From contig CP074402.1 of assembly GCA_018388625.1 (NCBI GenBank), positions 1,426,001 to 1,490,000 on the forward strand: a stretch of DNA of 64,000 nucleotides, written 5' to 3'. This document shows, in pieces, positions 1 to 64,000 of this stretch (within the stretch, counting starts at the first letter, position 1; each line of letters begins with the position of its first letter). The translations under genes and the position numbers were made by a program. This DNA is from Nocardiopsis eucommiae. GTDB lineage: Bacteria; Actinomycetota; Actinomycetes; Streptosporangiales; Streptosporangiaceae. The notes beneath the pieces are model-generated. The model did not search any database and had not been told where the DNA came from. It saw nothing but the letters and a program-made list of their open reading frames with translations.

Positions 1-1629
1 GCGGTGGCCTCGTCCAGGACCACCACGGACGGCGCCTTCAAGAGCAGCCGAGCGATCGCCAGACGCTGCTTCTCCCCGCCGGAGAGGCGGTACCCCCGGT
101 CCCCGACCATCGTGTCGAGCCCGTTGGGCAGCTGCTCCAGGAGCACGCCCAACCGCGCCATCCGCAGCGCCTCCTCCAGCTCCGCGTCGGTCGCCTCCGG
201 CCGGGCGTAGCGCAGGTTGGCGCCCACGGTGTCGTGGAAGAGCTGCGCGTCCTGCGTCACCACTCCCACGGCTTCCCTGAGGGAGTCGCCGGTGGTCTCC
301 CGGAGGTCGAGCCCCCGATCCGCACCGCACCCTCGCTCGGGTCGTACAGGCGCGAGACCAGGTGCGTCAGGGTCGACTTGCCCGCCCCGGACGGGCCCAC
401 CAGGGCCACCATCTGGCCGGGTTCGGCGCGGAAGGACACCTCGCTCAGCACCTGGGTGTCGTCGGCCGCCTCGGCCTGGGGGTCAGTTCCAGGGACGCCA
501 CCGACGTCTCCGAGGCGCCCGGGTAGCGGAAGGACACCCGGTCGAACTCGACGCTCAGCGGCCCCGAGGGCAGCGGCTCCGCGTCCGGGCTCTCCTTGAT
601 CTGCGGCTCCAGGTCCAGCACCTCGAAGACCCGGTCGAAGGAGACCAGGGCCGTCATGATCTCCACGTGCACGTTGGACAGCGTGGTGATCGGACCGTAG
701 AGCCTGGCCAGGAGGGTGGTCAGCGCCACCAGGGTGCCCACCTCGAACGAACCGTCCACCGCGAGCACACCGCCCACGCCGTAGACCATCGCCATGGCCA
801 GCGCCGTGATGGTGGCCAGCATCGTGAACAGCAGACCGCCGATCACCGACTGGCGTACCCCGAGGTCGCGCACGCGCGCCGCCCGGTCGGAGAAGGCGCG
901 GGTCTCCTCGTCGGGACGGCCGTAGAGCTTGACCAGCATGGCGCCGCCCACGTTGAAGCGCTCGGTCATCAGCGAGCTCATCGACGCGTTGTTGTCCATC
1001 GCGTCACGGGAGATGTTCGCGAGCCGGCGGCCCAGCAGCTTCGCGGGGACGATGAACAGCGGTACCAGGACCAGCGCCAGCAGAGTCACCTGCCAGGAGA
1101 GCGCCAGCATCGTGATGAGCACCGCCACCACGCTGATCAGGTTGGACACCACCGACTGGAGCACCGAGGTGATGGCGCGCTGCGCGCCGACCACGTCCGT
1201 GTTCAGGCGGCTGATCAGCGAGCCCGTCTGGGTCCGGGTGAAGAAGGAGATCGGCATCCGCTGCACGTGTGAGAACACCTGGGTACGCAGCAGGTAGATG
1301 ACGCCCTCACCGATCCTGGAGGACAGCCACCGGCCGGTCAGGGTGATGACGCCCTCCACGAGCGCCAGAACCGCCGCCGCCACCGCCAACCAGACCACCA
1401 CGGAGGTGTTCCCCGGGAGGATGCCCTGGTCGATGATGGCCCGCAGCAGCAGCGGGTTGGCCACCACCACGGCCGCGCCCACCGCGGTCACCGCGAGGAA
1501 GAGCAGGATCTGCCGCCAGTGCGGTGTCGCGTAGGACATCACGCGCCTGGTGAGCCCCGGGGGCAGTTCCTGCCCCCGCGCGCTTCCGTCGTTGACCAGT
1601 GCCCTGTAGGAGGGCCTCCCTGACATCAT
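1..1629 (-). CDS. ABC exporter, fused membrane and ATPase domains (3' end outside the window)
   Basis: This is an exporter-type ABC protein with the membrane domain first and the ATPase domain after it, acting in the cytoplasmic membrane as a homodimer or as half of a pair. Residues of about 20 to 320 form the helical domain. Behind it come Walker A GPSGAGKST, the signature RLSGGEKQRL and Walker B VVVLDEAT. The last motif touches the left edge of the window, so the C-terminus is missing. The frame is broken twice, each time by one absent base: in the G run 478-482 and in the C run 312-316. With these restored the ATPase domain is continuous. ATG 1629 was chosen (ATG 1626 is equally possible); a GAGG lies about ten bases upstream. 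The substrate cannot be told from the sequence. Confidence 0.85.
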
Positions 1630-1744
1630 CCGCAGCCTCGTTTCCGTTCGCCACTCGCCACCCAAGCCTCAACGCCGGAGGGAGGGCGCTGCTTCCCTGG
1701 TCCGGTGTGGGATGACCGAGGGAGTCCGCGGGAATGCGGGGCGG

Positions 1745-2247
1745 TCAGAGGGACGAGGCGAGGCGGCCGAGCGCGGCGGTCGTGGACCGGCCGGGGGTGA
1801 ACGGCAGTTCCCAGGTCTGCGCGCCCAGGGCGTCGGCGCCCCGGATCTTGGCCTGGGTGTAGCGGTCTCCGGCGGTGAAGGCCAGGGCGGCGGGGGAGAG
1901 GGGGCGCAGCAGTTCGGCGTAGGCAGCCCAGTCCGCCACGGAGGGCGGGCCCTCGATCACGAACGATCCGGCCACACAGCCCAGGGCGGCGATGGTCTCG
2001 GACCGTTCCGCGTCGGGATTGACCGGGCGTCCGGGGCCCTTCCAGGCCCGGACGCGCTCGTCGGACTCGATCCCCACGACGAGGGGAGGCCGCGGGCGGC
2101 GATGGACTGGAGGAAGCGCACGTGCCCGACGTGCAGGACGTCGAAGACACCGGTCACGACGACCGGCCGCTCCGGCGGCTCCGGTCGTTGGAACCACAGC
2201 AGGCGGAGCGGCGTCGCCTGCTCGCCCGTGCCGTCCGTGTCCGTCAT
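1745..2247 (-). CDS. Cytidylyltransferase-like nucleotidyltransferase-fold protein
   Basis: The N-terminal half carries [18 protein letters not shown], the GxFDxxHxGH motif of the cytidylyltransferase/HIGH superfamily, which transfers a nucleotide onto a phosphorylated or carboxylated substrate. The second half contains [19 protein letters not shown], matching the V-x-S-D-x-x-V-x-x-x-K-G-x-x-R-P element of RfaE/TagD-like members. About 167 residues once one base is restored in the C run at 2083-2086, where the frame breaks. The C-terminus ([19 protein letters not shown]) keeps the family's G-D-x-Y spacing. It stands alone, upstream of and on the same strand as the ABC gene. The actual substrate is unknown; a role in nucleotide-sugar or cofactor synthesis is only a guess from the fold. 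Confidence 0.72.
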
Positions 2248-2462
2248 CTGGCCCCCGTTCCACCGAACCCGAGTGGCGCCCGTTCCAGGTCGCGCCGACG
2301 GGTCCGCCCGAAAGGTCAACGTACCCGTTCGAGCTCGGTATTCCGCCTCGTGGGCCGGTGAAACCGAACCGAGTTCTGACGGTGTGCGCCACGTCACCGG
2401 GAACCCCCGGGGGCGGAGGTGAGTCCCATCACCGGAATCCGCGTCGAGAGGAAGAGGTGTCC

Positions 2463-2752
2463 ATGTCCTGGGTGGTGCTGATCGAGGAGATCCGGGGAGC
2501 GGTGACCGCCAGCGCTGGGGCCTGGTCCCGCCGTCGTTCGACGGGCGACGTGACACCGAGTTCGCGACCCGGGAGGAGGCCAGGGCGGAGGCGCTGCGTC
2601 TGACCTCGGCGCACGCTCCGGGGCATCCGTGGTCGGAGCGGGACCGACAGGCCTACCGGATCTCGCCCGACGAGTACCTGGTGAACGTGGACGGGGCCAC
2701 GAGCGACTTCCACTTCCGCCTCACCGTGGCCGAGCGGATCGTTCCGGGGTGA
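2463..2752 (+). CDS. Small hypothetical protein, 96 aa
   Basis: Read with one base restored in the G run 2494-2497, a 96-residue protein starts at ATG 2463 behind an AGAGGAAGAGG ribosome-binding stretch. It begins MSWVVLIEE and ends with DEYLVNVDGATSDFHFRLTV. The alternation of strands with a charged helix (REEARAEALRL) looks like a small alpha/beta domain. I recall similar short proteins in other actinomycetes but know no function. Without the correction both frames look like noise. The 81-bp tandem repeats begin 58 bases after its stop. Confidence 0.55.
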
Positions 2753-2810
2753 GACGGCGAAGCGAACGGGTGCTGTCAGGCGCACGGTTCGTTTCGGGTG
2801 GTGCGGGGGT

Positions 2811-3032
2811 CGCTCCCCGGGTGGGACGACGAAACGAGCTGGTGCCGTCAGGCACGCAGTTCGCTTCGAGTGGTGCGGGGGTTTCGGGGGTCGCTCCCCG
2901 GGTGGGACGACGAAACGAGCTGGTGCCGTCAGGCACGCAGCTCGCTTCGAGTGGTGCGGGGGTTTCGGGGGTCGCTCCCCGGGTGGGACGGCGAAACGAG
3001 CTGGTGCCGTCAGGCACGCAGCTCGCTTCGAG
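2811..3032. repeat. 81-bp direct tandem repeat, about 2.7 copies
   Basis: Units start at 2811, 2892 and 2973, each opening with CGCTCCCCGGGTGGGACG and ending at a GGGGGTTTCGGGGGT block; the third copy is cut off at the 3' end of tRNA-Gly. Units differ at only a few bases. A more diverged partial copy lies at about 2754-2810. Each unit holds an imperfect hairpin of the type GAGCTGGTGCC-GTCA-GGCACGCAGCTC. Although 81 is a multiple of three, the repeats lie after a stop codon and need not be translated. Confidence 0.9.
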
Positions 3033-3106
3033 TGGAGCGGGCGACGAGAATCGAACTCGCATGACCAGCTTGGAAGGCTGGGGTTCTACCATTGAACTAC
3101 GCCCGC
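3033..3106 (-). tRNA. tRNA-Gly (anticodon UCC)
   Basis: On the minus strand the acceptor stem GCGGGCG (3100-3106) pairs with CGCCCGC. The anticodon loop CTTCCAA gives UCC, and the T arm carries GTTCGATTC. The 3' CCA is encoded (3033-3035). The gene is head to head with tRNA-Pro. Confidence 0.95.
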
Positions 3107-3129
3107 GTGGCATCGGAGCCCCTGAGTTT

Positions 3130-3159
3130 CCTCTAGACTCGTGGAGCCGACGGAGACAA
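3130..3159 (-). promoter_or_regulatory. Promoter of tRNA-Gly
   Basis: On the minus strand a -35 TTGTCT (3154-3159), an 18-base spacer and a -10 TAGAGG (3130-3135) lie 24 bases before the 5' end of the mature tRNA. Both hexamers fit the actinobacterial housekeeping sigma factor. Confidence 0.55.
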
Positions 3160-3223
3160 GAGTACAGTCTCTGGGGCGTTGGTCGCACACCCGTTTTCGG
3201 TGAGGTGTGTCCGCGCCGGGTGA

Positions 3224-3298
3224 CGGGGTGTAGCGCAGCTTGGTTAGCGCGCATGCTTTGGGAGCATGAGGCCGCGGGTTCGAATCCCGCCACCCCGA
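3224..3298 (+). tRNA. tRNA-Pro (anticodon UGG)
   Basis: Acceptor CGGGGTG (3224-3230) pairs with CACCCCG (3291-3297), with A as discriminator. The anticodon stem is CATGC/GCATG with loop TTTGGGA (UGG). The T loop is TTCGAAT. The structure is 75 bases long and no CCA is encoded. Confidence 0.95.
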
Positions 3299-3307
3299 CG
3301 AAACCGT

Positions 3308-3342
3308 CCACGGCGGTTCGGCCTCCGGGCCGAGCGCCGTGG
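3308..3342 (+). terminator. Hairpin terminator after tRNA-Pro
   Basis: CCACGGCG (3308-3315) pairs with CGCCGTGG (3335-3342), with TCGGCC/GGGCCGA inside. It is a compact GC-rich stem without a T run, just after the tRNA. Confidence 0.6.
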
Positions 3343-3524
3343 CCCCTGTCTGTCTGCCCTAGACTTGGTGCGATCAGCAGGAAACTGTAAGTCCCAGCCC
3401 GTCGCAGGGCACCCCGAGGAACGTGGTCATCACCGACCGGGGGTGCGCGCGTGCATTCGCCGTTCGTGTGGTGCGCCTGCGGGCCGACGCGGACACCAGC
3501 CGGCAAACCTAGGAGTACCGCCCC

Positions 3525-4967
3525 GTGAAGACCGATGTCGAGGAGCTCAGCCCGACCCGGGTCAAGCTGACCATCGAGGTGCCCTTCGAGGAGCTCGAGC
3601 ACGCTTTCGACGTGACCTACAAGTCGCTCGCCAAGCAGGTTCGGATCAAGGGCTTCCGCCCGGGCAAGGCACCGGCGCGTCTGATCGACCGCTACGTCGG
3701 CCGTGGCGCGGTGATCAGCGAAGCGGTCAACCACGCCGTTCCGGAGCTCTACAACGAAGCCATCCAGAAGGAGGAGATCTTCGCGCTCGGCCAGCCCGAC
3801 GTGGAGGTCACCAAGCTGGAGGACAACGACGAGCTCGCCTTCACCGCCGAGGTCGACATCCGACCCAAGTTCGAGGTGAAGGACTACAAGGGCATCGAGG
3901 TGACCGTCGACAACGCGACCGTCACCGACGAGCAGGTCGACGAGCAGATCGGCACCCTGCGCGAGCGCTTCTCCACCCTCGTTGGCGCCGACCGTCCCGT
4001 CGAGGACGGTGACCACCTCTCCATCGACCTGGTCGCCGCCATCGACGGTGAGAAGCTCGAGGACGTCGCCGTCAGCGGCTACTCCTACGAGGTCGGCACC
4101 AACACCATGCTGGAGGGCCTCGACGAGACCCTGCGCGGCATGGAGTCCGGTGGCGAGGCCACCTTCAAGACCACCCTCGTCGGTGGTGAGCACGAGGGCA
4201 AGGAGGCGGACGTCACCGTCACCGTGCACTCGGTGAAGGTGAAGGAGCTGCCCGAGCTGGACGACGAGTTCGCCCAGCTGGCCTCCGAGTTCGACACCAT
4301 CGACGAGCTGCGTGAGGACGTGCGCAAGCGCATGGCCGACGTCCGTCGGATGCAGCAGCTGTCCGCCGCCCGTGACAAGGCGCTGGAGAAGCTGATCGAG
4401 TCCGTCGAGATCCCGCTGCCCGACGCGGTCGTCGACGAGGAGATCACCCGCCGTCGCCAGAGCCTCGAGCAGCAGCTCGCCCAGAGCGGTCTGACCAAGG
4501 AGGCCTACCTCGAGTCGCAGGAGAAGACCGAGGAGGAGTTCGAGGAGGAGCTGAAGACCGGCGCCAACTCGGCGGTCAAGGCCGGTTTCATCCTCGACCA
4601 GCTGGCCCTCCAGGAGGACCTCAGCGCCGACCAGGGTGAGCTCAGCCAGTACGTGTTCGAGCAGGCCCAGCGCATGGGCGTCAGCCCGGACCAGCTGGCC
4701 CAGCACCTGGTCGAGTCGAACCAGATCCGCGTCGCCTTCACCGAGGTCGTCCGCGGCAAGGCCATGGACGTCGTCCTGGCCGGTGCCAAGGTGACCGACG
4801 AGGACGGCAACGTCGTCGAGCAGGAGATCGTCGAGGCCACCGACGACCAGGCCCTGGCCGAGGCCGTCAGGGCCGCCGCCGCTGCCTCCGCCGAGGTCAC
4901 CGAGGCCGACCAGGCCGAGGAGAAGGCCGAGGCCGACGAGGACGCCGACAAGGCCGACTCCAAGTAG
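3525..4967 (+). CDS. tig: Trigger factor
   Basis: Ribosome-associated peptidyl-prolyl isomerase and chaperone, 480 residues. The ribosome-docking motif GFRPGKAP sits at residues 43-50 of the N-terminal domain. The FKBP-like isomerase domain follows at about 150-240 (DGDHLSIDL, FKTTLVGGEHEGK), then the helical C-terminal arms. The last 40 residues are an Ala/Glu/Asp-rich tail, as often seen in actinobacterial trigger factors. GTG 3525 is preceded by AGGAG. It stands directly upstream of clpP1-clpP2-clpX, the common order in this phylum, linking nascent-chain folding with protein quality control. Confidence 0.97.
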   Translation: MKTDVEELSPTRVKLTIEVPFEELEHAFDVTYKSLAKQVRIKGFRPGKAPARLIDRYVGRGAVISEAVNHAVPELYNEAIQKEEIFALGQPDVEVTKLEDNDELAFTAEVDIRPKFEVKDYKGIEVTVDNATVTDEQVDEQIGTLRERFSTLVGADRPVEDGDHLSIDLVAAIDGEKLEDVAVSGYSYEVGTNTMLEGLDETLRGMESGGEATFKTTLVGGEHEGKEADVTVTVHSVKVKELPELDDEFAQLASEFDTIDELREDVRKRMADVRRMQQLSAARDKALEKLIESVEIPLPDAVVDEEITRRRQSLEQQLAQSGLTKEAYLESQEKTEEEFEEELKTGANSAVKAGFILDQLALQEDLSADQGELSQYVFEQAQRMGVSPDQLAQHLVESNQIRVAFTEVVRGKAMDVVLAGAKVTDEDGNVVEQEIVEATDDQALAEAVRAAAAASAEVTEADQAEEKAEADEDADKADSK

Positions 4968-5006
4968 TCCGAGGCTTCACGGCGCCGCGAGGCACCATGG
5001 CTCCCA

Positions 5007-5047
5007 GGGGCCCTGGCCGACCCGTTACGGGACGGTCGGGGCCCTTT
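5007..5047 (+). terminator. Probable terminator after tig
   Basis: The GC-rich inverted repeat CCGACC (5017-5022)/GGTCGG (5034-5039) is flanked by GGGCC/GGCCC and followed by TTTCCC. The stem has an asymmetric bulge, so confidence is moderate. Confidence 0.45.
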
Positions 5048-5114
5048 CCCTTCCGCTCCCGGCACGGTGTTCGCTGTCAGGAGAAAGGGTGTGTTCCCGA
5101 CCGGCCCCACCCTG

Positions 5115-5128
5115 CGCTCAAAGCGAAC
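5115..5128 (-). promoter_or_regulatory. ClgR-type operator upstream of clpP1
   Basis: Read on the minus strand the site is GTTCGC-TTTGA-GCG. This fits the GTTCGC-N5-GCG motif described for ClgR, the activator of clpP1P2 in Streptomyces and relatives. It lies 78 bases before the clpP1 start. A second half-match, GTTCGC-TGTCA-GGA, begins at 5069 on the plus strand. No clgR gene is in the window. Confidence 0.5.
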
Positions 5129-5205
5129 AGGGACGGTATCCGGACGAGCCTGGCGTCTGTCGGCGTTAGTGTCGCTGTATCGCAACCGTTTCGATTCCGG
5201 AGCAG

Positions 5206-5832
5206 GTGACGAGAGTGCCGCCGACCTTTGATGAGTCCCAGCGATTCGACGCTCGTACGTCGGATCAGCAGCTTTCCCCTTTTATTGAGCAGACGCCTCA
5301 GCGCCTGTTGCGCCAGCGAATCGTGTTCCTCGGCCAGCAGGTCGACGATGACATCGCCAACCGCCTCGTCGGTGAGCTCCTGCTGCTGTCCGCGGAGGAC
5401 CGCCAGCGGGACATCACGATGTACATCAACTCGCCGGGTGGTTCCGTGACGGCGGGTATGGCGATCTACGACGTCATGCAGTACATCCCCAACGACGTGC
5501 GCACCGTGGGTATCGGTATGGCCGCGTCGATGGGCCAGATGCTCCTGTGCGCCGGTGCGCCCGGCAAGCGTTACGCGCTGCCGCACACCCGCGTCATGAT
5601 GCACCAGCCGTCCGGTGGCATCGGGGGCACCGCCTCCGACATCCGGATCCTGGCTGACCAGCTGCTCTACGTGAAGAAGATGTTCATCCAGAAGATCTCC
5701 GAGCACACCGGGCAGTCGGTCGAACAGATCGAGAAGGACGCCGACCGGGACCGCTGGTTCACGGCTCAGGAGGCCAAGGAGTACGGCTTCATCGACGAGG
5801 TGCTCGAGGGCACGCTCGACGTGACCAGCTGA
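5206..5832 (+). CDS. clpP1: ATP-dependent Clp protease proteolytic subunit 1
   Basis: Serine peptidase subunit that forms the degradation chamber with ClpP2 and works with ClpX or ClpC. With GTG 5206 the protein has 208 residues. The catalytic triad is Ser108 in GMAASMGQ, His133 in VMMHQPSGG and Asp182 in DADRDRWF. The signature MYINSPGGSVTAGMAIYD is intact. GTG 5215 is an alternative start, since GGAG at about 5198 is very close to GTG 5206. clpP2 begins 58 bases downstream, so the two are probably co-transcribed under the ClgR-like site. Confidence 0.97.
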   Translation: MTRVPPTFDESQRFDARTSDQQLSPFIEQTPQRLLRQRIVFLGQQVDDDIANRLVGELLLLSAEDRQRDITMYINSPGGSVTAGMAIYDVMQYIPNDVRTVGIGMAASMGQMLLCAGAPGKRYALPHTRVMMHQPSGGIGGTASDIRILADQLLYVKKMFIQKISEHTGQSVEQIEKDADRDRWFTAQEAKEYGFIDEVLEGTLDVTS

Positions 5833-5890
5833 CAGTCCTGAGCTGACCTGGCCCAGTCCATGAATCGGCGCAGTGCGTGGAAGGCGTGAA

Positions 5891-6546
5891 ATGACCGAGT
5901 TCAACCCCAGTCTCATCGGCGGCGCGGCCTCGATGGCTCCCCAGAGCCGCTACGTCCTGCCGTCCTACGTGGAGCGTACGTCGTACGGCGTCAAGGAGAT
6001 GAATCCGTACAACAAGCTCTTCGAAGAGCGGATCATCTTCGTCGGCGTCCAGATCGACGACACTTCGGCCAACGATCTGATGGCCCAGCTCATCACCCTT
6101 GAGCAGCTCGACTCCGAGCGGGACATCCAGATGTACATCAACTCGCCGGGGGTTCCTTCACCTCCCTCATGGCGATCTACGACACCATGCAGTTCGTGCG
6201 CCCCGACATCCAGACGGTGTGCATCGGACAGGCCGCGTCGGCCGCCGCGATCCTGCTGGCGGGCGGCACCAAGGGCAAGCGTGGTGCCCTGCCCAACGCC
6301 CGGATGATGATCCACCAGCCCGCGACCGAGGGTATGCACGGTCAGGCCAGCGACATCGAGATCCAGGCCAACGAGATCACCCGTATCCGTACGCAGCTGG
6401 AGACCACTCTGGCCAAGCACACGGGTCGCTCCCACGAGCAGGTCTCGAAGGACATCGAGCGGGACAAGATCCTCACCGCCGAGGAGGCCGTGGAGTACGG
6501 TCTCATCGACTTCGTCCTGCCCTACCGCAAGGCCTCCCTGAAGTAA
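5891..6546 (+). CDS. clpP2: ATP-dependent Clp protease proteolytic subunit 2 (frame broken by one missing base)
   Basis: Second ClpP paralogue; in actinobacteria the active core is a mixed ClpP1/ClpP2 complex. ATG 5891 has GGAAGG before it. The frame breaks in the G run 6148-6152, inside the invariant MYINSPGGSFTS loop; adding one G gives 218 residues. Ser is in [11 protein letters not shown], His in RMMIHQPA and Asp in [10 protein letters not shown]. Since ClpP2 is normally required for growth in these bacteria, a true frameshift is very unlikely. A 292-base stretch separates it from clpX; I see no gene there. Confidence 0.95.
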
Positions 6547-6838
6547 CGGGGACCACGGCGGCCGTTCCCTCCCGGCCGGGGCGTCTCGCGAGAGCGAACG
6601 GCGCCCCACCGGGGGAATCCGGCGCCACGAAGTACTCACCGGTCCGGTTTCTGACCCGCCTGGGACAGCCCGGTGGTGAAGCCGGTCCGGTTTTTCGCTT
6701 AGTCTGGCGGAGAGCGACGCACAGATCGCCCCGTTCGTGGCTGGCCGGTCGCGAACGAACACGGGAGTCGAGTCCTTCCGTCCGTTCGGCGCCGAGTACG
6801 CCCGGAACGGGGCGGCCTTAGTTTTGAGGAGTGGCTGG

Positions 6839-8122
6839 GTGGCACGCATCGGCGACGGCGGGGACCTGCTGAAGTGCTCATTCTGCGGTAAGAGCCAGAA
6901 GCAGGTGAAGAAGCTCATCGCTGGCCCCGGCGTCTACATCTGCGATGAGTGCATCGATCTGTGCAACGAGATCATCGAAGAGGAACTCGCCGACGCCACC
7001 GAGCTCACGTGGGACTCCCTTCCCAAGCCCCGGGAGATCTTCGACTTCCTGGACTCGTACGTGATCGGTCAGGAGCAGGCGAAGAAGGCCCTCTCCGTGG
7101 CGGTGTACAACCACTACAAGAGAGTGCGTTCGGAGACCGACCGTCCCGGTGACGAGGACGTCGAGATCGCCAAGTCGAACATCCTCCTGCTGGGTCCCAC
7201 CGGTTCGGGCAAGACCCTGCTGGCGCAGACCCTGGCGAAGATCCTCAACGTCCCCTTCGCCATCGCGGACGCCACCGCCCTCACCGAGGCGGGCTACGTG
7301 GGCGAGGACGTCGAGAACATCCTGCTGAAGCTGATCCAGGCCGCTGACTACGACGTCAAGAAGGCCGAGACCGGCATCATCTACATCGACGAGGTCGACA
7401 AGGTCGCCCGCAAGAGCGAGAACCCGTCGATCACGCGCGACGTCTCCGGTGAGGGCGTCCAGCAGGCGCTGCTGAAGATCCTGGAGGGGACCACCGCGAG
7501 CGTGCCCCCGCAGGGCGGCCGCAAGCACCCGCACCAGGAGTTCATCCAGATCGACACCACGAACGTGCTGTTCATCTGTGGTGGCGCCTTCGCGGGGCTG
7601 GAGAAGATCATCGAGTCCCGCACGGGGCAGCAGGGCATGGGCTTCAACGCCGTGCTGCGGCCCAAGAGCGAGATGGCCGGGACCGCGCTGTTCGGCGAGG
7701 TCATGCCGGAGGACCTGCTCAAGTTCGGGATGATCCCGGAGTTCATCGGCCGTCTGCCGGTGATCACCAGCGTGCACAACCTGGACAAGGCCGCGCTGAT
7801 CCAGATCCTCACCGAGCCCCGGAACGCCCTGGTCAAGCAGTACCAGCGGCTGTTCGAGCTGGACAACGTCGAGCTGGAGTTCACCCAGGACGCCCTGGAG
7901 GCCATCGCGGAGCAGGGCATCATCCGGGGGACCGGTGCCCGTGGTCTGCGCGCCATCATCGAGGAGGTCCTGCTCTCGGTGATGTACGAGGTGCCCAGCC
8001 GGGAGGACGTCGGCCAGGTGATCATCACCCGTGAGTCGGTGGAGCAGCACGTGAACCCGACGATCGTTCCGCGCGCCCAGCTGGAGGCGGACGAGGACGG
8101 CCGCCAGGAGAAGTCGGCCTGA
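6839..8122 (+). CDS. clpX: ATP-dependent Clp protease ATP-binding subunit ClpX
   Basis: AAA+ unfoldase that recognises substrates and feeds them into ClpP. 427 residues, the usual length. The N-terminal zinc-binding domain has cysteines in KCSFCGKS and [10 protein letters not shown]. Walker A is GPTGSGKT, the pore loop GYVGEDVEN, Walker [10 protein letters not shown] and sensor 2 [13 protein letters not shown] 6839 was chosen because GAGGAG precedes it by eight bases and [16 protein letters not shown] is the usual N-terminus. The gene is followed by a strong terminator and faces a convergent lipoprotein gene. Confidence 0.97.
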
Positions 8123-8182
8123 CCGGCGGGTCCGCGCCGCCGTGAGCGGCTGGGACCGCGCGGCGCGGCCGCCGTGAGCTCA

Positions 8183-8212
8183 GGGGCGCCCTTCCCGCGG
8201 GAAGGGCGCCCC
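8183..8212. terminator. Bidirectional terminator between clpX and the DUF305 gene
   Basis: A perfect stem of GGGGCGCCCTTCCC (8183-8196) and GGGAAGGGCGCCCC (8199-8212) lies between two convergent genes. On the plus strand TTCTCGTG follows. Confidence 0.85.
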
Positions 8213-8235
8213 TTCTCGTGTCCGGCGCGGACCGG

Positions 8236-8946
8236 TCACCCTCCGCCTTCGAGGACCCCCTCCATGCGGGCGATCTCGGTGTTCTGCTCGGCGATGAGGT
8301 CGTTGGCCATCCGCAGGACCTCCTGGTCCTTGCCCTCCGCCATGGCCTCCTCGGCCATGGTGACCGCGCCCTCGTGGTGGGCGGTCATGAGCTCCACGAA
8401 GAGCTGGTCGAACGCGTCGCCGTCGGCGTCGGCCAGGCGTTCCATGTCCTCGTCGGAGACCATGCCCTCCATGTCGTCGTGGTCGACCTGGAGGTCGCAG
8501 GCGACCACGTCGTCGTCGGTGGAGTGGTGGGTGCCGTCACCCTCCAGGCCGCAGAAGTTCTGGTGGGCGGGGTTCTCCCGGGCGGGGCCGAAGACGTTCA
8601 CCTCCAGCCAGCTCTCCATGGCGGTGATCTCGGGGCCCTGCGCGGCGGCGATGCGGTCCGCGATGCGCTCGATGCCGTCGCGCTCGTAGCGGTCCGCGAC
8701 CAGGTCGGTCATCTCCAGGGCCTGCTGGTGGTGCTCGATCATCTTCACCAGATAGGTCACGTCCGCTTCGTTGTGGCCCTGCTCCTCGGCCAGTGCGGCG
8801 ATCTGGTCGGCCGTGGCGGGCGTCGAGGCCTCGCCGGGCGCGCCCGGGGCGATGACGTTGGCGGACTGCTGTCCCTCGTCACCGGAACAGGCCGAGACTC
8901 CGAGCAGCACGAGGGCGGTTCCGGCTGCGAGTGCCAGGCGGCGCAC
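8236..8946 (-). CDS. DUF305 family lipoprotein
   Basis: Exported lipoprotein of 236 residues. GTG 8946 stands behind GGAGGAG, and the signal peptide ends in the lipobox LGVSAC. Two related helical blocks follow, each with the DUF305 hallmarks: MIEHHQQALEMTDL with later MESWL, and ELMTAHHEGAVTMAEEAM. The paired His-His and Met residues are those suggested to bind metal, often copper, in this family; that is family knowledge, not shown here. The gene diverges from the four LVIVD genes, sharing about 250 bases of intergenic DNA with the first. The pairing suggests a common extracytoplasmic theme, possibly metal handling. Confidence 0.88.
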   Translation of the reverse strand: MRRLALAAGTALVLLGVSACSGDEGQQSANVIAPGAPGEASTPATADQIAALAEEQGHNEADVTYLVKMIEHHQQALEMTDLVADRYERDGIERIADRIAAAQGPEITAMESWLEVNVFGPARENPAHQNFCGLEGDGTHHSTDDDVVACDLQVDHDDMEGMVSDEDMERLADADGDAFDQLFVELMTAHHEGAVTMAEEAMAEGKDQEVLRMANDLIAEQNTEIARMEGVLEGGG

Positions 8947-9146
8947 GAGGTCTCCTCCAGGGGTGGGGGTCGGTGGAGCGGTCGCCCACCGGTGTCGGCT
9001 GACCCGACGTCCTGCGGGTTTTCTACTCACTCGAAGGGTGTTTTGTCCAGTGTCGCGGGTGTGTCGTCGGCGCCGTGTCCGTACGCCGGGTTCCCCGAGG
9101 CGTCCGTTCTCGGCGTTTCGCCTGGCTTGTGCACTCTGCGGATAGT

Positions 9147-9182
9147 ACAACCCATTGTAGTCAGATGACTTCTTTGGGTTGT
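9147..9182. promoter_or_regulatory. AT-rich inverted repeats before the first LVIVD gene
   Basis: ACAACCCA (9147-9154) is repeated inverted as TGGGTTGT (9175-9182). A smaller one, TACAA-CCCA-TTGTA, spans 9146-9159. The stretch is much richer in A and T than its surroundings and lies between the divergent DUF305 and LVIVD genes, where an operator is expected. No regulator is identified. Confidence 0.35.
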
Positions 9183-9197
9183 TTTGGGGGTGGCCGC

Positions 9198-10552
9198 ATG
9201 GCTTCGGCAACGGGACGGCGTCACGGGGCGGTCGCGCTCGCCGTGGTCGCGGCGGCCGGGCTGACGGTTCCGGGCGCCAGCGCCGACGACGGCGTGAGCA
9301 CCGGCGGGGAGTGGTGCACCTGGCCAACGTGCCCAAGCCCGAGGCGCTGGACGGGTCGCCCAACTCCGACCTGGCCTTCACCGGTGACTACCTGATCGGC
9401 GGCAACTACGACGGTTTCGTCGTCTACGACATCTCCGAACCGGCGTCGCCCACGATCGTCTCCGAGGTGGTGTGTCCGGGTGGCCAGGGCGACGTCTCCG
9501 TCAGCGGCGACCTCCTGTACTTCTCGGTGGACTACCCGCGCGCGAGCGACGAGTGCGGGGCGCCGTCCGTTCCGGCCACGGACCCAAGCGGCTTCGAGGG
9601 ACTACGGATCTTCGACATCTCGGACAAGGCGAACCCGAGGTACGTCGCGGCTGTGGCCACCGACTGCGGATCGCACACCAACACCCTGGTGCCGGGGGCG
9701 GACGGGCGCAGCGACGTGGTGTACGTGTCCTCGTACTCGCCGTCGGAGGCCTTCCCGAACTGCCAGCCGCCGCACGACAAGATCGGCGTCATCGAGGTGC
9801 CGCACGACGCCCCCGAGAAGGCCGCACTGGTCAGCGAGCCGGTGCTGTTCCCGGACGGGGGCCACACCAGCACCACGGGCTGCCACGACATCACCGCCTA
9901 CCCCGCGCGCGGCCTGGCCGCCGCGGCCTGCCTGGGCGACGGCCTGCTGCTCGACATCACGGACCCGCTCCGGCCGGAGGTGGTGGAGCGCGTCCAGGAC
10001 GAGAACTTCGCCTTCTGGCACTCCGCGACCTTCACCAACGACGCGCGGAACGTGGTCTTCACCGACGAACTCGGCTCGGGTTCCGCCGCGACCTGCAACG
10101 AGAGGATCGGTCCCGAGCGCGGGGCCAACGCCGTCCACTCGTTGGACACGTCGGGGGAGAGCCCTGAACTGGAATTTCGGAGTTACTACAAATTGCCTCG
10201 CCACCAGACCGATACCGAGAACTGTGTGGCCCACAACGGTTCGCTCATCCCGGTCCCCGGCGAGGACTATTTCGTGCAGTCCTGGTACCAGGGCGGGGTC
10301 TCGGTCATCGACCTCACCGACCCCGACGCGCCGGTCGAGGTGGGGCACTTCGACCGTGGCCCGCTCGACCCCGGGCAGCTGGTCACCGCCGGATCCTGGT
10401 CCGCGTACTACTACAACGGGCACGTCTACTCGTCCGACATGCAGCGCGGTCTGGACGTCCTCAAGCTCACCGACCCCCGGTTCGAGGGGGCGGAGTCCGC
10501 GGTGCTGGACGAGTTCAACCCGCAGTCGCAGCCGGAGCTCCCGAACGGCTGA
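9198..10552 (+). CDS. Secreted LVIVD-repeat protein, copy 1 (frame broken by one missing base)
   Basis: First of four tandem paralogues, 451 residues after adding one base in the G run 9306-9309. The signal peptide starts MASATGRRHG and ends near GASA. The mature part has beta-propeller-like LVIVD repeats (GFVVYDISEPASPTIVSEV, GLRIFDISDKANPRYVA, GVSVIDLTDPDAPVEVGHF). Conserved Cys and His occur in CGSHTNTLVPG, NCQPPHDK, GCHDITAYP, FWHSATF and NCVAHNGSLIPVPG. This is the most diverged copy, with a shorter linker after the signal peptide. There is no anchoring motif, so it is probably released. The enzymatic or binding role is unknown. Confidence 0.85.
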
Positions 10553-10560
10553 CCGGACTG

Positions 10561-10584
10561 GTGCGGCGGCGGTGGCCGCCGCAC
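10561..10584 (+). terminator. Terminator after LVIVD copy 1
   Basis: GTGCGGCGGC (10561-10570), loop GGTG, then GCCGCCGCAC (10575-10584); a perfect 10-bp stem eight bases after the stop codon. Confidence 0.7.
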
Positions 10585-10644
10585 CCGGAACCGGGCCGGT
10601 CTCGACACGGTGCGTAGGGGGATCGGGTCGGCTCGACACCCTGT

Positions 10645-10738
10645 AAACAACCATGTTTCTTTTGTTTCCCTCTATACATATTGATGTTGAACTGTGTACG
10701 TTCTTCCTGTTTCGCTCCATTAGGAATCAGGAGTACGC
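10645..10738 (+). promoter_or_regulatory. AT-rich promoter region of LVIVD copy 2
   Basis: About 90 bases of clearly lower GC than all surrounding DNA. It contains the inverted repeat AAACA-ACCA-TGTTT (10645-10658), a TATACAT at 10673-10679 that could serve as -10 element, and an AGGA ribosome-binding site just before ATG 10739. No convincing -35 is seen. The repeat resembles the one before copy 1 in layout (5-4-5) and spacer. Confidence 0.4.
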
Positions 10739-12148
10739 ATGGCGTCGTCCCCCGTCCCCTCCCGTTCAGGACGCCCGCGGTTCCGTCGGGGCTCCACGGC
10801 CCTCGCTCTCGTCGGTGCCACAGCCCTGACCCTGGGCCTCCTCGGCCCGGCCGCCGCCTCGGCGGACCAGATCCCCTTCGAGAGCGACGCCGAGACCAGC
10901 GCGAACGTCACTCACGTGACCAACGTCCCGAAGTCCGAGGCCATGGGTGACTACAACACCGACCTGGCCTTCACCGGTGACTACGCGATCGGCGGCAACT
11001 ACAACGGTTTCGTCGTCTACGACATCTCCGAGCCCGAGTCCCCGACGGTCGTCTCCGAGGTCCTGTGCCCCGGCGGCCAGGGTGACGTCTCCGTCAGCGG
11101 CGACCTCCTGTACTTCTCCGTGGACTACCCCCGCGCCAACGACGAGTGCGGCGCCCCCTCGGTCCCCACCACCGACCCGAACGGGTTCGAGGGCATCCGC
11201 GTCTTCGACATCTCGGACAAGGCCAACCCCGCCTACGTCGCGGCCGTGGCCACCGACTGCGGCTCGCACACCAACACCCTGGTGCCCGGCAAGGACGGCG
11301 AGCACGACTACGTGTACGTGTCCTCGTACTCGCCCTCGGCCAACTTCCCCAACTGCCAGCCGCCGCACGACAAGATCTCCGTGATCGAGATCCCCGTGGA
11401 CAACCCCTCCGAGGCCGCGCTGGTCAACGAACCGGTGCTGTTCCCGGACGGCGGCAACCGCAACACGACGGGCTGCCACGACATCACCGCCTACCCGGAG
11501 ATCGACCTCGCCGCCGGAGCCTGCATGGGTGACGGCATCCTGATGGACATCTCCGACCCGGCGCATCCCGAGGTCACCGACGTGGTCCGGGACGACAACT
11601 TCGCGTTCTGGCACTCCGCGACCTTCACCAACGACGCGGGCACCGTGATCTTCACCGACGAGCTCGGCGGCGGTGGCGGCGCCATCTGCACCGAGGACTA
11701 CGGCGTCGAGCGCGGCGCCAACGCCATCTACACCATCGGCGGCGAGGACGGCGCGCCCGAGCTCGACTTCGAGAGCTACTACAAGATCCCGCGCACCCAG
11801 AGCGACACCGAGAACTGCGTCGCGCACAACGGTTCGCTGATCCCGGTCCCGGGCCAGGACTTCTTCGTGCAGTCGTGGTACCAGGGCGGCGTCTCGGTGA
11901 TCGACTTCAACGACCCGACCGACCCCCGCGAGATCGGCTACTTCGACCGGGCCCCGATCGACGAGGACAACCTCGTCCTGGGCGGCTCGTGGTCGGCGTA
12001 CTACTACAACGGCTACGTCTACTCCTCCGACATCACGCGCGGCCTCGACGTGATCCGACTCGACGACCCCCGCCTGCGCTCCGCCGCTCGCGTCACCTAC
12101 GACGAGTTCAACCCGCAGTCGCAGCCGAGCTACCGACCGGGCCGCTGA
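10739..12148 (+). CDS. Secreted LVIVD-repeat protein, copy 2
   Basis: Intact paralogue of 469 residues. A long arginine-rich Sec/Tat-like signal (MASSPVPSRSGRPRFRRG) leads to LLGPAAASA, where cleavage is likely. The mature chain has the same repeats and the same conserved Cys set as its neighbours (CPGGQGDVSVSG, NDECGAPSVP, TDCGSHT, NCQPPHDK, GCHDITAY, GACMGDG, NCVAHNGS). The even number of Cys suggests disulfides outside the cell. The C-terminus FNPQSQPSYRPGR is shared by all copies with small changes. The gene has its own AT-rich upstream region and its own terminator, so it can be expressed alone. Confidence 0.9.
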   Translation: MASSPVPSRSGRPRFRRGSTALALVGATALTLGLLGPAAASADQIPFESDAETSANVTHVTNVPKSEAMGDYNTDLAFTGDYAIGGNYNGFVVYDISEPESPTVVSEVLCPGGQGDVSVSGDLLYFSVDYPRANDECGAPSVPTTDPNGFEGIRVFDISDKANPAYVAAVATDCGSHTNTLVPGKDGEHDYVYVSSYSPSANFPNCQPPHDKISVIEIPVDNPSEAALVNEPVLFPDGGNRNTTGCHDITAYPEIDLAAGACMGDGILMDISDPAHPEVTDVVRDDNFAFWHSATFTNDAGTVIFTDELGGGGGAICTEDYGVERGANAIYTIGGEDGAPELDFESYYKIPRTQSDTENCVAHNGSLIPVPGQDFFVQSWYQGGVSVIDFNDPTDPREIGYFDRAPIDEDNLVLGGSWSAYYYNGYVYSSDITRGLDVIRLDDPRLRSAARVTYDEFNPQSQPSYRPGR

Positions 12149-12208
12149 CGCGGGCCACGACCTCTCCCGGTGGCTCCTCCTGGGGAGTCAGGGCAAACGG
12201 GAGAGAAC

Positions 12209-12236
12209 GGGGCCGTGGCTCGACGGCCACGGCCCC
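12209..12236 (+). terminator. Terminator after LVIVD copy 2
   Basis: GGGGCCGTGGC (12209-12219) pairs with GCCACGGCCCC (12226-12236) around a TCGACG loop. Confidence 0.75.
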
Positions 12237-12287
12237 GCCGCGTCCCGCCCCCTCCACTCCCCGTCCCCCAACCGATCTGGAGAAACC

Positions 12288-13705
12288 ATGCCCGCAGCTC
12301 CCCCGTCACGGGCCGGTCGCGTCCCGCGCGGTGCGACGGCCGTCGCGCTGACCGCGGCGGCGACCCTGTTCGCCGGGCTCCTCGGCCCGGCGGCAGCGTA
12401 CGCCGACACCCCGCCCTCCGACAGCGTCACCAGCGACAACGTCGAGCACCTGGCCAACGTCCCCAAGCCGGCGGCGGTCAGCAACACCAACTCGGACCTG
12501 GCCTTCACCGGTGACTACGTCATCGGCGGCAACTACGACGGCTTCGTGATCTACGACGTCGCGGACCCCGCGGACCCGACGATCGTCACCGAGGTGGTGT
12601 GCCCCGGCGGCCAGGGCGACGTCTCCGTCAGCGGCGACCTCCTGTACTTCGCGGTGGACTCCCCCGCGCGAACGACGAGTGCGGCGCCCCCGCGGTGCCC
12701 GTCACCGACCCGAACGGGTTCGAGGGCGTCCGGATCTTCGACATCTCGGACAAGGCCAATCCCCAGTACGTCGCGGCCGTGCGCACCGACTGCGGCTCGC
12801 ACACCCTGACCCTCGTGCCCGGCGCGGACCCCTCGACCGAGCTGGTCTACGTCTCGTCCTACGCGCCCTCGGCCGCGTTCCCGAACTGCCAGCCGCCGCA
12901 CGACAAGATCGCCATCATCGAGGTCCCGCTGGACGACCCGGGGTCGGCCGCGATCGTCAACGAGCCGGTGCTGTTCCCGGACGGCGGCAACCACGACCAG
13001 CCCGGTCTGCTCCGTCCCACCGAGGGCTGCCACGACATCACGGTCTACCCGTCCAAGGACCTCGCCGCCGGGGCCTGCATGGGTGACGGCATCATCATGG
13101 ACATCTCCGACCCGATCGAGCCGGTGGTCACCGAGGTGGTCCAGGACGAGAACTTCGCGTTCTGGCACTCCGCGACCTTCACCAACGACGCCGAGGCCGT
13201 CCTGTTCACCGACGAGCTCGGCGGCGGTGGCGCGGCCACCTGCACCGAGGAGATCGGTCCCGAGCGCGGCGCCAACGCGATCTACGCCCTGGACGAGACC
13301 GCCGACGGCGGGCACAGCCTCGAGTTCGCGAGCTACTTCAAGATCGACCGTCACCAGGGCGACCAGCAGACCTGCGTCGCGCACAACGGGTCGCTCATCC
13401 CCGTTCCGGGGAAGAACTACTTCGTGCAGTCCTGGTACCAGGGCGGCGTCTCGATCATCGACTTCAACGACCTCAGCAACCCCCGCGAGATCGGCTACTT
13501 CGACCCCGACGACCGGATCGACCCGGACATCGACAACGGCAGCACCTGGTCCGCGTACTACTACAACGGCCACGTCTACTCCTCGGACATGCGTCGCGGC
13601 CTGGACGTCCTCAAGCTCACCGACCCGCGCCTGCGCGCGGCGGAACGGGTGACCTACGAGGAGTTCAACCCGCAGACCCAGCCGGCCTACCGTCCCGGGC
13701 GGTAA
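12288..13705 (+). CDS. Secreted LVIVD-repeat protein, copy 3 (frame broken by one missing base)
   Basis: Paralogue of 472 residues once one base is restored near 12660-12665. The other three copies read VDYPRA there, so the lost base is probably the A of the Tyr codon. The signal peptide ends FAGLLGPAAAYA and the mature protein starts DTPPSDSV, nearly the same as copy 4. Compared with copy 4 it has a longer loop at NHDQPGLLRPTEGCHD and in the propeller region (DETADGGHSLEFASYF). All conserved Cys and His are present. Its role is unknown; it is very probably a recent duplicate of copy 4. Confidence 0.87.
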
Positions 13706-13721
13706 CCGGCCACGACGCACC

Positions 13722-13752
13722 GGGGTGCCGCGCGGGCCACGCGCGGCACCCC
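13722..13752 (+). terminator. Terminator after LVIVD copy 3
   Basis: GGGGTGCCGCGCG (13722-13734) pairs perfectly with CGCGCGGCACCCC (13740-13752) around GGCCA. Confidence 0.8.
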
Positions 13753-13798
13753 GCGTGCTGTCACCCATCCCCGAACCCCCACCAGGAAAGGCCGACCC

Positions 13799-15163
13799 AT
13801 GCGCTCCTCCTCGCGCCGTGTCGCCGCACTCGCGACCGCCGCGGCCGCGACGCTGTTCGCCGGGCTCCTCGGCCCGGCGGCCGCGTACGCGGACACCCCG
13901 CCCTCGGACCAGATCTCCAGCGACAACGTCGAGCACGTCGCGAACGTCCCCAAGCCCGACGCGATCAGCAACACCAACTCGGACCTGGCCTTCACCGGCG
14001 ACTACGCCATCGGCGGCAACTACGACGGCTTCGTGATCTACGACATCTCCGAGCCCGAGTCCCCGACGATCGTCTCGGAGGTCCTGTGCCCCGGTGGCCA
14101 GGGCGACGTGGCGGTCAGCGGTGACCTCCTGTACTTCGCTGTGGACTACCCCCGCGCGAACGACGAGTGCGGCGCCCCCTCCGTCCCGGTCACCGACCCG
14201 AACGGGTTCGAGGGCGTCCGGATCTTCGACATCTCGGACAAGGCCAACCCGCAGTACGTCTCGGCCGTGCGCACCGACTGCGGCTCGCACACCCTGACCC
14301 TCGTGCCGGGTGACGCGGAGCGCGAGTACGTGTACGTGTCCTCGTACTCGCCCTCGGCCAGCTTCCCCAACTGCCAGCCGCCGCACGACAAGATCGGGAT
14401 CATCGAGGTGCCGCTGGACGCTCCTTCGGAGGCGTCCCTGGTCAACGAGCCGGTGCTGTTCCCGGACGGTGGCCACCGCACGACCACCGGCTGCCACGAC
14501 ATCACGGTCTTCCCGTCCAAGGACATCGCCGCGGGCGCCTGCATGGGTGACGGCATCATCATGGACATCTCGGACCCGGTCGACCCGGTGGTCACCGAGG
14601 TGGTCCAGGACGAGAACTTCGCGTTCTGGCACTCCGCGACCTTCACCAACGACGCCCGGACGGTGCTGTTCACCGACGAGCTCGGCGGTGGCGGAGCGCC
14701 CACCTGCACCGAGGAGATCGGTCCCGAGCGCGGCGCCAACGCGATCTACGCCCTCGACGGTGAGGGCGCCGACACGACGCTGGAGTTCGCGAGCTACTTC
14801 AAGATCGACCGCCACCAGGGCGACCAGGTGTGCGTGGCGCACAACGGCTCGCTGATCCCGGTCCCGGGCCAGGACTTCTTCGTGCAGTCGTGGTACCAGG
14901 GCGGCGTCTCGGTGATCGACTTCAACGACCCGACCAACCCCCGGGAGATCGGCTACTTCGACGCCGACGACCGGATCGACCCGGACGTCCAGAACAACGA
15001 CACGTGGTCGACGTACTACTACAACGGCTACGTGTACTCGTCCGACATCGACCGGGGTCTGGACGTCCTCAAGCTGACCGACCCGCGCCTGCGCGCGGCG
15101 GAGCGCGTCACCTACGAGGAGTTCAACCCGCAGACCCAGCCGGTCTACCGCCCCGGCCGGTAG
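13799..15163 (+). CDS. Secreted LVIVD-repeat protein, copy 4
   Basis: Intact paralogue of 454 residues. The signal peptide starts MRSSSRRVAALATAA and ends GLLGPAAAYA; AGGAAAGG lies before the ATG. The repeats GFVIYDISEPESPTIVSEV, GVRIFDISDKANPQYVS, GIIMDISDPVDPVVTEV and GVSVIDFNDPTNPREIGYF show the LVIVD-type strand pattern four times or more. The His-containing motifs CGSHTLTLVPG, FWHSATF and CVAHNGSLIPVPG are invariant over all copies and probably line one face of the propeller. A substrate or ligand cannot be named. Confidence 0.9.
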   Translation: MRSSSRRVAALATAAAATLFAGLLGPAAAYADTPPSDQISSDNVEHVANVPKPDAISNTNSDLAFTGDYAIGGNYDGFVIYDISEPESPTIVSEVLCPGGQGDVAVSGDLLYFAVDYPRANDECGAPSVPVTDPNGFEGVRIFDISDKANPQYVSAVRTDCGSHTLTLVPGDAEREYVYVSSYSPSASFPNCQPPHDKIGIIEVPLDAPSEASLVNEPVLFPDGGHRTTTGCHDITVFPSKDIAAGACMGDGIIMDISDPVDPVVTEVVQDENFAFWHSATFTNDARTVLFTDELGGGGAPTCTEEIGPERGANAIYALDGEGADTTLEFASYFKIDRHQGDQVCVAHNGSLIPVPGQDFFVQSWYQGGVSVIDFNDPTNPREIGYFDADDRIDPDVQNNDTWSTYYYNGYVYSSDIDRGLDVLKLTDPRLRAAERVTYEEFNPQTQPVYRPGR

Positions 15164-15180
15164 CCGGGCGGTGACGTGGA

Positions 15181-15212
15181 GAGGGGCCGGGGAACATGTT
15201 CCCCGGCCCCTC
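15181..15212. terminator. Bidirectional terminator between LVIVD copy 4 and the Rpn-like gene
   Basis: A 32-base perfect palindrome: GAGGGGCCGGGGAA, a CATG centre, then TTCCCCGGCCCCTC. It lies between convergent genes. Confidence 0.85.
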
Positions 15213-15224
15213 AGCGTTGTCGCC

Positions 15225-16121
15225 TCAGTCGAGGAGGTCCTCCGGTCGGTCCACGGTGACCGCGGCGGGGACCCACTTCTCCAGGGTCGCCAGGTCGGCG
15301 CAGCCCTCCACGCGTCGCCGGACCTCGTCCGAGATGGTGAACCCCCGTGCCTCCAGCACGGAGAGGACGCTGCGCGCCGCCTCAGCCGCGCGGCCCTCCT
15401 CCCGGCCCTCTTCGCGGCCTTCTTCCCGGCCTTCCTCGCGGCCGATGCCGACGTACTTGCGGGCGAAGTCGCTCTGCCACTCGTAGGTCTCCACAGCCAT
15501 CAAGCCCTCCAACTCCTCCCGAGCGGCCTCGTTGAGGCCGGACAGCACATAGTCATAGTAGAACGCCCGATTTCGCTCGGGCGTGGAATCCAGGGCCTCG
15601 ACCACGGCACGCAGGGTGCGCGGATCCGAGTTCCCGTGCGCGTGGGCGGACAGGACGGCCAGCTCCGGAAGCTCACGAGCCTGTTCGTCACGCGCGATCA
15701 CCGGCATCCTGCTCGGACCGATGGTCAGCGGGGCGAGGTCGAATCCGGGGTGCCCGGTGCGGATCGGGGCGGCGCACCAGCTCGCCAGGGAGTCCGTGGG
15801 ACAGAGCACCACCAGCAGCGTCGGGCACTCCAGTCGCGTGTGGAGGTTGACCAGGTAGGCGGGCCAGGTCAGGCGCTTCTCCTTGTCACGGCCGTTCTGG
15901 CGCTCGACCACCACCGCCATGACGTTCCGGGGCCCGTCACGCAGGAGGACCGCGCCGTCGGCGTTGAGCTCCCTGGGGTCGCAGTTGGTCAGGGCCGTGT
16001 TGGTATTGACCACCTCGGTGTGGCGGGGGATCTCGAAACCCAGGGCCCGCACCAGTACGGGCGCCAGCGCGGGTTGGTTCTGCACGAGCCGCAGGGGGAT
16101 CTCGTGCTCTCGTGTGGGCAT
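15225..16121 (-). CDS. Rpn/YhgA-like PD-(D/E)XK nuclease family protein
   Basis: 298 residues. The N-terminus (MPTREHEIPLRLVQNQPALA) and the core, with DGAVLLRDG followed by AVVVERQNG, match the nuclease-like family that is abundant in actinomycetes and related to recombination-promoting Rpn proteins. The Asp and the E-x-Q would be the metal ligands of the fold. Near the C-terminus lies a perfect four-residue repeat REEGREEGREEGREEGR, then a helical end. A cellular role is not established for this family. The gene stands alone between the LVIVD array and the FolC-like gene. Confidence 0.72.
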   Translation of the reverse strand: MPTREHEIPLRLVQNQPALAPVLVRALGFEIPRHTEVVNTNTALTNCDPRELNADGAVLLRDGPRNVMAVVVERQNGRDKEKRLTWPAYLVNLHTRLECPTLLVVLCPTDSLASWCAAPIRTGHPGFDLAPLTIGPSRMPVIARDEQARELPELAVLSAHAHGNSDPRTLRAVVEALDSTPERNRAFYYDYVLSGLNEAAREELEGLMAVETYEWQSDFARKYVGIGREEGREEGREEGREEGRAAEAARSVLSVLEARGFTISDEVRRRVEGCADLATLEKWVPAAVTVDRPEDLLD

Positions 16122-16227
16122 AGGGCTCCTCGGAGTCGGGGGTCCGAAGCGCGTGACGAATCACGGCATGGGACGACCAGGGGTGACCAAGGACGATGCT
16201 GCCGTGATGTCGGGTTATGCGTGGGGG

Positions 16228-17480
16228 TTATGCGGTATGCGGGTCGAAGAGGCGGTCGGTGGGGGCGTCGAGGACCTCCAGCACGCGGCCGGTGAAGTAG
16301 ACCGTGCCCAAGGCCAGGACGCGCTGGCCCAGAGCGGCCACGGAGGCGGGGGAGAGGTCCTCGGCGCGGACGCTGTCCCAGTGTGCGGGCAGGGCGTGAT
16401 CGAAGCGCAGGTGCTCCTCTGGCAGGCGCACCGCGGTGACCGGGACCTCCCGGAGGGCGTCGACCGCCCCGGACACGTCCTTGTGGTCGGGCAGGCACAG
16501 CAGGACGTGGTCCACGCCGCCCCACAGGTCGCGGGCGTGCGACAGCGCGGCGGCCACACCGACCCGGTCGATGGCGGAGTCCACCACGACCTCGGTGGTC
16601 GCGCCCGGCACAGCGTGCCGCGAGAGCCGCGCGGGCAGGTTCACGGTCTCCAGGACCCGGTGGAGCCGGGCGGGCGGCGCGGGCGGCGCCTCCATCAGGT
16701 CCAGCACGCGGGTCGCGGCGGCGGTGCCCAGCACGCCGTTGGCGGCCGACAGGCCCCGGGGCGCAGGTGCGCGGGCGGTTCGGTCGCGGCGGCGGGGTCC
16801 ACCACCTCGGGGGCAAGCCGTCCCCGGGTGACCTCGGTGAGGGTGCGGTCCACGACGGGGGCCACCTCGGCGCTCTGGGGCAGCGTCACCAGGGCCCGGG
16901 TGCGTTCAGGGTGGACCACGCGGGTCTTCTCACGTGCGATCTCCGCCACGGTGTCACCGAGGACCCCCACGTGCTCCGCGAAGACCATGCCCAGCGCCAC
17001 CACCCGCGGCCCCAGGAGGCGGAGCTCGTCGCGGTGCCCTCCCATCCCCGCCTCCAGGACGCAGACGTCGGCGCCGACCGCCTGGGCGTGCAGCAACCCG
17101 GCGATCAGGAACAGTCCGCTCGGCGCCAGGTAGCCCTCCTCCTCGGGCAGGGTCCGCCGGGCGGCCTCCACGGTGCGGCCGAGGGCGCGGAGTTCGTCGT
17201 CGGTCACGGACACGCCGTCCACCCGGACCCGTTCGCGGTACCCCCGGAAACTCGGGCCGGTCACCAGGACGGTCCGCAGCCCGGCGGCGGACAGCGTCGC
17301 CGCCGCGTAGGTGGCCGTGCTGCCCTTGCCCTTGGACCCGACCACCCCGAGCACGGGAAGCGGTGCCGGGTCCAGCGCGGCCAGGAGCGCGGCCGCACGG
17401 TCGAGGCTGCGTGTCCGTCCGGGACGGCGGTGCGCCCACTCGGAGAAGAACGGTTCGACGATCGGGTCAGGGCTGGGCAT
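16228..17480 (-). CDS. FolC-like Mur ligase family protein (frame broken by one missing base)
   Basis: 417 residues after adding one base in the C run 16754-16757. It has the P-loop VVGSKGKGSTATYAA, then VLEAGMGGHRDELRLL, the family's glycine-rich strand, and a C-terminal domain (DLMEAPPAPPARLHRVLET). It is thus built like folylpolyglutamate synthase, the ATP-dependent ligase that adds glutamate to folates. But the G-G-x-x-D-A-T-N element of true FolC is replaced by GGHRDE, and a complete folC is present next door in the opposite direction. It is probably a paralogue with another amino acid or acid substrate. ATG 17480 is the first good start; about 97 bases separate it from folC. Confidence 0.7.
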
Positions 17481-17577
17481 GCCCCCAAGTATGGTCCCCG
17501 TACGCGCCACCCCGCATCCGAGCCCAGGTGGGGCCGCGTACACTGGCGCGGGTGTACACCCCGACCACCGAGACGCC

Positions 17578-18930
17578 GTGAGTGGCGCGGGCGCCCATGA
17601 GCGCTACGCCGAGGTCACCGCGGAGATTCTCTCCCGCGCGCCCGAATCCGACATCGACCCCACCCTGGACCGCGTCCGCACCGTCCTGGACCTGTTGGGT
17701 GACCCGCACCGCAACTTCCGGGTCGTCCACGTCACCGGGACCAACGGCAAGACGTCCACCGCCCGGATGATCGACGCGCTGGTGCGCGGCCGAGGCCTGC
17801 GGGTCGGCCGCTACACCAGCCCCCACCTGCGGACGGTGCGGGAGCGCATCGTCGTGGACGGGGAACCGATCTCTCAGGAGCGGTTCGTCGAGGCCTACGA
17901 CGACATCCGTCCCTTCCTGGAGATGGCCGACGCGATGAGCGACGTCCGGCTGTCGTTCTTCGAGATCCTCACCGTGATGGCCTACGCCGTGTTCGCGGAC
18001 GCCCCCGTGGACGTCGCCGTGGTGGAGGTCGGCATGGGCGGCAGCTGGGACGCCACCAACGTCGTCGACGGGGACGTGGCCGTGGTCACTCCGATCGGCA
18101 TCGACCACACCGAGTACCTGCCCGACACCCTCGACGGCATCGCCGAGGAGAAGGCCGGAATCATCAAGCCCGGGTCGGTCACCGTCATGGCGCAGCAGCC
18201 GCTGCCCGCCGCCGAGGTCCTGCTCCGGCACGCCGCCGAGGTCGGGTCCACGGTGGCCAGGGAGGGGCTGGAGTTCGGGGTGACCTCCCGCGAGGTCGCC
18301 GTCGGCGGCCAGCAGGTCGCCGTCAAGGGCCTCACGGGCAACTACGAGAACCTCTTCGTGCCGTTGTTCGGGGAGCACCAGGCCAGCAACGCCGCGGTCG
18401 CCATCGCGGCCGTCGAGGCCTTCTCCGCCTCCGAGGACGCGGCCGGACTCGACCCCGTGATCGTCGGGGAGGCGCTGGCCGGGATCGACTCCCCGGGCCG
18501 CATGGAGGTCGTACGCACCAGCCCGACGGTCATCGCGGACGCCGCGCACAACCCGGCCGGGATGATCGCCACGGTGGCGGCAGTGGAGGAGGCCTTCTCC
18601 TTCTCCCGGCTGGTCGGCGTGGTCGCCATCATGGCCGACAAGGACGTCGAGGGCGTCCTGGAGCCCCTGGAACCGCTGCTCGACGAGATCGTGGTCACCC
18701 GCAACTCCTCGCCCCGGTCCCTCGACCCGGCGCAGCTGGCCGGCATCGCCCGGCAGATCTTCGGTGAGGACCGCGTGCACCTGGCCGCACGGCTCGACGA
18801 CGCCATCGACCAGGCCGTGGGCCTGGCCGAGTCGGGCGGCGAGTTCGGCGGAACCGGTGTGCTGGTCACCGGGTCGGTGGTCACCTCGGGTGACGCCGTT
18901 CACCTGCTGCGCGGTTCCGGCGACCAGTAA
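17578..18930 (+). CDS. folC: Dihydrofolate synthase/folylpolyglutamate synthase
   Basis: Cytosolic ligase that joins glutamate to dihydropteroate and folates. 450 residues from GTG 17578. P-loop VVHVTGTNGKTSTARMI, the strand-loop YTSPHLRTVRERI, the Mg-binding element EVGMGGSWDATN with THR-IGIDHTEYL, and the C-terminal domain with SPGRMEVV and IADAAHNPAGM are all present. GTG 17578 is the first start in frame that keeps the family N-terminus. It leads a run with the DUF4233 gene and ndk, the usual actinobacterial order. Confidence 0.95.
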   Translation: MSGAGAHERYAEVTAEILSRAPESDIDPTLDRVRTVLDLLGDPHRNFRVVHVTGTNGKTSTARMIDALVRGRGLRVGRYTSPHLRTVRERIVVDGEPISQERFVEAYDDIRPFLEMADAMSDVRLSFFEILTVMAYAVFADAPVDVAVVEVGMGGSWDATNVVDGDVAVVTPIGIDHTEYLPDTLDGIAEEKAGIIKPGSVTVMAQQPLPAAEVLLRHAAEVGSTVAREGLEFGVTSREVAVGGQQVAVKGLTGNYENLFVPLFGEHQASNAAVAIAAVEAFSASEDAAGLDPVIVGEALAGIDSPGRMEVVRTSPTVIADAAHNPAGMIATVAAVEEAFSFSRLVGVVAIMADKDVEGVLEPLEPLLDEIVVTRNSSPRSLDPAQLAGIARQIFGEDRVHLAARLDDAIDQAVGLAESGGEFGGTGVLVTGSVVTSGDAVHLLRGSGDQ

Positions 18931-18950
18931 CCAGACGAAGGGAGAACGCC

Positions 18951-19313
18951 GTGCGCACACTCTGCGCCGTAGTCCTCGTGTTCGAGGCCATCGTGATCGG
19001 CCTGGCGATCCCCATCGCCATCAACCTGGAGGGCGCCGACCCCGCCGTGGCGGGCGGTCTCTGGGGCGGCATGGCCCTGGCCGCTCTGCTGCTGTCCGGG
19101 CTCCAGAAGCACACCTGGGCGCACTACGCGGCGTGGGTGCTCCAGGCCGGTTTCCTGTTCAGTTCCTTCATGGTCACGGGCGCGCCCCTGGTGGCGATCG
19201 TCTTCGTGTCCCTGTGGGTCGTCGGCGTGATCATGGGCCGCAGGGTCGACGCGATCCGCGCCGCCCACGAGGAGCGGGCCGAGCAGGAGGGCGCCGAGGT
19301 CGGCGGGGCCTAG
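18951..19313 (+). CDS. DUF4233 membrane protein
   Basis: 120 residues with four hydrophobic helices: AVVLVFEAIVIGLAIPIA, GMALAALLLSGL, AAWVLQAGFLFSSFM and LVAIVFVSLWVVGVIMG. A short charged tail (AAHEERAEQEGAEVG) follows. GTG 18951 has GGGAGAA before it and starts 20 bases after folC. DUF4233 proteins sit between folC and ndk in many actinobacteria; no function is known. Topology and position are the whole evidence. Confidence 0.85.
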   Translation: MRTLCAVVLVFEAIVIGLAIPIAINLEGADPAVAGGLWGGMALAALLLSGLQKHTWAHYAAWVLQAGFLFSSFMVTGAPLVAIVFVSLWVVGVIMGRRVDAIRAAHEERAEQEGAEVGGA

Positions 19314-19515
19314 GCCCTTCCGCCTCTCCCACCGCGCCCCAGGGGCAAACGCGATAGTGTGACGCACGTCCGGGCAGACGAACGGCACCGCCGTCCCCCT
19401 GTCTCGTCCCCGAGCCCCGGGCACACATCCGTTCACCCCACCGCGTGCGCTCGCCACCGCGGGCCCAGGCCCCCGCGTGCCGCGCGGGGGTCCCCAGTGA
19501 GGAGTTGAAACGCAC

Positions 19516-19920
19516 GTGGAGCGCACTCTCGTTCTCATCAAGCCCGACGGTGTCCGCCGCAACATCGTCGGTGAGGTCATCTCGCGCATCGAGCGCAAGG
19601 GCCTGAACCTGGTCGCGATGGAGCTGCGCACGCTCGACGCGGACACCGCGAAGACGCACTACGAGGAGCACGCCTCGCGTCCGTTCTTCGACTCGCTGGT
19701 GGAGTTCATCACCGGTGGTCCTCTGGTCGCCATGGTGGTCGAGGGCGAGCGCGCCATCGAGGCCTTCCGCGCCCTGGCCGGTGCCACCGACCCGGTGACC
19801 GCCACGCCCGGGACCATCCGGGGCGACTTCGCCCTCGAGGTGCAGAAGAACATCGTCCACGGCTCGGACTCCACCTACTCGGCGGAGCGCGAGATCAAGC
19901 TGTTCTTCCCCGACCTGTAG
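19516..19920 (+). CDS. ndk: Nucleoside diphosphate kinase
   Basis: Transfers the terminal phosphate between nucleoside triphosphates and diphosphates via a phospho-histidine. 134 residues, the standard length. Start region [20 protein letters not shown]; the active-site motif is [17 protein letters not shown] with the catalytic His. GAGGAG precedes GTG 19516. A strong terminator follows. Confidence 0.97.
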
Positions 19921-19950
19921 GGGAATCGGGCCCGTGAGGCCTAGTCTTGA

Positions 19951-19980
19951 TGCCCTGGGGTGCGTACGCGCCCCAGGGCA
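19951..19980 (+). terminator. Terminator after ndk
   Basis: TGCCCTGGGG (19951-19960) and CCCCAGGGCA (19971-19980) enclose TGCGTACGCG, which itself nearly closes the palindrome. CTCTCTTTTCTC follows, one of the few T-rich tails in this window. Confidence 0.85.
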
Positions 19981-20151
19981 CCTCTCTTTTCTCACCCTTG
20001 TCCGGTGACGAGGCAACAAATCGGTGTGTTTGCGTAACGGACTAAGTGCTGACCGTTACGATGCGGGGGACTGGATACCTAACGTGCCGGAACGACCACG
20101 TATGGTCGTGACGCACGTCCCCGCCCGACACGGCGCCTCTGAGGACGTTAC

Positions 20152-21186
20152 ATGCCCAACAACCTTGCATTTCTCGGCCGGGACATGGCCGTAGACCTTG
20201 GTACCGCCAACACACTCGTGTACGTACGCGGACGCGGCATCGTCCTGAACGAGCCGTCGGTGGTCGCGCTCAACACCTCGACCGGCAAGATCGTGGCGGT
20301 CGGCATCGAGGCCAAGCAGATGATCGGCCGCACGCCGACCAACATCACCGCCATCCGCCCCCTCAAGGACGGCGTCATCGCCGACTTCGAGGTCACCGAG
20401 CGGATGCTGCGGTACTTCATCCAGAAGATCCACCGCCGCCGCCACTTCGCCAAGCCCCGCATCATCGTCGCGGTCCCGAGCGGCATCACCTCGGTCGAGC
20501 ACCGCGCGGTCAAGGAGGCGGGCTACCAGGCCGGGGCACGCCGCGTGTACATCATCGAGGAGCCCATGGCGGCGGCGATCGGCGCCGGGCTCCCGGTCCA
20601 CGAGCCCACCGGCAACATGGTGGTCGACATCGGGGGCGGCACCACCGAGGTCGCCGTCATCTCCATGGGCGGCATCGTCACCTCCCAGTCCATCCGGGTG
20701 GGCGGCGACGAACTCGACCAGGCGATCATGACCTTCATCAAGAAGGAGTACTCCCTGATGATCGGGGAGCGCACCGCCGAGGAGCTCAAGCTCGCCATCG
20801 GCTCCGCCTACCCCACGGGAGCGGAGGAGCTGCACGCCGAGGTCCGCGGACGCGACCTCATCAGCGGCCTGCCCAAGACCATCGTCCTGTCCGAGTCCGA
20901 CGTGCGCCAGGCCATCGAGGAACCGGTCACCGCGATCATCGACGCGGTCCGCACCAGCCTCGACAAGTGCCCGCCCGAGCTGTCCGGCGACATCATGGAC
21001 CGGGGCGTGGCGGTGACCGGCGGCGGCGCCCTGCTGCGCGGCCTCGACGACCGGCTCCTGCACGAGACCGGCATGCCCATCCACGTGGCCGACAACGCGC
21101 TCGACTCGGTCGCGGTGGGTTCGGGCACCTGCGTGGAGAACTACGAGCGACTCCACCAGGTCCTCGTTCCGGAACGGCGGCGCTGA
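20152..21186 (+). CDS. mreB: Rod shape-determining protein MreB
   Basis: Actin-like ATPase that organises wall synthesis; in mycelial actinomycetes it is used mainly in aerial growth and spore wall formation. 344 residues. Phosphate 1 motif [13 protein letters not shown], phosphate 2 motif [15 protein letters not shown] and adenosine motif [14 protein letters not shown] are complete. ATG 20152 is the start. mreC begins two bases after its stop, so translation of the operon mreB-mreC-mreD-mrdA-rodA is tightly coupled. Confidence 0.97.
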
Positions 21187-21187
21187 C

Positions 21188-22086
21188 ATGCTCCGCGACT
21201 CCTCGCGGTCCCGGCTGTTCCTCGCCGTGCTCGTCGTGGCGGCCGTGGCCCTGATGGTCCTGGACACGCGGGCGGGGGCAACCCCGTCACCTCGGTCGCC
21301 CGGGGCGGCGGCGAACTGGCCTTCGCCCCGGCCGCCGCCGGGGTCGGCCTCATCGCCGGCCCCGCCGCCACGCTCTACGAGGGCGTGAGCCAGGGACCCA
21401 AGGCGGCCGCCCGGATCGCCGAGCTGGAGGCCGCCAACGCCGAACTGGAGGCGGACCTCCAGTCGGCTCGGCTCGACGACGGCCGCGTGGACCAGCTGGA
21501 CGAGCTCCTGCACCTGTCCGGACGGGGCGGCTACGAGATCGTCCCGGCCCAGGCCGTCACCCGCACCACCGCGCAGGGATACGCGCACACCGTCACCATC
21601 GACGCGGGCACCGACTCCGGGATCCGTCCCGACATGACGGTGGTCAGCGGCGCCGGACTGGTCGGACGGGTGATCGAGGCCGGTCCCAGGCTCGCCACCG
21701 TCAAGCTCGCCACCGACGTCAACTCCACGGTCGGCGCGCGGCTCGAACAGACGCGCAAGATCGGCGCGATCAGCGGCGGCAGCGTCCCGGGCGGGCCCGA
21801 GGCCGACCTCACCCTGGAACTGTTCGACATGGAGGCGCCCATCGAGGAGGGCGACCGCGTCGTCACGCTCGGCTCGCACGACGGCGCGCCGTTCGTCCCG
21901 GGAGTGCCGATCGGCACCGTCGACGAGGTCCACGTGGCGCCGGGGGCGCTGAGCCGGATCGCCCGCATCACCCCGGCCGTGGACTTCGCGTCCCTGGACA
22001 TGGTGGGCGTGGTCGTCTCCGGTCCCGCCGAGGACCCGCGTGACTCCGTGCTCCCGCCCAAACCCGATCCCAAGGGGGACCAATGA
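21188..22086 (+). CDS. mreC: Rod shape-determining protein MreC (frame broken by one missing base)
   Basis: Bitopic membrane protein bridging MreB and the wall synthases. ATG 21188 opens MLRDSSRSRLFLAVLVVAAV, with one transmembrane helix. The frame breaks in the G run 21274-21278; with one G added the protein has 299 residues. A coiled coil (AARIAELEAANAELEADLQ) is followed by the two-barrel domain with GYAHTVTIDAGTDSGIRPD and MTVVSGAGLVGRVIEAG. The end overlaps mreD by four bases (ATGA). Confidence 0.93.
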
Positions 22087-22637
22087 GGGCCGCAGCGACC
22101 CTGCTCATGGTGACCGTCGCGGTGCTCGCCCAGGCCGCCATCGTCAACCGGCTGCCCTTCGAATGGGGACCGGACCTCGTCCTCGCGGCCGTCGTCGCCG
22201 TGGCGCTGACCACCAACCCGGCGGCCGCCGCCGGATGCGGGTTCGCCGCCGGGCTGGCCATGGACGTCCTGCCCCCGGCCGAGCACCCGATGGGCCGCTA
22301 CGCGCTGGTGCTGTGCGTGGCCGCCTACCTCGTCTCGCTGCTGCGCGCCAACACCGGCCTCGGCGGCGCGGTGGGCAACACGGTCTCGCCCTGGACCGCG
22401 CTGGGGATCACCGCCGTCACGGCCGTGGGGGTGGGCCTGAGCTACGCCCTGGTCGGCTTCATGCTGGGCGACGGCAACGTCACCCTCGCCGCGGTGAGCG
22501 TCCGGGTCGGCGTCGGCGCCCTGCTGACCACCCTGATCGGGGCGCTGGTCGTCCTACCGATCCTGTGGACACGCGCCGCGCTCGCGGAGAGCGACTTCGC
22601 CACGATCCAGGGCCCGACCTCCCTGCGAGGGTGGTGA
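22083..22637 (+). CDS. mreD: Rod shape-determining protein MreD
   Basis: Integral membrane protein of 184 residues with about five helices (LLMVTVAVLAQAAIV, LVLAAVVAVALT, VLCVAAYLVSLL, ALGITAVTAVGVGLSYALV, VGVGALLTTLIGALVVLPI). MreD proteins anchor the elongation complex together with MreC. It starts within the mreC stop and is followed four bases later by mrdA. Confidence 0.9.
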   Translation: MRAAATLLMVTVAVLAQAAIVNRLPFEWGPDLVLAAVVAVALTTNPAAAAGCGFAAGLAMDVLPPAEHPMGRYALVLCVAAYLVSLLRANTGLGGAVGNTVSPWTALGITAVTAVGVGLSYALVGFMLGDGNVTLAAVSVRVGVGALLTTLIGALVVLPILWTRAALAESDFATIQGPTSLRGW

Positions 22638-22641
22638 ACCG

Positions 22642-24773
22642 GTGCACAAGCCACCCACCAACCCGTCCCTGCCGGGGCGCAGACTCGGCTGGTTCGGGCT
22701 GTTCCTCGCGCAGTTCCTGGTCCTGGCCCTGTTCGCGGTGCTGGTCGCCCGGCTCTGGTACCTCCAGGTGCCCATGGCCGACCACTACCGTGAACTGGCC
22801 GTCTCCAACCACCACCAGGAGCTGGTCGTCCCCGCCACCCGGGGGCAGATCCTCGACTCCAGCGGCCGCGTCGTGGTCAACAACAAGACCCAGCTCCTGG
22901 TCTCGGCCGACTACCACGAACTCCAGGGAATGAAGGACGGCGGGGAGAAGGTCCTCAGCGACCTCTCCGGCGTGCTGGACATCCCCCTGGAGGAACTCCA
23001 GCAGCGCATGCGTCTGTGCGGCCCCGAGGTCCAGCGTCCCTGCTGGCCCGGTTCGCCCTACCAGCCCGTCACCCTCGCGGAGGACGTGGAGGGCCCGGTC
23101 GCGCTCCAGATCATGGAGAGCGCCGACGACTTCCCCGGGATCACCGCACAGGCCCAGGCCGTGCGCGAGTATCCCTACGGCGAACACGCGGGTCAGATGC
23201 TCGGCTACCTCCAGCCCGTCACCCAGGAGGAACTGGAGGCGCGCGAGGAGCTGCGCACCGGGTTCACCGGGATCGACATGGTGGGCCGTGACGGCCTGGA
23301 GGCCGTCTACGACAAGGAGCTGCGCGGCGTCGCGGGCCTGCGCACCCTGGGCGTGAACAACCACGGCGAGATCATGGACGTCATCTCCGAACGCCTCCCC
23401 GAGGCGGGCATGCACCTGGTCACCCACATGGACATGAACGTCCAGAAGGTCGCCGAGGAGGCCCTGGCCCGGGGGATGGAGGGCGCCCGGCCCAAGTACA
23501 AGGCGGACTCCGGCGCCGCCGTGGTCCTGGACGTCACCAACGGCGGGGTCGTCGCCATGGCCAGCATGCCCACCTACGACCCGGCCATCTGGGACGGCGG
23601 GATCGACCAGGAGACCTTCGACGCCATGCTCAGCGAGGAGGCGGGGAGCCCCTGCTCTCCCGCGCCGTCCAGGGCACGTACCCGCCCGGCTCCACCTTCA
23701 AGGTGTCGTCGCTGTCGGCGGCCGTCGAGAACGGGTACTCGCTGCGCAGTTCCTACGCGTGCCCCGGCTCGGTCAACCTCGCCGGCCAGAACTACGAGAA
23801 CTACGCGGGCGCGGGTCAGGGCAGCATCACCCTGAAGCAGGCGATCATCGCCTCCTGCAACACCGTGTTCTACAACTTCGGCTACCAGATGTGGTCCAAG
23901 GACGGCGGACTCCACCCGGACGGCGAGCCCGAGGAGGCCATGGCCGAGATGGCCCGCGGCTACGGGTTCGGCTCGCCCACCGGCGTGGACCTGCCGTACG
24001 AGACCGGTGGCCGTATCCCGGACCGCGAGTGGAAGCGCACCTTCTGGGAGGAGACCCGGGAGGTCAACTGCGAGCGGGCCGAGTCCGGCTACCCGGACAT
24101 CGCGGAGAACGACCCGTCCCAGGCCGCCTACCTCAAGCAGCTCGCGCACGAACACTGCGTGGAGGGCTTCGAGTGGCGGGCCAGTGAGGCGATCAACTTC
24201 TCGATCGGCCAGGGCGACGTCCTCGTCAGCCCGCTCCAGCTGGCCAGCGCCTACGCCTCCATCGCCAACGGCGGGACTCTGTACGAGCCGCGCGTGGCCA
24301 AGGCCATGGTCGCCGCCGACGGCTCCAAGGTCCAGGAGATCGAGCCGACGGTCAAGAACGAGGTGCCGGTCAGCGACGAGACGATCAAGTACCTCCAGGA
24401 GGCCCTGGCCGAGGTGACCACGTCCGGTACCGGTGGCGGCGCCTTCTCCGACTTCCCGCAGGACCAGGTCGCCGTCGCGGGCAAGACCGGCAGCGCCGAC
24501 GCGCAGGGCCGCCAGGTGTCGTCCTGGTTCGCCTCCTACGCGCCGGTGGACGACCCGCAGTACGCCATCGTCGTCCTGGTCTCCCAGGGCGGTACCGGTG
24601 GTGAGACCGCCGCGCCCATCGCCCGTGAGATCTACGAGGGTCTGTACGGCTTCTCGTCCACCGGTGACACCGAGGACGTGAAGGAGGGCAAGCCGCTGCT
24701 GCCCGGAGGCAAGCCGCACACCGAACTGCCGGTCGTCCGCCAGGACGGTTCCATCGAGACGCTGGAGCCCTGA
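22642..24773 (+). CDS. mrdA: Penicillin-binding protein 2, elongation transpeptidase (frame broken by one missing base)
   Basis: Class B PBP that cross-links peptidoglycan during elongation or spore wall growth, paired with RodA. With one base restored at 23643-23652 it has 710 residues. A single N-terminal membrane helix (LFLAQFLVLALFAVLVARLW) precedes the dimerisation domain (VVPATRGQILDSSGRVVVN). The transpeptidase motifs are S-x-x-K in YPPGSTFKVSSL, S-x-N in IIASCNTVF and K-T-G in VAVAGKTGSADAQG. GTG 22642 was chosen as the only start ahead of the helix. Its stop overlaps the rodA ATG by one base. Confidence 0.95.
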
Positions 24774-25956
24774 TGATCACGAACATGGGCGGTCCGCCCC
24801 GGCGCCAGCGTGACCTGGGGCGGACCCTCAGCTCGGCGGCGGGTGGCGCGCGCCGCCTCGACTGGATCCTGATCGGCGCCGTGCTGGTGCTCGCCGGGCT
24901 CGGGTCCCTGCTGGTGTGGTCCGCGACGCTGCCGGGCGACGGGGGCGACCCGCTGGAGTCCGTGGACCACCTCGTGCGCCATCTGCTCCACCTCGGGGTG
25001 GCCGTGGTCGTGTGCCTGTTCGTCGCGGCGGTGGACTACCGCACCGTCCGTGCCTACGCGCCGATCGCCTACGCGTTCAGTGTGGTCTCGCTCGTCCTGG
25101 TGCTGACCCCGCTCGGCGCCGTGATCAACGGTTCTCGCGGCTGGATCGTGGTCGGCGGCTTCCAGTTCCAGCCCAGTGAGCTGGCCAAGGTCGGACTGAT
25201 CCTGGTCCTGGCGACGCTGCTCGGCGAGCCCCGGGACGGCGAGACCCGCCCGATGACGAGGGACGTGCTGTTCTGCCTGCTGGTGATGGCGGTCCCGCTC
25301 GGGCTCGTCATGCTCCAGCCCGACCTCGGGACGAGCCTGGTCCTGTGCGCGATCTTCCTCGGCATGCTCACGCTGTCCGGGGCCCCGGTCATGTGGGTGG
25401 CGGGCATGCTCGCCTGCGGCGCGCTGGCCGTGCTGGCCGTGTGGTGGTTCGAGCTGCTGGAGCCCTACCAGCTCGACCGGATCGCCACCCTGGTGGACCC
25501 GGCGGCCGACCCGCAGGGCGCGGGCTACAACTCGGCGCAGGCGCTGATCGCCGTGGGGTCGGGCGGCTTCGACGGCACCGGGCTGTTCCAGGGGAGCAGA
25601 CCCACGGCCGGTTCGTCCCCGAGCAGCACACGGACTTCATCTTCACGGTGGCGGGGGAGGAGTTGGGGTTCCTCGGCTCCGGGGCGATCATCGTGCTCTT
25701 CGCCGTGGTGATCTGGCGGATCCTGCGCATCGCGCGGGGATGCGACCAGCCCTATCCGCGCCTGCTCTGCGTGGGTGTGGCCTCCTGGTTCGGCTTCCAG
25801 GCCTTCATCAACATCGGGATGGGCCTGGGCATCCTGCCGGTGACCGGGCTTCCGCTGCCGTTCGTGTCGTACGGAGGCACGGCGATCCTGGCCAACATGC
25901 TGGCCCTGGGCCTGGTGCTCGGCGTCAACTCCCGGGACCGCGGCTTCGAGTTCTGA
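24773..25956 (+). CDS. rodA: Peptidoglycan glycosyltransferase RodA (frame broken by one missing base)
   Basis: SEDS-family polymerase that extends glycan strands from lipid II, with about ten membrane helices. 394 residues once one G is added in the run 25591-25594, inside the loop FQGEQTHGRFVPEQHTDFIF, which is the conserved SEDS signature containing the H-T-D-F element. Other family signatures are INGSRGWIVVGGFQFQPSE, with the catalytic-site region, and PLPFVSYGGTAILANML near the end. It closes the mre operon. Confidence 0.95.
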
Positions 25957-25967
25957 TCCGGGACCCG

Positions 25968-26002
25968 CCCCGGACCGGTCCTGTGTACACACCGGTCCGG
26001 GG
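25968..26002 (+). terminator. Terminator of the mreB-rodA operon
   Basis: CCCCGGACCGGT (25968-25979) pairs perfectly with ACCGGTCCGGGG (25991-26002) across an 11-base loop. Confidence 0.8.
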
Positions 26003-26066
26003 CCCTTCGGAGGGCTAACCTGGTGGTCCAGCCAGACACGATGTCCGCCGACCGAGGGCCCACACC

Positions 26067-28004
26067 ATGTCCGTCGCAAGCCTCTTCCCGCGCCTCGAAG
26101 CCCTGCTCCCCCAGGTGAGCAAGCCGATCCAGTACGTGGGCGGTGAGCTCAACTCCGTGGTCAAGCCCTGGGACTCCGCGCGGGTGCGCTGGGCACTGAT
26201 GTACCCGGACGCCTACGAGGTGGGCGTGCCCAACCAGGGCGTGCAGATCCTCTACGAGGTCCTCAACGAACGCGAGGGCGTGCTGGCCGAGCGCGCCTAC
26301 GCGGTCTGGCCGGACATGGAACGGCTGATGCGTGAGCACGGCGTCCCCCACTTCACGGTGGACTCCCACCGGCCGATCCGCGCCTTCGACGTGCTCGGTC
26401 TGAGCTTCGCCAGCGAGATGGGCTACACCAACATGCTCACCGCGCTGGACCTGGCCGGGATCCCGCGCCGCTCCGCCGACCGCACGGAGGAGGACCCGGT
26501 GGTTCTGGCCGGGGGCCACTCCGCGTTCAACCCCGAGCCCATCGCCGACTTCCTGGACGCCGTGGTGCTCGGGGACGGCGAGGAGATCACCCTGGCCATC
26601 ACCGAGATCATCCGCGAGTTCAAGGAGGAGGGCGCGCCCGGCGGGCGGGACGGCCTCCTGCTGCGCCTGGCCGCCACCGGCGGCGTGTACGTGCCGCGCT
26701 TCTACGACGTGGCCTACCTCGGCGACGGACGGATCGGCGGGTACCTGCCCAACCGCCCCGGCGTCCCGGACACCGTGCAGAAGCACACCGTGATGGACCT
26801 GGACCGGTGGCCGTACCCCAAGCGCCCCATCGTCCCCACCGCGGAGTCCGTGCATGAGCGGTACAGCGTGGAGATCTTCCGGGGCTGCACCCGCGGCTGC
26901 CGGTTCTGCCAGGCCGGGATGATCACCCGGCCGGTACGCGAACGCAACCAGGAGACCGTCCAGAAGATGGTGGAGGAGGGGGTGAAGGCCTCCGGATTCC
27001 AGGAGGTCGGCCTGCTCTCGCTCTCCAGCGCCGACCACAGTGAGATCGGTGACATCGCGAAGAACCTCGCCGACCACTACGAGGGCACCAACACGGGCCT
27101 GTCCCTGCCCTCCACCCGCGTGGACGCCTTCAACATCGACCTCGCCAACGAGCTCACCCGCAACGGCCGCCGTTCCGGGCTGACCTTCGCCCCCGAGGGC
27201 GGCAGCGAACGCATGCGCCGGGTGATCAACAAGATGGTCACCGAGGAGGACCTCATCCGCACCGTCACCGCCGCCTACGCGGCCGGGTGGCGTCAGGTGA
27301 AGCTGTACTTCATGTGCGGGCTGCCCACCGAGGAGGACGAGGACGTTCTGGCGATCGCCGACCTCGCCACCGAGGTGATCCGGACCGGCCGTGAGGTGAC
27401 CGGGCGCAAGGACATCCGCTGCACGGTCTCCATCGGCGGGTTCGTCCCCAAGCCCCAGACCCCGTTCCAGTGGGCGGCCCAGACCTCCCACGAGGAGGTG
27501 GACGCCCGCCTGCGCAAGCTGCGCGACCGCCTGCGCGGGGACCGCAGGTACGGCAAATCCATCGGGCTGCGCTACCACGAGGGGCGCCCTTCGATCATGG
27601 AGGGCCTGCTGTCCCGGGGCGACCGCAGGGTCGGCCGGATCGTCGAGGAGGCCTGGCTGGCGGGTGGCCGGTTCGACGGCTGGAGCGAGCACTTCTCCTA
27701 CGACCGTTGGATGAGGGCCGCGGAGGCCGGTCTGGCCGGGACCGGGGTGGACGTGGACTGGTTCACCACCCGCGAGCGTGACGAGGACGAGGTCCTGCCC
27801 TGGGACCACCTGGACGCCGGGCTGGACCGCTCCTGGCTCTGGCAGGACTGGCAGGACTCGCTGCACGGCGAGGAGTCCCTGGAGATCGACGACTGCCGCT
27901 GGAACCCCTGCTACGACTGCGGGGTGTGCCCGACGATGGGGACCGAGATCCAGATCAACGACCAGGCCGGGGGCCGCCCCATGCTGCCGCTGACCGTGGT
28001 CTGA
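26067..28004 (+). CDS. B12-binding-type radical SAM protein (TIGR03960 family)
   Basis: 645 residues. The N-terminal part (ALMYPDAYEVGVPNQGVQIL, VVLAGGHSAFNPEPIADF) resembles a cobalamin-binding fold. The radical SAM cluster motif is FRGCTRGCRFCQAGM at about residue 272-286. The C-terminal end carries more cysteines in RWNPCYDCGVCPTMG. The family is found next to a DUF2344 protein and an RNase E/G gene, exactly as here. The modified substrate is not known to me; a role in RNA or ribosome-linked modification is only suggested by the neighbours. ATG 26067 is the start. Confidence 0.9.
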   Translation: MSVASLFPRLEALLPQVSKPIQYVGGELNSVVKPWDSARVRWALMYPDAYEVGVPNQGVQILYEVLNEREGVLAERAYAVWPDMERLMREHGVPHFTVDSHRPIRAFDVLGLSFASEMGYTNMLTALDLAGIPRRSADRTEEDPVVLAGGHSAFNPEPIADFLDAVVLGDGEEITLAITEIIREFKEEGAPGGRDGLLLRLAATGGVYVPRFYDVAYLGDGRIGGYLPNRPGVPDTVQKHTVMDLDRWPYPKRPIVPTAESVHERYSVEIFRGCTRGCRFCQAGMITRPVRERNQETVQKMVEEGVKASGFQEVGLLSLSSADHSEIGDIAKNLADHYEGTNTGLSLPSTRVDAFNIDLANELTRNGRRSGLTFAPEGGSERMRRVINKMVTEEDLIRTVTAAYAAGWRQVKLYFMCGLPTEEDEDVLAIADLATEVIRTGREVTGRKDIRCTVSIGGFVPKPQTPFQWAAQTSHEEVDARLRKLRDRLRGDRRYGKSIGLRYHEGRPSIMEGLLSRGDRRVGRIVEEAWLAGGRFDGWSEHFSYDRWMRAAEAGLAGTGVDVDWFTTRERDEDEVLPWDHLDAGLDRSWLWQDWQDSLHGEESLEIDDCRWNPCYDCGVCPTMGTEIQINDQAGGRPMLPLTVV

Positions 28005-28013
28005 ACAGAGGAC

Positions 28014-28045
28014 GGGGCCGGTCCCGCCGGGGTGGGACCGGCCCC
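28014..28045 (+). terminator. Terminator after the radical SAM gene
   Basis: GGGGCCGGTCCC (28014-28025), loop GCCGGGGT, GGGACCGGCCCC (28034-28045). The stem is perfect and lies ten bases after the stop codon. Confidence 0.8.
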
Positions 28046-28212
28046 GGGAGGGGCGGGGGAGTTCTGGTGGGCACCGGAGTCGCGCCCGGGAAGGGGGGCG
28101 ATCCGCGTGCGATGGGGGAAAGAGAGTAGGATGCGCGCTCCGGGCGCTCTCCGCCGTGTGCCTCGACCCCGTCGTGTGCCACTGGCACCGGGGAGTGTCC
28201 GGGGAGGAAGGT

Positions 28213-28246
28213 GTACGGCCCGGCGCCCGCTCGCGCCGGGCCGTAC
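28213..28246 (+). terminator. Second hairpin in the gap before the DUF2344 gene; possible end of a small RNA
   Basis: GTACGGCCCGGCGC (28213-28226) pairs with GCGCCGGGCCGTAC (28233-28246). It lies in the 28005-28614 gap with no gene before it. A TAGGAT at 28127-28132 could start a transcript of roughly 110 bases ending here, but the -35 is poor. The rest of the gap holds only an unusual T run at about 28304-28311. Confidence 0.45.
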
Positions 28247-28614
28247 GTGAAGTAAGACTCGCGGGGGATACCGGGGGTTGCCATGGTTGCGGGATTTCTT
28301 TGGATTTTTTTCCGGGCCCCTGTGTTCTCGTGGTGAACGCCGGTTCGGCACCCGCTCGGACCCGGTCGGGACTTTTCGATCGGGGGCCGTTGGGGGAGGT
28401 ACCGGTATGCGTGTCCCGTTGGCGCGTGTGCACTTCGGCGCACCGTACGCTGAACAGGACGAGGAACAGCCCCTGAGGGCCGCCACAGACGGCCCGGAAC
28501 CCAGGGGGCACTGAGGAAAGGAGTTGAGCTGCCCCCGCACACGAGGGCACCACCTCACCCTCCACCGCCAACCCCGGCCAAAGGCTGCGCGTCCGCTACG
28601 CCAAACGCGGGCGC

Positions 28615-29397
28615 ATGCGCTTCGCGAGCCACCGCGACATCGCCCGGGCACTGGAGAGAGCCCTGCGCAGGGCCTCGGTTCCCGTGGCCTTCTCCGCTGG
28701 CTTCTCACCGCACCCCAAGATCTCCTACACGGGCGCGGCCCCGACCGGGGTCGCCAGCGAGGCGGAGTATCTTGAGCTGACCCTGGCCGAGGCACGCCGA
28801 CCCGAACAGGTCAGGACCGCGATCGACGCGGCGATGCCCGACGGGATCGACGTGGTCGAGGTCGTCGAGGCCCGGACTCAGGGCCTGGCCGACCGGCTCG
28901 AGGCCTCCCAGTGGCGCGTGGAGATGGCGGACGTCGACCCCGACGACGCCGCCAGGGCGGTGGCCACCTACCTGGCCGCCGAGAGCGTCGAGGTGGAACG
29001 GATGACGAAGAAGGGCCGGCGCCGCTTCGACACCCGACCGGCCGTCCTCGACATCGACGTGTCTCAGCGATCCCATGGGCGCGTCCCACGGGACCGACAC
29101 GCGACATATGCCATACTTCGAATGGTCATACGGCACACGACACCTGCTGTACGACCGGACGACGTGCTGACCGGCCTCCGCCAACTGGCCGACCTCGCGC
29201 CGCCGTCATCACCGACGATGACCAGGCTGGCGCAGGGGCCACTGGACGAGGCGACAGGTGTGATCGCTGATCCGTTCGACGCGGACCGACCCGAAGCTCC
29301 CGTGACTGGGCGCACCGGGGCCGCGCACGACCAGAAGAACGATCGACGCACCCGCTCACCACGGACGTCATCGCCCATGACGGGACCTTCGTCATGA
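28615..29397 (+). CDS. TIGR03936/DUF2344 protein, partner of the radical SAM protein
   Basis: Conserved motif SHRDIARALERALRRASVPVA, then FSAGFSPHPKISYTGAAP and EAEYLELTLAE, as in the DUF2344 family. The family is known as a neighbour or fusion partner of the TIGR03960 radical SAM proteins. The first ATG in frame is 28615, yet the ten codons before it (LRVRYAKRGR) are also conserved in the family. The true start must therefore lie upstream, where the frame is closed by a TGA at 28525. A missing base between about 28530 and 28580 would open a proline-rich leader, but then no common start codon is in place. The C-terminus is Arg/Thr/Ser-rich and probably disordered. Confidence 0.82.
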   Translation: MRFASHRDIARALERALRRASVPVAFSAGFSPHPKISYTGAAPTGVASEAEYLELTLAEARRPEQVRTAIDAAMPDGIDVVEVVEARTQGLADRLEASQWRVEMADVDPDDAARAVATYLAAESVEVERMTKKGRRRFDTRPAVLDIDVSQRSHGRVPRDRHATYAILRMVIRHTTPAVRPDDVLTGLRQLADLAPPSSPTMTRLAQGPLDEATGVIADPFDADRPEAPVTGRTGAAHDQKNDRRTRSPRTSSPMTGPSS

Positions 29398-29554
29398 AGG
29401 GCCCCAAGGCGGGGAAACATGGGCGAACCACAGGACTTTGCCCCGACGGCACACCAGTGTCGTCGGCGCTGACACAGACGACAGCTCTCGTGAGCCGCGC
29501 CACCGACCGATGAGGTCGCGGTGCGCCCGAGCGCTTTGACGGGAGACCGCCCGG

Positions 29555-32500
29555 ATGCTCGAGAACGAGCCCAACAACGGCGCCGAAGGCGCCGCGGGTA
29601 CAACTGAAACAACCGAGAACACGGCGGCGGCGCCCCCGCGGGGACGGCGCGGTGCGGGTGACCACACCCGCCCCCGCCAAGGGCGCTCGCCGCGCGGCAG
29701 GACCACCCCCGAACCGGACGACGTCTTCTCCGCTCCCTCCGCGCCGGTCACCAAGCTGGCTGGCTCCGGTGAGGTCGGCACGGTCAACACCTCCGTGTCC
29801 GCCGCTTCCCGCAAGCGCACCGTGCGCGCGGCGGGCCGCCCCGACGACGCCCCGGCCGCCTCGCAGCGCCGGAGCCGTGGTCGCGCCACCTCGGCGAAGG
29901 CGAGCGAGCCGGTCCCCGAGGCCGTCGAGACGGCCTCGGCCGACCGGCCCGCCGAGCCCGAGGGCGACGCCAAGGAGGGCGGGGAGAAGGAGACCGGTCG
30001 CGGTCGTACGCGCGGCCGCACGCGCGCCCGTTCCACCAGGACCGCCGAGGCCCCGGCCCCGGAGGTCGTCGAGGAGCCTGAGGAGACCCCCGCCGAGACC
30101 GGCGGCGCCGTCTTCCAGCCGCCCGGCGGCATGCTCTTCCAGCCCCCGGTCGCCAGCGCGCCCGTGCAGACCAAGCCCAAGGCCGAGCCGGTCGTCGAGG
30201 ACGACACCGACGAGGACGAGGACGACACCGAGGACGAGTCCGCCGAGGCCCCCGCCGAGGAGACCGGCTCGGACGAGCGCCCCAGCCGTCGCCGCCGCCG
30301 TCGCGGCGGACGCGGGCGCGGCCGCTCGCGCGGCGCCGAGGACGCCGACCACGACGACGCCCAGGGTGAGGCTGGCGCGTCCGAGGACAACGCCAAGGGC
30401 CAGCGCGGGGACGACCGGGCCGCCGCCGAGGAGGACGACTCCGAGGACGAGTCCGGTGACGACTCCGCCGACGGCGAGCGCGGCAGCAGCCGTCGCCGTC
30501 GCCGCCGTCGTCGGCGTTCGGGCTCCGGTGGCGACTCCACCAACGACGACCCGCCTAACACCGTGGTCAAGGTGCGCGAGCCGCGCCAGGAACGGCCCAT
30601 CGAGAACGAGGTCCAGGCGGTCCGGGGCTCCACCCGGCTGGAGGCCAAGAAGCAGCGCCGCCGTGAGGGGCGCGAGCAGGGCCGCCGCCGCGCGCCCATC
30701 GTCACCGAGTCCGAGTTCCTGGCCCGCCGCGAGGCGGTCAAGCGCGACCTGGTCGTGCGCCGGACGGGTGACCGTACCCAGATCGCCGTCCTCGAGGACG
30801 ACGTCCTGGTCGAGCACTACGTGGACCGCGCCACCCACCGCTCCTACGTGGGCAACGTGTACCTGGGCCGGGTGCAGAACGTCCTGCCGTCGATGGAGGC
30901 CGCCTTCGTCGACATCGGCAAGGGCCGCAACGCCGTGCTGTACGCGGGCGAGGTCAACTGGGACTCGTTCGGCCTGGACGGCCAGCCCAAGCGCATCGAA
31001 TCCGTGCTCAAGTCCGGCCAGTCGGTCCTGGTGCAGGTCACCAAGGACCCGGTCGGTCACAAGGGTGCCCGGCTGACCAGCCAGATCAGCCTGCCCGGCC
31101 GCTACCTCGTGTACGTGCCCGGCGGTTCGATGACCGGCATCAGCCGCAAGCTCCCCGACAAGGAGCGCGCGCGTCTCAAGACCATCCTCAAGAAGGTGAT
31201 GCCCTCCGGCGCCGGCGTGATCGTGCGCACGGCCGCCGAGGGAGCCAGCGAGGAGGAGCTGGAGCGCGACATCACGCGTCTGGCCAAGCAGTGGGACTCG
31301 ATCAAGCGCAAGTCCAAGTCGGCCAACGCCCCGTCCCTGCTCAACAGCGAGCCGGACCTGACGGTGCGCGTGGTGCGGGACGTCTTCAACGAGGACTTCT
31401 CCAGCCTGGTCGTCTCCGGCGACGAGGCCTGGACCACCGTCCACGAGTACGTGGACTACGTGGCGCCCAACCTCTCCGAGCGGCTGTCGCACTGGGGCGA
31501 GGACCGCGACGTCTTCTCCGCGTACCGGATCGACGAGCAGATCAACAAGGCCCTGGAGCGCAAGGTCTGGCTGCCCAGCGGCGGTTCGCTCATCATCGAC
31601 CGCACCGAGGCCATGACCGTGGTCGACGTCAACACCGGCAAGTTCACCGGCCAGGGCGGCAACCTCGAAGAGACGGTCACCAAGAACAACCTGGAGGCGG
31701 CCGAGGAGATCGTCCGCCAGCTCCGCCTGCGCGACATCGGCGGCATCATCGTCATCGACTTCATCGACATGGTGCTGGAGTCCAACCGCGACCTGGTGCT
31801 GCGCCGGATGCTGGAGTGCCTGTCCCGGGACCGGACCAAGCACCAGGTGGCCGAGGTCACCTCGCTCGGACTGGTCCAGATGACCCGCAAGAGGGTCGGC
31901 CAGGGCCTGCTCGAGGCCTTCTCGCACACCTGTGACCACTGCAACGGTCGCGGCCTGCTGCTCTCCAGCGACCCGGTGGAGAACAAGGGCGGCGGCGGTG
32001 GCGGCACCGGCGGGCGCAAGAAGAAGAAGGGCAAGGGCGACGCCGAGCCGTCCGGGGACAAGGCGTCCTCCGACGCCTCCGACAAGGCGGACCAGCAGGA
32101 CGGCGACGACCGCCCCGCTGGCGGCGAGGAGACCGCCGACCAGGCGGTCGAGCAGGCGGAGAAGCCCGGCAAGGCCGCGAAGGCGGAGAGGACCACGAGG
32201 AAGCGCGGCCGCAAGGCCGCGGAGCCGGTGGCCGCCGACACCGACCAGGCCGAGGCCGACCCGGCCGCCGAGACCGAGTCCGCTCCCGCGGAGGCCGAGG
32301 CCCCCGCGGCCGAGGAGGCCGCTCCCGTGAAGAAGACGCGTAAGCGCTCCTCACGCGCGAAGAAGGCCGCCGAGCCCACGGAGTCGGCCGAGGGGTCCGC
32401 GTCGGAGGACAAGCCGTCTGAGGAGCCCTCGGAGGCCCCCGTGGCCGAGGAGGCCCCGGCCAGGAAGACCCGTCGGCGCACCACCCGCAAGGCGGCCCCG

Positions 32501-32698
32501 GCCGACAGCGGTGAGGGTGAGCAGACGCGGGCGAGCGGTACCGAGCAGGTCTCGGACACCGACGCCACCGAGACACCCGCCACCTCTGACGGTGACGCCG
32601 AGGGCGCCAGCGAGCGGCCCAAGCGCCGCCGTACCCGGCGGACCAAGGCGGCGGTGAGCTCACAGAGCAGTGAGTCCACCGCGGTCGACGCCGGCTGA
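29555..32698 (+). CDS. rne: Ribonuclease E/G
   Basis: Endoribonuclease of 1047 residues, central to mRNA decay and rRNA processing. The catalytic core runs from about residue 390 to 800. S1 region: DRATHRSYVGNVYLGRVQNV. DNase I-like site with metal-binding Asp: TVVDVNTGKFTG and IGGIIVIDFIDM. Zn-link: CDHCNGRG. It is flanked by two long disordered arms: an N-terminal one of alternating Arg-rich and acidic blocks (SRRRRRRGGRGRGRSRG) and a C-terminal one rich in Ala/Glu/Lys. Arms on both sides are typical of actinobacterial RNase E. rplU, rpmA and obgE follow. Confidence 0.95.
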   Translation: MLENEPNNGAEGAAGTTETTENTAAAPPRGRRGAGDHTRPRQGRSPRGRTTPEPDDVFSAPSAPVTKLAGSGEVGTVNTSVSAASRKRTVRAAGRPDDAPAASQRRSRGRATSAKASEPVPEAVETASADRPAEPEGDAKEGGEKETGRGRTRGRTRARSTRTAEAPAPEVVEEPEETPAETGGAVFQPPGGMLFQPPVASAPVQTKPKAEPVVEDDTDEDEDDTEDESAEAPAEETGSDERPSRRRRRRGGRGRGRSRGAEDADHDDAQGEAGASEDNAKGQRGDDRAAAEEDDSEDESGDDSADGERGSSRRRRRRRRRSGSGGDSTNDDPPNTVVKVREPRQERPIENEVQAVRGSTRLEAKKQRRREGREQGRRRAPIVTESEFLARREAVKRDLVVRRTGDRTQIAVLEDDVLVEHYVDRATHRSYVGNVYLGRVQNVLPSMEAAFVDIGKGRNAVLYAGEVNWDSFGLDGQPKRIESVLKSGQSVLVQVTKDPVGHKGARLTSQISLPGRYLVYVPGGSMTGISRKLPDKERARLKTILKKVMPSGAGVIVRTAAEGASEEELERDITRLAKQWDSIKRKSKSANAPSLLNSEPDLTVRVVRDVFNEDFSSLVVSGDEAWTTVHEYVDYVAPNLSERLSHWGEDRDVFSAYRIDEQINKALERKVWLPSGGSLIIDRTEAMTVVDVNTGKFTGQGGNLEETVTKNNLEAAEEIVRQLRLRDIGGIIVIDFIDMVLESNRDLVLRRMLECLSRDRTKHQVAEVTSLGLVQMTRKRVGQGLLEAFSHTCDHCNGRGLLLSSDPVENKGGGGGGTGGRKKKKGKGDAEPSGDKASSDASDKADQQDGDDRPAGGEETADQAVEQAEKPGKAAKAERTTRKRGRKAAEPVAADTDQAEADPAAETESAPAEAEAPAAEEAAPVKKTRKRSSRAKKAAEPTESAEGSASEDKPSEEPSEAPVAEEAPARKTRRRTTRKAAPADSGEGEQTRASGTEQVSDTDATETPATSDGDAEGASERPKRRRTRRTKAAVSSQSSESTAVDAG

Positions 32699-32722
32699 CC
32701 AGCGGTCGAGGCGGGACAGCAG

Positions 32723-32760
32723 CCTGGTCCGGACCCGGTTTCCCACGGGTCCGGACCAGG
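32723..32760 (+). terminator. Terminator after rne
   Basis: CCTGGTCCGGACCCG (32723-32737) pairs perfectly with CGGGTCCGGACCAGG (32746-32760). Confidence 0.8.
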
Positions 32761-32978
32761 AGTACGTGTGCGGGCCTGTGTCGGGTCGGTGGTAATCTGA
32801 TGGACGGTGCGTCGGCGCGCCCCAAATGTTCGCGCGCCCCGAGACCGCAGTGCTCTCCACCAAGGTGGGTTTGTTTCCCTCAGATCCCCGCGCCCCGCTA
32901 CAGGCGATTCGTGGATCGTGGCATCACGGTCATGAGTGAGCGCATTATTCGTTGAGCGAGCAGGAAGAGAGTTACCCG

Positions 32979-33290
32979 GTGTACGCGATCGTGCGAGCGG
33001 GCGGCCGACAGGAGAAGGTGTCTGTCGATGACGTCCTGAACATCGACAGGGTCTCCGACGAGACCGGCGCCACCCTTACGTGGCAGCCCATCCTTGTGGT
33101 CGACGGTGACAACGTCATCAGCGAGGCCGACAAGCTGAGCGGCTACACGGTCACCGCCGAGGTTCTCGGCGAGACCAAGGGCCCCAAGATCAACATCCTG
33201 AAGTACAAGAACAAGACCGGTTACAAGAAGCGCCAGGGTCACCGCCAGAAGCACACCCAGGTGCGCGTCACCGGCATCGCGGCGAAGTAG
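32979..33290 (+). CDS. rplU: 50S ribosomal protein L21
   Basis: 103 residues from GTG 32979, giving the usual N-terminus [18 protein letters not shown]. The C-terminus [19 protein letters not shown] is the conserved rRNA-binding segment. A start 27 bases upstream (TTG 32952) would add nine residues but has no family support. rpmA follows after 13 bases. About 280 bases lie between rne and this gene; apart from the rne terminator I see no other gene there, and the region probably holds the promoter and leader. Confidence 0.97.
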
Positions 33291-33303
33291 GAGGCCTGGA
33301 GAA

Positions 33304-33564
33304 ATGGCACATAAGAAGGGCGCTTCGTCCAGCCGTAACGGTCGTGACTCGAACGCCAAGCGCCTCGGCGTGAAGCGCTTCGGCGGTCAGTCCGTCTCGG
33401 CCGGTGAGATCCTGATCCGTCAGCGCGGCACCAAGTTCCACCCCGGTGCCAACGTTGGCCGTGGCGGCGACGACACGCTGTTCGCGCTGGTCGATGGCGA
33501 GGTCAAGTTCGCCAACCACCGCGGTCGCAAGGCCGTCAACATCGTTCCGGTCGCCGCCGAGTAG
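33304..33564 (+). CDS. rpmA: 50S ribosomal protein L27
   Basis: 86 residues starting [20 protein letters not shown], the peptidyl-transferase-proximal N-terminal tail, with the family block [26 protein letters not shown] precedes the ATG. It has no N-terminal extension of the Firmicutes type. It is co-transcribed with rplU. Confidence 0.97.
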
Positions 33565-33590
33565 GCTGCGCCGGCAACAGCGGTTCTTCG

Positions 33591-33620
33591 GGGGCGGGCC
33601 AGGGAACACTGGCCCGCCCC
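33591..33620 (+). terminator. Terminator after rpmA
   Basis: GGGGCGGGCCAG (33591-33602), loop GGAACA, CTGGCCCGCCCC (33609-33620); a perfect 12-bp stem. Confidence 0.8.
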
Positions 33621-33698
33621 TCGCGTTGTCACTGGTGACGCGTGAGGAGTACCGGTCCCCGCCAGGTGGTGGGGGCCGCATGAGTAACGGGGAGAGCT

Positions 33699-35063
33699 AT
33701 GCCTGACTTCGTCGACGAGGCGGTCTTGCACGTCAAGGCCGGGAACGGCGGGCATGGCTGTGCCTCCGTGCACCGTGAGAAGTTCAAGCCGCTGGGCGGC
33801 CCGGACGGCGGCAACGGCGGCCAGGGCGGTGACATCGTCCTGGAGGTCGACGCCCAGACCGCGACGCTGCTGGACTACCAGCGCCGTCCGCACCGCAACG
33901 CCCAGAACGGCACCCCCGGCCAGGGCGGTCACCGCGCCGGGGCCAAGGGGCAGGACCTGGTCCTGACCGTCCCCGACGGCACCGTGGTCACCAAGGCCGA
34001 CGGTGAGGTCGTCGCCGACCTGGTCGGCCACGGCACCCGCCTGGTCCTGGCCCAGGGCGGCCACGGCGGCCTGGGCAACGCCGCGCTGGCCTCCAAGAAG
34101 CGCAAGGCCCCCGGCTTCGCCCTCAAGGGCGAGGAGGGCGAGGCCTTCGACGTCCGCCTGGAGATGAAGACCATCGCGGACGTCGGCCTGGTGGGCTTCC
34201 CCAGCGCCGGCAAGTCGTCGCTGATCGCCGCGATGTCGGCGGCCCGACCCAAGATCGCGGACTACCCCTTCACCACCCTCATCCCCAACCTGGGCGTGGT
34301 GGAGGCGGGTACCACCCAGTACGTCATCGCGGACGTTCCCGGCCTGATCCCCGGCGCGAGCGCGGGCAAGGGGCTGGGCCTGGAGTTCCTGCGCCACATC
34401 GAGCGCTGCTCCACGCTGCTGCACGTCCTGGACTGCGCCACCTACGAGCCGGGCCGCGACCCGGTCAGCGACCTCGACGCCCTGGAGGCCGAGCTGTCCG
34501 CCTACGGCGAGCAGGCCGGGGTGGACCTGTCCGACCGTCCGCGCATCGTCGCCCTGAACAAGGTGGACGTGCCCGAGGCCCGTGACCTCGCCGACATGGT
34601 CACCCCCATGCTGGAGGAGCGCGGCTACAAGGTGATGGAGGTCTCCGCTGCCTCCCGTGAGGGCCTGCGTGAGCTCTCCTTCGCCCTGGCAGAGCAGATC
34701 ACGGCGGCCCGTCAGGCAGCGCCGGTGGAGGAGCCCACCCGCATCGTCCTGCGGCCGAAGATGATCGGGGACGTCCCCTTCGACGTCGTGCCGCTCGGGA
34801 ACAACTCCTTCCAGGTGCGCGGCGACAAGCCCGCCCGGTGGGTGCGCCAGACCGACTTCTCCAACGACGAGGCCGTCGGCTACCTGGCCGAGCGCCTCAA
34901 CCGCCTCGGCATCGAGGAGGCGCTGGCCAAGGCCGGGGCCACCCAGGGCGCCGAGGTGCAGATCGGCACGGACGAGGACGCCGTGGTCTTCGACTGGGAC
35001 AACTCCATGGACGCCGAGGCCGTCCCGTCCGGCCCGCGCGGATCCGACGCCCGGCTGGGCTGA
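33699..35063 (+). CDS. obgE: GTPase ObgE/CgtA
   Basis: Ribosome-associated GTPase linked to 50S assembly and, in streptomycetes, to the onset of aerial growth. 454 residues. The Gly-rich Obg fold ([36 protein letters not shown]) is followed by the G domain: G1 [11 protein letters not shown]2/G3 [12 protein letters not shown] with [10 protein letters not shown], and G4 NKVDV. A C-terminal OCT domain ([15 protein letters not shown]) ends the protein. GGGGAGAG lies before ATG 33699. Confidence 0.96.
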
Positions 35064-35159
35064 CCCGCGCGGGGACCGCCGCTCCACTCCAGCCTGACCC
35101 AGACAAGGTACGAGCACGGCGCTCGGGCAGGGCGCCGTGCCACGGACGGAAAGCCCCTC

Positions 35160-36349
35160 GTGGTGCACAGCGCAGACACCCAGCAGCACACCGGCCAGCG
35201 GGCCGGTCGGAGTGACGTCGACGCCCTGGAGTCGGCCGGGCGGACGGCGGTCGCCGGGGCCCGCCGGGTCGTGGTCAAGGTGGGGTCCTCCTCACTGACC
35301 ACCCCGGACGGGCTGATCGACTCCGGTCGGATCCGGGACCTGGTCGAGGTCCTCGCGGACCGCAGGGCCCGCGGGCAGGAGGTGATCCTGGTCTCGTCCG
35401 GCGCGGTGGCGGCCGGGATGACGCCTCTGGGCATGGCTCGCCGCCCGCACGACCTCGCCTCGCAGCAGGCCGCCGCCAGTGTGGGCCAGGGGCTGCTCGT
35501 GGCCTCCTACGCGGCCGAGCTGGCCGGACACGGGCTGACCGCCGCCCAGGTCCTCCTCACGGTGGAGGACATGATGCGACGGGTGCAGCACCGCAACGCC
35601 CAGCGCACCCTGCGCCGTCTCCTGGACATCGGCGCCCTGCCGATCGTCAACGAGAACGACACCGTGGCCACGCACGAGATCCGGTTCGGTGACAACGACC
35701 GCCTCGCCGCGCTGGTGGCGCACCTGATGCGGGCGGACGCCCTCGTGCTGCTCTCCGACGTGGACGCGCTCTACGACGGCAACCCGGCCGACGAGGGAAC
35801 CTCGGTCGTGCACCTGGTGCGCGGTCGGGCCGACCTGGACGGGATCGACATCGGGAGCTCGGGCAGGCGGGGCGTGGGCACCGGCGGGATGGTCACCAAG
35901 GTGGACTCCGCGCGCATCGCCACCGAGGCGGGCGTGCCCACCCTGTTGACCTCGGCCGCCAACGCCCGCGCCGCCCTGTCCGGTGAGCGGGTGGGCACCT
36001 TCTTCGCGGCGGCCGGCGGGCGCCGCCCTCGGCGCGCCAGCTGTGGCTGGCGCACGCCACCGCGGGCCGGGGCAGCCTCGTCCTGGACCCGGGAGCGGTC
36101 AACGCGGTGGTGCGGGAGAAGGCGTCGCTGCTGCCCGCCGGGGTGGTCCGGGTCCAGGGCGACTTCAGCGCGGGTGACCCCGTGGACCTGCGCGACGAGC
36201 AGGGCACGGTGGTCGCGCGGGGACTGGTGAACTACGACGCCACCGAGGTCCCGGACCTGATGGGCCGGTCCACCCGGTGGCTGGCCCGGGAGATGGGCCC
36301 CTCCTACGAGCGCGAGCTCGTGCACCGCGACGACCTCGTGGTGCTCTGA
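35160..36349 (+). CDS. proB: Glutamate 5-kinase (frame broken by one missing base)
   Basis: First step of proline synthesis: phosphorylates glutamate, passing the product to ProA. 396 residues with one base restored at 36027-36029. The kinase domain has VVVKVGSSSLT, VILVSSGAVAAGM and the glutamate-site ENDTVATHEIRFGDNDRL. The PUA domain is C-terminal (GSLVLDPGAVNAVV, GVVRVQGDFSAGDPV). The break falls exactly between the two domains, so a kinase without PUA would be the product if it were real. GTG 35160 and GTG 35163 are both possible starts. proA lies 4 kb downstream, not adjacent. Confidence 0.93.
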
Positions 36350-36421
36350 CCAAAGAGCCGCCCGGCGCCGTCGTCCGCGCGTGGAGGGCTCCGTGACAGG
36401 ACGACCCGAGGAGCGCCCACC

Positions 36422-37308
36422 GTGTCCAGCCTGACGACGCACCTGGCCGCGCTGGCCCTCCGGGTCCTGCGCAAACCGACCCTGGAATCGGTGGAGGACA
36501 CCCGGGAGTGGCTCCGGGAGCCCAAGGAGCACGCGGACCCGCCGCACTGGCTGGCCGCCCGGCACTGGATCACCCGCCGGGAGGTCGGCGGCTTCCGCGT
36601 CTACACGGTGCGCCCCCGCGCGGTCACCGAACCCGGGAGGGCCGTGCTGTACCTGCACGGGGGTACCTACGTCAGCGAGATCGCCGCCTGGCACTGGGTG
36701 CTGGTCTCACGGATGGCCGACGCGGGCTGCCGGGTGGAGGTGCCGATCTACGGTCTGGCCCCCGACCACACCTACCGCGAGGCCTTCCCGTTCGTCACCG
36801 CCGTGTACCGGGAGCTGCTGGAGGACGCCTCGCCCTCGCGCACGCTGATCGCGGGCGACTCCGCCGGTGGCGGGCTCGCGCTGGCCCTCACCCAGACCCT
36901 GGCGGGGAGGAGCTCCCGCCGCCCGCGCGGCTGGTGCTGATCTCCCCGTGGACGGACCTCACGATGTCGAACCCGGAGATCGCGGAAGTGGAGGACGCGG
37001 ACCCCTGGCTGGCTCCGGTGGGTCTGCTGGAGGCCGCGGGTGAGTGGGCGGGCGGGGACGACCTGGCCGAACCACGGCTCAGCCCGCTGTACGGGCCGGT
37101 GGCGGGGCTGCCGCCCATGGACCTGTACATCGGCACCCGGGACCTGCTCCTGCCGGACACACGGCGCCTGCACGAGAGGGTGACCGAGGCCGGGGGCGTG
37201 GCCGAGCTCTTCGTGGAGGAGGGCGCCTTCCACATCCACCCCCTGGTCCCGGTCCCCGAGGGCGGCGACGCGCGCGAGCGGATCATGAGGACGGTCCGGG
37301 AGCTGTGA
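36422..37308 (+). CDS. Alpha/beta hydrolase of the hormone-sensitive lipase type (frame broken by one missing base)
   Basis: Esterase/lipase-like protein of 295 residues after adding one G at 36904-36907. The oxyanion motif is YLHGGTYVSE, the nucleophile motif GDSAGGGLALAL with the catalytic Ser. The Asp is probably in IGTRDLLLPDT and the His in AFHIHPLVP. GTG 36422 has CGAGGAG before it. It faces two SDR genes that may act on related alcohols or ketones. The natural ester is unknown. Confidence 0.85.
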
Positions 37309-37365
37309 GGCGGACCGGGCGCGGTGACGCCTCCGGGACGGCCGCCCTGCCAGCTGCCGCTCGGC

Positions 37366-38115
37366 TCACGTCAGCCTCCTGACCACGGACAGCGGCAGCC
37401 GCCTCATCAGGAAGCCGATGGGTACCCAGGGCCAGGCGGGGACGTACGCCCGCACCCGGCGCCTCTCGATGGCCGCGACCATCGCCCGGACGCCCACCTC
37501 GGTCTCGACCATGAACCGGGTCCGCTGGGTGACGTGCTCGTTCATCTCCGAGCGGATGTAGCCGGGATAGATCACCGAGACGTCCAGGCCGGGCACGCCC
37601 TCCGAACGCAGTCCCTCCGCGATGGCGGCGACCCCGGCCTTGGTGGCGGCGTAGACGGTCATGGCCCTGCGCATGCCGCGCAGGGCCGACATGGACGAGA
37701 CCAGCACGAGGTGGCCGCGCTCCTGCGCGCGGAAGATCTCCATGGCGGCGTCCGCCTGGGCGAGGGCGCCCACGAAGTTGGTCATGGCCGTCTGGCGGTT
37801 GGCGTCGTGGCGACCGGTGCCGAGCGCGGCACCCTTGCCCAGCCCGGCGTTGACGATGACCCGGTCCACGGTGCCGAACTCGGTCGCGAACTCCCCGAAG
37901 ACCCGGTGGACCGCCTCGTCGTCGGTGACGTCCAGGGCCCGCAGCTCCACGCGGCGGTCGGGGTGGGACCGCGCGATCTCGTCCCGGAGGGCGGTCATCG
38001 GCGCGGTCCGACGGGCGCACAGTCCGAGGTCGTAGCCGAGGGCGGCGAACTGGCGGGCCATCTCCGCGCCCAGTCCCGCCGAGGCCCCGGTGATCACGAC
38101 GGTTCCCCTGCTCAT
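37366..38115 (-). CDS. Short-chain dehydrogenase/reductase
   Basis: NAD(P)-dependent oxidoreductase of 249 residues. Cofactor motif VVITGASAGLGAEMA, then VIVNAGLGKG, the catalytic Ser in VLVSSMSALRG and the Y-x-x-x-K in VYAATKAGVAA. A hydrophobic C-terminal tail (WPWVPIGFLMRRLPLSVV) suggests membrane contact. Its ATG overlaps the stop of the upstream SDR gene by four bases, so both form one operon repressed, most likely, by the divergent TetR protein. Confidence 0.9.
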   Translation of the reverse strand: MSRGTVVITGASAGLGAEMARQFAALGYDLGLCARRTAPMTALRDEIARSHPDRRVELRALDVTDDEAVHRVFGEFATEFGTVDRVIVNAGLGKGAALGTGRHDANRQTAMTNFVGALAQADAAMEIFRAQERGHLVLVSSMSALRGMRRAMTVYAATKAGVAAIAEGLRSEGVPGLDVSVIYPGYIRSEMNEHVTQRTRFMVETEVGVRAMVAAIERRRVRAYVPAWPWVPIGFLMRRLPLSVVRRLT

Positions 38116-38972
38116 GCCTTCTCCGTGGTGTGGTCGGGTGCGGTGGAGGTGGGATCGACGCGGCGGCGCACACCCTCGGCCACCCCGCGCATCGCGCGGT
38201 CGTAGAGGGGCCGCAGCCACCGTTTGGCGCGGACCGCCGTCCGTCCGGCCCGGTCGGTGAGGATGACGGGTCTTCTCCGGTCCACCCCACGGAGCACCCG
38301 GGCGGCGACCTCGTCGGCGGACAGGCGCGACCCGTCGATCAGCCGAACGGCGGAGGCCTCCACCTCGGGGTCGCTGCCGCTGAGGGAGGAGGCCAGGTTG
38401 GTGCGGAAGAACGACGGGCACACCACCGAGGTGGTGACGCCGTAGGGGGCGAGCTCGTGCTGGAGGGTCTCGCTGAGCGCGACGACCGCCGCCTTGACCG
38501 CGTTGTAGGAGCTCATCACCGGCGGGTGCACGAGCCCCGCCATGGAGGCGACGTTGACGAGGTGCCCCGAGCCCTGGCGCTTGAACAGCGGGGTGAACAC
38601 GCGGCAGCCCCGAACCACGCCGAACAGGTTGATCTCGGTGATCCGCCGCCAGTCCTCGACGGTGAGGACGTCGATCCGTCCGCCGGCGGCGATCCCCGCG
38701 TTGTTGACCAGCACGTCGAGCCCGCGCCACCGCTCCTCGACGTGGGCGAGGGCGGACGCCCAGTCGTCGTCGGAGGTCACGTCCAGACACAGGTAGCCGA
38801 CCCCGTCCGGAAGGGTGTCGGGCGCGTCCGCGGCCAGGTCGGTGGCGATCACCCGGTCCCCGCGCGCGGCGAACGCGGAGACCAGGGCGGCGCCGAGCCC
38901 GGAGGCGCCTCCGGTGACCAGGACGCGGCGGCCGGAGCCGCCGGGAGGGGCGCCCCGCCCGGGGGCGGTCAT
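38112..38972 (-). CDS. Short-chain dehydrogenase/reductase, first gene of the operon
   Basis: 286 residues. The cofactor site VLVTGGASGLGAALVSAFA, the N-N-A-G motif LVNNAGIAAGG, catalytic Ser (VNVASMAGLVHPP) and YNAVKAAVVAL are complete. The longer C-terminus (RPVILTDRAGRTAVRAKRW) resembles SDRs acting on lipophilic alcohols. ATG 38972 was chosen over an upstream ATG because the latter would overlap the promoter. The gene is divergent from the TetR gene. Confidence 0.88.
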   Translation of the reverse strand: MTAPGRGAPPGGSGRRVLVTGGASGLGAALVSAFAARGDRVIATDLAADAPDTLPDGVGYLCLDVTSDDDWASALAHVEERWRGLDVLVNNAGIAAGGRIDVLTVEDWRRITEINLFGVVRGCRVFTPLFKRQGSGHLVNVASMAGLVHPPVMSSYNAVKAAVVALSETLQHELAPYGVTTSVVCPSFFRTNLASSLSGSDPEVEASAVRLIDGSRLSADEVAARVLRGVDRRRPVILTDRAGRTAVRAKRWLRPLYDRAMRGVAEGVRRRVDPTSTAPDHTTEKA

Positions 38973-39040
38973 CGTCGGACCCCGAGGGTCGCGGGTTCGT
39001 GCGCGGCGACGCGGGGGAGGGTGCGAAGTCCATGTCGTTG

Positions 39041-39071
39041 ACACTACGGGCTTGTTGAGCAATGCTCAACA
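39041..39071. promoter_or_regulatory. Divergent promoter and TetR operator between the SDR operon and its regulator
   Basis: The palindrome TGTTGAGC-AAT-GCTCAACA occupies 39053-39071. On the minus strand -35 TTGAGC (39064-39069) lies within it, with a 17-base spacer to -10 TAGTGT (39041-39046). A plus-strand TTGACA lies at 39038-39043. Bound repressor would block both promoters. Confidence 0.7.
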
Positions 39072-39657
39072 GGGTGAACGAGGCAGCCCCGCGACGGACG
39101 CGGATGACCCAGGACGAGCGCAGGCGCCAACTGGTCGGGATCGGCCTGCGCATGCTGGTGGAACGCCCCATCCAGGAGCTGGCGGTGGACGAGGTGGCCC
39201 GTGAGGCCGGCATCTCCCGAGGGCTGCTCTTCCACTACTTCCCCAACAAGACCGCCTTCCACGACGCCGTGGTGGCCGCCGCCGGACGGCGCGTGCTCCG
39301 CAACACCGCGCCCGACGGCGACCGCTCCGGCTGGGACGCCGTGGCCCAGTTCGCGGAACGCTACTTCGAGCAGGTGGACCGGCGCCGGGCCTCGTACGCG
39401 GCGCTGGTGTTCGGCGGGGAGCGGTGACCCTGGAGGGCGCCCGCGTGGAGGACCTGCGCGAGACCATGGGTGCCCGCGTGCGTGCCCTGCTGGACGCCCC
39501 CGAGACGGTGGCCCCGGTCACCGACGCCTGGACCGCCTACCTGGAGGCCCGAGCCCTGCGCTGGTCCGCCGTCCCCGCCGACCGGCGCACCACCGGCCCG
39601 GTCGAGGAGGCCGACCACTGCGTCCGGGCCCTGGGAGCACTGCTGGACCTGGACTGA
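39062..39657 (+). CDS. TetR family regulator (frame broken by one missing base)
   Basis: 198 residues after adding one G in the run 39416-39419. The helix-turn-helix is VDEVAREAGISRGLLFHYF, followed by the typical PNKTAFHDAVV. The C-terminal ligand domain is unassigned. ATG 39062 lies inside the operator palindrome; ATG 39104 (MTQDERRRQL) is the alternative and leaves the operator untranslated. It most likely represses itself and the divergent SDR pair. Confidence 0.85.
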
Positions 39658-39708
39658 TCGGGCGGACGACCGCCCCGGGCGCCCCGTGCGCCGACGCGTT
39701 GCGGGTCC

Positions 39709-39714
39709 TAGGAT
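39709..39714 (+). promoter_or_regulatory. -10 element placing transcription start at the GTG of the PemK-like gene
   Basis: TAGGAT ends seven bases before GTG 39722, so the RNA would begin at or next to the start codon, as in leaderless messages. There is no ribosome-binding site before the GTG. Confidence 0.45.
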
Positions 39715-39721
39715 GCGGTGC

Positions 39722-40255
39722 GTGAGCCAACACACGACACAGCACGGAAACCCGCCGCAGGGCGGCCCCCGACGTAACGACGGCACCCGGCGCGACGGTG
39801 ACACCCAGCAACGGGGCGGACTCCAGCAGGGCACCGAGTCCCACCCGCAGGAGGGCGCGGTCCGCGAGGTCCCCACCGGGCGCAACGCCACCCGACTCGT
39901 CTACTCACCGGAGAAGGACGGTCTCGCCGACGCGGGCGAGATCGTCTGGACCTGGGTGCCCTACGAGGAGGACGCCACCCAGGGCAAGGACCGACCCCTG
40001 CTCGTGGTGGGGCGGCGGGGGCGCGACCTGCACGGACTCATGCTCTCCACGCAGGTCCCCGACGAGCACGAACGCCAGGACTGGCTACCGATCGGCGCGG
40101 GCGCCTGGGACCGGGAGGGCCGCGACTCCTTCGTGCGGGTGGACCGCCTCTTCGAGTTCGACGAGGCGGCCATCCGCAGGGAGGCCGCCGTCATGGACGA
40201 GGACCTGTTCTGGAAGGTCGCCGCGGTCCTGCGGGAGCGCTACGGCTGGAGCTGA
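39722..40255 (+). CDS. PemK/MazF-like protein
   Basis: 177 residues. The first 60 are polar and low in complexity (Gln, Gly, Arg, Thr). The folded part contains GEIVWTWVPYEEDATQGKDR, then PLLVVGRRGRDLHGLMLST and DSFVRVDRLFEFDE, the strand order of the MazF/PemK SH3-like endoribonuclease fold. No antitoxin gene lies before or after it (a TetR and proA flank it), so it may be an orphan or a domesticated member with another role. GTG 39722 fits a leaderless message; an in-frame ATG at 39713 lies inside the -10 element and is therefore unlikely. Confidence 0.75.
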   Translation: MSQHTTQHGNPPQGGPRRNDGTRRDGDTQQRGGLQQGTESHPQEGAVREVPTGRNATRLVYSPEKDGLADAGEIVWTWVPYEEDATQGKDRPLLVVGRRGRDLHGLMLSTQVPDEHERQDWLPIGAGAWDREGRDSFVRVDRLFEFDEAAIRREAAVMDEDLFWKVAAVLRERYGWS

Positions 40256-40285
40256 GCGGTCGCGGGTCGCGCCGCCGTCTCACCC

Positions 40286-40294
40286 TGTGGATAA
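40286..40294 (-). promoter_or_regulatory. Perfect DnaA box
   Basis: The minus strand reads TTATCCACA, the consensus DnaA box, in the 165-base gap before proA. No second close match is apparent nearby, so this is not an origin. It could be a DnaA-titrating or regulatory site, or chance. Confidence 0.4.
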
Positions 40295-40420
40295 CTCCGT
40301 GTGTCCGGGTGCGCGGCGCTATACGCTGAGGGAGATCCCCTGGTCCGGTGCCCTACGAAGGGGTGGGTTCACCGGCCGGGCGGCCTCCCGAGCAAGGAAG
40401 CCCCGACAAGGATGACTGCC

Positions 40421-41695
40421 ATGAGTGACATCGAGCGCGTGGTCCACGCGGTAGCCGAACGTGCCCAGGACGCGGCGGCCGAGCTCGCCCCGCTCAGCCG
40501 GTCGGTGAAGGACCGTGCCCTGCTGGCCATCGCGGACGCCCTGGTCAAGCGGGCGGACGAGATCACGGCCGCCAACGCGGCGGACGTCGAGCGGGCCCGC
40601 CTGGACGGAACCAGCCCGGCCATGATCGACCGCCTCACCCTGAACCCGGCCCGGATCGAGGCGATCGCGGAGGCGGTTCGCGAGATCGTCGAGCTCCCGG
40701 ACCCCGTCGGTGAGTCCGTGCGCGGCGGCGTCCTGCCCAACGGCCTCGACCTGCGTCAGATCAGGGTTCCGCTCGGGGTGGTCGGCATCATCTACGAGGG
40801 GCGTCCCAACGTCACCGCGGACGCCGCCGCCCTCTGCCTCAAGAGCGGCAACGCGGCCCTGCTGCGCGGTTCCTCCTCCGCCTACGACTCCAACACCGCC
40901 ATCGTGACGGTGCTGCGCGACGCCCTGGAGGGCACGGGGGTCCCGGTCGACGCGGTCCAGATGGTCCCCGGCCGCACCCGGGAGTCCTCCACCGCGCTGA
41001 TGCGGGCCCGTGGACTCGTGGACGTGCTCATCCCGCGCGGCGGCGGCTCGCTCATCCAGGCCGTGGTCCGCGACTCCACCGTCCCCGTCATCGAGACCGG
41101 CGAGGGTCTGTGCCACGTGTACGTGGACGCCGACGCCGACCTCGACAAGGCGGTGGCCATCGCGACCAACGCCAAGGCCCAGCGCTGCTCGGTGTGCAAC
41201 TCCGCCGAGACCCTGCTGGTACACCAGGCGGTCGCGGCGGACTTCCTGCCCCGCGTGCTCTCGTCCCTGGCCGAGGCCGGAGTGACCGTGCACGGTGACG
41301 AACGCGTCCTCGCCGTCGCCGCCGCCCACCCGACCGGCGCCACGGTGGTCGAGGCCACGGAGGAGGACTGGGCCACGGAGTACCTGTCCATGGACCTGGC
41401 CGTCCGGGTGGTCCCGGACGTGGACGCGGCGATCGCGCACATCAGGCGGTACTCCACCCGGCACACCGAGGCGATCGTCACCGACTCGCTCCGCACCTCC
41501 CGGTACTTCGTGGCCCGGGTGGACTCGGCGGCGGTGATGGTGAACGCGTCCACGCGCTTCACCGACGGCGGGGAGTTCGGCTTCGGCGCGGAGATCGGCA
41601 TTTCCACCCAGAAACTGCATGCCAGGGGCCCGATGGGGCTCACCGAAATGACCTCGACCAAGTACGTGGTCACCGGGGACGGTCACCTGAAGTAG
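40421..41695 (+). CDS. proA: Gamma-glutamyl phosphate reductase
   Basis: NADPH-dependent reduction of glutamyl 5-phosphate, second step of proline synthesis. 424 residues. Aldehyde-dehydrogenase-like fold: [32 protein letters not shown], the catalytic-Cys segment [18 protein letters not shown] and [20 protein letters not shown] near the C-terminus. ATG 40421 is favoured over ATG 40412 because AAGG is then at the right distance. Confidence 0.96.
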
Positions 41696-41717
41696 TCGGG
41701 TGACCGTCGACGGGACC

Positions 41718-41753
41718 GGGAATGGCCGCCCGGACGTCCGGGCGGCCATTCCC
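41718..41753 (+). terminator. Terminator after proA
   Basis: A 36-base perfect palindrome: GGGAATGGCCGCCCGGAC is followed by its reverse complement. It starts 22 bases after the stop codon. Confidence 0.85.
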
Positions 41754-41990
41754 GTCTCGCGGTTCCGGCCAGGCGCGGGCCCACCAGGACTGGTCCGCCG
41801 CTCCTCGGGTAACACACGTCACCAGGTATGTTCTTCTTCCCGAAACCTGGACAGAAGCGAATCTTCTCCTGCAAGTATTCCCAAAGCGCTGCGGGGTCGG
41901 TACTTTCTCTGTGGTGTCCCCAGGCGCTCTTCCCGCACCCTCATCAGGAGCGTCGGACCCCACCGGTCACGACGAAAGGAATTCCCCCGC

Positions 41991-42962
41991 ATGAAGTTCG
42001 GGAGCAAGATCGCTGCGTCCACCGCCACCGCGGCCCTGGCCATCGGCGGCGTCACCCTCATGGCAGCCCCCGCCCAGGCGGACCTGATCACTCTCTGCTC
42101 GGGGCACGGTGGCGCGGTCACCCTGCCCACTGATCTCAAGGTCCCGGCCGGTGCGAGCTGCTTCCTTGACGGCACCGTCATCCAGGGCAAGGTCACCGTC
42201 GAGGGCGACGCCAACCTGCACGTCGTCGGTGGCCAGATCGACGGCGGCGTGACCGTCTCCAAGGGTGGCTACTTCGACGCCTCCGACACCGAGGTCGCCG
42301 GTGACGTCGTCAACACGGGCTCCTACGGGACCTACCTGGAGAAGGGCACCTCGGTCGCCGGTCTGAGCGCCGTGCCCGCCGAGGGCGCCGACAACGACGG
42401 CTTCGTCTTCGTGGTCGGTTCCTCCGCCTCCTCCGTCGACGCCAGCGTCGGTGAGGTCTACGTGACCGACTCCCGCCTGGGCGGCGTGACCGCCGAGGGC
42501 GTGGAGTACGTGGACATCTTCGACAGCGTGGTGCGCGGAGACCTCTCCGTCACCGACGCCGCCGCCGGTGGCATCCTCGCCGACAGCGAGGTCATCGGTG
42601 ACGCGACCTACACCGGCGGCAACGGCCCGGTGGCCGTGGGCGCCGGCGCGGAGGCGGGCTTCGCCAGCTCGCTCAACTACATCGACGGCGACCTGACGGT
42701 CACCGGCGTCTCCGGTGGCGTGTACGTCGACAACAACATCGTGGGCGGCGACCTGACCACCTCCGACAACAGCCCGACCGCGCAGGTCGGCGACAACAAC
42801 CGCGTGCGCGGCGGCATCGTCACCCAGGAGGTCGCGCTGCGGGCGCTGGCCGCCGAGGTGACCGCCGAGTTCGAGGCGCACGAGGCCGACCTGGAGGAGA
42901 CGGTGGAGGAGCTCCGCGCCCAGACCATCGCGGACGCCCTCGAAGCCGGTCCCGCCTTCTAG
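41991..42962 (+). CDS. Secreted beta-helix-like repeat protein
   Basis: 323 residues. The signal peptide MKFGSKIAASTATAAL... ends APAQA and the mature protein starts at DLITL. Many short strands of the form G-x-V-T-V/G-D-V-x-x-x are seen (GKVTVEGDANLHVVGGQIDG, GDLSVTDAAAGGILADSEV, GDLTVTGVSGGVYVDNN). This suggests a right-handed beta-helix or bactofilin-like stack. The C-terminus is a charged helix (EFEAHEADLEETVEELRAQ). GAAAGGA precedes the ATG. Codon use is as in the neighbours. The 200-odd bases upstream hold the inverted pair CCAGGT/ACCTGG at about 41822-41851 and no gene. The function is unknown; surface or spore coat material is a guess. Confidence 0.72.
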   Translation: MKFGSKIAASTATAALAIGGVTLMAAPAQADLITLCSGHGGAVTLPTDLKVPAGASCFLDGTVIQGKVTVEGDANLHVVGGQIDGGVTVSKGGYFDASDTEVAGDVVNTGSYGTYLEKGTSVAGLSAVPAEGADNDGFVFVVGSSASSVDASVGEVYVTDSRLGGVTAEGVEYVDIFDSVVRGDLSVTDAAAGGILADSEVIGDATYTGGNGPVAVGAGAEAGFASSLNYIDGDLTVTGVSGGVYVDNNIVGGDLTTSDNSPTAQVGDNNRVRGGIVTQEVALRALAAEVTAEFEAHEADLEETVEELRAQTIADALEAGPAF

Positions 42963-43012
42963 GAGGTCCCGCCTTCCGGTCGATCCGGCCGCTCAGGTCC
43001 GGTACCCCTCCG

Positions 43013-43043
43013 CAGCGCCGACGGCCCCGTGCCGTCGGCGCTG
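43013..43043 (+). terminator. Terminator after the secreted repeat protein
   Basis: CAGCGCCGACGGC (43013-43025), loop CCCGT, GCCGTCGGCGCTG (43031-43043), then TTCTCG. Confidence 0.8.
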
Positions 43044-43156
43044 TTCTCGTGTGGCCCGACCCTCCACGGTTCCCCCTTCACCCCCATCTGTCCCACAATC
43101 ACCACAGTTATGTCGTAGCAGTGACGACGGTCATGGCCCGGTGATACATTCCGGGC

Positions 43157-43920
43157 ATGGCTGACTCCGAACGGCGTGTCGTGGTCTCCGGTGGCTCCGG
43201 CGGGATCGGGCGGGCCATCGTGTTCGCCCTGGCGAGTGAGGGCGACGAGGTGGTCGCCCTCGGGCGCGACTCCGGTCGGCTCGCCGCCCTGGAGCGCCGG
43301 GCCCGCGCACACGGCCTCAACGTCACCACCCGGATCTGCGACATCACCGACGAACAGGCGGTGGAGTCCCTGGCGGACCACCTCGGAGAGGTGTCCGTCC
43401 TGGTCAACAACGCGGGCACGGCACGGAGCGCCCCCTGCGCGGCACCAACCTCGACCTGTGGGACACCCACCTGCGCACCAACACCACCTCCGCCTTCCTG
43501 CTCACCCGGGCGCTCCTGCCGGGCATGCTCGCCCGCGACCAGGGGCGAATCGTCTTCATCGCCTCCACCGCCGCGCACACCGGCTCCCGCTACACCGCCG
43601 CCTACACCGCCTCCAAACACGCGATGCTCGGCCTGGCGCGAGCGGTGGCGGCCGAGGTCGTGGGCACCGGCGTCACCAGCAACGCCGTGTGCCCCTCCTT
43701 CGTCCGCACTCCCATGACCGAGCGCTCCGTGGCCCGCATAGCCGAACGCACGGGGCGTGGCCTCGAACAGGCCGAGGAGGTCCTGGCCACGTCCGGCCCG
43801 CTCGGCCGACTCATCGAACCCGACGAGGTGGCGGCCGCCGTCACCTACCTCGCGAGCCCCCTGGCCGGAGCCGTCAACGGCCAGTCGCTGACCATCGACG
43901 GCGGAGGAACCCACCGATGA
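43157..43920 (+). CDS. SDR family 3-hydroxyacyl-type dehydrogenase (frame broken by one missing base)
   Basis: 254 residues after adding one C in the run 43431-43435. Cofactor site VVVSGGSGGIGRAIVFALA, LVNNAGTARSAPL, catalytic Ser in VFIASTAAHTGS and YTASKHAMLGLA, with the end GQSLTIDGGGTHR typical of the 3-oxoacyl reductase/3-hydroxybutyrate dehydrogenase branch. It opens the left arm of the aryl-CoA cluster and overlaps the enoyl-CoA hydratase start by four bases. It probably oxidises a 3-hydroxyacyl-CoA intermediate after ring reduction. Confidence 0.88.
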
Positions 43921-44744
43921 GCCCCTTCCGGGCGTCCGCGCCCCTGACCGAGCACTGGCGCAACTTCGACCTCCACCGGGCGGACGGGGTGGCCACCCTG
44001 ACCCTCGACCGGCCGGACCGACTCAACGCCCTGACCTTCGAGGCCTACGCCGACCTGCGCGACCTGCTCACCGAACTCCCGCACCGGGGTGACACCCGCG
44101 TCCTCGTGCTGCGCGGGGGCGGCCGGGGGTTCTGCTCGGGCGGGGACGTCGACGAGATCATCGGCCGGACCCTGGAGATGGACCCCGACGACCTGCTCGC
44201 CTTCACCCGGATGACCGGCGAGGTGGTCCGGGCCATGCGCGAGTGCCCCGTCCCCGTGATCGCGGGCGTGCACGGGATCGCGGCCGGTGCGGGCTCGGTC
44301 CTGGCCCTGGCCGCCGACTTCCGCGTCGTCACCCGCTCCGCCCGCTTCGCCTTCCTGTTCACCAAGGTGGGCCTGTCCGGCGCCGACATGGGCGCCGCCT
44401 ACCTGCTCCCGCGCATGGTGGGCCTGGGCAACGCCACGAAGATCCTCATGCTCGGGGACACCCTCGACTCCACGGAGGCCGACCGCTACGGGCTGGTCAG
44501 CGAGTTGGTCGAGGACGACGCGCTGGACGAGGCCGTCACCCGGCTGGCCACCCGGCTCTCCGAGGGGCCCGCCTTCGGCTACGCGCAGACCAAGGCGCTG
44601 CTCTCCCGCGAACTGGACATGGGCCTGTCCGGGGCGATCGAGCTGGAGGCCGTGACCCAGGCGCTGCTGATGAAGAGCGCCGACTACGCCGAGTTCCACG
44701 CGGCCTTCACCGGCCGCCGCGAACCCTCGTGGAAGGGGCGCTAG
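43917..44744 (+). CDS. Enoyl-CoA hydratase/isomerase family protein
   Basis: Crotonase-fold enzyme of 275 residues. Oxyanion-hole segments LVLRGGGRGFCSGGDVDEI and PVIAGVHGIAAGAGSVLALA are clear. FAFLFTKVGLSGADMGAAYL carries the region of the second catalytic acid. In the cluster it would hydrate an unsaturated CoA thioester derived from the reduced ring. The stop shares bases with a GTG at 44744. Confidence 0.92.
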   Translation: MSPFRASAPLTEHWRNFDLHRADGVATLTLDRPDRLNALTFEAYADLRDLLTELPHRGDTRVLVLRGGGRGFCSGGDVDEIIGRTLEMDPDDLLAFTRMTGEVVRAMRECPVPVIAGVHGIAAGAGSVLALAADFRVVTRSARFAFLFTKVGLSGADMGAAYLLPRMVGLGNATKILMLGDTLDSTEADRYGLVSELVEDDALDEAVTRLATRLSEGPAFGYAQTKALLSRELDMGLSGAIELEAVTQALLMKSADYAEFHAAFTGRREPSWKGR

Positions 44745-44758
44745 TGGAGGAGGAGCGC

Positions 44759-45190
44759 GTGGAACCCGGACGTCCCCCGAGTCCGCACACACCGGTCAAT
44801 CCGCCCGAGCTCGGCCCCGCCTCGGGCTTCTCCCACGCGGTACTGCCCGCCCCCGGACGCACGGTCCACCTGGCCGGGCAGATCGCCTCGGGGCCGGACG
44901 GCGCGCTGGCGGCCCGTACCCTGCCGGAGCAGTTCGGGGTGGCCCTCGGCAACGTCGTCACCGCCCTCCGTGCCTGTGGGGGAGCGCCCGAACACCTCGT
45001 GAGCCTGACCATCTACACCACCGACGTCCCCGGATACCGGGCCGCCGCGCGTGACATCGGCCGTGCCTACCGTTCCCACCTGGGCCGTCACTACCCGGCG
45101 ATGGCGTTGCTGGGGGTGGTCGAGCTCTTCGAACCCGGTGCGCTGGTCGAGCTGGTCGGCCTCGCCGTGATCCCCGGGCCCGCCCACTGA
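44759..45190 (+). CDS. RidA family protein (reactive enamine/imine hydrolase type)
   Basis: 143 residues. Family pattern: VHLAGQIASGPDG, FGVALGNVVTALRACG, HLVSLTIYTTDVPGY and HYPAMALLGVVELFEPGALVE. The Arg that binds carboxylates in true RidA (normally in the R-x-C/A segment near the end) is not evident, since the segment reads HYPAMALLGV, so the substrate may be a CoA ester or amide. GTG 44759 has GGAGGAG before it; GTG 44744 is possible. In a pathway from an aminobenzoyl-CoA such an enzyme would release ammonia from an enamine. Confidence 0.83.
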   Translation: MEPGRPPSPHTPVNPPELGPASGFSHAVLPAPGRTVHLAGQIASGPDGALAARTLPEQFGVALGNVVTALRACGGAPEHLVSLTIYTTDVPGYRAAARDIGRAYRSHLGRHYPAMALLGVVELFEPGALVELVGLAVIPGPAH

Positions 45191-45213
45191 CGCCGGACCG
45201 GTGAGCCGGGCGG

Positions 45214-46139
45214 TCACCGCCACGAGTCGTCCGGCCCCAGGGTGGCGGCGGCGCGGACGTGCTCCAGGCCCGGACCGTGGAGCAGGGCGTGCAGCTCGAA
45301 GAAGACCCGTGCCGCACGGCTGCCCGCCCAGCGGTCGGGGAGCAGCTCCGGCGGCAGACCCGGGTCGAGGAACGGCATCCGCCGCCAGGCGTCCACCGCC
45401 CGCAGGTGGTCCGCGAAGGCCGTCGCACGCTCCTCTGGGGAGCGGAGGGCACGGGCGCCCCGGCGGCGCCAGGCCGCCGCCACGGGTTCGTGCTCATCGA
45501 GGAACCCCTCGTACATCGCCTGGAGCTCGGGCAGGTCCCACCAGCGCGCCACGGACGCGGTGAGATCGCGGAAGTCCAGGTAGGAGGCGTGGAAGAGCTC
45601 CGCGTGCTCCTCCAAACCGAGGTCCCGGAGCACGGCGCGGGCCTGCTCCGTCAGGTGGGCCGGGGCGATCCACACCCCGGCCGCGGTGGTGCCGAAGCCG
45701 AGCCGGGTGAGCTGGGTGCGCAGGGCGTGGCGGCGGTGCCGCTCGGACTCGGGCACCGAGAACACCACGAGTACCCAACCGTCCTGGACACGGGCGACCC
45801 GATGGCCGAAGATGCGCTGGTCGCCCTCCGCGAGAATGCGTCGTCCCTGGTCGGAGAGGCGGTACCCGGCCACCCCGCCGAGACGTTCGGAGGTCAGGAG
45901 TCCCCGCCGCTTGAGCCGGGACACGGCCGAGCGGACGGCGGGCCCGTCCACGTCGAGCCCGGACATCAGCGCGATGAGGTCGGAGACCCCGATCCAGCCG
46001 CCCACGTCACGGGCGTAGGAGCCGAAGAAGGAGACGATCAGGGCCCTCGGCCGCCGTCGCTCCGTGTCCGTCGCGGAGGCGACGGGGGTGTCCGGAGGGG
46101 ATCGGCGCTTCCGGCTGGCCGGTCGGTGTTGGACGTCAC
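45214..46139 (-). CDS. PaaX family transcriptional regulator (frame broken near the N-terminus)
   Basis: 308 residues. The N-terminal winged helix (LIVSFFGSYARDVGGWIGVSD, GPAVRSAVSRLKRRGLLTSE) is followed by the PaaX middle and C-terminal domains (WVLVVFSVPESERHRRHALR, GVWIAPAHL). PaaX proteins bind aryl-CoA effectors. Starting at the first ATG (46005) would delete the first helix. GTG 46139 restores it if one base is added near 46084-46100. A -10 TATCGT (46146-46151) ends six bases before this GTG, which fits a leaderless message. It sits in the middle of the cluster, divergent from the large right-hand operon. Confidence 0.85.
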
Positions 46140-46234
46140 GCGGACACGATAGCGGCCGCCGCGCGCGGTCCTGGGACGATCCCCGTCGTCACCGGCGGTT
46201 CGGAGCACTGTGAAAGAGACTCCATATCGGCCTC

Positions 46235-46262
46235 TTGACGATCGTCACGGTTATTGTACATT
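46235..46262 (+). promoter_or_regulatory. Promoter of the aryl-CoA operon with an overlapping palindrome
   Basis: -35 TTGACG (46235-46240), 16-base spacer and -10 TACATT (46257-46262). The perfect 12-base palindrome TGACGATCGTCA (46236-46247) covers the -35 and is a candidate operator, most simply for the divergent PaaX protein. Confidence 0.55.
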
Positions 46263-46307
46263 TGCGGTGTGGGGTGGATCACGTACTGACGAGAGCCGAG
46301 GTCACCC

Positions 46308-47461
46308 ATGGAGCTGCCCCGCGTCGACACCGACCACCACTTCGCGCGCTGGGTCCGGGAGCGCGCCGCCGACTTCGCCCCGGGACCGTCCACGGCCGCC
46401 ACCGCCACCGCCACCGCCTCCCCGCCCACGGGCCGGGTGGACCGCCCCCTGCTCCTCCGCCTCGGGGAGTCGGGCCTCCTCCCGGCGCTCTTCCCCGGTA
46501 CGGCGGAGGGCGGTCCCCTCCGGGAGGCGCCCGCCGCCCGCCTGTGCCAGCTACGGGAGCACCTCGCCCGTGTCGACACCCACGCCGAGACCGCCCTCGC
46601 ACTCCAGGGGCTGGGCACCTATCCACTCCTCCAGTCGGGCACCGACGACCAGCGCCGACGCTGGGTCCCCGAGGCCGCCTCGGGCCGGGCCGTCGCGGCC
46701 TTCGCCCTCACCGAACCCGACGCGGGCTCCGACGCCGCCGCGCTCGCGCTCCGGGCCGAACCCTCGGGCACGGGTTGGCGACTGCACGGCGAGAAGACCT
46801 GGATCTCCAACGCTCCCGACGCCGACTTCTACATCGTGTTCGCCCGCACCACCCCCGGCACCCGCTCCCGAGGGGTCACCGCCTTCTGCGTCCCGGCCGA
46901 CCGGCCCGGACTCTCCGGATCCCCGCTGGAGATGCTCTCCCCGCACGCTCTGGGCCACCTGGTGTTCGACGGGGTCGAGGTGGGCCCCGACGACGTCGTG
47001 GGCCCGCCCGACCAGGGGTTCGCGGTGGCCATGCGCACCCTCGACCTGTTCCGGCCCAGCGTCGGGGCCTTCGCCGTCGGCATGGCCGACGCCGCCCTCG
47101 CCGCGACACGGGAGCACACGGCGCACCGCCAGGCCTTCGGCGGCCCGCTGGGCTCCTCCAGACGGTCGCGCACACGCTCGCGGAGATGGCCACCCGGACC
47201 GAGGCGGCCCGGCTCCTGGTCCACGCGGCCGCCGCCGAGTACGACACCGGCGGCCCGGACGTCACCCTCAGGGCCGCCATGGCCAAGCTCTTCGCCACCG
47301 AGACGGCCCAGTACGTGGTGGACGCCGCCGTGCAGCTGCACGGAGCCCGCGCCCTGCGCCGGGGGCACCTGCTCGAACACCTCTACCGGGAGGTGCGCGC
47401 CCCGCGGATCTACGAAGGGGCGTCGGAGGTCCAGCGCCAGATCATCGCTCGCCACCTGTAG
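46308..47461 (+). CDS. Acyl-CoA dehydrogenase (frame broken by one missing base)
   Basis: FAD enzyme that introduces a double bond into an acyl-CoA; 384 residues with one base restored at about 47151-47158. Family comparison (FGGPLGSFQTVAHTLAEM) suggests a lost T. Substrate-binding region AFALTEPDAGSDAAALAL and GEKTWISNA are typical, as is the C-terminal EVRAPRIYEGASEVQRQI with the catalytic Glu region. It is the first gene after the operon promoter. It acts with the hydratase and SDR in beta-oxidation-like steps. Confidence 0.88.
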
Positions 47462-47495
47462 CCGGCCGAAGTCCCCCGCACCTCGGAGGTCCAGC

Positions 47496-49202
47496 ATGTC
47501 GAACCAGAACCCGGCCGACCGCCCCGACCACTCCGACGACCCTTCCACGACCCCGAAACACGCGGCCGTGACCCTCACACCCACGGCACACGAGGACACC
47601 TTCACCCGGGACCACCTGCCCCCGCCCGAGGAGTGGCCGCTGATCCGGCCGCTGGACCACCCCGAGCTCCTCAACTGCGTGGCGGAACTGCTCGACGGCA
47701 CGATCGCGCGCCTCGGCGCGGACCGCCCCTGCGTCATCGGTGACCACGAGAGCCTCACCTACGGCCAGCTCCGCGAGCGGGTGGACCGGATCGCCCACGT
47801 GCTCGTCGACGAACACGGCCTGCGCCCGGGGCGACGGGTCCTGCTGCGCGGGCCCAACTCCCCTGGCTGGCCGCCTGCTGGCTGGCGATCCTCAAGGCCG
47901 GGGAGTGGTGGTCACCGTCCTGCCGGTCCTGCGCGCCGGGGAGCTCACCACTCTCCTCCGCTCCGCCGAGGTCTCCCACGCGGTCTGCGACGCCCGGTTC
48001 CTCGACGACCTCACCGAGGCCTCCGCGAACCTCGGAGACCAGGCCCCGGACCTCCTGGTGTACGGCGGCGACGGTCCCGACGACCTCGCCGCGCGGATCG
48101 CCGGACCCCGGGCCGACGGGACGCCCGCGGACTTCACCGCGGTGCCCACCGCCGCCGACGACGCCTGCATGATCGCCTACACCTCCGGCACGACCGGCGA
48201 CCCCAAGGGCTGCGTCCACTTCCACCGGGACGTCCTCGCCGTCGCGGACACCTACTCCGCCCACATCCTCCGGCCCGTGCCGGACGACCTCTTCGTCGGC
48301 AGCCCGCCCTTCGCGTTCACCTTCGGCCTCGGCGGACTCCTGATCTTCCCGCTGCGGGCCGGGGCCGCCACGATCCTCCTCGAACGCCCGCGCCCCGAGG
48401 CCCTCCTGGACGCCGTCAGCGAACGGGGCGCCACGATCGTGTTCACCGCACCCACCGCCTACCGCACCATGCTCACGCGGATCGGTGACCGTGACCTGTC
48501 CTCGCTGCGCCGGTGCGTCTCCGCAGGGGAACACCTGCCCGCCGCCACGTGGCGGGCCTGGTACGAGGCCACCGGTATCCGGATGCTCGACGGCATCGGC
48601 GCGACGGAGATGCTGCACATCTTCGTCTCCGCCACGGACGAACACATGCGCCCCGGCTCCACCGGGCGCCCCGTACCCGGATTCGAGGCCCGGATCCTCG
48701 ACGACCAGGGGCGGCCCGTCCCCGACGGGGAGCCCGGGCACCTCGCGGTCCGGGGCCCGGTCGGCTGCCGCTACCTGGCCGACGACCGCCAGCGCGAGTA
48801 CGTCCGCCACGGCTGGAACCACACGGGGGACACGTACGTGCGGGACGAGGACGGCTACTTCTGGTACCGGGCCCGGAGCGACGACATGATCGTCTCCGCC
48901 GGGTACAACATCGCTCCCGCCGAGGTGGAGGAGGCCCTGCTGACCTCGCCCGAGGTCGAGGAGGCGGCCGTGGTCGGCGCCCACGACCCGGACCGGGGCC
49001 TGGTGGTCCACGCCCACGTGGTCCCGCGCCGGGGAGCACCCCGGACGCCGCCCTGGCCGACCGGCTCAAGGAACACGTGCGCGCACGCATCGCGCCCTAC
49101 AAGACCCCGCGCGCCATCGTCTTCCGCACCGCGCTGCCCCGCACCGCCACCGGCAAACTCCAGCGCTTCCGGCTCCGGGAGGGCGCCGCCGACGAGGAGT
49201 GA
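47496..49202 (+). CDS. Aryl-CoA ligase, probably benzoate/2-aminobenzoate type (three missing bases)
   Basis: AMP-forming CoA ligase of 569 residues after restoring one base at each of 47860-47863, 47900-47903 and 49031-49034. The AMP-binding signature is MIAYTSGTTGDPKGCVHFHR; later motifs are DGIGATEMLHIFVS, YVRDEDGYFWYRARSDDMI and the catalytic lysine loop LPRTATGKLQRFRL. Length and the GATEMLHIF signature match benzoate-CoA and 2-aminobenzoate-CoA ligases. In this context it activates the aromatic acid for the monooxygenase encoded next. CGGAGG lies before ATG 47496. Confidence 0.88.
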
Positions 49203-49296
49203 GGCGCGTCCCCGGGAGGGCGCCGTCCGGGCACCCGGGGGCGCGTTCCCACCCCGGCGAACGGACACGGAAGCCCGGCGAACAGGAAGGCAGACG

Positions 49297-51730
49297 ATGC
49301 GTATCGCGTGTATCGGGGCGGGCCCGGCCGGGCTCTACTTCGCGGCCCTGGCCCGACAGCTGGACCACACCCACGACATCACCGTCTACGAACGCAACGC
49401 CCTCGACGACGCCTTCGGGTTCGGGGTGGTGCTCTCCGACGAGACCCTCGACGGGATCGAACACGCCGACCCGGCCGTCTACGGGGCCATGGCCTCCGAG
49501 TTCGCCCGCTGGGACGACATCGACGTCCACCACCGCGGCACCGTCACCACCTCCGGCGGGCACGGCTTCGCCGCCATCGGCCGCCGCCGACTCCTCGGGA
49601 TCCTGCGCGCCCGTTGCGCCGAGCTCGGGGTCCGGGTCCTCGGCCGCACCGAGGCCCCACCCGCCGCCGAGCTGGCAGCCACCCACGACCTGGTCGTCGC
49701 TGCCGACGGGGTCAACAGCCACACCCGGTCCGCCCACCCCACGGCCTTCGGCACCGAGCTCCAACGGCACCGCAACCGCTTCATGTGGCTCGGCACCGAC
49801 CTCGTCTTCGACGCCTTCAACTTCCACGTCCTGGAGACGCCGCACGGGGTCATGCAGCTGCACTGCTACCCGTACTCCACCGACTCCAGCACCTTCATCG
49901 TCGAGATGGCCGAGGACGTGTGGCGCGGGGCCGGGTTCCTCGACCGCGACCTGGCGCCGGGGAAAGCGACCTCGCGGCGATCGCCCGGTGCGAGGACCTC
50001 TTCGCCGAGGTGCTGCGCGGGCACCGCCTCCGCCCCCACCACTCCCGCTGGCAGCGATTCACCACCGTGCGCAACCGCACCTGGCGCCATGGCAACATCG
50101 TCCTTGTCGGGGACGCCGCGCACACCGCCCACTTCTCCATCGGTTCCGGCACCAAACTGGCCATGGAGGACGCGCTCGCCCTCGCCGCGTGCCTGAGGGA
50201 ACAGCCCACCGTCGAGGCGGCACTCGGTGCCTACGAGGACGAGCGCCGTCCCGTCGTGGCCAGTACCCAGCGCGCCGCCCGGGCCAGCCTGGAGTGGTTC
50301 GAGGACATCGCCCGGCACGTCGACGCGGAACCGCTCCAGTTCGCCTTCGACCTGCTCACCCGCAGCCGTCGCGTCACCTACGACAACCTGCGCCTGCGCG
50401 ACCCCGGGTTCGTCGCGCGCGTGGACCGGTGGTTCGCCGGTGAGGTCGCGGCGGAACGCGCTCCGGAGGGCGGCGCGGCGACAGCGGAGACCATCCCCGC
50501 CGAACCCGCGCCACGACCGCCCATGTTCCATCCCTTCCGGCTGGGGCCCCTGGAACTGGACAACCGGGTGGTCGTCTCGGCCATGGACATGTACTCCGCC
50601 ACGGACGGCCTTCCCGGCGACTTCCACCTCGTTCACCTGGGCGGCAAGGCCCTGGGCGGGGCCGGGCTGGTCATGACCGAGATGGTCTGCGTGTCCGCCG
50701 ACGCCCGCATCACCCCCGGCTGCGCGGGCCTGTACACGCCCGCACACGAGGCCGCCTGGCGCCGCGTCACCGAGTTCGTGCACACCCACAGCGCGGCCAG
50801 GATCGGCGTGCAGCTCGGCCACGCCGGACGCAAGGGCTCCACCCGCCTCATGTGGGAGGGCATCGACCAACCCCTGCACGCCGGGAACTGGCCCCTGGTC
50901 GCCCCCTCACCGCTGCCCTACCGGGACGGGGTGAACCAGGTCCCGCGGGAACTCGACCCCGCCGCCATGGCCGCGATCCGCGACGACTTCGTCTCCGCCG
51001 CCCGCTCCGCCGACCGCGCCGGGTTCGACCTCCTCGAACTCCACTGCGCCCACGGCTACCTGCTCTCCTCCTTCCTGTCCCCGGTCACCAACCACCGCGC
51101 CGACCACTACGGGGAGACCTGACCGGACGGCTCCGCTACCCCCTGGAGGTCCTGGCCGCGGTCCGCGCCGCGTGGCCCGACCACAAGGCCCTCACCGTCC
51201 GGATCTCCGCCACCGACTGGGTCGGGGACGGCACCACCGCCGACGACTCCGTCCGTATCGCCCGAGCCCTGGTCGAGGCGGGCGCGGACGCCATCGACGT
51301 CTCCACGGGCCAGGTCACCCCGGACGAGCGCCCCGCCTTCGGCCGCAGCTACCAGGTGCCCTTCGCCGAACGCATCCGCCGCGAACTCGGTGTGCCGGTC
51401 ATCGCGGTCGGCGCCCTCTCCTCCCACGACGACGTCAACTCCACGGTCCTCGCGGGCCGGGCCGACCTCTGCGCCCTGGCCCGCCCCCACCTGTACGACC
51501 CCCAGTGGACCCTGCACGCCGCCGCTGATCAGGGCTACTCCGGACCGGGGGCCACCTGGCCCGTCCCCTTCAGACCGGGCAGCCGCAGGCCGCCCACCGG
51601 CCGGACCGACGGGCCCCGCCCCCGACTCGACCTGCTACGTTCCTCCGAGACAACGACCACCCGGCACCGGCGGTGGCGCCCGGACGCCCCCGGGACGGAC
51701 CCGGCCCCGAACGACGGAGGACCACGGTGA
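49297..51730 (+). CDS. Bifunctional aryl-CoA monooxygenase/reductase, 2-aminobenzoyl-CoA type (two missing bases)
   Basis: Two-domain flavoprotein of 811 residues. Residues 1 to about 390 form an FAD monooxygenase (IACIGAGPAGLYFAALARQL, GDAAHTAHFSIGSG). From about 408 an old-yellow-enzyme domain follows (PMFHPFRLGPLELDNRVVVS, GVQLGHAGRKGS, ELHCAHGYLLSSFLSP). This fusion is known from 2-aminobenzoyl-CoA monooxygenase/reductase and salicylyl-CoA 5-hydroxylase, which hydroxylate and, in the first case, reduce the ring of the CoA thioester. One base is missing at 49959-49962 and one at 51111-51114. The last 50 residues are disordered. GGAAGG precedes ATG 49297. Confidence 0.9.
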
Positions 51731-52451
51731 CGACGACGCCCTACGGTGAGCACCCCAGCCAGATCGTCCACCGCTGGGACCCGCGCCGCACCGAGGGTCC
51801 CGCCCCCGTGGCGGTGCTCCTGCACGGCGGCTGGTGGCGCGACCTGCACGACGCCCACCTGATGGACCCGATCGCCCGCGACCTCGCCGACTCCGGGTGG
51901 GCGGTGTGGAACGTCGAGTACCGGCGCACCGGCGCGGACGGAGGCGGCTGGCCGCAGACCCGCGACGACGTCGCCCGCGCCCTCGACCTCCTCGCGGAGA
52001 CGGCGGAACACGACCCGGGGTTGGACACCTCCCGGGTGGTGTCGATCGGCCACTCGGCCGGGGGACACCTCGCCCTGATGACGGCCGCCGACTCGCCGGT
52101 GACCTCCGTGGTGCCCATCGCGCCCATCACCGACCTGCGCCGCTGCGCCGAGGCCGAGCTGGGGAGGGCGCCGTCGCTCCCTTCCTCGGACCCGACCCCG
52201 GGCCCGCGCTCTACGCCGAGTCCTCTCCCCTGCACCGGGTTCCGTTCGGAGTGCCGCAGCTGTTGGTCCACGGTGACGCGGACCAGCGGGTGCCGGTCGA
52301 GCACAGCCGGGACTACGTGGCCGCGGCCCGCGCCGCCGGGGAGACCGTTGACTACCGGGAGGTCCCGGGCATCGACCACTTCGCCGTCATCGACCCCGAA
52401 CGCGCCGCCTGGCGCCAGGTGCGCGACGCGCTCGCGCACGGCTGGGGCTGA
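51727..52451 (+). CDS. Alpha/beta hydrolase, kynurenine formamidase-like (frame broken by one missing base)
   Basis: 241 residues with one G added at 52161-52164. HGGWW at residues 33-37, with GHSAGGHLALM, HGDADQRVPVE and GIDHFAVI, gives the oxyanion loop and the Ser-Asp-His triad. The HGGxW form is characteristic of arylformamidases, which turn N-formylkynurenine into kynurenine. The start GTG 51727 overlaps the stop of the monooxygenase gene, so they are translated together. The link to tryptophan via anthranilate makes this role attractive, but other small amide or ester substrates cannot be excluded. Confidence 0.78.
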
Positions 52452-52476
52452 CCGCCGCACCCCCGGGCACGACGGA

Positions 52477-52508
52477 GGGCGGCGCCCGGCCGGAACCGGA
52501 CGCCGCCC
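52477..52508. terminator. Probable terminator between convergent genes
   Basis: GGGCGGCG (52477-52484) and CGCCGCCC (52501-52508) can pair around a 16-base loop that itself contains CCGG pairs. It lies between the hydrolase and the convergent M48 gene. Confidence 0.45.
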
Positions 52509-52521
52509 CGTGTCAGGGAAG

Positions 52522-53576
52522 CTAGTTCCTGGTGCCGTCGCCCTCGGTGCCGCCGCTCTGGCCACCCCGCCAGCGGTCGGCCACCGTGTCGAAGATCTGC
52601 CCGCCGGCGCGCCCCGCGCCGCCCGCCACGTCACGGATGGTCTTCACCAGCGGGTCGGAGGAACGGCTCCAGCCCTCCCGGTAGGAGTTGGCCGCGCCGC
52701 TCGCCTCCTCGGAGACACTGGCGTCCTTGTCGGAGGCGCGGCGCGGGTACTGGCCGTCCAGGATCCGCTGGTACTCACCGCTCTCGGTCCACCGGTGGAG
52801 CTCGGCCACCCGGACCACCGCGAACGGGTGGCTCTGCGGAAGGGTGGTCATCAGCTTGAGCACGCTGTCCACGGCGTCGCCGCCGCCCTCGTACTCGCGA
52901 GCCTGCTCCATGAACGCGTCGGGGTTCATCTGGGACAGGTTCGACCCACCGGCCAGCTTCATCAGGGCACTCTTGGCGGCCTCGGGGTTCTGGCAGGTCA
53001 GAAGCCCGGCGCGGTCGCTGGAGAGCTCCGACTTGCGCTGCCACTCCCGCAGGCCCGCGAGGATCGCCTGGATCGCGATGGCGCCCAGCGGAATCCACAT
53101 GATCTTGGTGGAGAGCCACACCAGCAGGAGGAGGATGGTGCGGTACACGGAGTGCCCGCTCAGCACGTGACCGACCTCGTGGCCGATGACGAACCGCTTC
53201 TCCTCGGCGTTGAAGAGGTCGAACAGACCGGTCGTCATGACGATGAACGGCTTCTTGCGGCCGATCGCCATGGCGTTGGGCTGGGGTCCATCTTCACGTA
53301 GAGCTCGGGCACCTCGTCCAGGTCCAGGACGTAGGCGGCGTCGCGGAGGTAGTCGTGCAGCTCCGGGAACTGGGTGGGGCTGACCCGCACCGCGCTGGAG
53401 AGGAACATCAGGCGGAGCGAGCGCTCGTTGATCCGCCCGAACAGTGACTTGACGAGGGTGTCGAAGCCGGACAGCGAACGCAGCGCTACCAGGGCGCCGC
53501 GGTCGGCGGGGTGCTCGTAGGCACGCGGGGAGATATCGGTGAGCCGGACGCGTACGCGGTCTGGTGAGTTGGCCAT
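52522..53576 (-). CDS. M48 family membrane metallopeptidase (frame broken by one missing base)
   Basis: 351 residues after adding one base at 53283-53286. Zinc motif H-E-x-x-H in FVIGHEVGHVLSGHS, with the third ligand probably in ELSSDRAGLL. The preceding KPFIVMTTGLFDLF is a family element. A hydrophobic stretch (TILLLLVWLSTKIMWIPLG) anchors it in the membrane. The C-terminal third is helical and polar. Such peptidases take part in membrane-protein quality control. It stands alone. Confidence 0.88.
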
Positions 53577-53787
53577 AACGGCATGCTATGCGGCACGATG
53601 CCCGTTGGCCACGGTTCGGAGCCATCGAGATATGACGTGATTCGCGAGTGTTTCACGAACCCCGAGGGAAGCAGGGCGCCCCGCTCCTTGTTCCTGGTGT
53701 TGCCAGGACCTTCACGCCCGCGATCCGTCGGGGTCGGTTAATCTCGGTTGGCCGAAACCGGCAAGACGGCAGCGAACGGAGCGCACA

Positions 53788-54441
53788 GTGACACACCAGG
53801 CCACCGGCGGCTCCCAGGGAGGGAGCCCACCCGTGAGACGGGACGGCTCCGCGCCGACCCGGGTCGGCATCATGGGCGGCACCTTCGACCCCATCCACCA
53901 CGGGCACCTCGTCGCCGCGAGTGAGGTCGCCCACCTCTTCGGCCTCGACGAGGTCGTCTTCGTGCCCACCGGGCAACCCTGGCAGAAGGACCTCGACAAG
54001 GTCACGCCCTCCGAGGACCGCTACCTCATGACGGTCATCGCGACCGCCGAGAACCCCCAGTTCAGGGTCGACCGCGTCGAGATCGACCGTTCCGGCCCCA
54101 CCTACACCCTCGACACCCTCCGCCAGATGCGCGCCGCCTACGGCCCCGACGTGGAACTCTTCTTCATCACCGGGGCCGACGCGCTGGGCGCCATTCTGAG
54201 CTGGCACAACGTCGACGAACTCTTCGACCTCGCACATTTCGTAGGCTGTAACCGGCCCGGACACCACCTCAGCGACACCGGCCTGCCCGAGGGCAAGGTC
54301 TCCCTGGTGGAGGTCCCCGCGCTCGCCATCTCGTCCACTGAGTGCCGCGAACGCGTACGCAAGGGCGAACCCATCTGGTACCTCGTGCCCGACGGCATCG
54401 TCCGCTACATCCACAAGACCGGGCTCTACCTGGAGTCCTGA
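53788..54441 (+). CDS. nadD: Nicotinate-nucleotide adenylyltransferase
   Basis: Adenylates nicotinate mononucleotide in NAD synthesis. 217 residues from GTG 53788. Motif [18 protein letters not shown], then [35 protein letters not shown] and the C-terminal [20 protein letters not shown]. The first 25 residues are an unstructured extension, so a later start is possible. rsfS follows after 49 bases, as in most bacteria. Confidence 0.96.
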
Positions 54442-54490
54442 CCGCGCCACGCGGACCCGCACCCCGAACAAGTAAGGCAGCAGGCACAAC

Positions 54491-54889
54491 GTGACAGCCA
54501 CCGACAGGGCCCTGGAACTCGTCAAGGTCGCCGCAGAGGCCGCCTCCGACAAGCTCGCCCAGGAGATCATCGCCTACGACGTCAGCGAACAGCTCGTCAT
54601 TACCGAGGCCTTCGTCCTGTGCTCGGCGCCCAACGACCGTCAGGTCCGCGCCATCGTCGACGAGATCGAGGACCAGCTCCGCATCCAGTCCGGCGCCAAG
54701 CCGGTCCGCCGCGAGGGCGAGCGCGACGGCCGCTGGGTCCTCCTGGACTACGCCGACATCGTCGTCCACGTCCAGCACGAGGAGGAGCGCGGCTACTACG
54801 GTCTCGAACGCCTCTGGAAGGACTGCCCGGAGATCGAACTCCCGGAGAGCGCCCGGGGCGCCGAGCGCACCCCGCTGGACGAGCTGTGA
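54491..54889 (+). CDS. rsfS: Ribosome silencing factor RsfS
   Basis: 132 residues. Binds ribosomal protein L14 and keeps the subunits apart when nutrients are scarce. Family elements AYDVSEQLVITEAFVLCSA, NDRQVRAIVDEIEDQL and WVLLDYADIVVHVQHEEER are complete. GTG 54491 follows AAGTAAGGCAGCAGG. It lies between nadD and the phosphatase gene, the usual actinobacterial triplet. Confidence 0.96.
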   Translation: MTATDRALELVKVAAEAASDKLAQEIIAYDVSEQLVITEAFVLCSAPNDRQVRAIVDEIEDQLRIQSGAKPVRREGERDGRWVLLDYADIVVHVQHEEERGYYGLERLWKDCPEIELPESARGAERTPLDEL

Positions 54890-54931
54890 CCTCCGAGGCC
54901 GCCCAGACGTCGAACTAGAGAGACACACCAC

Positions 54932-55554
54932 GTGAGTGACGCCCCTCGTGTGCTGTTCTGGCGGCACGGACGCACCGCCTGGAACGTCGAGAAGCGCTTC
55001 CAGGGACAGACCGACATCGACCTCGACCCGGTCGGCCACGCACAGGCCGAGCGGGCCGGTCGGCTGCTCGCCACACTGACGCCCGACCTCATCGTCGCGT
55101 CCGACCTCAGGCGCGCGGCGGACACCGCCGGGTACCTCTCCCGCTCCTCCGGACTCCCCGTGGAGTACGACAAGGGGCTTCGGGAGCGCTTCGGCGGTTC
55201 CTGGGAGGGGCAGACGTCCTCCGAGCTCGCCGCGCGCTGGCCCGTGGAACACCCCCGGATGGACATCCCCGACGGGGAGCACATCTCCGACGTGGGGGAC
55301 CGCATGCACGCGGCCATCCACCGGGGCATCGACCGGACCCCGCCCGGGGGGCTGCTGGTCATCGTCAGCCACGGGGCGGCCCTGAGGATCGGCATCACCC
55401 GTATGCTCGGCGTCCCCGACGAGCAGCGCGAGATCCTCGGCCCGCTCAGCAACGCCTGCTGGTCCGTGCTCCAGACCCGGGGGACACCTGGCGCCTCATG
55501 GAACACAACGCCGCCAGCCTTCCCGAGCCCGTGGTGCTCAGCGACGACGCCTGA
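54932..55554 (+). CDS. Histidine phosphatase family protein (phosphoglycerate mutase-like; frame broken by one missing base)
   Basis: 207 residues after adding one G in the run 55479-55483. Phospho-histidine motif VLFWRHGRTAWNVEKRFQG and second His in VIVSHGAALRIGI. Substrate loop GGSWEGQTSSELAARWP. The gene regularly follows rsfS in actinobacteria and is often named phosphoglycerate mutase or glucosyl-3-phosphoglycerate phosphatase; which substrate applies here cannot be decided. The tRNA-Ala promoter begins six bases after its stop. Confidence 0.88.
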
Positions 55555-55559
55555 TCCGT

Positions 55560-55589
55560 TTAGACGAACCGCGCATCTTCCGCTAAGGT
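55560..55589 (+). promoter_or_regulatory. Promoter of the first tRNA-Ala
   Basis: -35 TTAGAC (55560-55565), 18-base spacer and -10 TAAGGT (55584-55589), 41 bases before the tRNA. Confidence 0.55.
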
Positions 55590-55630
55590 TCAGGGAGTCG
55601 GAGGGGCACACGCCTCCACGACTCCCACAC

Positions 55631-55703
55631 GGGGCTATGGCGCAGTTGGTAGCGCGCCTCCATGGCATGGAGGAGGTCTGGGGTTCGAATCCCCATAGCT
55701 CCA
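55631..55703 (+). tRNA. tRNA-Ala (anticodon GGC), copy 1
   Basis: Acceptor GGGGCTA pairs with TAGCTCC (one G-U pair) and A is discriminator. Anticodon stem CCTCC/GGAGG with loop ATGGCAT. T loop TTCGAAT. 73 bases; no encoded CCA. Identical to the copy at 59924. Confidence 0.96.
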
Positions 55704-55713
55704 CTCGTATCAG

Positions 55714-55753
55714 GGCGGCCCTGCTCACGCGATCACGCGCGAGCAGGGCCGCC
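55714..55753 (+). terminator. Terminator after tRNA-Ala copy 1
   Basis: GGCGGCCCTGCTC (55714-55726) pairs with GAGCAGGGCCGCC (55741-55753), followed by TTCGTCGTT. Confidence 0.8.
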
Positions 55754-55831
55754 TTCGTCGTTCCCGTGGGCCCGATCATGTCGTGGCCGCGCACCGAACC
55801 GCCGACGCGGGCCTCCCCGGAACTCGGGGGC

Positions 55832-56706
55832 TCAGCCCCCGACGGTGTCCAGGAAGGCCCGGGTCTCCTCGACGAACCGGTCGTGTGCCTCCAGCTGCGC
55901 CCAGTGCCCGCACTCCGGGACCGTGACGAGCCGGGCGTCCGGCATCAGCTCGGCGGCCCGCCGGGAACCCCGGAGCGGCACGATCGGGTCCCTCTCGCCG
56001 TGGAAGAAGAGCGTGGGGGTGCTGATCTCCCCGACCACGGGCAGGAGGTCGTTGCGCATCCCGTGGGGGCCGAGGTTGGCCTGGTTGTAGCGGAGGTATC
56101 CCAGCGAGGCGCCGGGACGGCGCCCTCGCGGCGGAACTCTGCCACGACCTCGGGCGGCATCGTCGACACGTCGTGGACCACCGCGCGCAGGGCCAGGCCG
56201 ACGAACCGGTTGGCCAGGGCCGAGAACCGGAGCAGGAGCGGGTCGGGCATCCGTGCGGCCCACCAGGCGGCTCTGTGTGTGAACCGGTTCCCGACACGGT
56301 CCCCCAGCCCGCCCGGGGCGATCAGGACCAGCGCCCGGACCCGGTCCGGGTGACGCCGGGCCAGGTTCAGGGCCACGTCACCTCCCATCGAGACGCCCGC
56401 GACCACGGCCCTCTCCACTCCGAGCCCGCTCAGGAGCCGGGACAGGAAGTCGGCCTGCGCCGCCGGTCCGCCCAGCGGCTCGATTCCCACGGTGCCGCCG
56501 AACCCGGGCAGATCCGGCGCGATCACGCTGTGGTCGGAGCCGAACTCCGTGAACATCCGGTACCAGGAGATCGCCGCGTTGTCGTTGCTGCCGCCGTGGA
56601 CCAGCAGGAGGGGCGGGGCGTCGGCCGATCCACCGCGGAGGACACGGACCCGGCCGCCGTCGAGGTCGAGGTACTCGGAACGGGCACCGTGCGGGAGGAG
56701 GGTCAT
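55832..56706 (-). CDS. Alpha/beta hydrolase (frame broken by one missing base)
   Basis: 291 residues once one base is restored near 56112-56116. Oxyanion region LLLVHGGSNDNAAISWY, nucleophile elbow VVAGVSMGGDVALN, Asp in FFHGERDPIVPL and His in ECGHWAQLEAHDRF. It belongs to the large group that includes meta-cleavage-product hydrolases and lipases. AGGAGGG lies before ATG 56706. Upstream is a strong promoter and palindrome at 56847-56901, so it is probably a regulated gene. The regulator is not in view. Confidence 0.85.
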
Positions 56707-56846
56707 GGTCGGCTCCAGAGGGCTTCGAGGTCGTCGGCGGGGCGCGCGAAGCACACCTTGCCGGGCGTGGTGTCGGTGGTCTCGGCGACCGCCGCGCGCG
56801 ACCAGTTCGCCCATGCCGTGGTCGGACCATGGTCCGTCCAGCCTTG

Positions 56847-56901
56847 ATGACCAGATTCGTCTATCTGGTCATGCTAGGCCGGAGGGTCGGGAAGTCAACG
56901 C
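56847..56901 (-). promoter_or_regulatory. Promoter with a 10-bp-arm palindrome upstream of the hydrolase
   Basis: ATGACCAGAT (56847-56856) is repeated inverted as ATCTGGTCAT (56863-56872) with six bases between. On the minus strand -35 TTGACT (56896-56901), a 16-base spacer and -10 TAGCAT lie directly before it, so a bound repressor would cover the start of transcription. Confidence 0.6.
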
Positions 56902-56949
56902 CTTCAGGGGTTCCCGGGAGACCGCCCGGCGGGGCGGTCTCCCACGGGA

Positions 56950-58773
56950 TCAGGCCGAGGCCACCTCCTCGTCGCGGCCCTCCACGTCCGCGATGTGCAG
57001 CGCGGAGACGAGGTCCCGGTACAGCTCGTCCTCCTCCAGGAGCCGCGCGTGCGTGCCCTGCGCGCGGATGCCCCCGTCCTCCAGCAGCAGGATGCGGTCG
57101 GCATGGATCACCGTGGACAGCCGGTGCGCGATGGTCACCACCGCGGCACGGTCGGCGTGCCCGCGCACGCTGCGGGTGATGGCCGCCTCGGTGATCGCGT
57201 CCACCTGTGAGGTGGCCTCGTCGAGGAGCAGCACGTCCGGGGACCCGAGCAGGGCGCGGGCCAGGGCGATGCGCTGGCGCTGGCCTCCGGAGATCGAACC
57301 GGCGTCCAACGGGGTGTCCAACCCCTCCTCCAGAGCGGCGACCTTGTCGGTCAGCAGCACCTCGTCCAGAACCCGCCGAACGTCCTCCTCCGACGCCTCC
57401 GGGTTGGTGAACAGCAGGTTCTCGCGGATGGTCCCGGGCACCACCGGGGTGTCCTGCTCGACGTAGGCGAAGTGCCCGCGCACCTGTTGGGGGGACAGTT
57501 CCCGGTACGGCGTGCCGTTGACGGTGATCCGGCCCTCCTCCGGCTCCAGGAACCGCAGGAGCAGGGACAGGACGGTGGTCTTGCCCGCCCCGGAGGGGCC
57601 GACGATCGCGGTGTGCCCGCGCCGGGGGATGGTCATGTCGATCCGCTCCAGCGCGGCGGCGGCTCCGGGCGCGTAGCGGGCGGTGACACCGCGCAGCTCC
57701 AGCAGCGGGCTCCCGTGACCGTTGCTGGCGGCCGGAGCGCTCCCGGAGGGGGCCTCGGCGGTGGGTTCGAGCGGGATGGCCTCCACCTCCCGGATGCGCT
57801 TGGCGGCGGCGATGCCCGACTGGAGGGTGGTCACGCTCTGGGAGAGCTCCATGACCGGATTCATCAGCGTGAAGGCGTAGAGCAGGAACGCGACCAGCGT
57901 GGAGACCGCGATCTCCCCGGAGGCCACCCGCGTCGCGCCCACGCCGAGGATGGCGATGATCGCCAGCTGGACCCCGCCGAAGGCGATGGTCCAGGCCACG
58001 GCCTCGCGTCGGACCGAACGGATGCCGTACCGGGTCGCGTCCTCCGCGTGTTCGAGGATCTGCGAGCCCAGGCGCTCCTCGGCCCTGCTCACCTTCACCG
58101 TGCGGATCGCGCGGAGGGAGCCGTCGAGGACCCCGCCCATGAGCCCGAGGGAGTTCTGCGCCTTCTCCTGGGCCCTGGCGATGGCGGGCATCAGGGTGAG
58201 GAACAGGACCGTGACGACGACCACCGCGACGACGGTGACGCTCAGCAGGACGAGGTCCAGGACGCCCATCATGATCAGTGTGCCCACCATGAGGACACTG
58301 CCGTTGACCAGGCTGATGATGCTGCTGGAGGCGGCCTCCTTGAGGAGGACGGTGTCCGAGGTGGCCCGGGTGACGAGCTCGCCGGAGGGGCGCTTGGACA
58401 TCGGGAACAGCGCGGCTCGGAAGTAGCGGCGCACGAGGGAGGTGCGCGCCTCCAGGACGACCTTCTCCGCGACGGTGCCGAGCACGATCCAGTGCCACAG
58501 ACCGGTCACCAGGCCGACGCAGAACAGGCTCAGCAGGATCGCGATGGGCATCGCGAGGCTGCCCGAGTCGGAGATGGTGTCCAGCACGAGCTTGACCACC
58601 ATCGGGTTGGCCAGCTCCAGGGCCGAGCCGAACAGGGCGAGGACCAGGCCCAGGAGGAGCTTGTTCCGGTGGGGGCGGACGAAGGACCAGAGCACCCGCA
58701 GCTGGGCGAAGCGGGGCTCCGGCATGGGTCTGGGGTCGGGTGGGGCCGGTGCTGCCGGTGGATGATCAGTCAT
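56950..58773 (-). CDS. ABC exporter, fused membrane and ATPase domains
   Basis: Complete 607-residue exporter half, working as a homodimer in the membrane. Six helices between residues 35 and 320 (LLLGLVLALFGSALELA, IAILLSLFCVGLVTGL and others). ATPase domain: Walker A IVGPSGAGKTTVLS, Q-loop YVEQDTPVVPGTI, signature SGGQRQRIALARAL, Walker B VLLLDEATSQVDA and the switch His in VTIAHRLSTVI. No frame error is present. The divergent TetR gene, 66 bases away, is its likely regulator, so a toxic compound or antibiotic is the probable cargo. It is unlike the exporter at the left end in sequence. Confidence 0.92.
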   Translation of the reverse strand: MTDHPPAAPAPPDPRPMPEPRFAQLRVLWSFVRPHRNKLLLGLVLALFGSALELANPMVVKLVLDTISDSGSLAMPIAILLSLFCVGLVTGLWHWIVLGTVAEKVVLEARTSLVRRYFRAALFPMSKRPSGELVTRATSDTVLLKEAASSSIISLVNGSVLMVGTLIMMGVLDLVLLSVTVVAVVVVTVLFLTLMPAIARAQEKAQNSLGLMGGVLDGSLRAIRTVKVSRAEERLGSQILEHAEDATRYGIRSVRREAVAWTIAFGGVQLAIIAILGVGATRVASGEIAVSTLVAFLLYAFTLMNPVMELSQSVTTLQSGIAAAKRIREVEAIPLEPTAEAPSGSAPAASNGHGSPLLELRGVTARYAPGAAAALERIDMTIPRRGHTAIVGPSGAGKTTVLSLLLRFLEPEEGRITVNGTPYRELSPQQVRGHFAYVEQDTPVVPGTIRENLLFTNPEASEEDVRRVLDEVLLTDKVAALEEGLDTPLDAGSISGGQRQRIALARALLGSPDVLLLDEATSQVDAITEAAITRSVRGHADRAAVVTIAHRLSTVIHADRILLLEDGGIRAQGTHARLLEEDELYRDLVSALHIADVEGRDEEVASA

Positions 58774-58781
58774 GGATGAAA

Positions 58782-58833
58782 TTAGGTCATAGGCGACCGA
58801 TTATTGTCAACAGATTACCGACGCCCCTACTAT
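58782..58833. promoter_or_regulatory. Divergent promoter region between the ABC exporter and its TetR regulator
   Basis: On the plus strand -35 TTGTCA (58804-58809), an 18-base spacer and -10 TACTAT (58828-58833) end six bases before ATG 58840, fitting a leaderless regulator message. On the minus strand TTGACA covers the same -35 position. An imperfect inverted repeat around AGGTCATAGGCGACC (58784-58798) is a possible operator. Confidence 0.55.
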
Positions 58834-58839
58834 GAGGGC

Positions 58840-59426
58840 ATGGTGAAGAGCGATCCCTCCGAGGAAGAGACCAGAACCCGTGCACGGACCCGCCGGGCGA
58901 TCCTCGACGCCGCCGTCGACGTGCTGGGTGAGAACCGTGCCGCGCCGCTGTCCCACGTGGCCACGCGGGCCGGGGTGGCCCGGAGCACGCTCCAGCGCTA
59001 CTTCCCCGAACGCGCCGACCTCGTCGCCGCCCTGGGCGACTACGCCAGTGAACTGGCCAACGAGGCCACCGAACGCGCCCGCCCCACGGAGGGCACCGCC
59101 ATCGAGGCCTTCTCCCGCCTCGTGTCCGAGTACTTCGCGCTCCAGAAGATCTCCATGCTCTCCTTCGGCGGAGACGACCCGTCGCAGGAGCGGGAAGAGG
59201 AGGAGTGCGGACCCAGCGACCTCGCCTTCTACGAGGTCGTCGAGCGCGGGCACGAGGACGGCACCATCGACCCCCGGATCACGCCGCTGTGGGCGCAGCA
59301 GCTCCTGTGGTCCACGCTCTACGGGGGTGGCTGTACGTGAGCTCGGCGAGGGTCCCCGCCTTCGAGGCCCACAACATGTGCGTGCTGTCGCTGGTCAAGG
59401 CGGTCTCGCGGGAGAGGCAGGGCTGA
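58840..59426 (+). CDS. TetR family regulator (frame broken by one missing base)
   Basis: 195 residues after adding one G in the run 59323-59327. DNA-binding part: RRAILDAAVDVLGENRAAPL and VATRAGVARSTLQRYFPERAD. The ligand domain has an unusual acidic loop (DDPSQEREEEECGPSD). ATG 58840 follows its -10 element by six bases; GTG 58843 is the next candidate. It is divergent from the ABC exporter and is expected to repress it. Confidence 0.86.
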
Positions 59427-59457
59427 CCGGGCGGGCGGGGCCCGGCCGCCGGTGGAG

Positions 59458-59778
59458 TCACAGGTAGAGGCCGGTGCCCCGGTCCGGAGCCTCGTTCGCG
59501 ATCGCGTGGACGTCCCGCTCCCGCAGGATGACGTAGCGCTCGCCGTTCAGCTCGACCTCACCCTGCTCCTCGGGGTCGAAGAGCACGCGGTCGCCGGTCT
59601 TCACGTGGCGCGCGCCGGTCCCGGCGCCGCGCACCTCGCCCCACGCCAGCCGGGTCGCCAGCTTCACCGTGTCCGGGATGACCAGACCCGCGCTGCTGCG
59701 CCGCTCACTCTTGTCCGGGACCGTCTTCACGAGGAGGCGGTCGTGGAGCATCTGGATTTCAAGCTTTGATTCGGCCAC
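59458..59778 (-). CDS. GroES-like co-chaperonin protein
   Basis: 106 residues. IQMLHDRLLVKTV opens the GroES fold, GLVIPDT lies at the place of the mobile loop and GDRVLFDPEEQGEVELNGERY at the roof and C-terminal strands. GroES proteins cap GroEL, but no groEL is near and the mobile-loop region (KSERRSSAGLVIPDTVKL) differs from the usual form. GTG 59778 is preceded by TACTCT six bases away, fitting a leaderless message. It is probably a specialised actinobacterial paralogue in addition to a groES-groEL operon elsewhere. Confidence 0.83.
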   Translation of the reverse strand: MAESKLEIQMLHDRLLVKTVPDKSERRSSAGLVIPDTVKLATRLAWGEVRGAGTGARHVKTGDRVLFDPEEQGEVELNGERYVILRERDVHAIANEAPDRGTGLYL

Positions 59779-59923
59779 CTCCCCAGAGTATTCGGCCCGT
59801 CCGTGAGCGGACCCCGCGCACCGGGACACCGGACGTCCACCCCGGGTTTGACCCTGGTCCCACCCACCCTTGACTTCCTGTAGAGTTGAGGAGTGCCGAG
59901 CGGGGAAACCGTCCGGCCTACCA

Positions 59924-59996
59924 GGGGCTATGGCGCAGTTGGTAGCGCGCCTCCATGGCATGGAGGAGGTCTGGGGTTCGAATCCCCATAGCTCCA
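59924..59996 (+). tRNA. tRNA-Ala (anticodon GGC), copy 2
   Basis: 73 bases, identical to the copy at 55631-55703; the flanks of the two copies are different. A TAGAGT at 59881-59886 could be the -10, but no -35 at the right distance is convincing. Confidence 0.96.
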
Positions 59997-60002
59997 CGAG
60001 CA

Positions 60003-60044
60003 GGACCCGCGTGGTCGGTTGCCCAGCAACCCGCCCGCGGGTCC
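60003..60044 (+). terminator. Terminator after tRNA-Ala copy 2
   Basis: GGACCCGCG (60003-60011) pairs with CGCGGGTCC (60036-60044), with an inner GGTTGC-CCA-GCAACC hairpin. TTCTGTTTTG follows, a real T tract. The 400 bases after it, up to 60449, hold no gene that I can support. Confidence 0.8.
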
Positions 60045-60449
60045 TTCTGTTTTGCCGGGGACGATCCGAGCTCACGACCTCCGAAACGACTCGGCTGGTG
60101 CGTGAAGGCGCTCGTCGGCTCGTCGCGTCGTTTCCCGGAGGACGCCCGAAGCCCCGCCGCGCACTCGCACACCCCCGTCGCCCCCGCTCGCCGGAGGCGC
60201 TCCTCCGCGGCTGAGGGAGGCTGGTCGTCCTCCCACGCGGCCACGCCGGGTGGGAGGACGCTCACGCGGCCAGCCCTGCTCCCGGTCGGTGGACCGGCGT
60301 CCCTTTACATCCCCCGAAAGTGCTTCCGGCAGCGCTCCCTCCCTTTCGGGGTTCCACTTCTGTTGAGGGTTATCACCCTGAACATCCTCCATGACGAGCT
60401 CAACCCTCTACAGATGGTTCAAAGATACGGTTGAAGCGGAGGTGTGCGA

Positions 60450-61297
60450 ATGAGAATTCTCGTGACCGGGGCGAGCGGTCATGTCGGCCGGCTGGTGGTG
60501 GAAGGGCTGGAGGGCGTCGAGGTCCGGGCGCTCTCGCGGCGGATCCGTGCGGACCTTCCCGTGGGCGTCGAGGGCGTGGTCGGTGATCTCTCCCGGCCGG
60601 AGAGTCTGGAAGGGGTCTTCGAAGGGGTGGACCGGGTCTATCTCTTTCCCGTCCCGGACACGGCTGAGCGCGTGGTGGACATGGCGCGTGCGGCGGGTGT
60701 CTCGAGAGTGGTGACACTGTCCTCCGATGCCGTCACCCACGGGTTCGACACCGACTTCCACCTTCCGGTGGAGAGGGCGGCGGAGGCCTCGGGATTGGAG
60801 TGGACGCACGTGCGTCCGGGAGAGTTCGCGTTGAACCGGCTCTGGCTGTGGGGACCTTCCATCAGGGGGCGGCGGGTGGTCAGGGACCCGCTGCCGGAGG
60901 AGGCCTGGTACCCCGTGCACGAGCGGGACATCGCGGATGTCGCGGTGGCCTCACTGGTGGGGGAGGGGCACACGGGGCGCGCGTACACCCTGAACGGCCC
61001 CGCTCTGATGAGCCGCAGGGAACAGGTCGCCGCGATCTCGGAGGCGATCGGAGAGCCGGTGCGCTTCGAGGTGGTCGACCCCCACACGGCGAGAGAGGAC
61101 TACCTGGCGCAGGGCGGGTTCGCCGCCGACAACGCTGACTTCCTGCTGGGCTTCGAGGACTACTCCGGAGGCGAGTCGGACCCCGGGGGCAGGAGGTCCA
61201 CCAGGCGGAGGCGGTGCCGACCTCGATGGACGCCATCGGGCGGCCCGCGCGCACCTTCCGGCAGTGGGCGCGTGACCACGCGGCGGACTTCAGGTAG
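60450..61297 (+). CDS. NmrA-like NAD(P)-binding protein (frame broken by one missing base)
   Basis: 282 residues after adding one G in the run 61185-61189. The Rossmann motif ILVTGASGHVGRLVVEGLEG opens it; VVTLSSDAVTHG and WYPVHERDIADVAVASL follow, as in atypical SDRs of the NmrA/HSCARG type, which often act as redox sensors or reductases. The active-site Tyr of classical SDRs is absent. GGAGG precedes ATG 60450. The C-terminus runs into the convergent DUF998 gene by eight bases. Confidence 0.85.
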
Positions 61298-61889
61298 TCG
61301 CCCAGGCGAAGAGGCAGCCGAGCCAGACCAGGCTGACAGCGATCGCCGCTCGCTGGACGAGGCCCGTCCGGGGTGCGTCCCTCTCCCACAGGTGGCCGAA
61401 GGCGCCGGCGGCCACCGCCGACACGGCGGCGACGATCCCCGACCCCACCCTCCAGGCCGGGTCGTCGAGCCCGAACACCGCGATGAACGGGACCCCCGGC
61501 AGCAGCAGGAACACCACCATGCCCGCCCAGTCGTGCGTCTGGTGTTGTGCGGAGTACTCCTCCGGCGTGGTGTCGGGGGTGCCGGGCGGGTAGCCCCGCA
61601 TCGGGTCCATGCGAAACGCTCCCGAGGCCACGAGGCCCAACCCCAGGGCTCCCACGCCGAGGGCCAGGGCCGTGCTGCCGGTGGCGCCGGGCAGGGCGAG
61701 GGCCCCCGCCGTGACCAGCAGCCCGCAGAGGAGGAAGTTGGCCGTCTGGACCCACCCGCGCGGGCCCAGCACGAGTGCGCTCACGGGGTGTCTGACCGGG
61801 TGGTATCCGGGTCGTGTGAGACCGTCCAGCAGGAAGACGGCGACGAACAGCCAGGAACCGGCGGCTCCGGACCACAGGAGTGGGGTCAT
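61290..61889 (-). CDS. DUF998 family membrane protein
   Basis: 199 residues with about six membrane helices (GAAGSWLFVAVFLLDGL, FLLCGLLVTAGALALPG, ALGLGLVASGAFRMDP, WAGMVVFLLLPGVPFIAVF, GIVAAVSAVAAGAFG, AAIAVSLVWLGCLFAW). RPGYHPVRHPVSAL between the first two helices is the family signature. No function is known. The gene is divergent from the SRPBCC-ArsR pair and may share its regulation. Confidence 0.83.
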   Translation of the reverse strand: MTPLLWSGAAGSWLFVAVFLLDGLTRPGYHPVRHPVSALVLGPRGWVQTANFLLCGLLVTAGALALPGATGSTALALGVGALGLGLVASGAFRMDPMRGYPPGTPDTTPEEYSAQHQTHDWAGMVVFLLLPGVPFIAVFGLDDPAWRVGSGIVAAVSAVAAGAFGHLWERDAPRTGLVQRAAIAVSLVWLGCLFAWATT

Positions 61890-61952
61890 GGGGGGACTCC
61901 GAACCTAGACCGTGGCCGGATTCTAGTCCGGGGTCGGGCGCGAGGGAATCAT

Positions 61953-62004
61953 GCAACCCGGGGTTGCTCTCCGGGTCACGCATGTGCAACGCTGGAGTTG
62001 CACA
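61953..62004. promoter_or_regulatory. Two related palindromes, probable ArsR operator region
   Basis: TGTGCAAC-GCTGGA-GTTGCACA lies at 61983-62004 and the shorter GCAACC-CGG-GGTTGC at 61953-61967; both share the half-site GTTGC/GCAAC. They lie between the divergent DUF998 and SRPBCC-ArsR genes, 12 and 49 bases before ATG 62017. The ArsR protein encoded here is the simplest candidate to bind them. Confidence 0.6.
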
Positions 62005-62016
62005 AGGGAGGCTCGT

Positions 62017-62873
62017 ATGGACAGGATCGAACGGCGGATCGACATCGACGCCAGCGCGGAGCGGGTCTGGGACCTCGTCTCGCGGCCCGGCTGGTTCATC
62101 AACGACGGTCGCGTGGTCGACCACCGGATCGACGAGGTCGAGGATGGCGTGCACCTGGTGCACGACCCCACGCACGGTGAGTTCCTGGTGCGCACGGAGA
62201 AGCTCGACCCACCGCACCACGCCGTGTTCAGCTGGCTCGGCAGGGTGGACGACAAGCAGTCCACCCGGGTGGAGATCTGGGTGCGCGAGCGCCCGGGCGG
62301 GGTGACGCTCACGGTCGTGGAGAGCGGATTCGAGACGCTGGGCCTGGCCGAGGCCGAACTGCGCGACCACGTCGCCGGGCAGATCGAGGGCTGGGAGATC
62401 GAGCTCGCCGCCGCGCGCGGCCTGCTCGATCCGGTCACCGTCGAGCGGACCGTGCACGTGGACGCCAGCCCGGAACGGGTCTGGGCGGCGGTGACGACAC
62501 CGGAGCACTTCGCGGCCTGGTACGCCTTCGACGGGGCTGACTTCGAGGCGCGCGAGGGGGCGCCGATGGAACTGCGCTGGGCCGAGCACGGAACGTTCCG
62601 GGGCCGGGTCGTCGAGGTGGAGGCCCCCGCCGGTTCGCCTACCGGATCGCCATGGAGCCCGAGACCGACCCCGGCACGGACGACAGCACCCTGGTGACCT
62701 TCGAGGTCAGGGCCTCGGGCGCGGGGAGCCTGCTCACGGTCACACAGGTCGGGTTCGATGCCCTGGCCGAGCGCTTCGGTGACGCCGCGGGCAACGCCTC
62801 GGCCGAACTCGAGGGGTGGAACAGCGGGTTCACCACCCTCGCGGGCCACCTCTCCGCCACACGGGGGAGATGA
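62017..62873 (+). CDS. SRPBCC (AHSA1-type) protein with two tandem domains (frame broken by one missing base)
   Basis: 285 residues after adding one C in the run 62624-62628. Two START-like domains follow each other: IERRIDIDASAERVWDLVSR at residue 4 and VERTVHVDASPERVWAAVTT at about 145. Each ends with a long helix (DHVAGQIEGWEIELAAARG; NASAELEGWNSGFTTLAGHL). These cavities bind hydrophobic ligands. AGGGAGG precedes ATG 62017. The stop overlaps the arsR-type gene start (ATGA), a common pairing of AHSA1 proteins with ArsR regulators. The double domain is less usual. Confidence 0.85.
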
Positions 62874-63196
62874 GGCGCCGTGGACACCACACTGCCCCCG
62901 TCTTCGCCGCTCTGGGCGACGACACCCGGTGGAGCATCCTGGTCCGGCTCGGATGGGAGCCCGCCTCCGCGTCGGAACTGGCCCGGGAACTGCCCGTGTC
63001 CCGACAGGCGATCGTGAAGCACCTGGAGGTCCTGCGCACGGTGGGGCTGGTGCGTACCAGACGCAGTGGTCGCTCGATCGTTCACGAGGTGGAGGGTGCC
63101 CGCCTGGACGAGGTCGGGCGCAACCTGCGCGGCATCGCCGCCGCGTGGGACCGCAGGCTGGAGGGGATCAGGTCGATCGCGGAGGAGAGGGGCTGA
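62870..63196 (+). CDS. ArsR family regulator
   Basis: 108 residues. Winged helix with FAALGDDTRWSILVRLG, ASELARELPVSRQAIVKHLE and the wing GLVRTRRSGRSIVHEV. No cysteine pair for metal binding is present, so it belongs to the non-metal branch that accompanies SRPBCC proteins. It is translated with the preceding gene and probably controls the palindromes at 61953-62004. Its last 29 bases overlap a convergent small gene. Confidence 0.9.
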   Translation: MRRRGHHTAPVFAALGDDTRWSILVRLGWEPASASELARELPVSRQAIVKHLEVLRTVGLVRTRRSGRSIVHEVEGARLDEVGRNLRGIAAAWDRRLEGIRSIAEERG

Positions 63197-63401
63197 ACGG
63201 CTCCTCGGAGCCGCCGCGCTGGCCGATGAAGGAGAGGAGGGCCGGATCGTCCGAGGTGATGCGGTCCACCTCGGTGCCGCCGTCGCAGGTGAGCATCGAC
63301 ACGGTCACCGTGGCGTCGCCGCGTTCCACCACCCGCCACAGAGCGCCGTGCTCCTCCCAGCGGAGCAGGGCGGCGACCTGCGGGTTCTCTGCGGAGTGCA
63401 C
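63168..63401 (-). CDS. Small hypothetical protein, 77 aa
   Basis: GTG 63401 stands behind GGAGGAAGCTTCC. The protein starts MHSAENPQVAALLRWEEHG and continues with two or three strands (WRVVERGDATVTVSMLTCDG) and DRITSDDPALLSFIGQRG. The regular strand pattern and the good ribosome-binding site support a real gene. I recall similar short proteins in streptomycetes, but no function. It overlaps the end of the ArsR gene by 29 bases tail to tail. Confidence 0.6.
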   Translation of the reverse strand: MHSAENPQVAALLRWEEHGALWRVVERGDATVTVSMLTCDGGTEVDRITSDDPALLSFIGQRGGSEEPFSPSPPRST

Positions 63402-63517
63402 GGAAGCTTCCTCCCCGGAGGTGACGACACCGACACCTCCAGGGTACGAGGGCGGCTCCCAGACGGGGCGAACCGTCCCGCCGACGGTGGCGCGCCCGAG
63501 AGCCGAGCAGCGGGCGG

Positions 63518-63554
63518 GACGGCGCCCGGCCGGGACTCCCGGCCGGGCGCCGTC
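63518..63554 (-). terminator. Terminator after the endonuclease/phosphatase-family gene
   Basis: A perfect 17-bp stem: GACGGCGCCCGGCCGGG (63518-63534) and CCCGGCCGGGCGCCGTC (63538-63554) with loop ACT. It lies 40 bases beyond the stop of the minus-strand gene. Confidence 0.8.
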
Positions 63555-63593
63555 AGGGTCCCGGCGAGCACCCGTCGGCGGGACCGAACCCGC

Positions 63594-64000
63594 TTAGGAG
63601 GGGAGCGAGTAGAAGGTCAGCACCGCGGCGTGGTCGGTGGTCCACTCGTTGTCGGCGTGCTCCGGTACCGGGGCGGGGTCCCCGACGACCAGGTCCCGCG
63701 AGTCCCGGACCGTGAGATCTCCCGCGTGGTAGACGAAGTCGATCCGGTCCTGCGGCTCCTCGCGGCCCGTGGACCCCTCGTGGAACGGGTACAGCGGCGA
63801 CCAGGTGAGCCCCGGGGCGCTCACGGGATCCGGGTGGGCCACCCGGTAGGAGTCGGTGAACCCGGCCTCGGTCGGCAGCACCGAGGTCGGCCAGGGCACG
63901 TCCGCGTACCCGCAGTTCCTCTCCCGCAGCTCCTCCGTCCAGTCCAGGTGCGAGGGAGCGTTGAAGTCACCCACGAGCAGCACGGGGATTTCGTCGGCCG
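63594..64000 (-). CDS. Endonuclease/exonuclease/phosphatase family protein (5' part outside the window)
   Basis: The C-terminal 134 residues or so of an EEP-fold metal-dependent hydrolase are present. Motifs: VLLVGDFNAPSHLDW (catalytic Asp and Asn), RIDFVYHAGDL and WTTDHAAVLTFYSLP with the final catalytic His. The N-terminal half, with the first metal ligand, lies beyond the right edge. Members cleave nucleic acids, phospholipids or sugar phosphates, and the substrate cannot be told from this half. The frame is open to the edge. Confidence 0.82.
   Translation of the reverse strand, partial: ADEIPVLLVGDFNAPSHLDWTEELRERNCGYADVPWPTSVLPTEAGFTDSYRVAHPDPVSAPGLTWSPLYPFHEGSTGREEPQDRIDFVYHAGDLTVRDSRDLVVGDPAPVPEHADNEWTTDHAAVLTFYSLPS

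What the first reader, a model, noticed from the sequence alone, without database searches (positions are those of the whole stretch)
8236..15163. Four tandem secreted LVIVD-repeat proteins divergent from a DUF305 lipoprotein
The four copies are clearly homologous over their full length, each with its own signal peptide, and each is followed by its own hairpin. Copies 3 and 4 are nearly the same even in the signal peptide, so duplication continued recently. Four expressed copies of a large extracellular protein beside a putative metal-binding lipoprotein suggest dosage or binding diversity, and no function is known to me.
Basis: partly seen in the sequence, partly recalled or inferred. Interest (0 to 1): 0.7.

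Follow-up and report, generated by a model that had tools for sequence, protein, structure and literature searches.

The report
Paired propeller and metal-binding secreted proteins
Four tandem genes for exported propeller-shaped proteins sit beside a gene for a probable metal-binding lipoprotein, and the same two kinds of protein are found side by side or joined into one chain in distant bacteria, which suggests they work together, probably around a metal held in the propeller.

Summary
The array is real: a DUF305 lipoprotein gene divergent from four homologous exported propeller genes in a Nocardiopsis genome. In this assembly copies 1 and 3 lose their reading frame; N. prasina has all four intact. 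Copies 1, 2 and 3/4 are genus-wide paralogues, so the duplication is mostly old. In an even sample of Actinomycetota, all 9 other genomes with a close propeller relative have the pair, but only 1 of 8 with distant ones. Linked DUF305s often carry a PGxPG segment (66 of 74; 7 of 12 in the even sample); 64 unlinked ones do not. The model is a seven-bladed propeller whose inner strands begin with invariant D, D, H, H, H, H, S; Foldseek's best solved match is the Sphingobium phosphotriesterase. Best reading: an exported metalloprotein, perhaps an enzyme, with a CopM-like metal-loading or tethering partner. Metal, substrate and activity are untested. The papers searched hold one incidental mention of a DUF305/propeller gene pair.

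The parts
8236..8946 (-). DUF305 lipoprotein (CopM-like, two HH motifs), GTG start at 8946; PGAPG segment between lipobox and domain
   Evidence: Pfam PF03713 140 bits vs 27; NCBIfam CopM 85.5 bits vs cut-off 90; PDB relatives 2qf9, CopM 5fej; start, lipobox and PGAPG read
9198..10552 (+). Propeller copy 1; reading frame lost near 9310 between signal peptide and mature part in this assembly
   Evidence: intact orthologue in N. prasina L032
10739..12148 (+). Propeller copy 2, intact, 469 aa; modelled as a seven-bladed beta-propeller
   Evidence: D75 D116 H177 H247 H292 H363 S419 (full-length numbering) at or next to the seven inner-strand starts
12288..13705 (+). Propeller copy 3; reading frame lost near 12660 in this assembly
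   Evidence: intact orthologue in N. prasina
13799..15163 (+). Propeller copy 4, intact, 454 aa
10560..10585 (+). Hairpin after copy 1 (11-bp perfect arms)
12208..12237 (+). Hairpin after copy 2 (12-bp perfect arms)
13721..13753 (+). Hairpin after copy 3 (14-bp perfect arms)
15181..15212 (.). Inverted repeat after copy 4 (16-bp perfect arms, no bases between them), between convergent genes
8947..9197 (.). Divergent control region with blocks conserved in the genus (one at 9011-9050), including an imperfect palindrome at 9147-9182 just upstream of copy 1
   Evidence: palindrome pattern found once in the genome

Best explanation
The DUF305 lipoprotein and the LVIVD propellers are two halves of one exported module. 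The propeller is a seven-bladed beta-propeller that most likely binds one or two metal ions at the mouth of its central channel through four invariant histidines and two invariant aspartates, with nearby acidic residues helping, and uses them either for catalysis (hydrolysis or oxidation of a small molecule) or for metal capture. The DUF305 protein, a membrane-anchored relative of the copper-binding protein CopM, is its partner: it delivers or exchanges the metal and/or tethers the secreted propeller at the cell surface, perhaps through its N-terminal PGxPG segment. In Nocardiopsis the propeller half was duplicated early in the genus (1-4 copies beside one DUF305). Shown: the pairing, the fusions, the family assignments and the conserved residues. 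Predicted: the fold and the position of the residues on the inner strands. Inferred: metal binding by the propeller, metal hand-over, tethering, catalysis.
For: Pairing: 61 adjacent and 12 fused of 79 relatives, in divergent, co-directional (either gene first) and convergent layouts, with 1.3 kb or less between the matched domains; fusions in both orders, propeller-DUF305 in 4 Serinicoccus records and DUF305-propeller in 8 gammaproteobacterial and acidobacterial ones, with DUF305 confirmed by Pfam in the three fused proteins scanned. No other neighbour cluster recurs in more than 9 of 62 loci. Even sample of 149 Actinomycetota genomes, own included: 9 of 9 other genomes with a close relative (E <= 1e-170) have an adjacent DUF305, while 38 of 148 others have any DUF305. 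18 non-actinomycete genomes chosen for holding a propeller: 32 of 36 DUF305 matches lie next to a propeller gene. PGxPG in 66 of 74 linked DUF305s and, in the even sample, 7 of 12 linked against 0 of 64 unlinked (Fisher p 3.6e-7). Distances of the two proteins correlate, Mantel r 0.86 over 57 loci, highest of 2000 permutations 0.24. Metal site: the model (pLDDT 89.9, pTM 0.91) has 28 strands = 7 x 4 plus a short last one, and D, D, H, H, H, H, S at or next to the start of the seven inner strands are invariant in 55 aligned sequences; D, D, H, H, H, H are each kept in 27 or 28 of 28 proteins of the even sample, 11 of them distant. Foldseek's best match is 5hrm, the Sphingobium TCM1 phosphotriesterase (E 2.3e-14; next entry 2.3e-9), also the best PDB match by sequence, weakly; the title of its structure paper, seen in a reference list, speaks of a binuclear metal centre in a seven-bladed propeller. 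CopM binds copper (passages of PMC4335983).
Against: No metal, substrate or phenotype is known. Some propeller copies have no DUF305 nearby: 5 of 62 non-Nocardiopsis loci; 8 of 40 in the 18 genomes, 3 of these within 250 bases of a contig start; 3 of 6 and 5 of 7 copies in G090 and G114; and 7 of 8 genomes with only distant relatives. The second aligner, VIA-align, lists WD40-type and other propellers and does not show 5hrm in its 50 rows, so kinship to that enzyme is not secure. I had no coordinates and did not measure whether the six side chains converge. PGxPG is missing from 5 of 12 linked DUF305s in the even sample (one has a near variant) and from several paired with divergent propellers. 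The Mantel correlation partly reflects species descent. The copper or iron link of DUF305 comes from relatives, not from this protein.
Confidence: 0.5

Rival explanations
1. The DUF305 protein is mainly a surface tether or co-receptor and the propeller a binding protein (adhesion, matrix or metal sequestration) with no catalysis.
For: A lipobox-like site lies upstream of the domain in 37 of 62 unfused linked DUF305s while the propellers start with plain signal-like sequences by eye; PGxPG sits between anchor and domain and is confidently modelled in the fusion (blocks of pLDDT 86-90); fusions would replace docking.
Against: Six potential metal ligands are invariant where a mere binding surface would be expected to vary; the Pseudohongiella fusion shows no lipobox by eye yet keeps PGxPG.
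Confidence: 0.25
2. The propeller is a phosphotriesterase-like or other phosphoester hydrolase related to the Sphingobium TCM1 enzyme, used for phosphorus scavenging.
For: Best solved-structure match by Foldseek and by sequence.
Against: Only 14% identity over the fold; sequence E-values 0.003-0.009 over about 30 residues; not singled out by VIA-align; metal ligands of 5hrm were not compared; no third gene recurs beside the pair; DUF305 relatives point to copper or iron.
Confidence: 0.12
3. The Nocardiopsis linkage is only inherited gene order next to clpX, without functional meaning.
For: Within the genus the block clpP-clpX-DUF305-propellers-folC is conserved where the contigs allow a view.
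Against: Outside the genus the pair persists in other layouts and phyla and as fusions, while no other neighbour cluster recurs widely.
Confidence: 0.02

Closest known systems
Choice-of-anchor B family (NCBIfam TIGR04312) / LVIVD repeat (Pfam PF08309)
   Same: Repeat type recognised; TIGR04312 aligns over most of copy 2 (74-440, 61.6 bits)
   Different: Below the TIGR04312 cut-off of 100 bits; the one search for that family name found 0 papers; a DUF305 partner is not part of either model
Haloalkylphosphorus hydrolase / phosphotriesterase of Sphingobium sp. TCM1 (PDB 5hrm, 5ioj)
   Same: Seven-bladed propeller (title seen); best Foldseek and PDB sequence match
   Different: 14% identity; ligand residues not compared; activity untested; not among the 50 VIA-align rows
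CopM copper-binding protein (NCBIfam NF049983; PDB 5fej)
   Same: DUF305 domain, two HH motifs, export signal
   Different: Scores 85.5 against the cut-off of 90; PGxPG segment and propeller partner; CopM of Synechocystis belongs to a copper-resistance operon (abstract start, passages)
Snov_0990 (DUF305) / Snov_0991 (YVTN propeller) of Starkeya novella
   Same: A DUF305 gene 12 bp from a propeller gene, likely under one promoter activated by RpoE1 (passages of PMC6527743)
   Different: Annotated as YVTN rather than LVIVD; its sequence was not compared; mentioned as a promoter target in a study of sulfite oxidation

Membership tests
LVIVD repeat, Pfam PF08309 | score above the curated cut-off 20.2 | tested here: met
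   36.4, 35 and 33.5 bits for copies 1, 2, 4; the two pieces of copy 3 score 18.2 and 18.5, below it
Choice-of-anchor B, TIGR04312 | score above the curated cut-off 100 | tested here: not met
   55.3, 61.6 and 56.4 bits for copies 1, 2, 4; 43.7 for the longer piece of copy 3, none for the shorter
DUF305, Pfam PF03713 | score above the curated cut-off 27 | tested here: met
   140 bits
CopM metallochaperone, NF049983 | score above the curated cut-off 90 | tested here: not met
   85.5 bits; six linked or fused relatives 63.6-80.8
CopM metallochaperone, NF049983 | copper binding | not testable with these tools
   needs purified protein
Sphingobium-type beta-propeller phosphotriesterase | seven-bladed propeller fold | tested here: met
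   28 strands in seven sets of four in the model; Foldseek E 2.3e-14, TM 0.67 (query-normalised) to 5hrm_A; a fold shared with many unrelated propellers
Sphingobium-type beta-propeller phosphotriesterase | same metal ligands in the channel | not tested
   the full 5hrm sequence and coordinates were not at hand
Sphingobium-type beta-propeller phosphotriesterase | phosphotriesterase activity | not testable with these tools
   needs assay
Methanethiol oxidase MtoX, NF052453 | score above the curated cut-off 650 | tested here: not met
   no match of the window proteins listed at E <= 1; one distant relative (L211) 15.1 bits

The most novel reading that the evidence does not exclude
A widespread, undescribed class of exported metalloenzyme: a seven-bladed propeller with a four-histidine, two-aspartate channel site that travels with, and has at least twice fused to, its own dedicated CopM-like metallochaperone, docked through a PGxPG segment.
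Probability: 0.3. Interest if true: 0.8.

Novelty: new variant of a known kind. Interest (0 to 1): 0.6.

Why it matters
DUF305 and LVIVD/choice-of-anchor B proteins are common and functionally almost blank. Showing that a subset of each forms a pair in several phyla, with fusions in both orders and an invariant candidate metal site, turns two unknown families into one testable system: one gene pair, four named histidines, one linear motif. If the metal site is real it would add a metal-using class of exported propeller and give DUF305 proteins a client.

Tried and rejected
Gene-order hitch-hiking beside clpX: rejected, because the pair persists outside the genus in other layouts and no other neighbour cluster recurs widely. 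A third component: clustering 623 predicted neighbour ORFs (within 7 kb, 62 loci, my own GC3-based gene choice) gave at most 9 loci for one cluster (ABC-transporter ATPase-like by eye) and 5 for the next (an earlier run timed out); neighbours of nine propeller loci without DUF305 showed no common gene by eye, and I did not search them against family libraries. RNA elements: no Rfam match in 8000-15300. Sigma-70-type promoters: none found; by my own knowledge such a scan covers actinomycete promoters poorly. The palindrome before copy 1 as a regulon operator: my pattern of it occurs once in the genome at up to 3 mismatches. VIA-align second look: 966 chains aligned, 50 shown, 5hrm not among them; it neither supports nor excludes the phosphotriesterase kinship. 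Fusion model: 81.6 mean pLDDT; no coordinates were given, so the DUF305-propeller interface could not be read. Literature: 'LVIVD' 19 papers (several on a heart measurement with the same letters), 'choice-of-anchor B' 0, 'DUF305' 27 (inflated, since the term also matches DUF3050-3059), 'DUF305' with 'propeller' 2, of which PMC6527743 is relevant and PMC4520260 matched DUF3050 in the passages seen; no paper id is in both the LVIVD and the DUF305 list. A phosphotriesterase search and one on the TCM1 propeller gave listings only. Passages seen: PMC13001254 (matched DUF3052; irrelevant), PMC7966952, PMC13284251, PMC4335983, PMC6527743, PMC11656708 (reference list), PMC4520260, PMC2447325 (abstract and references). 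Only papers under CC0, CC BY or CC BY-SA were searchable.
Full report
What is in the window. The window is part of a 6.1-Mb, two-contig genome whose nearest named relative in the scan is Nocardiopsis prasina DSM 43845 (95% for copy 2; records very near the window's own may be left out there). Downstream of clpP1, clpP2 and clpX (names by my reading of the ORFs) lies a DUF305 gene on the minus strand (8236-8946), divergent from four homologous plus-strand genes ending at 15163. Each of the four starts with a signal-like N-terminus by eye and is followed by a perfect GC-rich inverted repeat.

What is not as described. Copy 1 changes frame near 9310, between signal peptide and mature part, and copy 3 near 12660. 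N. prasina has four uninterrupted copies in the same order. clpP2 in this window is broken too (near 6150), and the assembly is rated 84.39% complete, while 37 of the 39 relatives are at 98-100% (the other two 85 and 91%), so indel errors are the likelier cause; but partial or split copies also occur in other genomes of the genus (loci L042, L052, L053, L054, L056, L057, L060), so real decay is not excluded. Expression of all four is therefore an assumption.

History of the copies. 38 of 40 genus genomes searched (own included) have the family. From 36 of the 37 others I took one locus each; 32 of the 36 show DUF305 directly beside the array; in three of the other four the match lies within 460 bases of a contig end (L064, L066, L067), and L056 holds only fragments. 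Arrays hold one to four copies. On the tree (quick maximum-likelihood search without mixture model, rooted by me; support values not quoted) copy 1, copy 2 and copies 3/4 fall into genus-wide groups, except the three copies of N. endophytica (L083), which group with each other. Within the window, c3-c4 are 84.7% identical and the other pairs 69.5-76.4%; each copy is 89.5-96.0% identical to its N. prasina counterpart. So the array is old; the c3/c4 duplication is younger but precedes these species.

The pairing outside the genus. Using an HMM grown from the window's DUF305, DUF305 is adjacent in 61 and fused in 12 of the 79; six have none, one of them close to a contig start (L072). Leaving out the 17 Nocardiopsis loci, 57 of 62 have it. 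The record titles name Actinomycetota genera, Gemmatimonadota, Rhodothermaceae/Longimonas, Acidobacteria/Vicinamibacterales and Gammaproteobacteria, which I count as five phyla. Layouts: 37 divergent, 12 co-directional with DUF305 first, 10 convergent, 2 co-directional with the propeller first. Fusions come in both orders: propeller-DUF305 in four Serinicoccus records, DUF305-propeller in Pseudohongiella, other Gammaproteobacteria, Acidobacteria and Vicinamibacterales. Pfam confirms DUF305 in all three fused proteins that I scanned (of 12); the LVIVD model hits only the Serinicoccus one above its cut-off, the other two being recognised below cut-off by choice-of-anchor B and by my own HMM. In the same 62 loci no other neighbour cluster reaches more than 9.

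Less biased samples. In 149 Actinomycetota genomes drawn evenly (own included), the propeller profile at E <= 1e-20 hits 18 and DUF305 at E <= 1e-8 hits 39. Of the 17 other genomes with a propeller, 10 have DUF305 within 1 kb: all 9 with a close relative (E <= 1e-170) and 1 of 8 with only distant ones (coordinates compared by me from the two tables). In two of them, G090 and G114, 3 of 6 and 5 of 7 propeller copies lack a DUF305 nearby. In 20 genomes behind chosen loci (picked because they hold a propeller, five of them because no DUF305 was seen nearby), the 18 non-actinomycete ones have 32 of 36 DUF305 matches beside a propeller gene and 32 of 40 propeller genes beside a DUF305; the two actinomycete ones have 2 of 6 and 2 of 2. 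So DUF305 has many other lives in Actinomycetota, but the close propeller family rarely lives without it.

A signature of the linked DUF305. Between export signal and domain many linked proteins carry (V/I)xPGxPG. Exact PGxPG: 66 of 74 in the 79-locus set, mostly 34-35 residues before the first HH motif; seven of the other eight have a near variant by eye. In the even sample: 7 of 12 linked against 0 of 64 unlinked (44, 20; Fisher p 3.6e-7). The 64 are all but three of the unlinked genes in the table by my count (two further rows overlap genes already read); two are from the window's own genome (L168, L181), three are identical to each other in the stretch read (L258-L260), and in four no HH anchor was found and the first 90 residues were read. 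Several DUF305s paired with divergent, split-matching propellers lack the segment. It is kept whether DUF305 is free, N-terminal or C-terminal in a fusion (as PAAPG in two Serinicoccus records), so it is not simply a linker. Its role is unknown; docking is my inference.

The propeller and its likely metal site. The model of mature copy 2 (pLDDT 89.9, pTM 0.91) has 28 strands, which I read as seven blades of four with N-terminal closure, plus a short final strand. At or next to the start of the seven inner strands stand D31, D72, H133, H203, H248, H319 and S375 (add 44 for full-length numbering). All seven, with D204, D263, E264, N320, Q334, W336, E354 and W374, are invariant in 55 sequences. 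In 28 near-full-length proteins from the even sample (overlap with the 55 not checked; three partial ones left out), D31, D72, H133, H203, H248, E264 and H319 are kept in 27, 28, 28, 27, 28, 28 and 28, while N320, Q334 and W336 drift in the distant ones. Inner-strand starts of a propeller line the mouth of the central channel (general knowledge of the fold), so these residues should face each other; I could not measure it. Foldseek ranks the Sphingobium TCM1 phosphotriesterase first, phmmer and the profile do so too, weakly, and a reference-list entry gives the title of its structure paper, which names a binuclear metal centre in a seven-bladed propeller. VIA-align does not single it out.

The DUF305 side. 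All 74 linked domains keep two HHxx[AG] motifs. CopM, a studied relative, binds copper and is partly extracellular (passages of PMC4335983); ISIP3 of diatoms, another DUF305 protein, is iron-starvation induced and placed in the ferritin superfamily (passage of PMC7966952). The window protein falls just below the CopM cut-off. An incidental DUF305/YVTN-propeller gene pair in Starkeya novella, likely under one promoter activated by RpoE1, is in print (passages of PMC6527743); I did not compare its sequences.

Mechanism. Most likely the propeller holds metal at the channel mouth and the DUF305 partner loads it, shares it or holds the propeller at the surface. Fusion in two orders argues for a direct relation; a single DUF305 beside up to four Nocardiopsis propellers suggests one partner can serve several. 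Which metal, whether there is catalysis, and why Nocardiopsis keeps several copies remain open.

On re-reading the calls I corrected the position of the conserved block (9011-9050), the wording on copies without DUF305 at contig ends, the completeness count and the count of unlinked DUF305s (64); none of this changes the odds.

Noticed in passing
window 5873-6546: clpP2 is frame-broken near 6150 relative to N. prasina, a sign of indel errors in this assembly.
   Followed up: partly
window 9147-9182: Imperfect palindrome just upstream of copy 1, recognisable in many genus members with paired changes by eye; my pattern of it is unique in the genome at up to 3 mismatches. Could be an operator or a leader hairpin.
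   Followed up: partly
window 9011-9050: Block CCTGCGGGTTTTCTACTCACTC....GGGTGTTTTGTCCAG upstream of DUF305, strongly conserved across 33 aligned genus loci; read on the minus strand it resembles a promoter by eye.
   Followed up: no
window 10640-10738: An AT-richer leader precedes copy 2 and recurs in relatives by eye, whereas copies 3 and 4 have only short, hairpin-filled spacers, so they may depend on read-through.
   Followed up: no
window 8182-8213: A perfect 16-bp inverted repeat between the convergent ends of clpX and DUF305.
   Followed up: no
window 15225-16121: Minus-strand gene with EEGR repeats in its last third, resembling Rpn nuclease/transposase-like proteins only far below threshold (12.6 bits); a relative lies beside the array in some genus loci and was not found in others.
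   Followed up: no
L199, L200, L201, L202: Propeller copies without a nearby DUF305 in two actinomycete genomes with 6-7 copies (G090, G114).
   Followed up: partly
L218, L219, L220, L221: DUF305 genes paired with a more divergent propeller type that matches the profile in two pieces; these DUF305s lack PGxPG.
   Followed up: partly
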